From NCBI GenBank assembly GCA_030531305.1, contig JAUNNT010000016.1:1-38216 (forward strand): a stretch of DNA of 38,216 nucleotides. The letters run 5' to 3'. Position 1 is the stretch's first letter; every line of letters starts with the position of its first letter. A program made the translations under genes and the position numbers. The DNA is from Akkermansia sp. GTDB taxonomy: Bacteria; Verrucomicrobiota; Verrucomicrobiia; Verrucomicrobiales; Akkermansiaceae. Below the pieces are notes generated by a model. It was not told the origin of the DNA. It did not search any database and saw nothing but the letters and a program-made list of their open reading frames with translations. Below are positions 1 to 38,216 of the stretch, piece by piece.

Positions 1-77
1 CGCCGGCACGCGCGGCCCGCCCCCACGGTCAGGGCATAGCATGGACTTCCCGGCCACGGGGGTGGGGCGGGCGCGGG

Positions 78-104
78 GCGTGGAAGCCCCCCGGGCTTCC
101 ACGC
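78..104. repeat. 12-bp perfect hairpin
   Basis: The arms 78-89 and 93-104 are perfect complements around a 3-base CCC loop. A smaller GC hairpin (GCCGCC/GGCGGC) lies at about 117-132. No gene can be assigned to positions 1-177. The hairpins may be terminators of a gene to the left of the window, but neither is followed by a clear T-tract on either strand. Confidence 0.5.
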
Positions 105-177
105 CTCATCCGTGTGCCGCCGCAAGGGCGGCAGGTCACTTTCGAGGTTGCAGGGGAAAGGCTTATCCGCGTAGATA

Positions 178-220
178 CACAAAGGGTGGGACACCCCGTT
201 GGGGCATCCCACCCTTTGTG
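178..220 (-). terminator. Hairpin just beyond tRNA-Asp, probable terminator
   Basis: A 14-bp stem (178-191 with 207-220) encloses a second CCCC/GGGG stem. It begins 7 bases past the 3' end of the tRNA on the minus strand. No U-tract follows (the next transcript bases are UAUCUAC), so it may act as a processing or stabilising hairpin rather than a classic intrinsic terminator. Confidence 0.5.
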
Positions 221-226
221 TAGGAA

Positions 227-301
227 CGAAGCGGACGAGGCTTGAACTCGCGACCTCAGCCGTGACAGGGCTGCGCTCTAACCAAACTGAGCTACCGCTC
301 C
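227..301 (-). tRNA. tRNA-Asp (anticodon GTC)
   Basis: Read on the minus strand, the 7-bp acceptor stem GGAGCGG pairs with CCGCTTC (one G-U). The D-arm begins TAGCTCAGTTTGGTTAGAGC. The anticodon stem AGCC/GGCT encloses loop CTGTCAC, giving anticodon GTC. The T-loop is TTCAAGC between GCGAG and CTCGT-type arms. The discriminator base is G, as expected for tRNA-Asp. The CCA end is not encoded (TTC follows). Confidence 0.96.
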
Positions 302-339
302 TTGCCTTGTTGCACCCGCCTTGCGGCGGAAGCGAGGAC

Positions 340-368
340 AATATACACGCACCCGCCATACTTGGCAA
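340..368 (-). promoter_or_regulatory. Promoter of tRNA-Asp
   Basis: Minus strand: -35 TTGCCA (368-363), 17-base spacer, -10 TATATT (345-340). The expected start near 333 gives a leader of about 30 bases before the mature tRNA 5' end at 301. Confidence 0.7.
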
Positions 369-419
369 GCCTTTTTTTGTAAAAAATCACGGCATTCTGC
401 ATGCGGGGCGCCGCACGGG

Positions 420-1946
420 CTATTCCGGCAGGATTTCCAGGAAGATAAGCGCGTCGTCGTCAGCGGTGTCCAGCACCTCGAAATCAGCCTCGGTGTGGAT
501 GGGGTAGCAGGCGGCGCCCCAGAGGGCTGCCAGGTCGGCCAGACGGAATTCCTGCGGCTGGCAGAGCAGGCGCTCCAGCTCGGGGTCGTCCTCCGTGTCG
601 TCCAACGCCTGTTCCGCGCCGTTGTTGGCGAGGACGGCAATCACGCGCCTGCCGGGCGGCAGCTGGGGCAGGATGGCGGGGGCGGCCATATCGCGCAGCA
701 CCGCCAAATCCCCGACGAGGCAGAAGGCGCTTTCCGCGCCGGCGGAAAGGCCGAGGAAGGTGGAGAGGACACCCTGCGAGCCCATGGTGTGCAGCGAGCG
801 CAGGTAGAGGGTGGGCACCTGCCATTGGGCGTAGCGGTTCCAGAGGGCGGATGCGGTGGGGCTGCCCAGGCAGACGCATTCCGCCAGGGAGGCGTGCGTG
901 GAGAAGGCGCGCACCAGCGCGGGCGCGGATTCCTGACTCTCCAACAGCAGTTCCTCCGTGCGCCCGGACGCCTGGCGGGATGCAGGCAACAGGCGCAGCG
1001 CGTCGCCCACGTGCGGCACATCACCGAGGGCTTTCATGATCTGCTCCGGCTCGCCCTCGATGACCTCGCTCTGGCGCGTGAGGCCGGAGAACCCGCTGCG
1101 GGTGACGGAGAAGACCTGGGTGTCGGGCATGTCCTCCAGCATGGGCCAGAAGGGGGATTCCGGCACGGCGCCCACGCGCAGCACGTAGGGCGGCGGGGTC
1201 TCGCACAAAATGTCCTCCGCATCATGCAGGCAGGAGGCGGCCAGTTCCTCGCGCAAGCCGCTGGCGGCATCCGCCACCACGGGCACGCGCAGGGTGCGGG
1301 CGAGCCACAGCACGGGCTCCTGCTCCGCCGGCTCCAGCGCGCCTATCATGAGCACCAGCCCCTCCTGCGCGTGGAAGCGCAGCATTTGCGAGAGCGCCAC
1401 CAGCGAGCCGCGGAACGGCGGTGTTTCCGGCGGTTCCGCCACGGTGAGCGTGCTCATGTCGCGCGCGGGCATCACGGCGTCCGCATCCACGCGCAGCTGC
1501 AGGTGCACGGGGAAGCCCTCCGCCAGCTGGTCCGCCAAATCCGGCAGGTCGGAGACGGGACACGGCAGCTCCAGCTGCACGGTGGGCGCGTAGATGCCGA
1601 AGAGTGATTCCTGCTCCACGCAGCCGGGCGCGCCCGTGCCGCCGCCGTTGGCGGCATCGTCCACGGTGACGATGAGCAGGGGATGCCGCCCGTAGTAGGC
1701 GTTCACGGCGGCGGGAAGCATGGCCGCGGCCTCGTTGCCGCTCCCCGCCACCACCGCCACCGGACGCCCCGTGGCCTGCACGCGCCCCAGCGCAAAGAAC
1801 GCCGCAGCCGCGTTGTCCGCAACGTCCCAGCGGTGGACAGCGGGACATGCCGCCAGCGCGCGGTACAGCGGGGCGTTCAGCCTGCCGGGGCAGCAGACCC
1901 ATTCCGCAATGCCGGCCAGCGCGGCGCATGAGACGAGCGAGTACAT
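420..1946 (-). CDS. MenD-like thiamine-diphosphate enzyme with altered active site
   Basis: 508 aa, somewhat shorter than typical MenD (about 550). The three-domain layout of ThDP enzymes is visible: N-terminal PYR-like domain (CPGRLNAPL at 19-27, NAAAAFFALG at 45-54), a central domain with PVVADAASGLR (222-232, like the MenD motif PLIADPLSGLR), and a C-terminal PP domain with GDLAVLRD (412-419) and the paired ANN (440-442) that would bind Mg-ThDP. In MenD the PYR motif reads DER and its Glu activates the cofactor. Aligned on the following ALG, this protein has D44-N45-A46, so that Glu appears to be Asn. MenD condenses isochorismate with 2-oxoglutarate in menaquinone synthesis, but no other men gene is nearby. 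It may be a divergent MenD or a related decarboxylase/carboligase. The ATG shares one base with the sanA stop (TAATG), implying translational coupling as the last gene of the murA operon. Confidence 0.7.
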   Translation of the reverse strand: MYSLVSCAALAGIAEWVCCPGRLNAPLYRALAACPAVHRWDVADNAAAAFFALGRVQATGRPVAVVAGSGNEAAAMLPAAVNAYYGRHPLLIVTVDDAANGGGTGAPGCVEQESLFGIYAPTVQLELPCPVSDLPDLADQLAEGFPVHLQLRVDADAVMPARDMSTLTVAEPPETPPFRGSLVALSQMLRFHAQEGLVLMIGALEPAEQEPVLWLARTLRVPVVADAASGLREELAASCLHDAEDILCETPPPYVLRVGAVPESPFWPMLEDMPDTQVFSVTRSGFSGLTRQSEVIEGEPEQIMKALGDVPHVGDALRLLPASRQASGRTEELLLESQESAPALVRAFSTHASLAECVCLGSPTASALWNRYAQWQVPTLYLRSLHTMGSQGVLSTFLGLSAGAESAFCLVGDLAVLRDMAAPAILPQLPPGRRVIAVLANNGAEQALDDTEDDPELERLLCQPQEFRLADLAALWGAACYPIHTEADFEVLDTADDDALIFLEILPE

Positions 1947-2608
1947 TATTCGGGAAGCGGCACGGGGTCGCCGAGGTGCTTGGGTTGGCTGCCGAGGATG
2001 AAGTCGCACACCATGGCGATGCGCGCGGCGCGCTCGCGGATGCCCTGCTTGAGGCGGGAGGCGCGGGTGATGGGCGGCAGGGAGGCCTCGAAGCCCTCGG
2101 CATCGATACCATGGTGGCGTGCGATGGCCACGGCGCGCTCCACATGCTCTTTCTGGCTGATGATGGTGAGGGGTTCCGCGCCGAAGATTTGCTTGGCGCG
2201 CACCACGGAATCCAGCGTGCGCAGGCCCGCGTAGTCGCACACGATGCGGTCCTCCGGCACGCCTTCCGCCACCAGGGCGTTGCGCATGTCGCGCGGCTCG
2301 TTGTAGTTGGCAGCGCGGTTGTCGCCGGAAACGATGATGCAGCGGAGCTTGCCTGCGCGCCAGAGTTCCGCTGCGGCCTTGATGCGGCCGGTGAAGTAGT
2401 AGTTGAGCCTGCCGCGGGCGATATACTTGCTGCAGCCGAGCACGAGGCCCACGGAGCCGGCGCGGCAGTCCTGCGCCTGGGCATGGCAGTACGGCGCGGA
2501 CGGCAGCTCCGTGCGCAGCTCGCACACCGCCACAAGCGTGAGCAGCGCCAGCACCGCGATGCACGGGATGCGGCAGAGCTTCAACAGGCGGCGCAGCAGC
2601 TTCTTCAT
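1946..2608 (-). CDS. sanA: SanA/YdcF-type DUF218 membrane protein
   Basis: 220 aa. One N-terminal membrane segment (about residues 14-28) follows a very basic start (MKKLLRRLLKLCR). The rest matches SanA: VGLVLGCSKY, LNYYFTGRIKAA, IIVSGDN, YNEPRDMR, DYAGLRTLDSVVRAK and a final PLGDPVP-like tail. In enterobacteria SanA is an inner-membrane protein needed for envelope exclusion of vancomycin at high temperature; its biochemical activity is not settled. The gene sits 18 bases after the mutarotase and overlaps the MenD-like start by one base, so it belongs to the murA operon. Length is close to the E. coli protein (239 aa). Confidence 0.85.
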   Translation of the reverse strand: MKKLLRRLLKLCRIPCIAVLALLTLVAVCELRTELPSAPYCHAQAQDCRAGSVGLVLGCSKYIARGRLNYYFTGRIKAAAELWRAGKLRCIIVSGDNRAANYNEPRDMRNALVAEGVPEDRIVCDYAGLRTLDSVVRAKQIFGAEPLTIISQKEHVERAVAIARHHGIDAEGFEASLPPITRASRLKQGIRERAARIAMVCDFILGSQPKHLGDPVPLPE

Positions 2609-2626
2609 CGGGTGGGATATAATGGT

Positions 2627-3475
2627 TCAGGCGATATCCACCAGCTCCACGTGCATGGTGAGCTGGTGCGTGTCTCCGCAGCGCAGCAGGATGTTCTCCG
2701 CGGGCACGGCGGTGGTTTCCACGCAGAGCATGCCGCGCTCGTTGCCGGCGCCCAGGTCGCCCATGCCCTCCGCCAGCTTGGCGCCGGGGTTCCACACCAC
2801 GGCGCTGCCGGAGCCGGAGCGGGTGATGCGGATGCTGCGGCCCCAGGCGGGATCGTGGATGGTGATGTCCGCGTGCTCGTCCACGGGGCAGTAGATGCGG
2901 TCGATGTGCCCGGCGGGTATCAGCGGGTCTTCCGAATGCTCCACGGGGTCGTCCGCGAACTCGGTGAACGCGCATTCCTCCAGGCCCGTCACGGCCGCCT
3001 TCTCATAGTCGCTCACGGCAAAGTAGGCGTGCAGCGCAGCGGAGAACGGCATGCTGCGCGGCACGTCCAGCGTCATCAGGCTCACCGTCAGCGTGCGCCC
3101 CATCTCGATGGCCAGCGCCGCGCTGGGCATCAGCTCCGCCGCGGGCGGCAGCGCCAGCAGCAGGCGCACGGTGCCGTCGTCGTCCTCCTCCTGTTTGGCG
3201 AGCTGCCAGAGGGCGGTGCGTGCCACGCCGTGGGACGGCAGGGAGGGGTCTTCCGTGTTCTTGCCGAACCAGGGCCAGCAGACTGGGATGCCGCCGCGCA
3301 GGGCCTTGCCGGGCTTAAAGGCCATCTTGGGGCTGGTGAAGAGCACGGGCCTGGCGCCCTTGGGTGCCCATTCCAGCACGTGGCCGCCGTAGAGGGAAAT
3401 GCATCCGCGGCACAGCGGAGTGTCGATGCGCAGGATGGGGAATTCCTCGCCGTGGGGGTGTTCCGTGGTAATCAT
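2627..3475 (-). CDS. D-hexose-6-phosphate mutarotase / aldose 1-epimerase family
   Basis: 282 aa of the YeaD-type aldose-1-epimerase family, a beta-sandwich enzyme that interconverts alpha and beta anomers of hexose 6-phosphates in the cytoplasm. Family landmarks are LYGGHVLEWAP (about 24-34), RGGIPVCWPWFG, LPSHGVART (catalytic-region His), ALHAYFAVSD (second His) and VVWNPG near the C terminus. The start chosen is MITTEHPHGEE, 26 bases after the murA stop. The reading frame stays open upstream, but there it is antisense-like shadow overlapping murA. No Shine-Dalgarno sequence is visible. It is probably cotranscribed with murA. Confidence 0.85.
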   Translation of the reverse strand: MITTEHPHGEEFPILRIDTPLCRGCISLYGGHVLEWAPKGARPVLFTSPKMAFKPGKALRGGIPVCWPWFGKNTEDPSLPSHGVARTALWQLAKQEEDDDGTVRLLLALPPAAELMPSAALAIEMGRTLTVSLMTLDVPRSMPFSAALHAYFAVSDYEKAAVTGLEECAFTEFADDPVEHSEDPLIPAGHIDRIYCPVDEHADITIHDPAWGRSIRITRSGSGSAVVWNPGAKLAEGMGDLGAGNERGMLCVETTAVPAENILLRCGDTHQLTMHVELVDIA

Positions 3476-3501
3476 GGCGGTGGGGAGAAATGGAAAATAC
3501 G

Positions 3502-4797
3502 TTAGGCTTCGACGACGCCCCCTTCGGTGTCGCGCACGCGCTTCACCACGGCGCCGATGCTCAGCAGCTTGTCGTCCAGCATCTCGTACCCGCGGTCGAT
3601 GTGGTACAGGCGGTGGATTTCCGTGGTGCCCTCCGCAGCCAATGCCGCCAGCACCAGCGCCGCACTCGCACGCAGGTCGCTCGCCATCACGGGTGCGGCG
3701 GACAGGCTGTCCACGCCGGTGATGATGGCGGTTCCGTTGTCCACCTTGATGTTGGCGCCCATGCGCTTCAATTCCGAGCAATGCATAAAGCGCTGCGGGA
3801 AGATGGTGTCCTTCACCACGCTGATGCCGGGAGTCACGGCGAAGAGGGCGGTCATCTGGGCCTGCATGTCCGTGGGGTATCCGGGGTAGGGCGCGGTGGT
3901 GATCTTGCCGCTCAGGGGCTTCTCGCCGGGTTTCACGAAGACCTCCGTGCCGTCCGCGGAGAACTCTACGCTGTGGCCGCATTCCACCAGCAGGTCTGCA
4001 ATGGCCTGCACGTGCTCGCGGCAGATGCGGCAGATGCGCAGACCGTCGCTGACGAGCGCGGCGGCCACCATGAAGGTGCCGGTCTCGATGCGGTCGGGGA
4101 TGACGGTGTGCTCGCAGCCGTGCAGGTATTCCACGCCGTGGATGGTGATGGTGCGGGAGCCCGCGCCCTCGATGCGCGCGCCCATCTTGTTCAGGAAGTT
4201 CGCCAGGTCCACCACCTCCGGTTCGCGCGCGGCGGATTCAATCACCGTGGTGCCGCGCGCCAGCACGGCCGCCATCATCAGGTTGTCCGTGCCGAGCACC
4301 GTCGGCCCGTTGTCGCCCCGCATGTCAACCGTGGTGCCCACCAGCCCGTTCGGCGCCTCGATGAGCATGTTGCCGCCCTTCACGCGAACCCGCGCACCCA
4401 GCGCCTGAATGGCCTTTACGTGCAGGTCCACCGGGCGGTCGCCTATCACGCAGCCGCCGGGCAGCGGCAGCGTGCAGCGCTTCATGCGCGCCATCATCGG
4501 CCCCAGCAGGCAGATGGATGCGCGCATCTTGCGCACCTGCTCGTACGAGGCGGAGGAGGAGATGCCGTCGGGCGACTCGATGCGCACGGTGCCGCTGGAG
4601 CGCTCCACGGAGGCTCCCAGCTGGCTGAGGATTTGGATCATGTAGTTGGTGTCGGAAACATCCGGCACGCGGGAGATGCGCACGGGGTCGTCCGTGAGCA
4701 GGGAAGCCGCCAAAATGGGCAGGGATGCATTCTTGGAGCCGCTGATGTTCAGCCGCCCGCTCAGCTTGTGGCCGCCTTCTACGATAAGTTTGTCCAT
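3502..4797 (-). CDS. murA: UDP-N-acetylglucosamine 1-carboxyvinyltransferase
   Basis: 431 aa, usual MurA length. It transfers enolpyruvate from PEP to UDP-GlcNAc, the first committed step of peptidoglycan synthesis, in the cytoplasm. Visible landmarks: SGSKNASLPI with the active-site Lys-Asn at 22-23, LPGGCVIGDRPVDLH with the catalytic Cys at 116, and YPGYPTDMQAQ with Asp310 (the general-base region). Because the PEP-loop residue is Cys rather than Asp, the enzyme should be alkylated by fosfomycin. It is the first gene of a four-gene minus-strand operon with mutarotase, sanA and the MenD-like gene, led by a promoter at 4839-4868. Confidence 0.97.
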   Translation of the reverse strand: MDKLIVEGGHKLSGRLNISGSKNASLPILAASLLTDDPVRISRVPDVSDTNYMIQILSQLGASVERSSGTVRIESPDGISSSASYEQVRKMRASICLLGPMMARMKRCTLPLPGGCVIGDRPVDLHVKAIQALGARVRVKGGNMLIEAPNGLVGTTVDMRGDNGPTVLGTDNLMMAAVLARGTTVIESAAREPEVVDLANFLNKMGARIEGAGSRTITIHGVEYLHGCEHTVIPDRIETGTFMVAAALVSDGLRICRICREHVQAIADLLVECGHSVEFSADGTEVFVKPGEKPLSGKITTAPYPGYPTDMQAQMTALFAVTPGISVVKDTIFPQRFMHCSELKRMGANIKVDNGTAIITGVDSLSAAPVMASDLRASAALVLAALAAEGTTEIHRLYHIDRGYEMLDDKLLSIGAVVKRVRDTEGGVVEA

Positions 4798-4838
4798 GGA
4801 GGTTGAAAGAGAGGTGTGAATCGCTTCTTCTGTGCGTT

Positions 4839-4868
4839 ATTCTAACATTCCCGCACCGCTTCTCTCAA
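4839..4868 (-). promoter_or_regulatory. Promoter of murA operon
   Basis: Minus strand: -35 TTGAGA (4868-4863), 18-base spacer, extended -10 TGTTAGAAT with TAGAAT at 4844-4839. The 16-base string around the -10 (GCGGGAATGTTAGAAT) recurs exactly in the promoter of the amidase at 17310. The predicted leader is about 35 bases and has no Shine-Dalgarno. Confidence 0.65.
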
Positions 4869-4882
4869 GCATAATGTATGCC

Positions 4883-5638
4883 TCAATAATCGGTGAGCCT
4901 GCCGTTGCGCGCCTTGAGTCCGCGCTCCATGTTGGCGCGCATGATCTTGCCCTGGCGGCTGTTGCGGCCCTCTGCGGTGAAGACGGAGATGTAGTGGCGG
5001 TTGTCGGTGTCGCTCTGCACGCGCTCCCAGTGCTCGATGGGGTAGCGGTGGTTTTCCTTGTAGATGTGGGCGAGGTGTGCGCGGACGTCCGGCACGTCGT
5101 ACCATTTCTCGATGATGATGTCCTTGCGGTTCATCACGATGATGCGGCCGCTCTTGGGCCAGGGGTCCATGAGGATGGCATCCGGCCACTGCCCCGCGGC
5201 GGCGCGGATGTAGAGGCTGTTGTGCTCGTCGGAGTTGTCGCCGTCGCGCCGGCAGCAGCCCAGGTAGAAGTAGTCCAGGTGGCGGCGCCGCATCTCGCGG
5301 AACATGTCCGCCTGGTACTGCCAGCAGAGGCCGCGCTCGCGGATGTGCTCCGGCGAGTTGACGGCGCGGTTGTTCTCCCAACCCATGCCGATGGGGTTGT
5401 TGATGCGTGCGATGGAGATGCCGGCCTTGAAGCCGTGCTCCACAAGCCAGGCGGCCTCCTCGCGCGCGGCGGGGACGGTGCGCTGTTCGGGCGGCAGGAG
5501 GTAGATGAGCTGGTTGAAGTCTTCCTGTCGTTCCTGCTGCAACTGGTGTTCGATGTAGTAGTCGAAATCGGGTGCGTGCATTTTGCAGGCGGTGCAGAGC
5601 AGCGCGAGGCCGCAGGCGATGGTGGCTATTCGTTTCAT
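4883..5638 (-). CDS. Hypothetical lipoprotein, paralogue of the next gene
   Basis: 251 aa. MKRIATIACGLALLCTAC is a lipoprotein-type signal with the acylated Cys at about 18; the -3 residue Cys is atypical. I do not recognise the family. The mature part shares many blocks with the protein encoded just upstream: LLPPEQRTVPAAREEAAWL, ISRIN/SIARIN, RGLCWQYQxDM(F/Y)RE(M/L)RRR, YFxLGCC and EHNxxYxRA, then a WPDA-type segment and PIEHW. The conserved Cys/Trp-rich LGCC and CWQYQ motifs suggest a folded domain with disulfides or metal. It lies 9 bases after the upstream gene, so the pair is one transcriptional unit. Confidence 0.75.
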   Translation of the reverse strand: MKRIATIACGLALLCTACKMHAPDFDYYIEHQLQQERQEDFNQLIYLLPPEQRTVPAAREEAAWLVEHGFKAGISIARINNPIGMGWENNRAVNSPEHIRERGLCWQYQADMFREMRRRHLDYFYLGCCRRDGDNSDEHNSLYIRAAAGQWPDAILMDPWPKSGRIIVMNRKDIIIEKWYDVPDVRAHLAHIYKENHRYPIEHWERVQSDTDNRHYISVFTAEGRNSRQGKIMRANMERGLKARNGRLTDY

Positions 5639-5647
5639 GGTTGGGTA

Positions 5648-6385
5648 TCAGTAGTTCGTGGGGCTTCCGGGGTGTTCCTTCCTCCCCTCCTCGATGTTCT
5701 CCAGCATGCGCTTGTACTGGCTGGCGTTTTCCATGCCCTGTTCCCAGTAGAAAGTGTAGCTGTTGAATCCGTTGCGCAGGATGCCCCAGTGCTCGATGGG
5801 CATCTGGTGCCCCTCCGGGTAGATCATCTGCAGGGTCTTGCACACGACCGGGCGTTCCACCCAGCGCTTCTGGTTCAGCTCGGATGCCAGGTTCACCTTC
5901 AGGCGGCCGTTCCACATCCAGGCGTCAAGCACCCAGGCGTTCGGCCACACGTCGTTGATGGCGCGCACGTACACGCAGTTGTGCTCCGAGCGCGCCGCGC
6001 GGTCGCGCACGCAGCAGCCCAGGGCAAAGTATTTCAGGGGACGGCGGCGCAGCTCGCGGTACATGTCGTGCTGGTACTGCCAGCAGAGGCCGCGGTCCTG
6101 CAGGTGGGCGTTGATGAGGGCGTTTCCGGCCCAGCCAGGGAAGCAGGAGCCGTTGATGCGGGAGATGCCGGCCGCGGCCTTGTAGGCGGTGTCGGCCAGC
6201 CAGCGAGCCTCCTCCCGCGCGGCGGGAATGCTGCGCTGCTCCTCCGGCAGCAGCTTGACGAGGTTCTCGCACAGCAGGTTGCGCCGCTGCACAATAAGGT
6301 TGGTGTACGGATAGCTCGCAGGAGGCGGGTAGCACCCCGTCACCAGCATGGCCGCAGCCAGTATCCACACCATCCGTTTTTTCAT
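5648..6385 (-). CDS. Hypothetical lipoprotein, first of a tandem pair
   Basis: 245 aa from the MKKRMVWILAAAMLVTGC start. The lipobox LVTGC is good and puts the lipidated Cys at residue 18. The frame is open further upstream, but the promoter at 6397-6425 excludes those starts. Shared blocks with the downstream paralogue are LLPEEQRSIPAAREEARWL, GISRING, RGLCWQYQHDMYRELRRR, KYFALGCC, SEHNCVYVRA and MPIEHWG. The two proteins therefore arose by tandem duplication, but they are now quite divergent. Function unknown; the location should be periplasmic face of a membrane. Confidence 0.75.
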   Translation of the reverse strand: MKKRMVWILAAAMLVTGCYPPPASYPYTNLIVQRRNLLCENLVKLLPEEQRSIPAAREEARWLADTAYKAAAGISRINGSCFPGWAGNALINAHLQDRGLCWQYQHDMYRELRRRPLKYFALGCCVRDRAARSEHNCVYVRAINDVWPNAWVLDAWMWNGRLKVNLASELNQKRWVERPVVCKTLQMIYPEGHQMPIEHWGILRNGFNSYTFYWEQGMENASQYKRMLENIEEGRKEHPGSPTNY

Positions 6386-6396
6386 GCAGCGCGTGT

Positions 6397-6425
6397 ATGA
6401 TAGCACACCACGGCGCGCCTGGCAA
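6397..6425 (-). promoter_or_regulatory. Promoter of lipoprotein pair
   Basis: Minus strand: -35 TTGCCA (6425-6420), 17-base spacer, -10 TATCAT (6402-6397). Only 11 bases separate the -10 from the ATG at 6385, so the leader would be about 5 bases or less. Confidence 0.65.
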
Positions 6426-6435
6426 GAATTTCGCA

Positions 6436-7296
6436 TCATTCCTCCCGGCCGCGGATGCGCAGCAGCAGCAGCTCAGGCCGGCAGAACAGGCGGATGGGCA
6501 GCACGCTCGTGCCCACGCCGCGGGATACGTACTCCAGCCGCCCGTCCTTCAAGGTGTGCGCCCCATTGGTGCGGGAGACGGGCACATGGGGGTCGATGCT
6601 GAACAGGGCGCCGATGCCGGGGAGGCACACCTGGCCGCCGTGCAGGTGGCCGCTTACGGTGATGAGCGTGCCGCGCGGCGCAAAGCTGGTGCCGTAGGGC
6701 GTGTGGGACAGCAGCACCATCGGCACGCCCTCCTGCGGCTGCGGCACCTTGCCCGGCGTGCGGAAGGTGAACAAGCAGCGGATGCCGCCGATGTCCAACG
6801 GCTGGTCGTCTATCATCAGCCGCTCCCGCCTGCCCTCCATCAAATGGATGCCTATTCCCTCCAGCGCAGCGGTGATGGCAGCGGGGTTGTGCCAGTGGTC
6901 GTGGTTGCCCAGCACCGCAAAGCACGGTACGGCCGCCAGCGGCTTCAAGTGCTCCGCGATTTCCGCCTCTTCCATGCTGGATATGAACGGGCTGCCGGGG
7001 CGTCCGCACATGTAGTCGCCCAGCAACAACACGGCATCAGGTTTCAACGCCAATGTACGTTTCACAACCTCGTCAAGGTAGGCGCCATCGTATGGATGCG
7101 CATGCAAGTCCGCGAGCACCGCCAGACGTGCCTCCCTGCCCTGCCAGCCGGGCGCTTCCACGGTGTACTCGGTTTCCTCAATCCACCCGCGCTCGATAAA
7201 CACCCCGTACGTCACCAGTAAAATTCCGAAAATTACAAGTGAAAGAAGAATCTTGTATGAAAGTTTAAGGCTATCCCTGAGCTTTTTGAAAATCAT
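6436..7296 (-). CDS. Membrane-anchored metallophosphoesterase (YkuE/YaeI type)
   Basis: 286 aa. One N-terminal membrane anchor (about residues 15-32) is followed by a calcineurin-like phosphoesterase domain with all metal motifs: LADLHAH (Asp63, His65), LLGDYM (Asp94), GNHDHW (Asn131, His132), LSHTPY (His198) and SGHLHGGQ (216-222). Proteins of this type hydrolyse phosphodiesters or lipid-linked phosphates with two metal ions, and the anchor would place the domain at the membrane surface. The substrate cannot be told from sequence. The gene starts 6 bases after the ribD stop and has no visible promoter of its own, so it is probably cotranscribed with ribD. Confidence 0.88.
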   Translation of the reverse strand: MIFKKLRDSLKLSYKILLSLVIFGILLVTYGVFIERGWIEETEYTVEAPGWQGREARLAVLADLHAHPYDGAYLDEVVKRTLALKPDAVLLLGDYMCGRPGSPFISSMEEAEIAEHLKPLAAVPCFAVLGNHDHWHNPAAITAALEGIGIHLMEGRRERLMIDDQPLDIGGIRCLFTFRTPGKVPQPQEGVPMVLLSHTPYGTSFAPRGTLITVSGHLHGGQVCLPGIGALFSIDPHVPVSRTNGAHTLKDGRLEYVSRGVGTSVLPIRLFCRPELLLLRIRGREE

Positions 7297-7302
7297 GGCG
7301 GG

Positions 7303-8346
7303 TCATTTGGAGGTGGGCAGGATGCCGCGGACGATAATGTCCCTGCCCGCCTGGGTGAAGGTGGTGTGTTCTAAATGCAGCTCGTTGGCGAGGAAATCGC
7401 CGGGTACGATTTGCGCCTCGCCGCCGGAAAGGATGGGCGCAATGTCCTGCACCCACTCGTTCACCAGTCCGCGGTTCAGGAATTCCTTGAGCAATGTGCC
7501 GCCGCATTCCAGCATCAGCGTGATGATGCCGTGCTCTTTGTACAGCCTTTGCAGCATTTCGGGGTAATCTTTGACGTTCTCCAGCACCAGGGTGCGGGCT
7601 CTGTGTTCATCCGTGAAGAGCTTGGCATCCGCAGGCAGGGTGGCGCGGTGCCGGGTCATCACGATGCGCCAAGGCTGTTCCTTGCGCTCAGATGGCCCTG
7701 TAAGGGGTGTTCGGATGGTGAGCGCGGGATTGTCCCGCCGGACCGTTTCCCCGCCCACCAGGATGGCGTCAGACGCAACACGTAGCTGGTGTGCGTGGCG
7801 CAGGGCCTCGGGGTCGCTGATCCAGCGCGCCGTCTTGCGCACCATTTTGGCATCCAGCGTGCAGGCCACCTTGGCCAACACCCAGGGACGCCCCTGCTCC
7901 GTGGCGAATATCCAGGGACGCAGCACCTCGCGGCATTGTTCCGCGCATACGCCGCCCTGGGCTTGTATGCCGGCGGCTTGCAGGATGGCGTCCGCCTGGC
8001 CGCGGTGGCGGGTGTCGGGATCCACCATGCCGTAGACCACGCGTGAGATACCGTGCTCAATGATGGCATCGGTGCACGGAGGTGTTTTTCCGTGGCTGGA
8101 GCAGGGTTCAAGGGTCACATAGATGGTGGAGCCTTGCAAATTGCCCCCCTGCCCTCTTGCTATGGCATCGGCTATGGCGCGGCGCTCCGCATGGGCTTCG
8201 CCCGCCTTTTCGTGCCAGCCCTCGCCGATGATGCGGCCATCCTTGACAACGACCGCACCCACGGGTGGATTGGGACTCGTGGTGCCCACGCCCTTGCGCG
8301 AGAGTTCCACGGCCTTGAGCATCCACTCTGTGTCCGGTTCAGACAT
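7303..8346 (-). CDS. ribD: Bifunctional pyrimidine deaminase/reductase of riboflavin synthesis
   Basis: 347 aa. It carries out the deamination and reduction steps that follow GTP cyclohydrolase II in riboflavin synthesis. The N-terminal deaminase domain has the zinc motifs HAE (52-54) and PCSSHGKTPPC (81-91). The C-terminal RibD_C/DHFR-like reductase domain begins around residue 145 (WVLAKVACTLDAKM) and ends near the C terminus. I chose MSEPDTEWM at 8346. An in-frame ATG lies three codons upstream at 8355, but it overlaps the last bases of the -10 box and cannot be in the transcript. The start then coincides with the expected +1, so the mRNA is probably leaderless. No other rib gene is in the window. 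Confidence 0.95.
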   Translation of the reverse strand: MSEPDTEWMLKAVELSRKGVGTTSPNPPVGAVVVKDGRIIGEGWHEKAGEAHAERRAIADAIARGQGGNLQGSTIYVTLEPCSSHGKTPPCTDAIIEHGISRVVYGMVDPDTRHRGQADAILQAAGIQAQGGVCAEQCREVLRPWIFATEQGRPWVLAKVACTLDAKMVRKTARWISDPEALRHAHQLRVASDAILVGGETVRRDNPALTIRTPLTGPSERKEQPWRIVMTRHRATLPADAKLFTDEHRARTLVLENVKDYPEMLQRLYKEHGIITLMLECGGTLLKEFLNRGLVNEWVQDIAPILSGGEAQIVPGDFLANELHLEHTTFTQAGRDIIVRGILPTSK

Positions 8347-8353
8347 GGCATTC

Positions 8354-8381
8354 ATTCTACCAGCCCCCTGCCCCGTGTAAA
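8354..8381 (-). promoter_or_regulatory. Promoter of ribD (leaderless type)
   Basis: Minus strand: -35 TTTACA (8381-8376), 16-base spacer, -10 TAGAAT (8359-8354). Seven bases separate the -10 from the ATG at 8346. The G-rich spacer GGCAGGGGGCTGG is nearly identical to that of the lipoprotein promoter at 9292-9321. Confidence 0.68.
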
Positions 8382-8459
8382 GACACCCCCCTGTCATTCC
8401 CCTGTCATGCTTGGTATGATGAAGAGGATGAATTTATAAATTTAAATTTCATCATCATC

Positions 8460-8620
8460 AGGATTGTCAGTTTTGTCAGTTAGTCTTGCTGATGGTTGAA
8501 ATCCAGCGCTTTGAAAAGCTGTCTACCTGTCAGGAATCCTGTGTGAAACCTAGCTTGAAAAGTCAGTTTGAGTTGTTGACAGGGTTATCTACCACTAACT
8601 GACAGGTTGCTGACAATCCT
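8460..8620. repeat. Long imperfect inverted repeat with TGTCAG motifs
   Basis: The left arm 8460-8484 and right arm 8594-8620 are complementary: AGGATTGTCAG and TGTCAGTTAGT blocks of the left arm both reappear inverted in the right arm, separated by a few unmatched bases. About 109 bases lie between the arms and hold further half-sites (CTGTCAGG near 8527, TTGACAGG near 8576). An AT-only stretch (AATTTATAAATTTAAATTT) lies at 8431-8449. The 283-base gap between ribD and the next lipoprotein contains no gene. Confidence 0.7.
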
Positions 8621-8639
8621 CTGTATATAAGTTATATAA

Positions 8640-9284
8640 CTAATTGGAATTGTTGTCGTTATCATCGTCGCCAGCGATGAAGTCGTGGAAGAAGACAAAG
8701 GGTGCCATCACCGGGATGGCCACGTTGTACGCCACCGAGCACGGGAAGTCCACGCAGACGAAATCCAGTCCAGCCAGCGCATTGGCCAACACGGGTGTGC
8801 TTTCGGGTATGCGTTTGGTGGTCTTTGCGACGCTGTGGCTGGTATGGGCGTCAACCCTGGCCTGGATGGTGTGCTGCTGGGCGCCCGCGGGAAGCGAGGC
8901 GACGGGTTCCGTGTTCATGGAGTTCATCTCCTCGAACAGGGATGGCAGCGTGTAGTAGCCGTCGCTGCGCAGGAGTACTTGCGCCGTACCGCTGGAGATA
9001 CGGTGGTACTGCACGCCCTCATGCACCTTGGTGGTACTGTAACGCGGCTCGTAGTCGTTGTTCAGCAGAATGGAGTCGTGCAGCACGGGATAATGCAGCT
9101 CCATGGTTTCCCGCTGTACGGCCAGATACCAGGTTCCCCCTGCGGAATACAGCTTCAGCGGCTCCACCAGACGGTAGCCCTCGTATTCATGGAATGCCTC
9201 CTGTATGTTCTTGTGCGTTTGCAGATACGCGCAGGAACTCAGGCACAGGGCAATGGCCAGCAGGCTTAGCGGAAAAAGTTTCAC
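8640..9284 (-). CDS. Hypothetical lipoprotein with acidic C-terminal tail
   Basis: 214 aa. The signal MKLFPLSLLAIALCLSSC has a good lipobox (LSSC, Cys18). The body is not a family I recognise. A hydrophobic segment (VAYNVAIPVMAPFVFFHDF) lies near the C terminus and is followed by the acidic/Asn tail GDDDNDNNSN. The start is GTG at 9284-9282, the only start codon in front of the signal peptide. It sits exactly 7 bases after a -10 TAGAAT, again consistent with a leaderless mRNA. The gene is separated from the TPR-like gene by 61 bases and has its own promoter. Confidence 0.75.
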   Translation of the reverse strand: MKLFPLSLLAIALCLSSCAYLQTHKNIQEAFHEYEGYRLVEPLKLYSAGGTWYLAVQRETMELHYPVLHDSILLNNDYEPRYSTTKVHEGVQYHRISSGTAQVLLRSDGYYTLPSLFEEMNSMNTEPVASLPAGAQQHTIQARVDAHTSHSVAKTTKRIPESTPVLANALAGLDFVCVDFPCSVAYNVAIPVMAPFVFFHDFIAGDDDNDNNSN

Positions 9285-9291
9285 GCCCGCT

Positions 9292-9321
9292 ATTCTACCA
9301 GCCCCCCTGCCCTGCCGTCAA
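9292..9321 (-). promoter_or_regulatory. Promoter of GTG-start lipoprotein (leaderless type)
   Basis: Minus strand: -35 TTGACG (9321-9316), 18-base G-rich spacer, -10 TAGAAT (9297-9292). The start codon GTG begins at 9284. Confidence 0.65.
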
Positions 9322-9345
9322 GGTCGTGATGCGTCCAGCGCGTCC

Positions 9346-10671
9346 TCATTTTGTTCCACGTGGAACAATCGCGCGATTCGGTACAATGGGCGGAAGCAAC
9401 CTCCCGATGGCGTCTGGCTCCTTGTCTATCCCGCCGAACCAAGTGCCGTGGGTATCGCCGTACAGCTGCGTCTGCGCGGCGGCAATGGCGATGCGGCAGG
9501 CGTGCATGGCGCGCTGCAGCACCACGGCGTTCAGGTCGGTGCGGCGCGGTGCGTCTTCCAGGTGTTTGAGGCAAAGCTTGGCGTTGGCAATGTTGGATTC
9601 CGCCTCAAACTTGTTGGGAGCGCAACGGGCGTATAGCGCCTCGGTGAGACATTGCACGTATTCTTGGAATACTTTGTCCCCCTGCCCGTCTCCGGCGGCA
9701 TCGACCGCCGACTGAATGGTAGCGAGGGTGAATTTCCGTTCAAACACGAGGGAGCGCAGCGGCAAGGTGGAGGTTTCCCATTGCCTCAGGATGGCGGCAT
9801 CCTCCGAATACGCCGAAAACTTTTCCGCGTTCATGGAGCGGCGCAGTTGACGCGCCTCATTGGTGCGTCTGACCGTCAGCAGTATGCTGGCCTCTCCCAG
9901 CCCGGCGTTCAGGTAGGTGTAGGTGGCCGTTCCGCCGATGGCTTGCATTTCCTTTTGGGCGAGCTTTCGTGCCATGTGGAAATGGATGCAGCTTTGCGTG
10001 AGCAGCCCGCGCTTGTGGAGCAGCTTGGCGTACAGCAGCTCCGCCGTGGCGCAGTCACGCATCAGGATGGCGGCGGCTTGCGCGCAATGCAAGGCGGTGT
10101 CCGACACCTCGTCTGTGGTTTCCTCCACGGCTCCCCGCAGGTACAGCAGCATGGGTTCGCTGGGATGCAATTTCAGGAAAGCATCCGCCAGCGTGCGCGC
10201 CTCATCGGTTTTGCCGCCGATTTGCAGCAATGATACGGCCCAGCATGATGCCGCCACGTCGTTGCGGTGTTGTTCGGCCTGCTGGCGGAAGTCCGCAGCG
10301 GCTCCGTTCACTTCGTTGCATGCTAGCTTGAGCAGGCTGTTGATGAACAGCGCTTCCGCCGGCGTGGGTGTGTAGGTGCTGATGAGTTGTTGCAGCTCGT
10401 CCAGGCGTTGCGTGTAGTCGGGTGCCCTATGTTCCAGCAGGACTAGCCCGCATCTTGCCAGAGCGCACGTGTCATCGGCTGCCAATGCCTTTTGGAAATG
10501 GTACGACGCGCTCTCGTGCTCGCCCAGCAGCGTGTCCTGCAGCCCCAGGTTGCATTCCAGCGCGGCTGTTTCGCTCTCGGTGGACAGCACAATGGGGTTG
10601 TACGGTTCTGCGGCAGCTGCCACCCATACGAGACAGGTGGCGGCGACCAGCGATTGTTCCACGTGGAACAT
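9346..10671 (-). CDS. Exported helical-repeat (TPR-like) protein with parS at both ends
   Basis: 441 aa. The N terminus (MFHVEQSLVAATCLVWVAAAAEP) is hydrophobic like a signal peptide, but it has no Lys or Arg in its n-region. The body is almost all helix-forming; segments such as LGEHESASYHFQKALAADDTCALARCGLVLL resemble TPR pairs, so a scaffold role is likely. No catalytic motif is visible. The gene follows argS by 23 bases and is probably in its operon. A parS sequence supplies codons 1-6 (MFHVEQ), and a second one supplies the codons for the C-terminal VPRGT just before the stop. The ATG is preceded by CCAGGCAAA, a weak ribosome-binding site. The unusual n-region may be imposed by parS rather than selected for export. 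Confidence 0.7.
   Translation of the reverse strand: MFHVEQSLVAATCLVWVAAAAEPYNPIVLSTESETAALECNLGLQDTLLGEHESASYHFQKALAADDTCALARCGLVLLEHRAPDYTQRLDELQQLISTYTPTPAEALFINSLLKLACNEVNGAAADFRQQAEQHRNDVAASCWAVSLLQIGGKTDEARTLADAFLKLHPSEPMLLYLRGAVEETTDEVSDTALHCAQAAAILMRDCATAELLYAKLLHKRGLLTQSCIHFHMARKLAQKEMQAIGGTATYTYLNAGLGEASILLTVRRTNEARQLRRSMNAEKFSAYSEDAAILRQWETSTLPLRSLVFERKFTLATIQSAVDAAGDGQGDKVFQEYVQCLTEALYARCAPNKFEAESNIANAKLCLKHLEDAPRRTDLNAVVLQRAMHACRIAIAAAQTQLYGDTHGTWFGGIDKEPDAIGRLLPPIVPNRAIVPRGTK
9352..9367. other. parS site 1 (ParB-binding)
   Basis: TGTTCCACGTGGAACA is a perfect 16-bp palindrome identical to the pseudomonad-type chromosomal parS bound by ParB/Spo0J. It overlaps the last codons of the TPR-like gene. 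Confidence 0.88.
10655..10670. other. parS site 2 (ParB-binding)
   Basis: A second exact TGTTCCACGTGGAACA. It overlaps the start codon of the TPR-like gene. Confidence 0.88.
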
Positions 10672-10694
10672 TTTGCCTGGAAGGGGGCAGGGGG

Positions 10695-12449
10695 TTACAT
10701 GCGGTCCGGCATGGTGATGCCGAAGAGGCCCATGCCTTGTTTGAGCACGCGCGAGGTGAGCTCGCAGAGGGCGAGTCGCGTGGCGCGGGTTTCGCCTTCG
10801 CTGCGCAGCACGGGGCATGCCTCGTAGAAGCTGTGGAATGCCTTGGCCAGCTCGTACAGGTAGGCGGCCAGCAGGTTGGGCTTGCAGTCGTCCAGCGTGG
10901 CGGGCACCACCTCTGCGTAGCGCACCAGCAGGCGTGCCAGCGTCAGCTCGGCGGGCTCGCTCAGCGTCAGCGTTTCCGGTGCGGTGAATTCTCCGTCGAT
11001 CTTGCGGAAGATGGAGCGCACGCGCACGTAGGAGTTCTGGAGGTAGGGCGCGGTGTCGCCGGTGAGGGCGAGCATCTTGTCCCAGTCGAAGATGTAGTCG
11101 CTCAGGCGGTTCTGGGAGAGCTCGGCGAACTTGATGGCACCCACGCCCACGGCCTGGGCCACGGCGGCTTTCTCGTCCGCCGGCATGTCCGGGCTCTTTT
11201 CCTCCACCACCTTGGTGGCGCGCTCGATGGCTTCGTCGATGACGTCTTGGAGGCTCACGGTGTCGCCGCTGCGGGTCTTGAACGGCCTGCGGTCCTTGCC
11301 GAGGATGGAGCCGAAGGCGACGTGGCGGAAATCGCCACTGATGCCGCGCATGCGCTCGATGTCGAAGATCTGCTTGAAGTGCTTTTCCTGCGGTGCGCCC
11401 ACGACGTACCAGATGGCGTCGGCCTTGAAGTTTTCCGTGCGGTAGTCCAGCGTGGCCAGATCCGTGGTGGCGTACAGGAAGCCGCCGTCCGCCTTGCGGA
11501 TGATGGCGGGCACGGGCACCCACTCGCCGTCCTTTTGCACCAGGAAGGGGTCTTCCTGCGGCTTGTGGTAGCCGTCGGAGAACACGCAGACCGCGCCGTC
11601 GCTCTCGCGGGCGATGCCGTCCGCCAGCAGCTTGTCCACCAGCGGGCTCAGGGCGTCGTTGTACGCGCTCTCGCCCAGCCAGTAGTCGAAGTGGATGTCC
11701 AGCTGGTCGTAGATTTTCTGCAGGCCGGTCTTGGTGACGGCGATGCACTTGTTCCATATAGAAAGGTTTTCCTCGTCGCCGCCCTGGAGTTTCACCAGCT
11801 CGGCCTTGCAGAGGGGCAGGAGGGTTTCGTCCTCCTTGCATTTCAGGTTCACCTGCTTGTAGACGTTGAGCAGGGCGTCGATGGGGTTCTTTTCCAGCTC
11901 CGCCTGGTCCAGGATGTTCTTCCAGCCCCACAGGATCATGCCGAACTGCGTGCCCCAGTCGCCGATGTGGTTGTCGGATATCACGGTGTGGCCCAGGAAG
12001 CGGGCGAGGCGCGCCAGGGTGTCGCCGATGATGGTGGAGCGGATGTGGCCCACGTGCATGGGCTTGGCCACGTTCGGGGCCGAGAAGTCGATGACGATGG
12101 TCTTGGGCTGCGCCGCCTTGGCCACGCCCAGGCGCTCGTCGTGCAGCATCTGGCCGGCACGGGCTGCCAGGCATTCCGGGTGGATGCGGAAGTTGATGAA
12201 TCCGGGGCCGGCTATCTCCGTGGATGCCAGCGAGCTGTCCATGGCTTCCATCACCTTGCCGGCAAGCTCGCGCGGGTTCATCCCCACGCGCTTCGCCAGC
12301 ATCATGGCCGCGTTGCTCTGGTAGTCGCCGTAGCGCGCATCCTGCGCCACACTCACCGCAGGTACGGTGAATTCCGAGGGCAGGGCATCGCCCAGCACCG
12401 CCTTCAAGGCCGTGCCCAGCTGTTCCGTCAGTTCGTTCGGTATCGTCAT
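10695..12449 (-). CDS. argS: Arginyl-tRNA synthetase
   Basis: 584 aa class I synthetase that charges tRNA-Arg. N-terminal Add-1-like domain (about 1-110), then the catalytic domain with NVAKPMHVGHIRST (signature HVGH at 132-135). In place of KMSK is a SGDTVSLQDVIDEA segment, as in many ArgRS that lack the canonical motif. The C-terminal DALR anticodon-binding domain ends ELTSRVLKQGMGLFGITMP. The start is ATG at 12449. A GTG codon six codons upstream lies over the predicted -10 box and is excluded. The -10 is 9 bases from the ATG, so the leader is at most a few bases. Confidence 0.96.
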   Translation of the reverse strand: MTIPNELTEQLGTALKAVLGDALPSEFTVPAVSVAQDARYGDYQSNAAMMLAKRVGMNPRELAGKVMEAMDSSLASTEIAGPGFINFRIHPECLAARAGQMLHDERLGVAKAAQPKTIVIDFSAPNVAKPMHVGHIRSTIIGDTLARLARFLGHTVISDNHIGDWGTQFGMILWGWKNILDQAELEKNPIDALLNVYKQVNLKCKEDETLLPLCKAELVKLQGGDEENLSIWNKCIAVTKTGLQKIYDQLDIHFDYWLGESAYNDALSPLVDKLLADGIARESDGAVCVFSDGYHKPQEDPFLVQKDGEWVPVPAIIRKADGGFLYATTDLATLDYRTENFKADAIWYVVGAPQEKHFKQIFDIERMRGISGDFRHVAFGSILGKDRRPFKTRSGDTVSLQDVIDEAIERATKVVEEKSPDMPADEKAAVAQAVGVGAIKFAELSQNRLSDYIFDWDKMLALTGDTAPYLQNSYVRVRSIFRKIDGEFTAPETLTLSEPAELTLARLLVRYAEVVPATLDDCKPNLLAAYLYELAKAFHSFYEACPVLRSEGETRATRLALCELTSRVLKQGMGLFGITMPDRM

Positions 12450-12458
12450 GTCGCCGAC

Positions 12459-12487
12459 GTTATACACGCACGCGCGCGTTTTTTCAA
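12459..12487 (-). promoter_or_regulatory. Promoter of argS
   Basis: Minus strand: -35 TTGAAA (12487-12482), 17-base spacer, -10 TATAAC (12464-12459). The extended parS palindrome ends 18 bases upstream of the -35. Confidence 0.68.
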
Positions 12488-12505
12488 GTCCTATCTAAAC
12501 CAAGC

Positions 12506-12535
12506 CCCCGAATGTTCCACGTGGAACATTCGGGG
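12506..12535. other. parS site 3 inside a 30-bp perfect palindrome
   Basis: The parS core TGTTCCACGTGGAACA is at 12513-12528. Symmetry continues outward through CCCCGAA and TTCGGGG, giving 30 bp of perfect palindrome. It lies between the candidate RNA gene and the argS promoter. As RNA it would form a 15-bp stem and could also act as a terminator for the upstream transcript, although only CUUGGUUU follows. Confidence 0.88.
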
Positions 12536-12555
12536 ACATTTCAAGGGAAAGGGTT

Positions 12556-12733
12556 GGCCGCCGGTGCCGTCAGTGGTATGAGAGCCGCGTTCCCTGAATG
12601 ACAGGTGGGTGCGAGGACGGGGATTCTCGGTTGAGTCCGTCTCACGGACGGAACATATCCCCCCGTACCGTTGGCCCCTTAACTAATGATAACAGTCCGG
12701 GCTTGATGACCACGCGTCACGTGCACGGCAGCC
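12556..12733 (-). ncRNA. Candidate structured small RNA, possibly 6S RNA
   Basis: A predicted transcript of about 178 nt whose ends pair: 5' GGCUGCCG with 3' CGGCGGCC. Inward come GUG/CAC, GUGGU/ACCAC and AGCC/GGCU helices separated by internal loops, then a large central bubble. The distal stem is CGGGG/CCCCG, capped by the hairpin GUCCGU-GAG-ACGGAC. This rod with a central bubble and 180-nt length is the 6S RNA architecture, and a good promoter starts it. No conserved 6S sequence block could be verified, and the window has no open frame worth calling here. tmRNA, RNase P and SRP RNA signatures are absent. Positions 12768-12905 beyond it hold only three GGCGTGGT copies and an ATTAGG triplet. 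Confidence 0.42.
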
Positions 12734-12739
12734 GAATTG

Positions 12740-12768
12740 CTTATACCACAGGGCAGGGCAGGGGGCAA
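12740..12768 (-). promoter_or_regulatory. Promoter of candidate small RNA
   Basis: Minus strand: -35 TTGCCC (12768-12763), 17-base spacer, -10 TATAAG (12745-12740). The expected +1 is a G at about 12733. Confidence 0.55.
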
Positions 12769-12820
12769 GTGTTTTATCAGGCGTGGTTTCTAATAGTTGG
12801 GCGTGGTGGGAAAATTGAGA

Positions 12821-12839
12821 ATTAGGATTAGGATTAGGA
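12821..12839. repeat. ATTAGG triplet repeat
   Basis: Three tandem copies of ATTAGG in the intergenic region upstream of the toxin-antitoxin pair. It resembles the GGATTT arrays found elsewhere in the window. Confidence 0.6.
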
Positions 12840-12905
12840 ATTTGTTTGTGTGAGGGCGTGGTGTGCGGGAATCATTACCTCCTGGCATGATTTTAAATAA
12901 AAATA

Positions 12906-12931
12906 GATTGTAAACAAAATCATTTACAATC
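12906..12931. promoter_or_regulatory. Operator-like palindrome of the toxin-antitoxin promoter
   Basis: Perfect 9-bp arms GATTGTAAA (12906-12914) and TTTACAATC (12923-12931) with an 8-base spacer. The right arm contains the -35 hexamer, the usual place for autorepressor binding. Confidence 0.65.
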
Positions 12932-12951
12932 GATGTGAAATGTGCTACAAT
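12923..12951 (+). promoter_or_regulatory. Promoter of AbiE-like operon
   Basis: -35 TTTACA (12923-12928), 17-base spacer, -10 TACAAT (12946-12951). An A/T-rich stretch just upstream could act as an UP element. ATG follows at 12975, with a weak AGGGA ribosome site. Confidence 0.7.
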
Positions 12952-12974
12952 GGCGGCAGCGGGTTAGGGAAGCA

Positions 12975-13922
12975 ATGGAACGAGAACTCGTCAGCATCTT
13001 TGGGAACGGCTACCGCCTTTCAGAACCGCGGGCGGCGGGCGGCGCGTTCCTGCCGCCGTATGTAAAGCGGCGTTTCAACTTCTATCGGCTGTGCTGGAAG
13101 GATACGGAGTTCATTTTGGCAGAGTTGCGGGAGCCGGGCAGGGGAGGCGTGGTTTCAGCGTTGCCGGAGATGGCGCGGAGTATTGAGGCATATTACCGCC
13201 TGCCTGCTGTGCTGTACTGGCGACAGATGTCCGCGCAGCAGGCGGGAATCCTGCGCGCGGAGGGTTTGGGCTACATTTCAGCCTTCGCCGGATATTCCAT
13301 TCCCTTTTTGTGGCAGTATGCGCCGCATGCCGGTGTGCAGGCCAAGCGTCAATCCCCCTTCCTCTCTCCCTGCGCTCAGGCTCTCCTGGTGCGCCAGATG
13401 GTGTTCGGTGATGTGGATGGCATGAACGTGCGCAGCTTGTCCGCTCTCATGCCCTACAGCGCCATGCTGCTCGGCAAGGCCAAGGATGAGCTGGTGCAAC
13501 ACAACCTTTGCCGCTACCCGCAGGGAACGCGTGCGGGCGCTTTCCGCTTCTCCGCTTCCACCGCTTCCCTGTGGGAGGCATCGGCGCATCTCCTGACCTC
13601 GCCCGTGCGCGATTCCCACCGCGTGCGTCTTGAAGACTGCCGCAAGTTCCTGCAAGCCGGTGCAACGGCTCTTTCCAAGCTCACCCCGGTGGGTGACGAT
13701 GCCCTGCCGACCTATGCCTACTACTGCCGCAAGGTGGCGGAGCGCATCCCGCAGGCTCCGCTCACGGAGGCCGGTGCCGTGCTGCAACTGTGGAGCTACC
13801 CCCCGGAAGCCATCGTTTCCCCCGGTGCCGCCACCGTGGATGCCTGCTCCCTCTACCTCTCCTTCAAAAACCACCAGGATCCCCGCATCCAACTTGCCCT
13901 CCCGCAAATATGGAACCCCTGA
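12975..13922 (+). CDS. Putative type IV antitoxin / winged-helix regulator (AbiEi-like)
   Basis: 315 aa. I do not recognise a specific family from sequence alone. A stretch at about residues 135-185 (LLVRQMVFGDVDGMNVRSLS then LGKAKDELVQHNLC) looks like a winged helix, and the protein ends in a less defined region. Placement directly before, and overlapping by 13 bases, an AbiEii-type nucleotidyltransferase is the standard order of AbiE type IV systems, where the first gene is a DNA-binding antitoxin that represses its own promoter. The palindrome over the -35 supports autoregulation. In AbiE the winged helix is usually N-terminal, so the central position here is atypical. The start ATG at 12975 follows GGGTTAGGGAAGCA. 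The frame is open 11 codons further upstream, but that overlaps the -10. Confidence 0.6.
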   Translation: MERELVSIFGNGYRLSEPRAAGGAFLPPYVKRRFNFYRLCWKDTEFILAELREPGRGGVVSALPEMARSIEAYYRLPAVLYWRQMSAQQAGILRAEGLGYISAFAGYSIPFLWQYAPHAGVQAKRQSPFLSPCAQALLVRQMVFGDVDGMNVRSLSALMPYSAMLLGKAKDELVQHNLCRYPQGTRAGAFRFSASTASLWEASAHLLTSPVRDSHRVRLEDCRKFLQAGATALSKLTPVGDDALPTYAYYCRKVAERIPQAPLTEAGAVLQLWSYPPEAIVSPGAATVDACSLYLSFKNHQDPRIQLALPQIWNP

Positions 13923-14737
13923 ACATTATCGAAATCAAGAACTTCGCCCGCCATTTCCAGGATTATCGGGACGACTACATCCTCATCGGCGGCGCGGCGT
14001 GCCACCTATGGTTCGCATCGCGTTCGCTGGATTTCCGCAGAACCGCGGATATGGACCTGGTGCTGGTGATTCGCGCCCAATCGCGCCCGTTTGTCGAGCG
14101 TCTGGCGCAATTCCTCATGGAGTACCGCTATGAGGCGGAGGAATTGACGCTCGACGACGGCACCCGCAAGGTCCGCATGTACCGCTTCAACGCTGCGGAC
14201 CCCAACGGCATGCCGCCACAAATCGAGCTTCTCGGACCGGACAACGACACCCTGCGCCATGCCGCCGAGCAGCACAAGATCCCCGTCAAGCTCGGCACGG
14301 AATACAGCGGGCTTTCCTGCATCATCCTGGACAGCGCCTATTACGACTTCCTGCTCGCGGGAAGGAAATGGCTGGACGGCGTGCCGGTGGCCGATGAAAA
14401 CGCCTTGGTCGCCTTCAAGGTGAAAGCCTACCTGAACATCATGAGCCGACACGCCGAGGGCATTCCCCACGGCTCTGACGGCAGCGTCAAAAACGCCAAC
14501 AAGCACCGCAACGATGTCCTGCGTCTCCTGCTCATGGGGCAGGTGGAAGGCGCACCCGTTCCCCAAGCCATCCGCGCCGACATGGAAACCTTCGTTTCCT
14601 CCATCCTGGGGGATTCCCGCATCATCCAGAACCTTCTCCGTTCCCTCAATTCCTCCATCCCCGGCCTGGACTTGGATGAACCCGAACTCCGCCAACAGCT
14701 GGATGCCTTGCTCTCACTGTTTCCAATAGCAGGGTGA
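13910..14737 (+). CDS. AbiEii/AbiGii-type nucleotidyltransferase, putative toxin
   Basis: 275 aa. The nucleotidyltransferase signature is present: LIGGAACHLWF (GG at 27-28) followed by RRTADMDLVLV (Asp47 and Asp49, the metal-binding DxD). AbiEii toxins are proposed to transfer nucleotides to RNA targets and inhibit growth, and the cognate antitoxin acts on transcription. The second half is helical with a conserved-looking FKVKAYLNIMSR segment. The ATG overlaps the upstream gene by 13 bases, so the two are translationally coupled. Directly after the stop comes a degenerate GGATTTG array. It might instead be a metabolic or tRNA-modifying nucleotidyltransferase, but gene order argues for a toxin. 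Confidence 0.72.
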   Translation: MEPLNIIEIKNFARHFQDYRDDYILIGGAACHLWFASRSLDFRRTADMDLVLVIRAQSRPFVERLAQFLMEYRYEAEELTLDDGTRKVRMYRFNAADPNGMPPQIELLGPDNDTLRHAAEQHKIPVKLGTEYSGLSCIILDSAYYDFLLAGRKWLDGVPVADENALVAFKVKAYLNIMSRHAEGIPHGSDGSVKNANKHRNDVLRLLLMGQVEGAPVPQAIRADMETFVSSILGDSRIIQNLLRSLNSSIPGLDLDEPELRQQLDALLSLFPIAG

Positions 14738-14744
14738 CACGGGC

Positions 14745-14790
14745 ATTAGGATTTCGGATTTCAGATTTTGGATTTGGGATTTGGGATTTG
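14745..14790. repeat. Degenerate GGATTTG heptad array
   Basis: About six imperfect copies of GGATTT(N) lie right after the stop of the nucleotidyltransferase gene, e.g. GGATTTGGGATTTGGGATTTG at its end with irregular units before. Confidence 0.75.
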
Positions 14791-14812
14791 TCTGTGTGCG
14801 GGGAACACCGAC

Positions 14813-15697
14813 TTAGTACCTGAAGCCCACGCCTGTGCGTATGCCGTGGTAGTGCTGGCGCTTGGCGGTTACATCTCCGTATTCGCTGCGCAGTTTGCAT
14901 TTGGCGGTGTTGCCGCTGAACTGGTAGGCGGCAAACACGTTCACCGTGGGCGTGACGGCATAGCTGAGCCCCAGCTCCGCGGAATAGGCGAACCCCCAGG
15001 CGGAATCATGCACACCGAGCAACCGCGTGTCCTCCATGTACATGCCGAACTTGTTGCTGGCGTTCGCAATGCCGGCGTTCACCCCGGCGTACAGGGAAAG
15101 GTCCCTGGTGAGCCCGCAGGTGTAGCGGTAGCCAGGCATGAAGTTGAAGGTGTGGATGCGCGTCTTGGTCCAGAAGTCCAGCCGCTGCGGCATACCCGCG
15201 TCATCGACAACGATGGGCCCGGGCTGGATTTCGTTGCTTGCGGGAGGTGTGCTGGGGCTGGGAGAGTGCGGTTTCTTTATTCTTTCGATTATGCGTATGA
15301 TTGCGGCGATAATCTTGGGATTTTTCTGAACGATGATTTTCATGTTGGACTGGGCACCACCGGAGTATTTCTCCCATTCATCTGCGGGAATCTCCACATC
15401 GTTGGCCCATTTTGCACCGCCCCAGGAATAGCCGAAGCGCAGGGTGAGCGCGCTGTGCTCGCTCACGCGGTACACCGCGGTGATGTCCCCGCCGATGCTC
15501 TTCACCTCCTTGCAGGGGCTCCAATCCTTGTAGATGTCGGGCACACCCCAGTTGTAGGAGGCTCCCAGCTCCACCTCCCACGGGGAGGCTGACGTTGGAA
15601 CCTGCGGCGCGGGTACGGGAGCCGCGGCAACGGCGGCTTGCTGCCCGCCGAACACGGGCAGGCCCATCATGGCGGCAAGGATAATCGCTTTTTTCAT
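14813..15697 (-). CDS. Outer-membrane beta-barrel protein with loop insertion
   Basis: 294 aa. A signal peptide (MKKAIILAAMMGLPVFGGQQAAVAAA) is followed by an OmpA/opacity-like barrel with alternating aromatic strands: WEVELGASYNWGVPDIY, ALTLRFGYSWGGAKW, HTFNFMPGYRYT, SLYAGVNAGIANAS, WGFAYSAELGLSY and HYHGIRTGVGFRY, ending in Tyr. It is homologous to the three barrels at 19715-22107. A hydrophobic/basic stretch (NPKIIAAIIRIIERIKK) and a Pro/Ser-rich piece at about residues 120-160 are absent from the paralogues and probably form a long loop. An AAGGGTGA ribosome site and a promoter lie just upstream. Confidence 0.85.
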   Translation of the reverse strand: MKKAIILAAMMGLPVFGGQQAAVAAAPVPAPQVPTSASPWEVELGASYNWGVPDIYKDWSPCKEVKSIGGDITAVYRVSEHSALTLRFGYSWGGAKWANDVEIPADEWEKYSGGAQSNMKIIVQKNPKIIAAIIRIIERIKKPHSPSPSTPPASNEIQPGPIVVDDAGMPQRLDFWTKTRIHTFNFMPGYRYTCGLTRDLSLYAGVNAGIANASNKFGMYMEDTRLLGVHDSAWGFAYSAELGLSYAVTPTVNVFAAYQFSGNTAKCKLRSEYGDVTAKRQHYHGIRTGVGFRY

Positions 15698-15712
15698 GTC
15701 AATCACCCTTGC

Positions 15713-15741
15713 ATCATACCCCGCCGGCTCCCCTATTGCAA
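15713..15741 (-). promoter_or_regulatory. Promoter of barrel gene 14813-15697
   Basis: Minus strand: -35 TTGCAA (15741-15736), 17-base spacer, -10 TATGAT (15718-15713). AAGGGTGA lies just before the ATG, one of the few clear Shine-Dalgarno sequences in the window. Confidence 0.65.
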
Positions 15742-15788
15742 GCAAGGAAAACGCCCCGCCGGACGGCAGCCCTTCGATATTTCCGCGT

Positions 15789-16319
15789 CTAATTTTGGAT
15801 TTCGGATTTGGGATGTAGGATTTGAGATTTGGAGGGTGCGCGCCAGACGATGTGGTAGGCGGGGTCGAGGGGGCGGATGGCGGCGGGGTTGTCTTTGGCG
15901 AATTGCAGGAGGCGGGGCAGGAGGTCACCGGTGGCGAAGGCGTGGAGGTTTTGGCGCACGTCGGGGGTGAGGGCGGGGCAGGCGTCGTAGCAGCCGATGA
16001 GGAGGGTGCCGTCGGCATCGTGCATGAGGCGGAGGGGCCAGATGCGGCACTCGAAGGGGCGTTGCGCGCGCGGCAGGATGCAGCCTTGGGCGGTATCCAG
16101 TAGGGGGCAGAGGGCCACCTCCTCCGGGTCGTCGGAGTGGAAGGGCAGGGCGATGGTGTCGGCGCCGTTGGCGTGTTTGGTGAGGGGCACGTTCATCATG
16201 CGCAGGCGATCCACGGCTTCGGGTTCCAGTGCGGGTGTCTCCCAGGCGGTGCGGCGGTGGAAGTTGCAGCAGAGGCGGCAGTTGGCGCAGGCATCCGGCG
16301 AGAAGAGGTGGGTCAGCAT
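15789..16319 (-). CDS. YkgJ-type cysteine-cluster protein
   Basis: 176 aa. The N terminus has CANCRLCC (Cys11, 14, 17, 18). Further Cys come at CPLLDTAQGC and RPFECRIWPL, the pattern of the YkgJ/UPF0153 family thought to bind zinc or an iron-sulfur cluster. Function is unknown. It overlaps the stop of the DUF2156 gene by 7 bases (ATGCTGA), so the two are coupled. The last dozen residues (QILHPKSEIQN) are translated from a GGATTT-like repeat array and have no counterpart expected in the family; the natural stop was probably lost to the array. Confidence 0.82.
   Translation of the reverse strand: MLTHLFSPDACANCRLCCNFHRRTAWETPALEPEAVDRLRMMNVPLTKHANGADTIALPFHSDDPEEVALCPLLDTAQGCILPRAQRPFECRIWPLRLMHDADGTLLIGCYDACPALTPDVRQNLHAFATGDLLPRLLQFAKDNPAAIRPLDPAYHIVWRAPSKSQILHPKSEIQN
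15790..15833. repeat. Degenerate GGATTTG heptad array overlapping a gene end
   Basis: Irregular copies of GGATTT(N) on the plus strand. They include the stop codon and C-terminal codons of the YkgJ-type gene. Confidence 0.72.
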
Positions 16320-17203
16320 GGCAGGAGGGAGATTTTGGGGAGCAGGAGGGCGGGGTGGTAGGATTCCTTGGCCTTGCGGAGCCCGGGCTGGTCCAGATCC
16401 TCCTCGCGGTTGATGTAGGTGGTGTTGAGGCTGCGTGCGGTCTCTCGGTTGACGAGGGTGTAGGCGTCGCGCCAGTCGGGCAGGCACTTTTCGTAATGGA
16501 TGTCGGCCACGTGCGGCGTGATGTGTGAGACGACGGCCATGCCGACGGGTGCGGCGTCCACGTAGAGCACGCCGCCGGTGAGCTGCAGGGGTTCGCGGAG
16601 GTCGAGCGCGTGGCAGATGCCGCGGAACTCGTGCTGCAGGGCGGGGGAGCTGTCCCCGGCGTCCAGCCAGGCCTTGGCGATGCCGCGTGCGTCGTCCGCG
16701 GTGGCATGGTCCAGCGGCTTGAACACCCAGTTGGGGTGGAGGCGCGTGAACTTGGCGATGTGGTTGCGCTTCTTGTGGAATTCGCTTCCGGGCAGCTCCG
16801 CCATGTTGGCGCGCAGGTAGAGGTAGTCGGCGTTGCCGCGCCGGGCCTCCGCGCGGAAGCGTCCGGGGAAGCGGCATTGCAGGTCGGCGGCCTGTTCCTC
16901 GGTGAGCAGGCAGAAGCGCAGCTCCGCGCCGCGCGCGGCGGCGTCCTGCTCAATGCGCTGCAGGGCAGGGGAGGGGTCTGCCACGCCGAGGGGGTAGGCG
17001 TAGCCGTTCAGGCGGGAGTTGCCGCTGTACCGGCGGTAGAGCACGCCGTCCACCACCGCCGCCTCCGTGTGGTACTTGGCCTGCAGGAGGAACATGGACG
17101 CGAATGCGAGGTCGTTTCCCATGCCGCCGCACGCGGCCACGATGGAGCGGATGCGCGGGGCATCGTCCAGGCACGGCGGCGCTAGCGGCAGGGGTGTTTC
17201 CAT
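16313..17203 (-). CDS. DUF2156 (LPG-synthase C-like) protein
   Basis: 296 aa of the DUF2156 family, which shares the GNAT-like fold of the soluble domain of phosphatidylglycerol lysyltransferases (MprF). The signature NREEDLDQPGLRKAKESYHP sits near the C terminus, and LPGSEFHKKRNHIAKF lies in the middle. There are no membrane segments, so it is the stand-alone soluble form. It could be an aminoacyl or acyl transferase; the substrate is unknown. The start is METPLPL at 17203, 8 bases beyond a -10 TATACT, so the transcript is likely leaderless. It is cotranscribed with the YkgJ-type gene and divergent from the amidase genes. Confidence 0.85.
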   Translation of the reverse strand: METPLPLAPPCLDDAPRIRSIVAACGGMGNDLAFASMFLLQAKYHTEAAVVDGVLYRRYSGNSRLNGYAYPLGVADPSPALQRIEQDAAARGAELRFCLLTEEQAADLQCRFPGRFRAEARRGNADYLYLRANMAELPGSEFHKKRNHIAKFTRLHPNWVFKPLDHATADDARGIAKAWLDAGDSSPALQHEFRGICHALDLREPLQLTGGVLYVDAAPVGMAVVSHITPHVADIHYEKCLPDWRDAYTLVNRETARSLNTTYINREEDLDQPGLRKAKESYHPALLLPKISLLPC

Positions 17204-17211
17204 CTGCGGAA

Positions 17212-17239
17212 AGTATACGCCGCGGGTGCGCGCTGTCAA
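17212..17239 (-). promoter_or_regulatory. Promoter of DUF2156 gene
   Basis: Minus strand: -35 TTGACA (17239-17234), 16-base spacer, -10 TATACT (17217-17212). Start ATG follows 8 bases later. Confidence 0.72.
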
Positions 17240-17265
17240 GCGGGGCGCGCGTACATACATTGTGC

Positions 17266-17295
17266 TTGAGGCAGGCGTGGCGGGAATGTTAGAAT
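17266..17295 (+). promoter_or_regulatory. Promoter of amidase pair
   Basis: -35 TTGAGG (17266-17271), 18-base spacer, -10 TAGAAT (17290-17295). It shares GCGGGAATGTTAGAAT exactly with the murA promoter. ATG at 17310 leaves a leader of about 7 bases. Confidence 0.65.
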
Positions 17296-17309
17296 GGCAG
17301 GCCGCACCA

Positions 17310-18452
17310 ATGAGGAAAGCGCGAACAGTCCTGAGTGTGATCACGGCCCTGCTGCTGGGGCTGGCGGGGATGCTGTGGGGTGCGGAGCGCTTCACGCACG
17401 CCACGGTGAACGGGCAGGACTACGTGGAGCTGGCGGACGTGTGGAATTTCTATGGCTTCAGGCCCGTGCAGGGTCGCGCCGGATGCGTGAACTACGGCGC
17501 CGGCAACCGCGTGATTTCCGTGCGCCCCGGCAAGCAGGATTTTTATGTGAACAACTACCGCTATATCCTGTCGTTCCCCGTGCAGAACGTGGACGGCACG
17601 CTGATGATATCCGCCACGGACATGGAGAAGCTGGTGGACCCGGTGCTTCGGCCGCGGTATTCGGAGAACGCAGGCACCATCCGCACGGTGGTGCTGGATG
17701 CGGGCCACGGCGGGCACGACAACGGGGCGGTGAGCTCCTACGCGGTGGAGAAGGAGTGCAACCTGGCGGTGGCGCACAAGGTGCGCGCCCTGCTGCAGAA
17801 GAAGGGCTACCGCGTGGTGATGACGCGCGACAAGGACTTCTTCCTCACGCTGCAGCAGCGCGTGGAGATAGCCAACAACGTGCCGGATTCCATCTTCGTA
17901 AGCATCCACCACAACTCCAGCGGCAGCCACGCCACCGGAATCGAGACCTTCACCCTGGCGCCGCACGGCACCACATCCCCCTTCGCCCGCACGCGCCGCA
18001 TGGAGGACCTCAGCGGCAACAACCAGGACAGCGAGAACATCGCCCTCGCCACCGCCATCCACAGCCGCGCCATCCGCAACACGGGCGCCATCGACCGCGG
18101 CATCCAGCGCGCGCGCTTCAGCGTGCTGTGCACCATCCGGCGCCCGGCCATCCTCTTTGAGGGCGGCTTTGTGTCCAACCCGGAGGAGGGCGTGAAAATC
18201 ACCACCGAGGAGTATCGCGACACCCTCGCCAAATCCATTGTGGACGGCATCCTGGCGTACAGCCGGACCGTCTGCTCCAACCGCCCGAAATCCACCCAGG
18301 TGGTCGGCACCAACAAGCTCGGCGGCGGCAGCGTGGGCAGCAGGGACAGCAAGGGAAACCCCAAGTCCGGCCGCGGTCCCCACGTGCAGACCAGCATCTC
18401 CGGCGAGCGCGCACGCCAGCTCCAATCCACCCGCAAATACCAACGCAGATAA
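17310..18452 (+). CDS. N-acetylmuramoyl-L-alanine amidase (LytC/Amidase_3), first copy
   Basis: 380 aa. Signal peptide MRKARTVLSVITALLLGLAGMLWGA, an N-terminal domain resembling a copper-amine-oxidase-like stalk (about 30-115), then Amidase_3. Zinc ligands and catalytic residues are visible: LDAGHGGHD (His133), Glu147 or 149, VSIHHNS (His200) and LFEGGF (Glu284). The enzyme cleaves the bond between N-acetylmuramic acid and L-alanine of peptidoglycan in the periplasm. The C-terminal 60 residues are Ser/Gly/Arg-rich and likely disordered. Two upstream in-frame ATGs fall before or in the -10, leaving the ATG at 17310. A second amidase follows after 19 bases. Confidence 0.93.
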   Translation: MRKARTVLSVITALLLGLAGMLWGAERFTHATVNGQDYVELADVWNFYGFRPVQGRAGCVNYGAGNRVISVRPGKQDFYVNNYRYILSFPVQNVDGTLMISATDMEKLVDPVLRPRYSENAGTIRTVVLDAGHGGHDNGAVSSYAVEKECNLAVAHKVRALLQKKGYRVVMTRDKDFFLTLQQRVEIANNVPDSIFVSIHHNSSGSHATGIETFTLAPHGTTSPFARTRRMEDLSGNNQDSENIALATAIHSRAIRNTGAIDRGIQRARFSVLCTIRRPAILFEGGFVSNPEEGVKITTEEYRDTLAKSIVDGILAYSRTVCSNRPKSTQVVGTNKLGGGSVGSRDSKGNPKSGRGPHVQTSISGERARQLQSTRKYQRR

Positions 18453-18471
18453 CCTTGCACCTTTCCTTACC

Positions 18472-19635
18472 ATGAAGCTTCGCACCCTGATGACCCTCCT
18501 GCCCGCGCTGGCCTGTGTGCCTGCGCTGCCGCCACCCTGCGCCGCCGTGACGGGCGACGGCTCCGCCTGGCACGCCACACGCGTGGGCGATGCCGAATAC
18601 CTGCCGCTGGAGGACCTGCGCAGCTTCTACAAATTCATCCCCGTGGAGGGCGCAGCCGGAACACGCTCCATCGGCAACGGAGAGGTCACCCTCACCTTCG
18701 GCCCGGATGCGCGCGACCTGCTCTTCAACGGCATCCGCTGCCGTCTCTCGCGCCCCACGCGCGATGGTGGGCACGGCGATCTGCTGGTGTCCAAGGCGGA
18801 CCTGGTGAAGCTCATCGACCCCGTGCTGCGTCCCACGTACATCCCGAACCGCCGCGCCATCCGCACGGTGGTGTTGGATGCCGGGCACGGCGGGCATGAC
18901 GTCGGCACGGTGAGCCCGTACGTGCGCGAGGCGGACGCCACGCTGCTGGTGGCAGCCGCGCTGGGGCGCGAGCTCGCCAAGCGCGGGTTCGAGGTGGTGT
19001 ACACGCACGAGGACAACCGCTACCTCTCCGACCAGCAGCGCGTGGACGCCGCCAACGCCGCCAAAGACGCCATCTTCATCAGCCTCCACCTCAACAGCGG
19101 CCGCAGCGACACCAGCGGCGTGGAAACCTACACCGTGGAGCCCGCCGAGCCCAGTCCCGACGCCAAGCTCCTGCCCGGCAACAGGAACGATGCCGCCAAC
19201 GCCGCGCTCGCCATGTCCCTGCAAGCCTCGCTGGTGCGCCGCTGCGGCGCCGCGGACGGCGGCCTCCGCCGCGCACACTACAGCATCCTCAGCTCTGTGG
19301 AATGCCCCGCCGCCCTCGTGGAGCTCGGCTACGCCACCAACAAGGTCGAGGGTGCCCTTCTGGACACACAGGACTACCGCGACTCGCTCGCCAAGGCCCT
19401 GGCCGACGGCATCTCCACCTTCGCCAAGATGATGGGCCCCGCCACCGAACTGCAGGCGCGCGAGACCCCCGCGGCGCCTCCCGCGCCGCCCGCCGCCGTC
19501 AAACCCGCGCCACCCGCCACGGTGAAACCGGCTGCCACCGCGAAAACCAAACCCGTCAAGCAGGCCAAGCCCGCCACCACCCGCACCCCCGCCAGGCGCA
19601 CCAAGCCCGCGTCCTCCGGCCGCAGGGCCAGGTGA
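18472..19635 (+). CDS. N-acetylmuramoyl-L-alanine amidase (Amidase_3), second copy
   Basis: 387 aa, a divergent paralogue of the preceding protein. Signal peptide (1-25), the same N-terminal stalk-like domain with SKADLVKLIDPVLRP matching SATDMEKLVDPVLRP, and an Amidase_3 domain with LDAGHGGHD (His139), Glu153, ISLHLNS (His206) and LVELGY (Glu284). From about residue 325 it carries a long Ala/Pro/Lys/Arg tail (KPAPPATVKPA type), basic enough to bind cell wall or nucleic acid. It is probably cotranscribed with the first copy. The pair may have split septal and general wall turnover roles; that is inference. Confidence 0.92.
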   Translation: MKLRTLMTLLPALACVPALPPPCAAVTGDGSAWHATRVGDAEYLPLEDLRSFYKFIPVEGAAGTRSIGNGEVTLTFGPDARDLLFNGIRCRLSRPTRDGGHGDLLVSKADLVKLIDPVLRPTYIPNRRAIRTVVLDAGHGGHDVGTVSPYVREADATLLVAAALGRELAKRGFEVVYTHEDNRYLSDQQRVDAANAAKDAIFISLHLNSGRSDTSGVETYTVEPAEPSPDAKLLPGNRNDAANAALAMSLQASLVRRCGAADGGLRRAHYSILSSVECPAALVELGYATNKVEGALLDTQDYRDSLAKALADGISTFAKMMGPATELQARETPAAPPAPPAAVKPAPPATVKPAATAKTKPVKQAKPATTRTPARRTKPASSGRRAR

Positions 19636-19659
19636 CGGGGGTGATGCCACGGGACGCAG

Positions 19660-19691
19660 AAAGGGCAGGCGACTGCTGCCGCCTGCCCTTT
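19660..19691. terminator. Bidirectional terminator between amidase and barrel genes
   Basis: Perfect 12-bp stem AAAGGGCAGGCG/CGCCTGCCCTTT with an 8-base loop, between convergent genes. TTT follows on both strands. A near copy exists at 20515-20546 as part of the tandem duplication. Confidence 0.75.
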
Positions 19692-19714
19692 GGATACATT
19701 AATTCAAGTGTTGA

Positions 19715-20377
19715 TTAGAACTTGATGCCGACGCCGACGCGGGCCTGGTGGCCGTGCTGGCGATGGAAGGCACGCACGCCCTCATCCTTGGGGCTGGCGG
19801 TGTTGCCGCCGTACTGGTAGGCGCAGAACACGTCCAGGCTCTCGGTCAGCTCGTAGCGCAGGCCGACTTCAGCGGAGTACGCGAAGCCCCAGCCGGACTT
19901 GTGACCGGAATACGCGCGGTGGTGTTCAACGTAGCTGCTATCCTTGTAGCTGGCGTTGGCAATACCCACGTTGGCGCCCACGAACCAGGAAAGCTGGTCG
20001 CAAATCGGGCGCGTGTAGCGGTAGCCGGGCATCAGGCTGAACGTGTGGATGCGAGACTTTTCCCACCATTCCTCGCCACAGGCGAACTTCTCGCCACCCC
20101 AGGTGTAGCCGAAGCGCAGGGTGACGGCGTTGTTCTCGTCAATGGCGTACACACCGGTGATGTCTGCGCCAATGCTCTTGATTTCCTTGCAGTGGCCGTC
20201 GTTGTACATGAAGATGTCCGGCACGCCCCAGGTGTAGGTGGCGGCCAGATCGATCGACCAGGGAGAGGCAACGGCGGGAGCCGCGACGGGAGCCACCGGA
20301 GCCTGATTCACGATAACCTTCTGGCCTGCAAAGGTGGGCAGGGCCAGCATGGCGGCAAGTATAATTGTCTTTTTCAT
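19715..20377 (-). CDS. Outer-membrane beta-barrel protein, duplicate A
   Basis: 220 aa. Signal peptide MKKTIILAAMLALPTFAGQ, then an 8-strand-like barrel: SPWSIDLAATYTWGVPDIF, AVTLRFGYTWGGEKF, HTFSLMPGYRYT, LSWFVGANVGIANAS, GWGFAYSAEVGLRYEL, DVFCAYQYGGNTA and HQARVGVGIKF, ending in the Phe expected of a BAM substrate. It is nearly identical to the next barrel gene. A 200-bp stretch (19800-19999) matches 20657-20856 base for base. Differences concentrate in predicted surface turns (FMYNDGHC versus YLNNNGHC, RPICDQ versus DAITDQ) and in the C-terminal loop. Confidence 0.88.
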   Translation of the reverse strand: MKKTIILAAMLALPTFAGQKVIVNQAPVAPVAAPAVASPWSIDLAATYTWGVPDIFMYNDGHCKEIKSIGADITGVYAIDENNAVTLRFGYTWGGEKFACGEEWWEKSRIHTFSLMPGYRYTRPICDQLSWFVGANVGIANASYKDSSYVEHHRAYSGHKSGWGFAYSAEVGLRYELTESLDVFCAYQYGGNTASPKDEGVRAFHRQHGHQARVGVGIKF

Positions 20378-20431
20378 CGCTTGTATCTTTTTTGTTGTTA
20401 GGCGGAGGGATATTTGCCCCTCACGCCGCAC

Positions 20432-20460
20432 ATTCTGTCAAACTGCCGGGAGCATGTCAA
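20432..20460 (-). promoter_or_regulatory. Promoter of barrel duplicate A
   Basis: Minus strand: -35 TTGACA (20460-20455), 17-base spacer, -10 CAGAAT (20437-20432). The leader is about 50 bases, A-rich before the ATG, without Shine-Dalgarno. Confidence 0.6.
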
Positions 20461-20514
20461 GAAAAAGTTAAGAAAAGCAAACAAAAACCCGGCCGGCCAG
20501 TCATATACGCGCAG

Positions 20515-20546
20515 AAAGGGCAGGCGACTACTGCCGCCCGCCCTTT
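20515..20546 (-). terminator. Terminator of barrel duplicate B
   Basis: AAAGGGCAGGCG pairs with CGCCCGCCCTTT (one mismatch or wobble). Duplicated copy of the terminator at 19660. Confidence 0.65.
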
Positions 20547-20571
20547 GGATACATCGGAATCCTAGAGAGGA

Positions 20572-21231
20572 TTAGAACTTGATGCCGACACCGACGCGGG
20601 CCTGGTGGCCGTGCTGGCGGTGCGCGAAACGATAGCCCATATCCTTGGGGCTGGCTGTGTTGCCGCCGTACTGGTAGGCGCAGAACACGTCCAGGCTCTC
20701 GGTCAGCTCGTAGCGCAGGCCGACTTCAGCGGAGTACGCGAAGCCCCAGCCGGACTTGTGACCGGAATACGCGCGGTGGTGTTCAACGTAGCTGCTATCC
20801 TTGTAGCTGGCGTTGGCAATACCCACGTTGGCGCCCACGAACCAGGAAAGCTGGTCCGTGATGGCATCCGTGTAGCGGTAGCCGGGCATCAGGCTGAACG
20901 TGTGGATGCGAGTCTTGTCCCACCATTCGTCTCCATAGGCGAACTTCTCGCCACCCCAGGTGTAGCCGAAGCGCAGGTTCACGGAGTTGTGCTCGTCAAT
21001 GGCGTACACGCCGGTGATGTCCGCGCCAATGCTCTTGATCTCCTTGCAGTGGCCGTTGTTGTTCAGGTAGATGTCCGGCACACCCCAGGTGTAGGTGGCG
21101 GCCAGCTCAATCGACCAGGGAGAGGCAACGGCGGGAGCCACGGGGGCGACCGGTGCCGGGTTCACAATCACCCTCTGGCCTGCAAAGGTGGGCAGGGCCA
21201 GCATGGCGGCAAGTATAATTGTCTTTTTCAT
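20572..21231 (-). CDS. Outer-membrane beta-barrel protein, duplicate B
   Basis: 219 aa, paralogue of duplicate A, with signal peptide MKKTIILAAMLALPTFAGQ and the same strand sequence, ending VGVGIKF. It begins 341 bases upstream of the stop-side of duplicate A and has its own promoter and terminator, so the duplication unit contained the complete transcription unit. The long identical core indicates either recent duplication or ongoing gene conversion. Small barrels of this kind act as membrane anchors or minor surface antigens; no specific activity can be named. Confidence 0.88.
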   Translation of the reverse strand: MKKTIILAAMLALPTFAGQRVIVNPAPVAPVAPAVASPWSIELAATYTWGVPDIYLNNNGHCKEIKSIGADITGVYAIDEHNSVNLRFGYTWGGEKFAYGDEWWDKTRIHTFSLMPGYRYTDAITDQLSWFVGANVGIANASYKDSSYVEHHRAYSGHKSGWGFAYSAEVGLRYELTESLDVFCAYQYGGNTASPKDMGYRFAHRQHGHQARVGVGIKF

Positions 21232-21284
21232 CGCTTGTATCTTTTGTTGTTAATCGGAGGGTTGTTATTGCCCTCACGCTGCAC

Positions 21285-21313
21285 ATTCTAACAACCCGCG
21301 CGGGGAGGGTCAA
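21285..21313 (-). promoter_or_regulatory. Promoter of barrel duplicate B
   Basis: Minus strand: -35 TTGACC (21313-21308), 17-base spacer, -10 TAGAAT (21290-21285). It lies just downstream of the terminator of the preceding barrel gene. Confidence 0.7.
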
Positions 21314-21336
21314 GAAAAAAGTTAAGGAAAATGAAT

Positions 21337-21375
21337 AAAAAAAATGCGGGCCCGTCCGGGCGAACCGGACGGGCC
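21337..21375 (-). terminator. Intrinsic terminator of third barrel gene
   Basis: 11-bp stem GGCCCGTCCGG/CCGGACGGGCC (21349-21359 with 21365-21375), loop of five, then CGCA and eight T on the minus strand (21344-21337). It is the cleanest rho-independent terminator in the window. Confidence 0.88.
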
Positions 21376-21399
21376 GCGCGAGTTTGAATGGAAACGGGG

Positions 21400-22107
21400 T
21401 TAGAATTTGAAAGCCACGCCGGCGGTGATACCGTGGAAGAACTGGCGGTGGTTGCGGCCGAAATCCGTAAGGCGCGCATCGTCGCGGCCCAGGGAACTCT
21501 TGGCGGTGTTGGCGGTGAAGCGGTAGGCGGCGAACACATCCCAGCAGGGGCAGAGTTGGTAGCGCAGGCCCACCTCCGCCTCCACGGCGAAGCCCCAGGC
21601 GGCATCGTGCGCCTTGTAGCTGAAATCGCGCTCGCGGTCGAATCCGTCCGCGGTGAACTTGGTCTTGATGCTCTGGTTGGCCACGCCGATGCCGGCCCCC
21701 ATGTACATGGAGGTGCGCTCCGTGAGGGCGCGCGTGTAGCGGTAGCCCGTGGTGAGGGCGAAGGTGTGGGTGTTGAGCTTCACGTTGTCGTTCCTCCACC
21801 CGTAGGACCCGCCGTGGGACTCGCCGCCGTAGGCGTAGCCCAGGCGCACGTACATGGAGTCGCGCTCGCTGTTGCGGTGCACCAGGGTGAGCTCGCCGCC
21901 CATGGTGTCCACGGACTTGCAGGAACCCTGCGAGTGCTTCAGCAGGTCGCGCATGGCGAAGTTGTAGTTGGCGCCAACCTCCATGCTCCACGGGGAGTCC
22001 GCGCAGGTGCGCACGGGCTTGACGGGCGCGGGGGCGATGGTGGTGACGGGTTGACCGGCCAGGCAGGGCATGCCCAGGGCGAATGCAATCATGATTGTTC
22101 TCTTCAT
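21400..22107 (-). CDS. Outer-membrane beta-barrel protein, divergent family member
   Basis: 235 aa. Signal peptide MKRTIMIAFALGMPCLAGQ, then strands matching the other barrels: SPWSMEVGANYNFAM, MYVRLGYAYGGES, NTHTFALTTGYRYT, TSMYMGAGIGVANQS, AAWGFAVEAEVGLRYQL, DVFAAYRFTANTAK and FFHGITAGVAFKF, ending in Phe. It is clearly homologous to but older than the duplicates A and B. The start MKRTIM was chosen because it begins the signal peptide; the promoter lies at 22167-22194. It is followed by a strong terminator. Confidence 0.87.
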   Translation of the reverse strand: MKRTIMIAFALGMPCLAGQPVTTIAPAPVKPVRTCADSPWSMEVGANYNFAMRDLLKHSQGSCKSVDTMGGELTLVHRNSERDSMYVRLGYAYGGESHGGSYGWRNDNVKLNTHTFALTTGYRYTRALTERTSMYMGAGIGVANQSIKTKFTADGFDRERDFSYKAHDAAWGFAVEAEVGLRYQLCPCWDVFAAYRFTANTAKSSLGRDDARLTDFGRNHRQFFHGITAGVAFKF

Positions 22108-22166
22108 AATGTATTTCTCTTTTTTGTTTGCGTGCAGGGCGTGTCTTGTTCCCGCCGTGCCCCTGC

Positions 22167-22194
22167 ATGCTACCACGTTATCCGGCGCGGTCAA
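22167..22194 (-). promoter_or_regulatory. Promoter of third barrel gene
   Basis: Minus strand: -35 TTGACC (22194-22189), 16-base spacer, -10 TAGCAT (22172-22167). Confidence 0.6.
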
Positions 22195-22230
22195 TTCTAC
22201 CAAGCCTAACAGCTGGAAAACAGGTGGAAT

Positions 22231-22365
22231 GATTTACAATCTACAATTTACAATTTACGATTTTGAAATATAGCGCGCCTGTCGGCGCGTGGCGAAATCC
22301 ACCGCGCCGCTTGCGGCGCGCGAATTCCTCAAATTGTCAATTGTAAATCGTCAATTGTCAATTGC
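22231..22365. repeat. REP-like element: twin GC hairpins between 7-mer arrays
   Basis: The left part (22231-22267) is an array of TTTACAA-like units. The centre holds two hairpins, CGCGCC/GGCGCG (22274-22289) and CGCGCCGC/GCGGCGCG (22303-22320). The right part (22329-22365) is an array of CAATTGT/CAATTGA units. The arrays are roughly inverted with respect to each other. It fills the gap between the barrel gene and pdxH. Confidence 0.65.
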
Positions 22366-22377
22366 GTTTGCAGCCGT

Positions 22378-23016
22378 TCACGGCTGCAAGCGCTGGATGT
22401 CCCACTTGCCGTCGGGCTGGAGGGAGTACATGAAACGGTCGTGCACGCGGCCGGGGCCGCCCTGCCAGAATTCCATGTGGTGGGGGACGATGCGGAAACC
22501 GCCCCAGAAATCGGGGAGCGGGACGTCACCGTTGGCGAATTTGTCCTTGAGCTCCTGGAGTTTCATCATGAGTAGCTTCCTGGTGGAGATAACCTGGCTC
22601 TGGTGGGAAACCCAGGCGCCGAGCTGGGATTCGCGGGGTCGTGTGAGGAAATACTTCAATGTCTCCGCGCGGCTGATTTTCTCCGCGCGTCCGTACACGA
22701 TGATCTGGCGCTCCAGGGTGACCCAGGGCAGCAGCATGCACATCTCCGGGTTGACGGCAATCTCCTGTGCCTTGCGGCTGGTGTAGTTGGTGAAGAACAC
22801 GTATCCGCGGTCGTCGTAGTACTTCAGCAGGACGGTTCTGAGGGAGGGCATGCCCTGCGGGGTGGCGGTGGCGATGCTCATGGCGTTGGGCTCCGGGATA
22901 CCGGCCTTGAGGGCCTGCTTGAACCAAATGTCGAACTGCTCGAACGGTGAATCCGCCAGCGAGCTGCGGTGCAGGGTGTCCTTCAGGTATTCTTCGCGGA
23001 AGAGGGAGAGGTCCAT
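22378..23016 (-). CDS. pdxH: Pyridoxamine 5'-phosphate oxidase
   Basis: 212 aa, the usual length. FMN enzyme that oxidises pyridoxamine or pyridoxine 5'-phosphate to pyridoxal 5'-phosphate. Landmarks: the N-terminal MDLSLFREEY, PNAMSIATATPQGMPSLRTVLLK (FMN/PLP-binding), FFTNYTSRKAQEI, RQIIVYGRAEKI, RPRESQLGAWVSHQSQ and the C-terminal dimer motif FWQGGPGRVHDR followed by WDIQRLQP. It lies 18 bases after the GH84 gene on the same strand and has no separate promoter, so it is probably the second gene of that operon. Confidence 0.96.
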   Translation of the reverse strand: MDLSLFREEYLKDTLHRSSLADSPFEQFDIWFKQALKAGIPEPNAMSIATATPQGMPSLRTVLLKYYDDRGYVFFTNYTSRKAQEIAVNPEMCMLLPWVTLERQIIVYGRAEKISRAETLKYFLTRPRESQLGAWVSHQSQVISTRKLLMMKLQELKDKFANGDVPLPDFWGGFRIVPHHMEFWQGGPGRVHDRFMYSLQPDGKWDIQRLQP

Positions 23017-23034
23017 GGTGATGAACGGGAAATT

Positions 23035-25908
23035 TTAGCGGAAGATGATTTCGTTGATACCGGTGTCGTTCTTCTGCGGGGCGCGGATGCGCACCTTGGC
23101 GGCGCCGGGCTTGAGCTTGAAGAGCTGGAGGCGGCCGCTGCGCTCCGCGCACGGCTTGTTGTCCACGGTGCAATCCGCGTTGCCCACAATCAGCAGCTCC
23201 GTGCGCCCCTCCGGCACGTCCATGGAGATGTTGAGCGCCTTGCGGCCGCAGTTGTACGCGGTGGCGAAATCGCGGTCGCGCATGCTCTCCACCATCACGT
23301 CGTCGTCAATGGTGGGGAAGGTGAGCTGGAAGGTGTTGATCTTGATTTCCTCCGTGTTCTCGGAGATGTTGGTGAGGCGTACGGCGGCGATTCCCTGCTG
23401 CGGCACCTTCTCCGAGGGCAGGAAGAAATCCTTGCCGCGCTGGTGCAATTGCGGCGTGACGGTGGTGCCGTCGCCCAGCACCAAATCCACGCGCCCCCAC
23501 TTGCCGATGCCGGAGTTGTCCAGATTGATGTTGACGCCGGTGCAGATGATGGGGGAGGGGAAGCTCATCTCCAGGTAGCTGCCGGGCACGGCCTTCACCA
23601 CCTCCAGCTGGCGTGCCAGACCCACGGACGAGTTCTCGTTGTAAGCGGCGATGCCCGGCATGTCCTGGAGGGTTTGGCGGATGGTGACGGGCAGCGGGCG
23701 GTTGATGGCGAACTCCGCCACGGTGAGCCGCCGCGGGTTCGGGCGGATGACGCGGTAGCGTAGCATGCGCGCGGTCACGGGCGTGCGCCGCAGATCCAGG
23801 TTCATGGCCGGGCGGTTCTGGATATCGCCCAGCGGCTGCCAGGTCTTGCCGTCCAGCGAGGTCTCGAACTGCCCCTCCGCGGCCACCTCCAGGCGGCTGT
23901 TCTCGCTGCCCATGGCCAGGGTGACGGTGCGGATGGCCACGGGCACGCCCATGTCCAAGCAGATCCAGTCGCCGGACTGCTGGTTTTCCGTGCTGGTCCA
24001 GTAGGTGCCGGGGTCCTCGTCCTGCACGTTTCCGGCGTCCGCAATGTCGGGGCAGCTGCTGGAGAAGGCGGGCACGAGGGTGTTGATGTTGCAGCCGGAC
24101 ATCTTGGCGTACAGGCGCGCGTTGAGGTGGCGGTACACGGACATGAGCGCGGGAGTGACGGCGCGTGAGCCCACCTGCACGTCCTGCACGCGCACCACTT
24201 GGTTGTTCTGCCAGGCGTCGCGCGAGATGCCGCCCATGGCGTCCATCATGCCGCCCGCCTGCAGGAAGGCCTCGATGCGCCCCTCCGTGTCGCTCTCGTC
24301 GCTCGTCAGGGCGTCCACGAGCTTCACGCCGGCCTGGCCGGTCATGGTGAAGCGGCGCAGCCACGGACCGATGTCCTTGGCGAGCTCTGCGGCGTCCGGC
24401 GCAGCCTGCAGGGTTTCCCCGGCCTCTGCCACGCGCTGGAATTCGGCGCGCATGGCGGCGCAGGCTTCGGCGTCCGGCTCGCCTTGGGAGAGGGATTGGC
24501 GGAAGCGGTTGATGACGGGGCGGACCTCCTGAGATTCCTCCTTGGGCCAGTTGTGGCAGTTGGGCAGCAGGTCCGCGTTGTGGTTGCAAAAGACCTGCAT
24601 GGCGTCCGCGCAGCCGGGGTAGAGGCGCGCGATGCCGTCCTTCCACGCTTCATCTGACTTGAAGGCGCAGATGTTCCAGGCGTAGTCGGCCACGCCGAAG
24701 AGGCCCACCTTGCTGGCTTCCGCGCGCTCCATGGGGTTGGCGGCGAAACCGGAGAGCATGGTGCGCATCTGCGGCTCCTGCGCCAGGCCGTACGTGCGGC
24801 CCATGGACAGGCGGGAGGGCTTGAAATCGTTGCACGGCCAGTTCCACCAGATGAAGGCGGGGCGCTTGTGGCATTCGCGCAGCCACTGCTGGCCCTCCAG
24901 GGTGATGTCGCACACCACGCCGTTGCCGGTCCAGAACATGGCGGTGCCCTCCGCAAGGTCGCGCCCCAGGGTCTCCAAATCCTGCGGGCGCGCCCATTGG
25001 CGGGTGTAGCCGGTGGGGCACATCACCAGGCTCTGGTTCACGTCCGGGTGCTTGCGGATGAAGTTTTCCACAATGTAGTTGCAGAGCTGCACCTGGCGCT
25101 CCGCGCGGCTGATCTCGCCGAAGGAGTCGTCCACCGACACGCCGAAATCCCGCACGCCCAGCTCGTACATGGACTCCAGCTTGCGGATGAGCGCGTCCAT
25201 CTGGTCGCGCCCGTCGTTCACGTTCCAGTTCACCGTGTTGGAGGGGTGGATGGCCCACACGAAATGCACATGGTTGGCGCGCGCCACCTCCACCAGCTGC
25301 CGCAGCTCCTCCGCCTTCTCCGGCGGGTACGCCTCATAGCAGCCCTGCCCGTGGTGCAGCGGGTCGTCCTTCGGCGCGTACAGGTAGAAGTTCATCTTGT
25401 TGCGCCCGTAGAACTCGAACTGCGACTTGCGCGCCTCGAAGCTCCACGGGATGCCGTAGAAGCCCTCGATGGCCCCGCGGAACGGCACGTCCGGCCAGTC
25501 CACGATGCTGCCGACGGGCAGCTCGCCCAGCTGCGCCACCTCCTGCACGCCCTTGTCCGGGAACGGGTCCCTCTGCGCGCCGTTGGCGCCCTCCACGCCG
25601 CGCAGCAGCTGGCTGATGGTCTGCTTGGCGTAGAACACGCCGTCGTCGTCGTTGGCATACACGGTCACGGTGCCGTCCGCCTCCACGTTGATGCCGTATC
25701 CGCCCCTGGCGGCGGTGGGCAGCTTGTCCCAGATGCCGCCGCGGCTTTCTGCGCTGCGCAGTTCCACGGTGACCTTGGTGGCGCGCACGGTTTTGTCCTC
25801 CAGTTTCACCAGCTGCGGCGTGGGGTACACGCCGCAACCCTCCGCCAGTACCGGCGCGGCAAGCGCGCCCAGGGCGGCCAGGATGGTGATGGGGACGGAA
25901 AATTTCAT
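23035..25908 (-). CDS. GH84 family beta-N-acetylglucosaminidase (O-GlcNAcase-like)
   Basis: 957 aa with a signal peptide (MKFSVPITILAALGALAAPVLA). Domain order: GH20b-like N-terminal domain (about 25-135), GH84 catalytic barrel (about 140-430), helical middle domain, then CBM32/discoidin-like beta-sandwich (about 655-770) and a further beta domain. GH84 landmarks are RGAIEGFYGIPW (144-155), YLYAPKDD (175-182) and FGVSVDDS with the catalytic Asp pair at 260-261. The family removes beta-linked GlcNAc by a substrate-assisted mechanism, and secreted bacterial members act on mucins and host glycoproteins. It is divergent from ilvC, with a conventional leader of about 36 bases. Confidence 0.93.
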   Translation of the reverse strand: MKFSVPITILAALGALAAPVLAEGCGVYPTPQLVKLEDKTVRATKVTVELRSAESRGGIWDKLPTAARGGYGINVEADGTVTVYANDDDGVFYAKQTISQLLRGVEGANGAQRDPFPDKGVQEVAQLGELPVGSIVDWPDVPFRGAIEGFYGIPWSFEARKSQFEFYGRNKMNFYLYAPKDDPLHHGQGCYEAYPPEKAEELRQLVEVARANHVHFVWAIHPSNTVNWNVNDGRDQMDALIRKLESMYELGVRDFGVSVDDSFGEISRAERQVQLCNYIVENFIRKHPDVNQSLVMCPTGYTRQWARPQDLETLGRDLAEGTAMFWTGNGVVCDITLEGQQWLRECHKRPAFIWWNWPCNDFKPSRLSMGRTYGLAQEPQMRTMLSGFAANPMERAEASKVGLFGVADYAWNICAFKSDEAWKDGIARLYPGCADAMQVFCNHNADLLPNCHNWPKEESQEVRPVINRFRQSLSQGEPDAEACAAMRAEFQRVAEAGETLQAAPDAAELAKDIGPWLRRFTMTGQAGVKLVDALTSDESDTEGRIEAFLQAGGMMDAMGGISRDAWQNNQVVRVQDVQVGSRAVTPALMSVYRHLNARLYAKMSGCNINTLVPAFSSSCPDIADAGNVQDEDPGTYWTSTENQQSGDWICLDMGVPVAIRTVTLAMGSENSRLEVAAEGQFETSLDGKTWQPLGDIQNRPAMNLDLRRTPVTARMLRYRVIRPNPRRLTVAEFAINRPLPVTIRQTLQDMPGIAAYNENSSVGLARQLEVVKAVPGSYLEMSFPSPIICTGVNINLDNSGIGKWGRVDLVLGDGTTVTPQLHQRGKDFFLPSEKVPQQGIAAVRLTNISENTEEIKINTFQLTFPTIDDDVMVESMRDRDFATAYNCGRKALNISMDVPEGRTELLIVGNADCTVDNKPCAERSGRLQLFKLKPGAAKVRIRAPQKNDTGINEIIFR

Positions 25909-25951
25909 AGCGTGCACACGGCGCTGCGGCACCCGCCACAGCTCCACTTCC

Positions 25952-25980
25952 ATCCTAACATACCATCCCCCGTCTTTCAA
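25952..25980 (-). promoter_or_regulatory. Promoter of GH84-pdxH operon
   Basis: Minus strand: -35 TTGAAA (25980-25975), 17-base spacer, extended -10 TGTTAGGAT with TAGGAT at 25957-25952. Confidence 0.62.
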
Positions 25981-26038
25981 GCACCATCTTTCCCGCCTGC
26001 GCATCACGCCCGTTTTGTCATAATTTGCCAAATACCGC

Positions 26039-26066
26039 TTGATTAGCGCGGGGCGGGTGGTATATT
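26039..26066 (+). promoter_or_regulatory. Promoter of ilvC
   Basis: -35 TTGATT (26039-26044), 16-base spacer, -10 TATATT (26061-26066). Leader of about 47 bases; no attenuator or Shine-Dalgarno is obvious. Confidence 0.62.
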
Positions 26067-26119
26067 GTCTCGCGTCATTCCGCAAGGGGGTGGCGTTCAA
26101 CCTAACCAATATTCAGACA

Positions 26120-27100
26120 ATGGAGATTCTGCATGACAAGGACGCCGACGTGAGCGTCCTGAACAACCGTACCGTGGCGGTCATCGGCTACGGCGCCCAG
26201 GGGCGCGCACAGGCGCTCTGCATGCGCGACAGCGGCGTGCATGTGATTATCGGCATCCGCCCCGGCAAGAGCTGGGATGCTGCGGTGCAGGACGGATTCG
26301 AGGTGATGCCGGTGGACGAGGCCGCCAAGAAGGCGGACATCATCCACCTGCTGCTGCCGGACGAGAAGCACGGCGAGGTGTACGCGAACCAGATCAAGCC
26401 GAACCTGGCGGCGGGCAAGACGCTCTGCTGCTCCCACGGCTTTGCGTACGTGTTCAAGACGATTGAGCCGCCGGCGGACGTGGATGTGATCATGGTGGCG
26501 CCGAAGGGCCCGGGCACGGAGGTTCGCCGCGTGTTCGAGGAAGGCTTCGGCTGCCCCGGCCTGATAGCGGTGTTCCAGGATTCGAGCGGCAAGGCGCGCG
26601 CCACGGCGCTGGCCATTGCCAAGGCGGAGGGCCTGACGCGCGGCGGCGTGCTGGAGTGCACCATGGCGCAGGAGACCTATGAAGACCTGTTCGGCGAGCA
26701 GAACGTGCTGTGCGGCGGTCTGGTGGACCTGATGAAGTACGGTTTCGAGACGCTCATCGAGGCGGGCTATCCGCATGAGATGGCGTACTTCGAGTGCGTG
26801 CACGAGGCCAAGCTCATCGTGGACCTCATCTACACCGGCGGCATCCAGCGCATGAACAGCGTCATCTCCAACACCGCCGAATTCGGCGAGTACTACAACG
26901 GCCCGCAGATCCTGGGCCCGGAGGTGAAGGCCAAGATGAAGGAGAGCCTGCAGCGCATCGAGAGCGGCAAGTTCGCCAAGGACTGGCTGGCGGAGGCCGC
27001 CGCCGGCGCCCCCAACCTGCAGGCCAAGCGCGCCGCCCTGGCGGAGCACCCTGTGGAGATTGTGGGCAAGAAGATCCGCTCCCTCTTCGAGCGCAAGTGA
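26120..27100 (+). CDS. ilvC: Ketol-acid reductoisomerase
   Basis: 326 aa, a class I (short) enzyme. It isomerises and reduces 2-acetolactate or 2-aceto-2-hydroxybutyrate in valine, leucine and isoleucine synthesis, using Mg2+ and NAD(P)H. The Rossmann motif GYGAQGRAQA is at 23-32, with the coenzyme-specificity loop IGIRPGKSWDAA after it. Further motifs are MVAPKGPGTEVRR, ETYEDLFGEQ (metal-binding Asp and Glu) and the knotted C-terminal domain with CVHEAKLIVDLIYTGGI and ISNTAEFGEY. The chosen start MEILHDKDADV matches the family N terminus. No ilvB, ilvN or ilvD is nearby; a terminator follows, so ilvC is a single-gene unit. Confidence 0.97.
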   Translation: MEILHDKDADVSVLNNRTVAVIGYGAQGRAQALCMRDSGVHVIIGIRPGKSWDAAVQDGFEVMPVDEAAKKADIIHLLLPDEKHGEVYANQIKPNLAAGKTLCCSHGFAYVFKTIEPPADVDVIMVAPKGPGTEVRRVFEEGFGCPGLIAVFQDSSGKARATALAIAKAEGLTRGGVLECTMAQETYEDLFGEQNVLCGGLVDLMKYGFETLIEAGYPHEMAYFECVHEAKLIVDLIYTGGIQRMNSVISNTAEFGEYYNGPQILGPEVKAKMKESLQRIESGKFAKDWLAEAAAGAPNLQAKRAALAEHPVEIVGKKIRSLFERK

Positions 27101-27112
27101 TTTTCCCATTCC

Positions 27113-27150
27113 CGGCGGGGTTGCGGTGCGCTGCAACCCCGCCGTTTGCT
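27113..27150 (+). terminator. Intrinsic terminator of ilvC
   Basis: Perfect 12-bp stem CGGCGGGGTTGC/GCAACCCCGCCG (27113-27124 with 27133-27144) followed by TTTGCTTTT. The next gene starts only 6 bases after the T-rich tail. Confidence 0.82.
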
Positions 27151-27155
27151 TTTCC

Positions 27156-27941
27156 ATGGATGCCGTACGCATAGAAAACGCCAGCGTGTTCCTCTCCGGC
27201 AGGGAGGTGCTGCACGGCATCGACTGGTGCGTGGAGCGCGGCGAGCGCTGCTTCATCCTCGGCGCCAACGGCGCCGGCAAGACCACCCTGGTGCGCATGC
27301 TCATGGGCTACGCCTGGCCGCTTTTCGGCGCCACCGTGGAGGTCCTCGGCCACCGCTTCGGAACCGTCAACCTTCAGGAGCTCCGCAAGCGTATCGCCTG
27401 GGTCAGCCCCCTCATGCACCAGTGGCTCGGCGGGCGCGACTGGACCGGGCGCGAGATGGTCCTCTCCGGGCCGGACGCCACCATCGGCCTCTTCCGCGCC
27501 CCCACGGCGGACGAGGAGGCCCGCGCCGCGGAGCTGCTGGCATCCCTCCGCGCGGAACACCTGGCGGACCGCCCCGTGGCCGCCATGAGCTCCGGCGAGC
27601 AGGTGAAGGTGCTCATCGCCCGCGCGCTCATGACCCGGCCCGACCTCATGATACTGGACGAGCCGAGCGTGTTCCTGGACATCGCCGGGCGCGAGTTCCT
27701 GCTCAACACCATCGCGGATTTGGCCGCGCAGCGCCCGGAGCTCACCATCGTCTTCATCACTCAACGCATTGAGGACATCCTGCCCGCGTTCTCGCGCGGC
27801 CTCATCCTGCGGGAAGGCAGCATCATCGCACGCGGCGCACGGGAGGACGTCCTCACCGAGCCCATCCTCCGCCAGGCCTTCGGCCTTCCCCTCCGCCTCG
27901 TCAACTCCGCCAACGGCCGCCTCTGGGCCGTTATGGACTAA
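27156..27941 (+). CDS. Orphan ABC-transporter ATPase with non-canonical switch residue
   Basis: 261 aa. Walker A GANGAGKT (36-43), Q-loop region around WVSPLM, ABC signature SSGEQ (145-149), and Walker B LMILDEPS (164-171) are present. At the switch position the usual His is Gln (FITQRIEDI, Gln202), which normally weakens hydrolysis. It resembles the ModF/YlmA-like group of soluble ABC proteins. No permease or binding protein lies next to it. It starts just after the ilvC terminator with no separate promoter recognised, so it may be expressed by read-through or from an unseen promoter. Substrate and function unknown. Confidence 0.85.
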   Translation: MDAVRIENASVFLSGREVLHGIDWCVERGERCFILGANGAGKTTLVRMLMGYAWPLFGATVEVLGHRFGTVNLQELRKRIAWVSPLMHQWLGGRDWTGREMVLSGPDATIGLFRAPTADEEARAAELLASLRAEHLADRPVAAMSSGEQVKVLIARALMTRPDLMILDEPSVFLDIAGREFLLNTIADLAAQRPELTIVFITQRIEDILPAFSRGLILREGSIIARGAREDVLTEPILRQAFGLPLRLVNSANGRLWAVMD

Positions 27942-28001
27942 GACGTGCACGCCTCCAACGCCCATTTGGTTTTCAAACCAATTGATGGTTAGTCGTTTAT
28001 C

Positions 28002-28059
28002 ATAACATGAAAGTATACTTTCATGTTATGGTGCCTTATCATGAAAGTATGTTTTCATG
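28002..28059. repeat. Double-palindrome element, copy 1 (3' side of ATPase)
   Basis: Palindrome A, CATGAAAGTATACTTTCATG (28006-28025), is perfect and extends to 28 bp (28002-28029). After 14 bases comes imperfect palindrome B, CATGAAAGTATGTTTTCATG (28040-28059). It ends 10 bases before the stop-side of the ATPase gene. Confidence 0.88.
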
Positions 28060-28069
28060 CTGTCGTTGT

Positions 28070-29500
28070 CTATTGATAACGCGCGTTTAGCAAATAGCAC
28101 AGGGCGAAGGCCGGGATTTTGACGATAGGCGTGCCGCCATCGGCGAAAGGTGGCATTATGGTGAAATCATTGGCGGATTTGGTGGCGACGAACGCGGCGG
28201 CGGCCCTGCCTTCGCGGCAGAGGGTGGGGAGGGCGTCGCCGGGGGCGAGTTCGGCATCGTTGCGGTACTTGGCCTCGCAGAGGATGAATTTGTCGTGCGG
28301 GAAGAAGTCCACGGCCACATCCACCTCCTTGCCCTTGCCGGGTGTTCGGAGGTAGCCCACCTTGGCGGAGCGGGCGTAGGCGTTCTGGAAGTGCTTGTAG
28401 ACGGCGGTTTCCACCACCATGCCCAGGTCCGCGCTGTCGGAGAACGGGTTGGGCAGGGCCAGGCTGGCGTTGCGCAGGGCGGCGTCGGCTATGTAGATTT
28501 TCGGCTGGGCGGAAAGCCCCTTCTTGCCCGTGGCGAGCACGGAGTGGCTGATGTAGATGAGGTTGGCGTCCCGCAGGTAGTCGATATAGCGGGAAAGGGT
28601 GGGCTTGGTGACGCCCAGGGCCTTGCTCATCTCCGCATAGTTGATGATGTTGCCGCTCTTGAGGCAGAGGTAGAGGTAGATTTTCTCCAGAAAGACGGAG
28701 TTGCGGACGTCGAACAGGGCGGGCACGTCGCGCTTGAGCACCTTGTCCACCACGTCCTCGCGCAGCAGCTGCTGGGCGCGCGCGGTGTCCTGCAGGTGCA
28801 CGAGCTCCGGGAAGCCGCCCTGCACCAGGTAGCGGTTCCAGTGGGGCTGCAGTGAGGAGAGGCGCATCATGAGCATGCCGAACGCGCCGCGATCCATGGC
28901 GGGCAGCTCCTCCAGGGCCGGCACGCCCTGCGGCAGGTTCTCCACGCCCGCCACCGCGCAGTATTCCGCGAAAGTGAGCGTGGGCATGCGGAACACGCGC
29001 CACCGCCCCACCCCGCTGTCGGACGCCCCTTTCTCGATGCTCGGGCTGGCCGACCCTGTGGCCGCCAGGCGCAGCGCGGGTTCGCTGTCGTACAGGCGTT
29101 TCACCCACAGGGACCAGTCCTCCGCGTACTGCACCTCGTCCAGCAGGAAATAGTGCACGCCCGTGTGCGGGATGTAGCTGCGGTAGGTCTCCAGCACCTG
29201 CGCGAACCCGCTGAGCTTCAGGATGGGATCGTCGAACGAGATGTACAGGATGTTCTCCGCCGGTACGCCCCGCTCCAGCAGGGCACGCGCCACCTGCAGC
29301 AGAACCGTCGTCTTTCCCACGCGTCGCGCGCCCGACAGTACCGCAAATCGCCGCACGTCCTCCGCCGTGACGGTTTCCAGCACCTCCCGGTACGCCCCGC
29401 GGTGTATCGGCGGCAGCTCCCGCAGCGTATGCTCCCCCTGCCACCAGGGGTTGCTCCGCTTCAGCAGCTCCAGTATCTGCTCATCGCTGAATAGGCTCAT
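28070..29500 (-). CDS. AAA ATPase with DUF4143 / PD-(D/E)xK-like C-terminal domain
   Basis: 476 aa. N-terminal AAA_14 domain: Walker A GARRVGKTT (57-65), Walker B YFLLDEVQ (117-124) and sensor-like LAATGSASPS. A winged-helix segment follows (about 285-310, NYAEMSKALGVTKPTLSRYIDYL). The DUF4143 C-terminal domain carries Glu364, KEVDVAV (Asp394) and LCEAKY (Glu409, Lys411), matching a PD-(D/E)xK nuclease core. Family function is unknown; defence, DNA processing and regulation have all been suggested for similar proteins. The gene is bracketed by two direct copies of a 54-bp double palindrome. The winged helix could be what recognises those palindromes, which is inference. Promoter 29510-29537 gives an almost leaderless transcript. 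Confidence 0.85.
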   Translation of the reverse strand: MSLFSDEQILELLKRSNPWWQGEHTLRELPPIHRGAYREVLETVTAEDVRRFAVLSGARRVGKTTVLLQVARALLERGVPAENILYISFDDPILKLSGFAQVLETYRSYIPHTGVHYFLLDEVQYAEDWSLWVKRLYDSEPALRLAATGSASPSIEKGASDSGVGRWRVFRMPTLTFAEYCAVAGVENLPQGVPALEELPAMDRGAFGMLMMRLSSLQPHWNRYLVQGGFPELVHLQDTARAQQLLREDVVDKVLKRDVPALFDVRNSVFLEKIYLYLCLKSGNIINYAEMSKALGVTKPTLSRYIDYLRDANLIYISHSVLATGKKGLSAQPKIYIADAALRNASLALPNPFSDSADLGMVVETAVYKHFQNAYARSAKVGYLRTPGKGKEVDVAVDFFPHDKFILCEAKYRNDAELAPGDALPTLCREGRAAAAFVATKSANDFTIMPPFADGGTPIVKIPAFALCYLLNARYQ

Positions 29501-29509
29501 CTCACCGCC

Positions 29510-29537
29510 ATCATACCGCCGCCCACTCCCTTGTCAA
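29510..29537 (-). promoter_or_regulatory. Promoter of AAA/DUF4143 ATPase
   Basis: Minus strand: -35 TTGACA (29537-29532), 16-base spacer, -10 TATGAT (29515-29510). The -10 is 9 bases from the ATG. Palindrome A copy 2 ends 6 bases upstream of the -35, where an activator or repressor could act. Confidence 0.75.
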
Positions 29538-29543
29538 GCATAT

Positions 29544-29597
29544 AATGAAAGTATACTTTCATGATGACGTGCATTTTCATGAAAGTACGTTTTCATG
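29544..29597. repeat. Double-palindrome element, copy 2 (5' side of ATPase)
   Basis: Palindrome A, AATGAAAGTATACTTTCATG (29544-29563), then 14 bases, then palindrome B, CATGAAAGTACGTTTTCATG (29578-29597). Order, spacing and orientation equal those of copy 1. Confidence 0.88.
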
Positions 29598-29708
29598 TAA
29601 CCGCTCGGCATTGATGGCGAGCGGATTAGCGCCAACGTTTGCTCCTCTCATGCGCCCGCTCTCACCAATCCCCCTCTCCCGTTATGCGCCATCTGACGCG
29701 TAAATTTT

Positions 29709-29729
29709 TCAAATCGTCAATCGTAAATC
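29709..29729. repeat. 7-mer repeat unit upstream of grpE
   Basis: TCAAATCGTCAATCGTAAAT here matches TCAAATTGTCAATTGTAAAT in the REP-like element at 22329, differing at two positions. Same repeat family. Confidence 0.65.
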
Positions 29730-29753
29730 CCCATGTGCTGTCACAGGCGGAGA

Positions 29754-29782
29754 TTGACTTTCCCGTGTGCGCGCGCTACATA
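29754..29782 (+). promoter_or_regulatory. Promoter of grpE-dnaJ-rsmE operon
   Basis: -35 TTGACT (29754-29759), 17-base spacer, -10 TACATA (29777-29782). Seven bases separate it from the ATG at 29790. No CIRCE-type inverted repeat is visible. Confidence 0.65.
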
Positions 29783-29789
29783 TGGGCGC

Positions 29790-30377
29790 ATGAGAGAGAA
29801 GACGAAGCAGGCGGAGCAGGACCCGGCTCCGCAGGAGGAGTGCCCGCAGGAGAACGCATGCCCGGAAACGGAGGCACCAGCGCCCGAGGAGGCGGTTGAG
29901 GAAGAGCAGGAGCCCGCGCCGGAGGACGAGCTGGCCAAGTGGCGCGAGCTGGCGATGCGCACGGCCGCGGAGTACGACAACTACCGCAAGCGCACCGTGA
30001 AGGACCGCGAGGAGTTCGCCAAGTACGCCAACCGCAGCTTGCTGGAGGAGCTGCTGCCCGTGGTGGACAACTTCGAGATGGGCATGCAGATGGCGGAGAA
30101 GGAGCAGGGCTCTATGATCTACATCGGCATGGACATGGTGCGCAAGCAGCTGCGCGATTTCCTGGAGGGGCAGGGCGTGGAGCCCATCCCCGCCGAGCCC
30201 GGCCAGATGTTCGACCACAACATCCACGAGGCCATCATGAGCGAGCCCAGCGACCAGCCGGAGGGCACCATCCTGCGCATCCTGCGCCGCGGGTACAACC
30301 TGCGCGGCCGCCTGCTGCGCCCCGTCAACGTTGTCACCGCCGCCCCCGCGGATGCGGAGGCCGGGCAGGACGCCTAA
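29790..30377 (+). CDS. grpE: Nucleotide exchange factor GrpE
   Basis: 195 aa. An acidic, disordered N-terminal tail (1-45, many Glu, Pro, Gln) is followed by the long dimerising helix (WRELAMRTAAEYDNYRKRTVKDREEFAKYANRSL) and a C-terminal beta domain with PGQMFDHNIHEAIM and EGTILRILRRGYNLRGRLLRP. GrpE releases ADP from DnaK. It is the first gene of an operon with dnaJ and rsmE; dnaK is not in the window. The ATG coincides with the expected transcription start, so the mRNA is probably leaderless. Confidence 0.96.
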   Translation: MREKTKQAEQDPAPQEECPQENACPETEAPAPEEAVEEEQEPAPEDELAKWRELAMRTAAEYDNYRKRTVKDREEFAKYANRSLLEELLPVVDNFEMGMQMAEKEQGSMIYIGMDMVRKQLRDFLEGQGVEPIPAEPGQMFDHNIHEAIMSEPSDQPEGTILRILRRGYNLRGRLLRPVNVVTAAPADAEAGQDA

Positions 30378-30398
30378 CCCTTTCCCCTACCCACCACC

Positions 30399-31538
30399 AT
30401 GTCCAAAGATTACTACGAGGTGCTCGGCGTGGACCGCAACGCGGACGACGCCACCATCAAGAAGGCCTACCGCAAGCTGGCCATGAAGTACCATCCGGAC
30501 CGCAACCCGGACAACAAGGAGGCCGAGGAGAAGTTCAAGGAGCTGGGCGAGGCCTACGAGGTGCTCAGCAACCCGGACAAGCGCGCCGCCTACGACCGCA
30601 TGGGGCACGATGCCTTCAAGAACGGCGGCATGGGCGGGGCGGGCGGCCCCGGCGGGTTCGGCGGCTTCTCGGACCCCATGGACATCTTCGCCCAAATGTT
30701 CGGCGGCGGATTCGGCGGGTTCGCGCGGCAGGCGCGCCAGCGCCAGGCGGATCCGCGCCAGCCCGGCTCGGATTTGCGGTTCGACCTGGACATCACGCTG
30801 GAGGAGGCCTTCAAGGGCTGCGACAAGCAGCTCACCATCGAGCGCCTGGTGCCCTGCCAAGATTGCAACGCCACCGGCTCCAAGGACGGCGCGGCGGGCT
30901 TCAAGACCTGCCCCACCTGCCATGGCACCGGCATGGTCACGCGCCAGAGCGGCTTCTTTGTGCAGCAGAGCACCTGCCCCACCTGCCACGGCGCGGGCCA
31001 GACCATCTCCAACCCCTGTTCCAAGTGCCGCGGGGAGGGTCGCGTGCACCGGGACGAGACCATCACCATGCACATCCCCGCCGGGGTGGACAGCGGCATG
31101 AAGCTCCGCTCCTCCGGCAACGGAGACGCCGGACTCCACGGCGGCAACACCGGCGATCTGTACGTCTTCATCGACGTGAAGCCGCACGATGTCTTCACCC
31201 GCAACGGCGCGGACCTCACCTGCACGGTGTTCATCCCGCTCACGGTGGCGGCGGCGGGCGGCGTGCTGCCCGTGCCCACGCTGGAGGGCCCCTCCAAGCT
31301 CAAGGTGCCCGCCGGAACGCAGAGCGGCACCATCCTGCGCGTGCGCGGCAAGGGCATGCCCAGGCTCCGCGGCGGCAACCGCGGCGACCTCCTGGTGGAG
31401 GTGCAGGTGGAGACCCCCAAGGATTTGAGTTCCGCCCAGCAGAAGGCGCTGGACGCCTTCGCGCAGACGCTCACGGACGACAACCAGCCGGAGGTGGCGG
31501 ACTACCGCCGCCGCGCCGCGCGCTTCCTGAAGTCCTGA
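30399..31538 (+). CDS. dnaJ: Chaperone DnaJ
   Basis: 379 aa, full-length type I DnaJ. J-domain with HPD at 32-34, Gly/Phe-rich linker (about 75-115), a zinc domain with four CxxCxGxG-type repeats starting at Cys153 (CQDCNATG), Cys171, Cys193 and Cys207, then C-terminal substrate-binding domains ([13 protein letters not shown] onward). It delivers unfolded clients to DnaK and stimulates its ATPase. It starts 21 bases after grpE, and rsmE follows after 27 bases. Confidence 0.98.
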
Positions 31539-31565
31539 TTCTTTTCCCGCCCCCCTTTCCCGGCC

Positions 31566-32300
31566 ATGCACCGCTGCTACCTGCCGAACGCCGATTTCAG
31601 CGCGCCCGCGCTCACCATCGAGCGCGAGGAGGCCCACCACGCCTTGCGCGTGCTGCGCATGAAGGTGGGCGAGGAGTGCGAGGTGTTCGACGGCCGCGGC
31701 AACGGCGTGCGCGGCCGCATTATTGCCACCCAGGGCGGCAGCTCGCTCACCATTGGCGAATTGCAGCCCCTGCCGCCGGAACCCCCGCGCCCGCAAATCA
31801 CCCTCGCCGTCGCCCTCGCCAAGGGCACCAACACCGACCTCATCATGCAGAAGGCCGTGGAGCTCGGTGCCGCGCGCATCATCCCCGTCGTCTCAGAGCG
31901 CACCATCGTGCGCCTCAAGCCGGACGAGGCGGAGGCCAAGGCCGAGAAGTGGCGCCGCACCGTGCTGGAGGCCTGCAAGCAATGCGGCGTGCGGCGCCTG
32001 CCGGAGGTGGACGCCCCGCAACCCTTCGCCGCACTCCTGCAGCGCGGGGACCTGCCCGCCCTGAAGCTCGTCTGCGCCATCACCCCGCAGGCGCAACCCC
32101 TGCGGGATGTCTTGGAGCCAGCGCGCGCCCGCGGTGAGCAGGCCGCCGTCGTCCTCATCGGTCCGGAGGGCGACTTCTCGCCCGCGGAATACGCCGCCGC
32201 AGAGGAAGCCGGATTCACCCACGTCTCCCTCGGCAGCATCATCCTCCGCGTGGAAACCGCCGTCTTCATGGCCATCTCCGCCCTCCGATACGCCCTGTGA
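31566..32300 (+). CDS. rsmE: 16S rRNA (uracil-1498-N3)-methyltransferase
   Basis: 244 aa. N-terminal PUA-like domain with EEAHHALRVLRMKVGE, then a SPOUT/trefoil-knot methyltransferase domain: KGTNTDLIMQKAVELG, ERTIVRL, KWRRTVLEACKQCGV, VLIGPEGDFSPAE (about 196-208) and VSLGSIILRVETAVFM at the knot. It methylates U1498 of 16S rRNA. The dnaJ-rsmE order is common in bacteria. A short AATTTACAATTGAC repeat begins at the stop codon. Confidence 0.95.
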   Translation: MHRCYLPNADFSAPALTIEREEAHHALRVLRMKVGEECEVFDGRGNGVRGRIIATQGGSSLTIGELQPLPPEPPRPQITLAVALAKGTNTDLIMQKAVELGAARIIPVVSERTIVRLKPDEAEAKAEKWRRTVLEACKQCGVRRLPEVDAPQPFAALLQRGDLPALKLVCAITPQAQPLRDVLEPARARGEQAAVVLIGPEGDFSPAEYAAAEEAGFTHVSLGSIILRVETAVFMAISALRYAL

Positions 32301-32314
32301 ATTTACAATTGACC
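32300..32314. repeat. 7-mer repeat units after rsmE
   Basis: AATTTACAATTGAC, two units of the CAATTGA/CAATTTA family, starting at the rsmE stop codon. Confidence 0.55.
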
Positions 32315-32388
32315 CGTCTTCGCGCTGCAGTTTCCATACCTCGGCGCTGGAAAAGTGACCAGGAAGGAAGGTATTGCTGCAAGCGTTG

Positions 32389-32519
32389 TTTTTAGCGTTT
32401 TTGCGTGAACTGCATGGATGCGCGCAAAAAAACGCAAAAACGCAACTCGTTGATTTTTGAGCAAATGCTAAAAACTCGGGAGCTATTTTAGCGTTTTGCC
32501 GAAATTCTTTTTAGCGTTT
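32389..32519. repeat. TTTTTAGCGTTT repeat cluster
   Basis: Direct copies of (T)TTTTAGCGTTT(T) at 32389-32400, 32486-32497 and 32508-32519, one inverted GCTAAAAA near 32468, and an 11-bp inverted repeat GCGTTTTTGCG (32395-32405) with CGCAAAAACGC (32433-32443). The region is AT-rich compared with its surroundings. The last copy abuts the stop codon of the AlbA_2 remnant. Confidence 0.7.
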
Positions 32520-32752
32520 CACCAATTGCCAAAGGGCTCCTCTCCCCTGCTTCCCGACATTTCCGTTATACCCAAAATCAGCCACCCCGCAGGTTGCATG
32601 TCCAAGCATGCCCCATTTGACAAAGCCGAGACATACACACCTATTCTTTCTGGGGGCAAACAGTTCGTCTTGTACTCAAGCCAGCGCGTTTCATGCGGCA
32701 GTTTCAACAAGTCAATCAGGCTGTTGCTCAGCTCTGTCTCCGCTGATGTCAT
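32519..32752 (-). pseudogene. Truncated Schlafen/AlbA_2-domain gene
   Basis: 77 aa from MTSAETELSN (an alternative ATG is at 32770). The start of an AlbA_2 (Schlafen-like, putative DNA-binding) domain is recognisable: LLKLPHETRWLEYKTN, then ERIGVYVSALSNGACL and GWLILGI. Full-length members run to several hundred residues and continue with a GxxD/THxxVGT segment. Here the similarity ends after LILGI, and the frame stops where the TTTTTAGCGTTT repeats begin. The C-terminal bulk has therefore been deleted. Whether the 77-aa product is made is unknown. Confidence 0.7.
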
Positions 32753-32825
32753 ACCACCGAATATAAACATTTCCGCAGTGGAGTCAAGTATTGAATACTC
32801 CCGTGTCCACACGCGCGGAAAAACC

Positions 32826-32854
32826 TTGACTTGACACGCGCAACCCGCTAGGAT
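32826..32854 (+). promoter_or_regulatory. Promoter of bamA (leaderless type)
   Basis: -35 TTGACT (32826-32831), 17-base spacer, -10 TAGGAT (32849-32854). Six bases separate it from the ATG at 32861. An overlapping TTGACA at 32831 is at the wrong distance (12 bases). Confidence 0.68.
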
Positions 32855-32860
32855 GCCAGC

Positions 32861-35494
32861 ATGAGAACGGCAGTATCCCGTTGGAAGTTGGTTATGGCCT
32901 CCCTGGCATTCGCTGTGGCCGCGCCCGCTGTGGCGCAGGACGCGGCGGACGACCCGTTCCTGCAAGCCATGATGCAGGACGAGCAAAAGGCCACGGAGGA
33001 AAAGGTGGAGCAGGCCAAGGAAACGCCGCAGGCCGCCGAGCAGGCGGAGGCGTCTGTGCAGGCGCCCGCCAGACCCGTCACCCTGGATGACTCCAGGGCC
33101 ATGGCTAGGCGCGACTCCACGCCCATGCTGGACAACGCCGCCGTGATGCGCGAGCTGGGTCCCACAACGGGCCTGTTCAACAACGATGCCGCGTTCGACG
33201 GCAAGACGGTGACCCGCGTGGAGTTCCGCTACGCCGGGCACAGCAACCTGCCGGAGAGCCGCCTGCGCGACGTGGTGCAGACCCGCCAGGGCGGGCGCTA
33301 TCTGTCCACCCGCGTGAACGCGGACCTGGAGCGCCTCATCACCACGGGCGTGGTGGATTCGGACACCCGCGTGTCCGTTACCCCGGAGGGGAACGGCGTG
33401 GCGGTGATATTCGATGTGCGTGCGTCCAGCGTGCTGGCGGGTGTGGGCTTCACCGGCAACCGCAACTTCAACGAGAAGGAATTGCGCGAAGCCATCCAGC
33501 CGGACAAGGACAAGGGCAAGCCCGGCTTGGCATCCGGGCTTATCATCAACGACAAGTCGCTCGCCCGCGCCCGCGCCGAGCTTGTGAAATACTACCAGGA
33601 TGCCTTCTACCCGGACGCCCAGGTGAACTGGCAGACGCGGTCCACCGCCAACGGCGCGTACAAGGATGTCATCTTCAACATCAAAGAGGGCCCGCGCCAG
33701 GCGATGGCGTACATCCGCTTCAAGGGCAACCGCGCGTTCGACGCGGTGCAGCTGCGCCAGCTGCTGGAGACGAAGGAGTACGGCCCGCTGTTCACGCTGG
33801 TCACGTCCTCCGGCCGCATCGACCGGGAGAAGGTGGAGGACGACCTGCAGGCCATCATCAAGCACTACCGCAACTATGGCTACCTGCGCGCGCGGATAGC
33901 GGACGTGAAGTACTCGTACACGGGCGGCACCACGTTCTGGTACACCGGTGCCAAGAAGGTGCTGATGGAGGTGCAGATTGAGGAAGGCCCGCGCTACGAG
34001 GTGCAGAACGTCTCCTTCGGCCCGCTTTCCGTCTACACCCCCAAGCAGCTGGAGCCCGGCCTCAGCATGATCGGCGGGGATATCTACTCCCTCCAGAAGG
34101 TGTCCGACGACGTGGAGATGATTCGCAAGTACTACGGTGCCAAGGGCTACGCGGACGCGGAGGTGCGGCCGGACATTACGGAGGTGGGCGTGCGGCCGGA
34201 CGGTACGCACCTGGTGAACATCCGCTACAACGTGACTGAGGGCGGGCGCTACCTGGTGGGCCGCATCAACGTGCGCGGCAACACCAAGACCAAGCAGCAC
34301 GTCATCCTGAGAGAGCTTCCCCTCAAGCCCGGCCAGTACCTCAACTCCGTGGACCTGGAGACCGCACGCAAGCGTTTGGAGAACCTCAAGTACTTCGACT
34401 CCGTGGAAGTCTCGGAGGGCTACTCCGGCAACAGCGGCTACCGCGACATCAACATCACCGTGCACGAGACCATGACCGGCAACGCCACCTTCGGCGTGGC
34501 CTTCTCCTCCATTGAGAGCGTGTATGTCTACACCACCATCACCCAGTCCAACTTCAACCTGGGCGGCATCTTCGGCAACTCGTTCGTGGGCGGCGGCCAG
34601 CGCCTCACCCTGAACGGCAAGCTGGGCACGGAGTACAAGAGCGCGTCCATCTTCCTGCTGGAGCCGTGGTTCCTGGACCGCAAGCTGCAGCTGGGCAACG
34701 AGGTGTACTACTCTGATTCCACGTACCTGAGCGACTACTACCGGCAGAAGAACTTCGGGTACTCGCTCACGCTGCGCCGCGGGTTCGCGGACCTGCACTC
34801 CGTGCGCTTCGGGTACCGCATCGAGCGCTTCAACATCGAGCCCCAGAGCAATCCCCCCGCCTTCTTCCGCGAGCAGATGGGCAACTACAACCGCAGCCGC
34901 TTCGAGCTGGGCTACGAGTTCGACTCGCGCGACTCCGTCATCACCCCGCGCAAGGGCGGCAACTTCGACATCCACGGCCACTGGAGCGGGCCCGGCAGCA
35001 CCGTGCAGACCTACGGCATGGGCGTGGCCGCATCCTACTTCTACAACTCCATCTGGGATTCCATCTTCAGCGTCACCATCGGCGGCGAGACCGTCAAGGC
35101 TGTGGACAGCGACAAGGAGGTGCCCATCTTCGAGCGCTGCTACCTGGGCGGTCCCACCAACCTGCGCGGCTTCCGCTACCGTGATGTCGGCATGGTGGAC
35201 CGCGCGTACGCGGGCGACGAGACGATGGGCGGCAACACCTCGCTCTACGCGCAGTTCGAGGTGACGATTCCGCTCATCGAGCGCATCCGCTTCGCCACGT
35301 TCATCGATGTCGGCTTCGTGCATGAGGACAGCTTCGACTTCAAGCTGCAGGACTTCGCGTCCGACTACGGTGTCGGACTGCGCGTGAACCTGCCCATGGG
35401 CCCGCTGGCTGTGGACTACGCCATCCCGATTTCCGCCAACAACGCCGTGGAGAAGAAGGGCCAGTTCCAGTTCTACGTGGACTACAAGTACTGA
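32861..35494 (+). CDS. bamA: Outer-membrane protein assembly factor BamA
   Basis: 877 aa. Signal peptide (MRTAVSRWKLVMASLAFAVAAPAVAQ) and a charged linker rich in Glu, Gln and Ala (27-90) precede a series of POTRA domains (about 110-520; e.g. VEFRYAGHSNLPESRL, FTGNRNFNEKELRE, RFKGNRAFDAVQLRQ, INVRGNTKTKQHVILRELPLKPG). The C-terminal 16-strand barrel (about 535-877) has the conserved LRGFRYRD loop-6 motif at 768-775. It inserts beta-barrel proteins into the outer membrane, including presumably the four small barrels in this window. The last residue is Tyr instead of the common Phe/Trp. The -10 box ends 6 bases before the ATG. Confidence 0.97.
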   Translation: MRTAVSRWKLVMASLAFAVAAPAVAQDAADDPFLQAMMQDEQKATEEKVEQAKETPQAAEQAEASVQAPARPVTLDDSRAMARRDSTPMLDNAAVMRELGPTTGLFNNDAAFDGKTVTRVEFRYAGHSNLPESRLRDVVQTRQGGRYLSTRVNADLERLITTGVVDSDTRVSVTPEGNGVAVIFDVRASSVLAGVGFTGNRNFNEKELREAIQPDKDKGKPGLASGLIINDKSLARARAELVKYYQDAFYPDAQVNWQTRSTANGAYKDVIFNIKEGPRQAMAYIRFKGNRAFDAVQLRQLLETKEYGPLFTLVTSSGRIDREKVEDDLQAIIKHYRNYGYLRARIADVKYSYTGGTTFWYTGAKKVLMEVQIEEGPRYEVQNVSFGPLSVYTPKQLEPGLSMIGGDIYSLQKVSDDVEMIRKYYGAKGYADAEVRPDITEVGVRPDGTHLVNIRYNVTEGGRYLVGRINVRGNTKTKQHVILRELPLKPGQYLNSVDLETARKRLENLKYFDSVEVSEGYSGNSGYRDINITVHETMTGNATFGVAFSSIESVYVYTTITQSNFNLGGIFGNSFVGGGQRLTLNGKLGTEYKSASIFLLEPWFLDRKLQLGNEVYYSDSTYLSDYYRQKNFGYSLTLRRGFADLHSVRFGYRIERFNIEPQSNPPAFFREQMGNYNRSRFELGYEFDSRDSVITPRKGGNFDIHGHWSGPGSTVQTYGMGVAASYFYNSIWDSIFSVTIGGETVKAVDSDKEVPIFERCYLGGPTNLRGFRYRDVGMVDRAYAGDETMGGNTSLYAQFEVTIPLIERIRFATFIDVGFVHEDSFDFKLQDFASDYGVGLRVNLPMGPLAVDYAIPISANNAVEKKGQFQFYVDYKY

Positions 35495-35515
35495 CACCCC
35501 ACCACCGGCAATGCG

Positions 35516-35549
35516 GGCGCGGTTGCGGGGAATCCTCCGTTGCCGCGCC
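35516..35549 (+). terminator. Possible terminator after bamA
   Basis: 7-bp stem GGCGCGG/CCGCGCC with an internal GCGGGG/CCTCCG-like helix, followed by TCTTTGCC. It lies between bamA and the PBP gene. Confidence 0.5.
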
Positions 35550-35575
35550 TCTTTGCCTGATGCCTGAACGCAACC

Positions 35576-38215
35576 GTGTGCGCACGCTACAAAGCCTCTG
35601 AACCGGATGCCACCCCCGCCCCGCGGCGGGGCAGGGCGGCCGCGCGCCCGCAGGCAGCCCCGCGTCCCCGCGTGCGCGCCAACCACCCCGCCCACGAGGA
35701 ACCGCCGGAGGACGACTACGACGACGCGCCGGAGGTGGACCCCGGCTATGTGGAGGAGACGCCGCGCCGCGTGCGCAGCAGCCGTCCCCGCCGCGTCCCC
35801 ATGCCCACCCGCGAACCGTACGACGACACGGACGCCGGCTACCCGGCGGATGCCTTCGGCACGCCCAACCCGCGCCGCGAGTACCGCCACTACCCGTCCG
35901 CGGACGAGAACCCGCTCAACGAGTTTGCGCGCCCGCCGAAGAAGGGGATGGGCTGCGGCGGGGCCATCTTCCGCGTCCTCACGCTGCCGTTCCGCATGAT
36001 AGCGTTTTTCACGCGTGCGCTGCCCAAGCTCATCCTGTGGCCGCTGCGGCTGCTTATCAGCGCGGCGTTCGTGGGCGGGTTCTTCCTGGTGGTGCTGGCC
36101 ATTGTGTACGGCATGAAGGCGGACCGGTACGATGTGACCCAGATTGAGCGCATGCCGGAGCGCAGCATCGTGCTGGACCGCAAGGGCAAGGAAATCGGCA
36201 CGCTGCACGGCGAGAACCGCCGCAGCATCACCAAGCTGCATGAGGAGGTGCCCCAGCACTTCATCGACGCCCTCATCCTGCAGGAGGACCGCTCCTTCTT
36301 CGAGCACGGCGGCGTCTCCCTGCGCGGCCTCGGGCGCGCCGTCATGCAGGTGGTCAAGCACCACCGCACCACCCAGGGCGCCTCCACGCTCACCATGCAG
36401 CTCGCCAAGAACACCTACAACCACCGCCTCCGCAACTTCGACGCCAAGTTCACCGAAATCGCCCTCGCGCGCCGCATCGAGTCCACGTACGACAAGGACA
36501 CCATCCTGCTCTGCTACATCAACCGCGTGTTCTGGGGCCACACCTTCCTAGGGCTCAAGCAGGCCGCCCACGGGTACTTTGACAAATTGCCGCGCGACCT
36601 CACCATCGGCGAGTCCGCCATGCTGGCGGGCATCGTCTGCTCCCCCAACGAATACTCGCCGTACCGCAACCCGCGGTTCGCGCAGGTGCAGAGGGACAAG
36701 GTGCTCAAGCTGATGGTGGACCACGGCAAGATCACCCCCGCGCAGTATGAGGCCGCGCTGAGGGAACCCATCGCCACACGCCGCCCGGAACCCATGGGCA
36801 CGGACAACTACGCCCTGGACCTCGTCCGCAGCGAGGTGGACCACATCCTGGAGATGCTGGACACCTCCGAGCAGCGCGTGAAGTCGGAGGCCGTGGTCTC
36901 CGGCGGCCTGCGCGTGCGCACCACGCTGGATGTGGACCTGCAGACGGATGTGATGAAGGAGCTGGACCGCCGCCTGGTGGACATGTTCGAGAAGGCCAGG
37001 AAGCCGGTGCACCAGACGCGCGCGCAGTACCAGGCCGCGCTGGCCGCCGCCACGCCGGAGCAGGCCGCCCGCATGCGCCCCTCATACATCCAGGCCGCCT
37101 GCGTCATCATCGACAACGCCACCGGCGCGCTCATCGCCGTCATCGGCGGGCGCGACAGCTCGGAATCCCCGCTCAACCGCGCCGTGCAGAGCCGCCGCCA
37201 GGTGGGCTCCATCTTCAAGCCCATCGTCTACTCCACCTTCTTCGACAAGGGCGGCAGCCCGGAGAGCATGCTCTCCGACGACGCCATCCAGCCCGGTGAA
37301 ATCAAGGGCGGCAAGAACTGGCGCCCCGGCAACTCGGACGGCAAGTTCACCGGCATGCACTCCGCGGGATGGGGCCTGCTCAAGAGCCGCAACACCATGT
37401 CCGTGCGCGCGGGCAACCGCGCCGGGCTGCAGAACGTGGTGTCGTCCGCCCTGCTGGCGGGCTTCCCGCGCCCCACGCGCTCGCCCGGTCCCACCATCTT
37501 CTTGGGCACGTGGGAGGCATCCCCGCTGGAGGTGGCCGGCGCGTACACCGCCTTTGCCAACGGCGGCGTCCGTCCCACCCCGTATATCATCGAGTCCATC
37601 ACGGACGCCAACGGCCGCGTCATCTGGCAGAACGCTCCCTCCGCGCGCCGCATCTTCTCCCAGCAGACCACACGCGCCACCTCCGCCATCCTCCAGCAGA
37701 TCACCAAGCCCGGCGGCACCGCCGGCAGCATGCAGCGCCTCGGCTTCAAGCACCCCTGCGGCGGCAAAACCGGAACCACCAACGGCTACACCAACGCCTG
37801 GTTCTGCGGATTCACCTCCAACCTCACCGCCGCCGTCTGGGTGGGCTTCGACCGCCCCGCCAAGATTGCCGACCGCGCCTACGGCGGCACCGTGGCCCTC
37901 CCGCTCTGGGTGGGCGCCATGCAGTGCGCCGCCGTCCGCGGATACGCCATGAAGGACATCCGCACCACCCCCGCCAAGGGTCATACCGGCGGCGTGCGCC
38001 TCTGCCGCGTCTCCGGCATGCTCGCACACTCCGGCTGCGAGTACGAGGGCGAGGCCTACACCGAAACCATGGCCGACCCCTCCGTCAAGCGCTCCCTCTG
38101 CACCATCCACGAGGAACTCGCCGAGGACACCGCCACCGGTGAAAACGACGATATCGCCGAGGACCCCAACGACATGTTCGACATCGACGACACCGCCGAG
38201 GAAATTGACAATTGA
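35576..38215 (+). CDS. Class A penicillin-binding protein (PBP1A-type)
   Basis: 879 aa. A long cytoplasmic N-terminal region, rich in Arg, Pro, Asp and Glu, leads to one membrane segment (about 153-178). The GT51 glycosyltransferase has LQEDRSFFEHGGVS with catalytic Glu237, TTQGASTLTMQLAKN and YINRVFWGHTFLGLKQAA. The transpeptidase has SIFK (Ser545-Lys548), SRN (604-606) and KTGTTNG (731-737). It polymerises and crosslinks peptidoglycan. The start is GTG at 35576; a nearby ATG (35560) is in another frame and ends after 13 codons, so the true start is not certain. The stop is at 38213-38215 and its last codons (EEIDN) fall in an ATTGACA repeat. Confidence 0.94.
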   Translation: MCARYKASEPDATPAPRRGRAAARPQAAPRPRVRANHPAHEEPPEDDYDDAPEVDPGYVEETPRRVRSSRPRRVPMPTREPYDDTDAGYPADAFGTPNPRREYRHYPSADENPLNEFARPPKKGMGCGGAIFRVLTLPFRMIAFFTRALPKLILWPLRLLISAAFVGGFFLVVLAIVYGMKADRYDVTQIERMPERSIVLDRKGKEIGTLHGENRRSITKLHEEVPQHFIDALILQEDRSFFEHGGVSLRGLGRAVMQVVKHHRTTQGASTLTMQLAKNTYNHRLRNFDAKFTEIALARRIESTYDKDTILLCYINRVFWGHTFLGLKQAAHGYFDKLPRDLTIGESAMLAGIVCSPNEYSPYRNPRFAQVQRDKVLKLMVDHGKITPAQYEAALREPIATRRPEPMGTDNYALDLVRSEVDHILEMLDTSEQRVKSEAVVSGGLRVRTTLDVDLQTDVMKELDRRLVDMFEKARKPVHQTRAQYQAALAAATPEQAARMRPSYIQAACVIIDNATGALIAVIGGRDSSESPLNRAVQSRRQVGSIFKPIVYSTFFDKGGSPESMLSDDAIQPGEIKGGKNWRPGNSDGKFTGMHSAGWGLLKSRNTMSVRAGNRAGLQNVVSSALLAGFPRPTRSPGPTIFLGTWEASPLEVAGAYTAFANGGVRPTPYIIESITDANGRVIWQNAPSARRIFSQQTTRATSAILQQITKPGGTAGSMQRLGFKHPCGGKTGTTNGYTNAWFCGFTSNLTAAVWVGFDRPAKIADRAYGGTVALPLWVGAMQCAAVRGYAMKDIRTTPAKGHTGGVRLCRVSGMLAHSGCEYEGEAYTETMADPSVKRSLCTIHEELAEDTATGENDDIAEDPNDMFDIDDTAEEIDN

Positions 38216-38216
38216 C
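38201..38216. repeat. 7-mer repeat units at the PBP gene end
   Basis: AAATTGACAATTGAC overlaps the PBP stop codon and reaches the window edge. It belongs to the CAATTGA family seen after rsmE and beside pdxH. Confidence 0.55.

Follow-up and report, generated by a model that had tools for sequence, protein, structure and literature searches.

Three parS sites around argS mark a probable chromosomal centromere near a predicted ribD-linked origin in Akkermansia

The window analysed here, a stretch of 38,216 nucleotides that constitutes the entire contig C49 of a draft Akkermansia genome (MAG), carries three exact copies of a 16-mer that very probably form a chromosomal parS centromere near a predicted, ribD-linked replication origin, parS having apparently shifted from gidA (mnmG) to argS in this part of the genus. 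That explanation is built on the sites themselves and their conservation, the ParB and ParA genes of the genome, comparative skew, synteny and the absence of Smc-ScpB. As elements the sites are unremarkable (parS); it is their arrangement that is unusual. We regard the contig as chromosomal because argS, ribD, a tRNA and 6S RNA are all found on it.

Results

Three exact palindromes flank argS

The sequence TGTTCCACGTGGAACA occurs at positions 9352, 10655 and 12513, each time exact and perfectly palindromic, as the preliminary description of this DNA had reported. The first copy (9352–9367) lies inside the last codons (IVPRGTK*), and the second (10655–10670) overlaps the ATG (MFHVEQ), of a minus-strand ORF at 9346–10671 that encodes a fast-evolving protein with weak TPR similarity, such that both ends of this ORF overlap a site. 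The third copy (12513–12528) is located between the start of argS (10695–12467, minus strand), the single-copy gene for arginyl-tRNA synthetase, and the 3' end of 6S RNA (12551–12737, minus strand; Rfam RF00013, 49.1 bits). Around it extends a 30-bp perfect palindrome (12506–12535), the extra arms of which are also present in relatives L037, L039 and L040; L038 is without the upstream site. Read along the minus strand, the order is thus 6S RNA, parS site 3, argS, parS site 2, the TPR ORF, parS site 1, a small conserved ORF (8640–9284; lipoprotein-like by eye, with no Pfam match), an AT-rich intergenic region (8398–8639) and ribD (7303–8397; Pfam RibD_C and deaminase). Elsewhere in the window, positions 28070–29500 of the minus strand encode a 476-residue protein that matches the PADLOC candidate defence family PDC-S01 (E 6e-59).

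The triple occurrence is not attributable to chance, as had been argued at the outset: when up to three mismatches were allowed, 0.14 matches were expected in the window after dinucleotide shuffling, and none of 100 shuffles reached three. Over the whole genome approximately 0.0003 exact copies of the 16-mer are expected from base composition, and the three sites are the only matches with two or fewer mismatches in the assembly (2,307,407 bp in 109 contigs, 93% complete). Every copy therefore falls inside 3.2 kb of a 2.31-Mb assembly, and the even spread of many copies that the preliminary description considered as contrary evidence is not seen; at 93% completeness, further parS sites may be missing from the assembly. 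The genes parA, parB, dnaA and gidA are absent from the window, again as described, each being found on another contig of the same genome (a ParA-like gene on C5, parB on C28, dnaA on C36 and gidA on C63); dnaN is likewise absent and sits on contig C24.

The 16-mer is identical to parS2 and parS3 of P. aeruginosa, which are the highest-affinity ParB sites in that organism (PMC4368675), and its earlier identification as a known chromosomal parS variant is thereby upheld. Among 76 Akkermansia genomes, 72 contain between one and six copies of TGTTYCAYRTGRAACA, with a count of 0 for the backward control. Across a sample of 80 argS loci, all taken from named genomes, clusters of the 16-mer surround argS in 30+ related genomes; the motif columns are near-invariant (1.86–1.88 bits, with sites aligned on the motif), as opposed to unconserved flanks (0.13–0.27 bits over 40 bp), and the backward motif gave no matches over 508,144 positions. 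Outside the A. muciniphila group, nearly every Akkermansia has sites resembling parS around argS; the argS loci of other genera in the same sample contain none. The position of site 2 directly downstream of argS is kept in many relatives, as is that of site 3 upstream of the gene. On the ArgS tree the presence of parS at argS requires two changes, one of which comes from L116, where the sites have two mismatches. The commonest site centres are CACATG/CATGTG (84) and CACGTG (58). In relatives L041–L069, most sites have the asymmetric centre TGTTCCACATGGAACA and are not perfect palindromes.

The sites lie near a predicted origin upstream of ribD

The dnaA gene is the usual landmark for the origin and the usual position 1 of a genome; in Akkermansia it is no marker of the origin. 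In the one-contig genome of A. muciniphila (G119; 2,664,102 bp), the sampled skew flips near 0.95–1.06 Mb, with a local GC-skew minimum at 958,534; the only exact parS (956,703) is 1.8 kb from this minimum. That site is inside gidA, which is followed by ribD, a hexapeptide transferase gene and dnaN, while dnaA is found at 2.3 kb (position 2266), approximately 0.95 Mb from the skew minimum, a distance of about 36% of the chromosome. On a 268-kb contig of G071, a member of the larger clade to which the window belongs, the parS sites (223,406–226,646) flank argS and the skew minimum (227,640) lies 1 kb away. Pooling 28 argS–ribD loci gave a strand-balanced GC3 skew step of +0.055 (bootstrap 95% interval 0.016–0.099) that vanishes when the centre is moved 2–4 kb past ribD. 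In G186 and G145 the skew minima are 3–8 kb from the proposed oriC; no clear GC-skew flip is visible on the contigs of G183 and G187, and the window's own GC skew is weak and dominated by gene-strand bias, also with no clear flip. The proposal that the argS/TPR locus belongs to the origin domain is thus borne out by comparison, through skew minima within 1–2 kb of the sites in G071 and G119 and through the pooled step.

In every Akkermansia arrangement examined ribD borders the origin, and in A. muciniphila it adjoins parS and gidA. Clusters of DnaA boxes occupy the intergenic region upstream of ribD in G119, G071 and G186; in A. glycaniphila this region has two boxes. Since this orthologous region has DnaA boxes and sits at the skew minimum or within a few kb of it, we place oriC of the window, by orthology, at 8398–8639, an AT-rich interval containing TGACA repeats and GATGATGATGAAATTTAAATTT. 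This predicted oriC is probably the true origin, with the nearest parS approximately 0.7 kb and the farthest 4 kb away. The absence of dnaA and gidA from the window is thereby accounted for: in A. muciniphila dnaA and the skew origin are about 0.95 Mb apart, and gidA has moved away in the window's clade. For the 12 gut strains it studied, the accessible text of PMC10197239 notes, with no mention of A. muciniphila by name on this point, that ori and dnaA are not always found together, and to that extent their general non-coincidence is already known.

ParB, ParA and a predicted segregation role

The genome encodes one full ParB (ParB_N, HTH_ParB and ParB_C domains), on contig C28 with no parA adjoining it. 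Aligned to Caulobacter ParB (6t1f, the source of our residue numbering), it has R and G at the equivalents of positions 173 and 201, M at 179 and D at 184. R173 and G201 are absolutely conserved in ParB orthologs (PMC7383237), and the genome thus possesses a ParB of the parS class, the lack of which would have been, for the preliminary description, an argument against a centromere. A Soj-type ParA containing KGGVGKTT is encoded on contig C5, unlinked to parB. A role in Noc nucleoid occlusion was considered and rejected: the Noc signature comprises an NBS site and residues Q173/K179/K184/R201 (PMC7383237), whereas here the site is parS and residues 173 and 201 are R and G.

We infer that ParB binds the sites and that they function in segregation. 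ParB would load at the three 16-mers and then spread, and ParA would move the resulting ParB–DNA complex, such that the newly replicated origin region segregates first. The centromere would be positioned 0.7 to 4 kb from the predicted origin (8398–8639).

Alternative explanations for the sites

ParB–SMC coupling is general in other bacteria, and in Bacillus the chromosome arms are aligned. The sites could accordingly be imagined to nucleate ParB mainly for loading of SMC condensin and for arm alignment, as in Bacillus (the preliminary description had them nucleate SMC loading), and the accessible text of PMC10197239 describes a barely visible secondary diagonal in Hi-C data from A. muciniphila that would agree with such activity. 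The gene content speaks otherwise: Smc above the TIGR02168 cut-off and ScpB above its family cut-off were each found in 0 of 13 Akkermansia genomes and in 7 of 7 from other families of the order, and the same text reports that no condensin homologue was found in A. muciniphila. SMC loading at these sites is therefore unsupported, and we regard this explanation as largely refuted already and very improbable.

The location of the sites at gene boundaries, with one overlapping a start codon, would also suit operators at which a transcription regulator controls argS, the TPR gene and 6S RNA. We consider this very unlikely, given that verified parS of P. aeruginosa has this very sequence (PMC4368675), that sites in other genera and in A. 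muciniphila are found in or by gidA, inside coding sequence, and that the sites follow the skew origin and no particular gene. Least likely, and scarcely credible on present evidence, is that site 3 is primarily the terminator hairpin of 6S RNA and resembles parS by coincidence. The 30-bp perfect palindrome on the 3' side of 6S RNA would indeed form a strong RNA hairpin, but no U-tract follows it, and the 16-bp core is kept upstream of argS clade-wide while the extra arms are limited to the closest relatives. A dual use, in which the palindrome also ends the 6S transcript, is possible. A parS centromere near the origin remains our preferred explanation for all three sites.

Probable relocation of parS from gidA to argS

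The A. muciniphila group, G186, G100 and the family's other genera all have parS in or adjoining gidA; in the other genera and A. muciniphila these sites sit inside coding sequence. In the window's clade, the copies of gidA that were read have no parS, and the gene is located either on a different contig or some 28 kb off. An intermediate state is seen in A. glycaniphila (L093/G145), which has parS near argS and still carries a one-mismatch parS in gidA, with the origin between the two. The simplest reading is a gain of sites around argS and a loss from gidA while the ribD-linked origin stayed fixed. The ancestral arrangement of the family would have had parS in or adjoining gidA, beside ribD; in the window's clade argS would have become a neighbour of the origin, with parS sites arising around argS and disappearing from gidA, which moved off. 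The direction of these gene moves is deduced from the comparison.

A candidate change in DnaA-box specificity

The predicted oriC contains no copies of TTATNCAC, and hence no canonical cluster of DnaA boxes, in the interval 8398–8639; altered repeats are present instead. As the window has no relevant canonical box, we looked at those repeats. This 242-bp region contains seven copies of TGTCA/TGACA, compared to 0.2 expected, and the candidate altered boxes are TTGTTGACA (8573–8581), TAACTGACA (8596–8604) and TTGCTGACA (8607–8615) on the plus strand and a second TAACTGACA (8474–8482) on the minus strand. The genome belongs to a sub-clade of five (the other members being L037, L038, L039 and L040, and the five DnaA proteins L250–L254). 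The regions upstream of ribD in these five contain no TTATNCAC and 20 matches to T[TA][AG][TC]NGACA, and those of 20 other Akkermansia loci contain 65 TTATNCAC boxes and 10 matches to the altered motif, which was picked after inspection of the same regions. One member, L039, carries TTATTGACA, a single base off canonical.

The DnaA residues that contact the box include D433, H434, T435 and H439 (PMC7561715). In E. coli numbering, from alignment to 1J1V, 54 of 59 Akkermansia have Asp at residue 433, and the five with Ser are precisely the genomes of the sub-clade; His439 is replaced by Asn or Ala in the same five of 59. These genomes form one clade on the ArgS tree, and the correspondence between box and residues therefore reflects one evolutionary event, without independent replicates. 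A scan for the altered box upstream of dnaA gave nothing consistent. Loci L055 and L078 were examined as a counter-example, in which canonical boxes had been lost, and were set aside as both keep TTATTCAC with position 9 relaxed. A GATGATGATG repeat was also considered as a DnaA-trio and rejected, because the published consensus, 3'-GAT-5', runs in the opposite direction (PMC8287927).

Taken from sequence comparison, these observations suggest a shift in specificity of DnaA and its box within the sub-clade. We lean towards a model in which the two were rewired together, the box changing from TTATTCACA through TTATTGACA to forms like TTGCTGACA (C to G at position 6) and DnaA acquiring the matching substitutions, Ser for Asp433 and Asn or Ala for His439, at an SMC-less origin with its centromere moved from gidA to argS. 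If correct, the change in the DnaA box would be a more surprising result than the arrangement of parS.

Discussion

The closest parallel is the ParABS system of P. aeruginosa, which has the identical TGTTCCACGTGGAACA, an origin-near cluster of sites and canonical ParB domains (PMC4368675). Unlike that system, the present genome has parA and parB on contigs separate from each other and from parS, no Smc-ScpB was found, and there are three sites only, all inside 3.2 kb. The gidA parS of A. muciniphila and other Akkermansiaceae shares the 16-mer, the ribD neighbour and the GC-skew origin; in contrast to it, the sites in the window lie at argS, across the ribD-linked origin, and are several where there is one at gidA, and the window's clade has none in gidA. 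The predicted oriC likewise resembles a canonical origin with TTATNCACA boxes in having 9-mer repeats arrayed in an AT-rich intergenic region beside a centromere, and differs from it in that the putative box of the sub-clade has G at position 6 (TTRYTGACA-type) and its DnaA has Ser at 433.

These results locate an origin and a centromere in a gut genus that is widely studied and in which dnaA misleads; such a misleading landmark affects both genome numbering and estimates of growth rate from coverage. They describe the gain and loss of parS around a fixed origin inside one genus, with an intermediate species, and a natural ParABS system that is without Smc-ScpB. The change in DnaA and its box, if true, would provide a stepwise natural record of an essential initiator and its origin changing specificity together.
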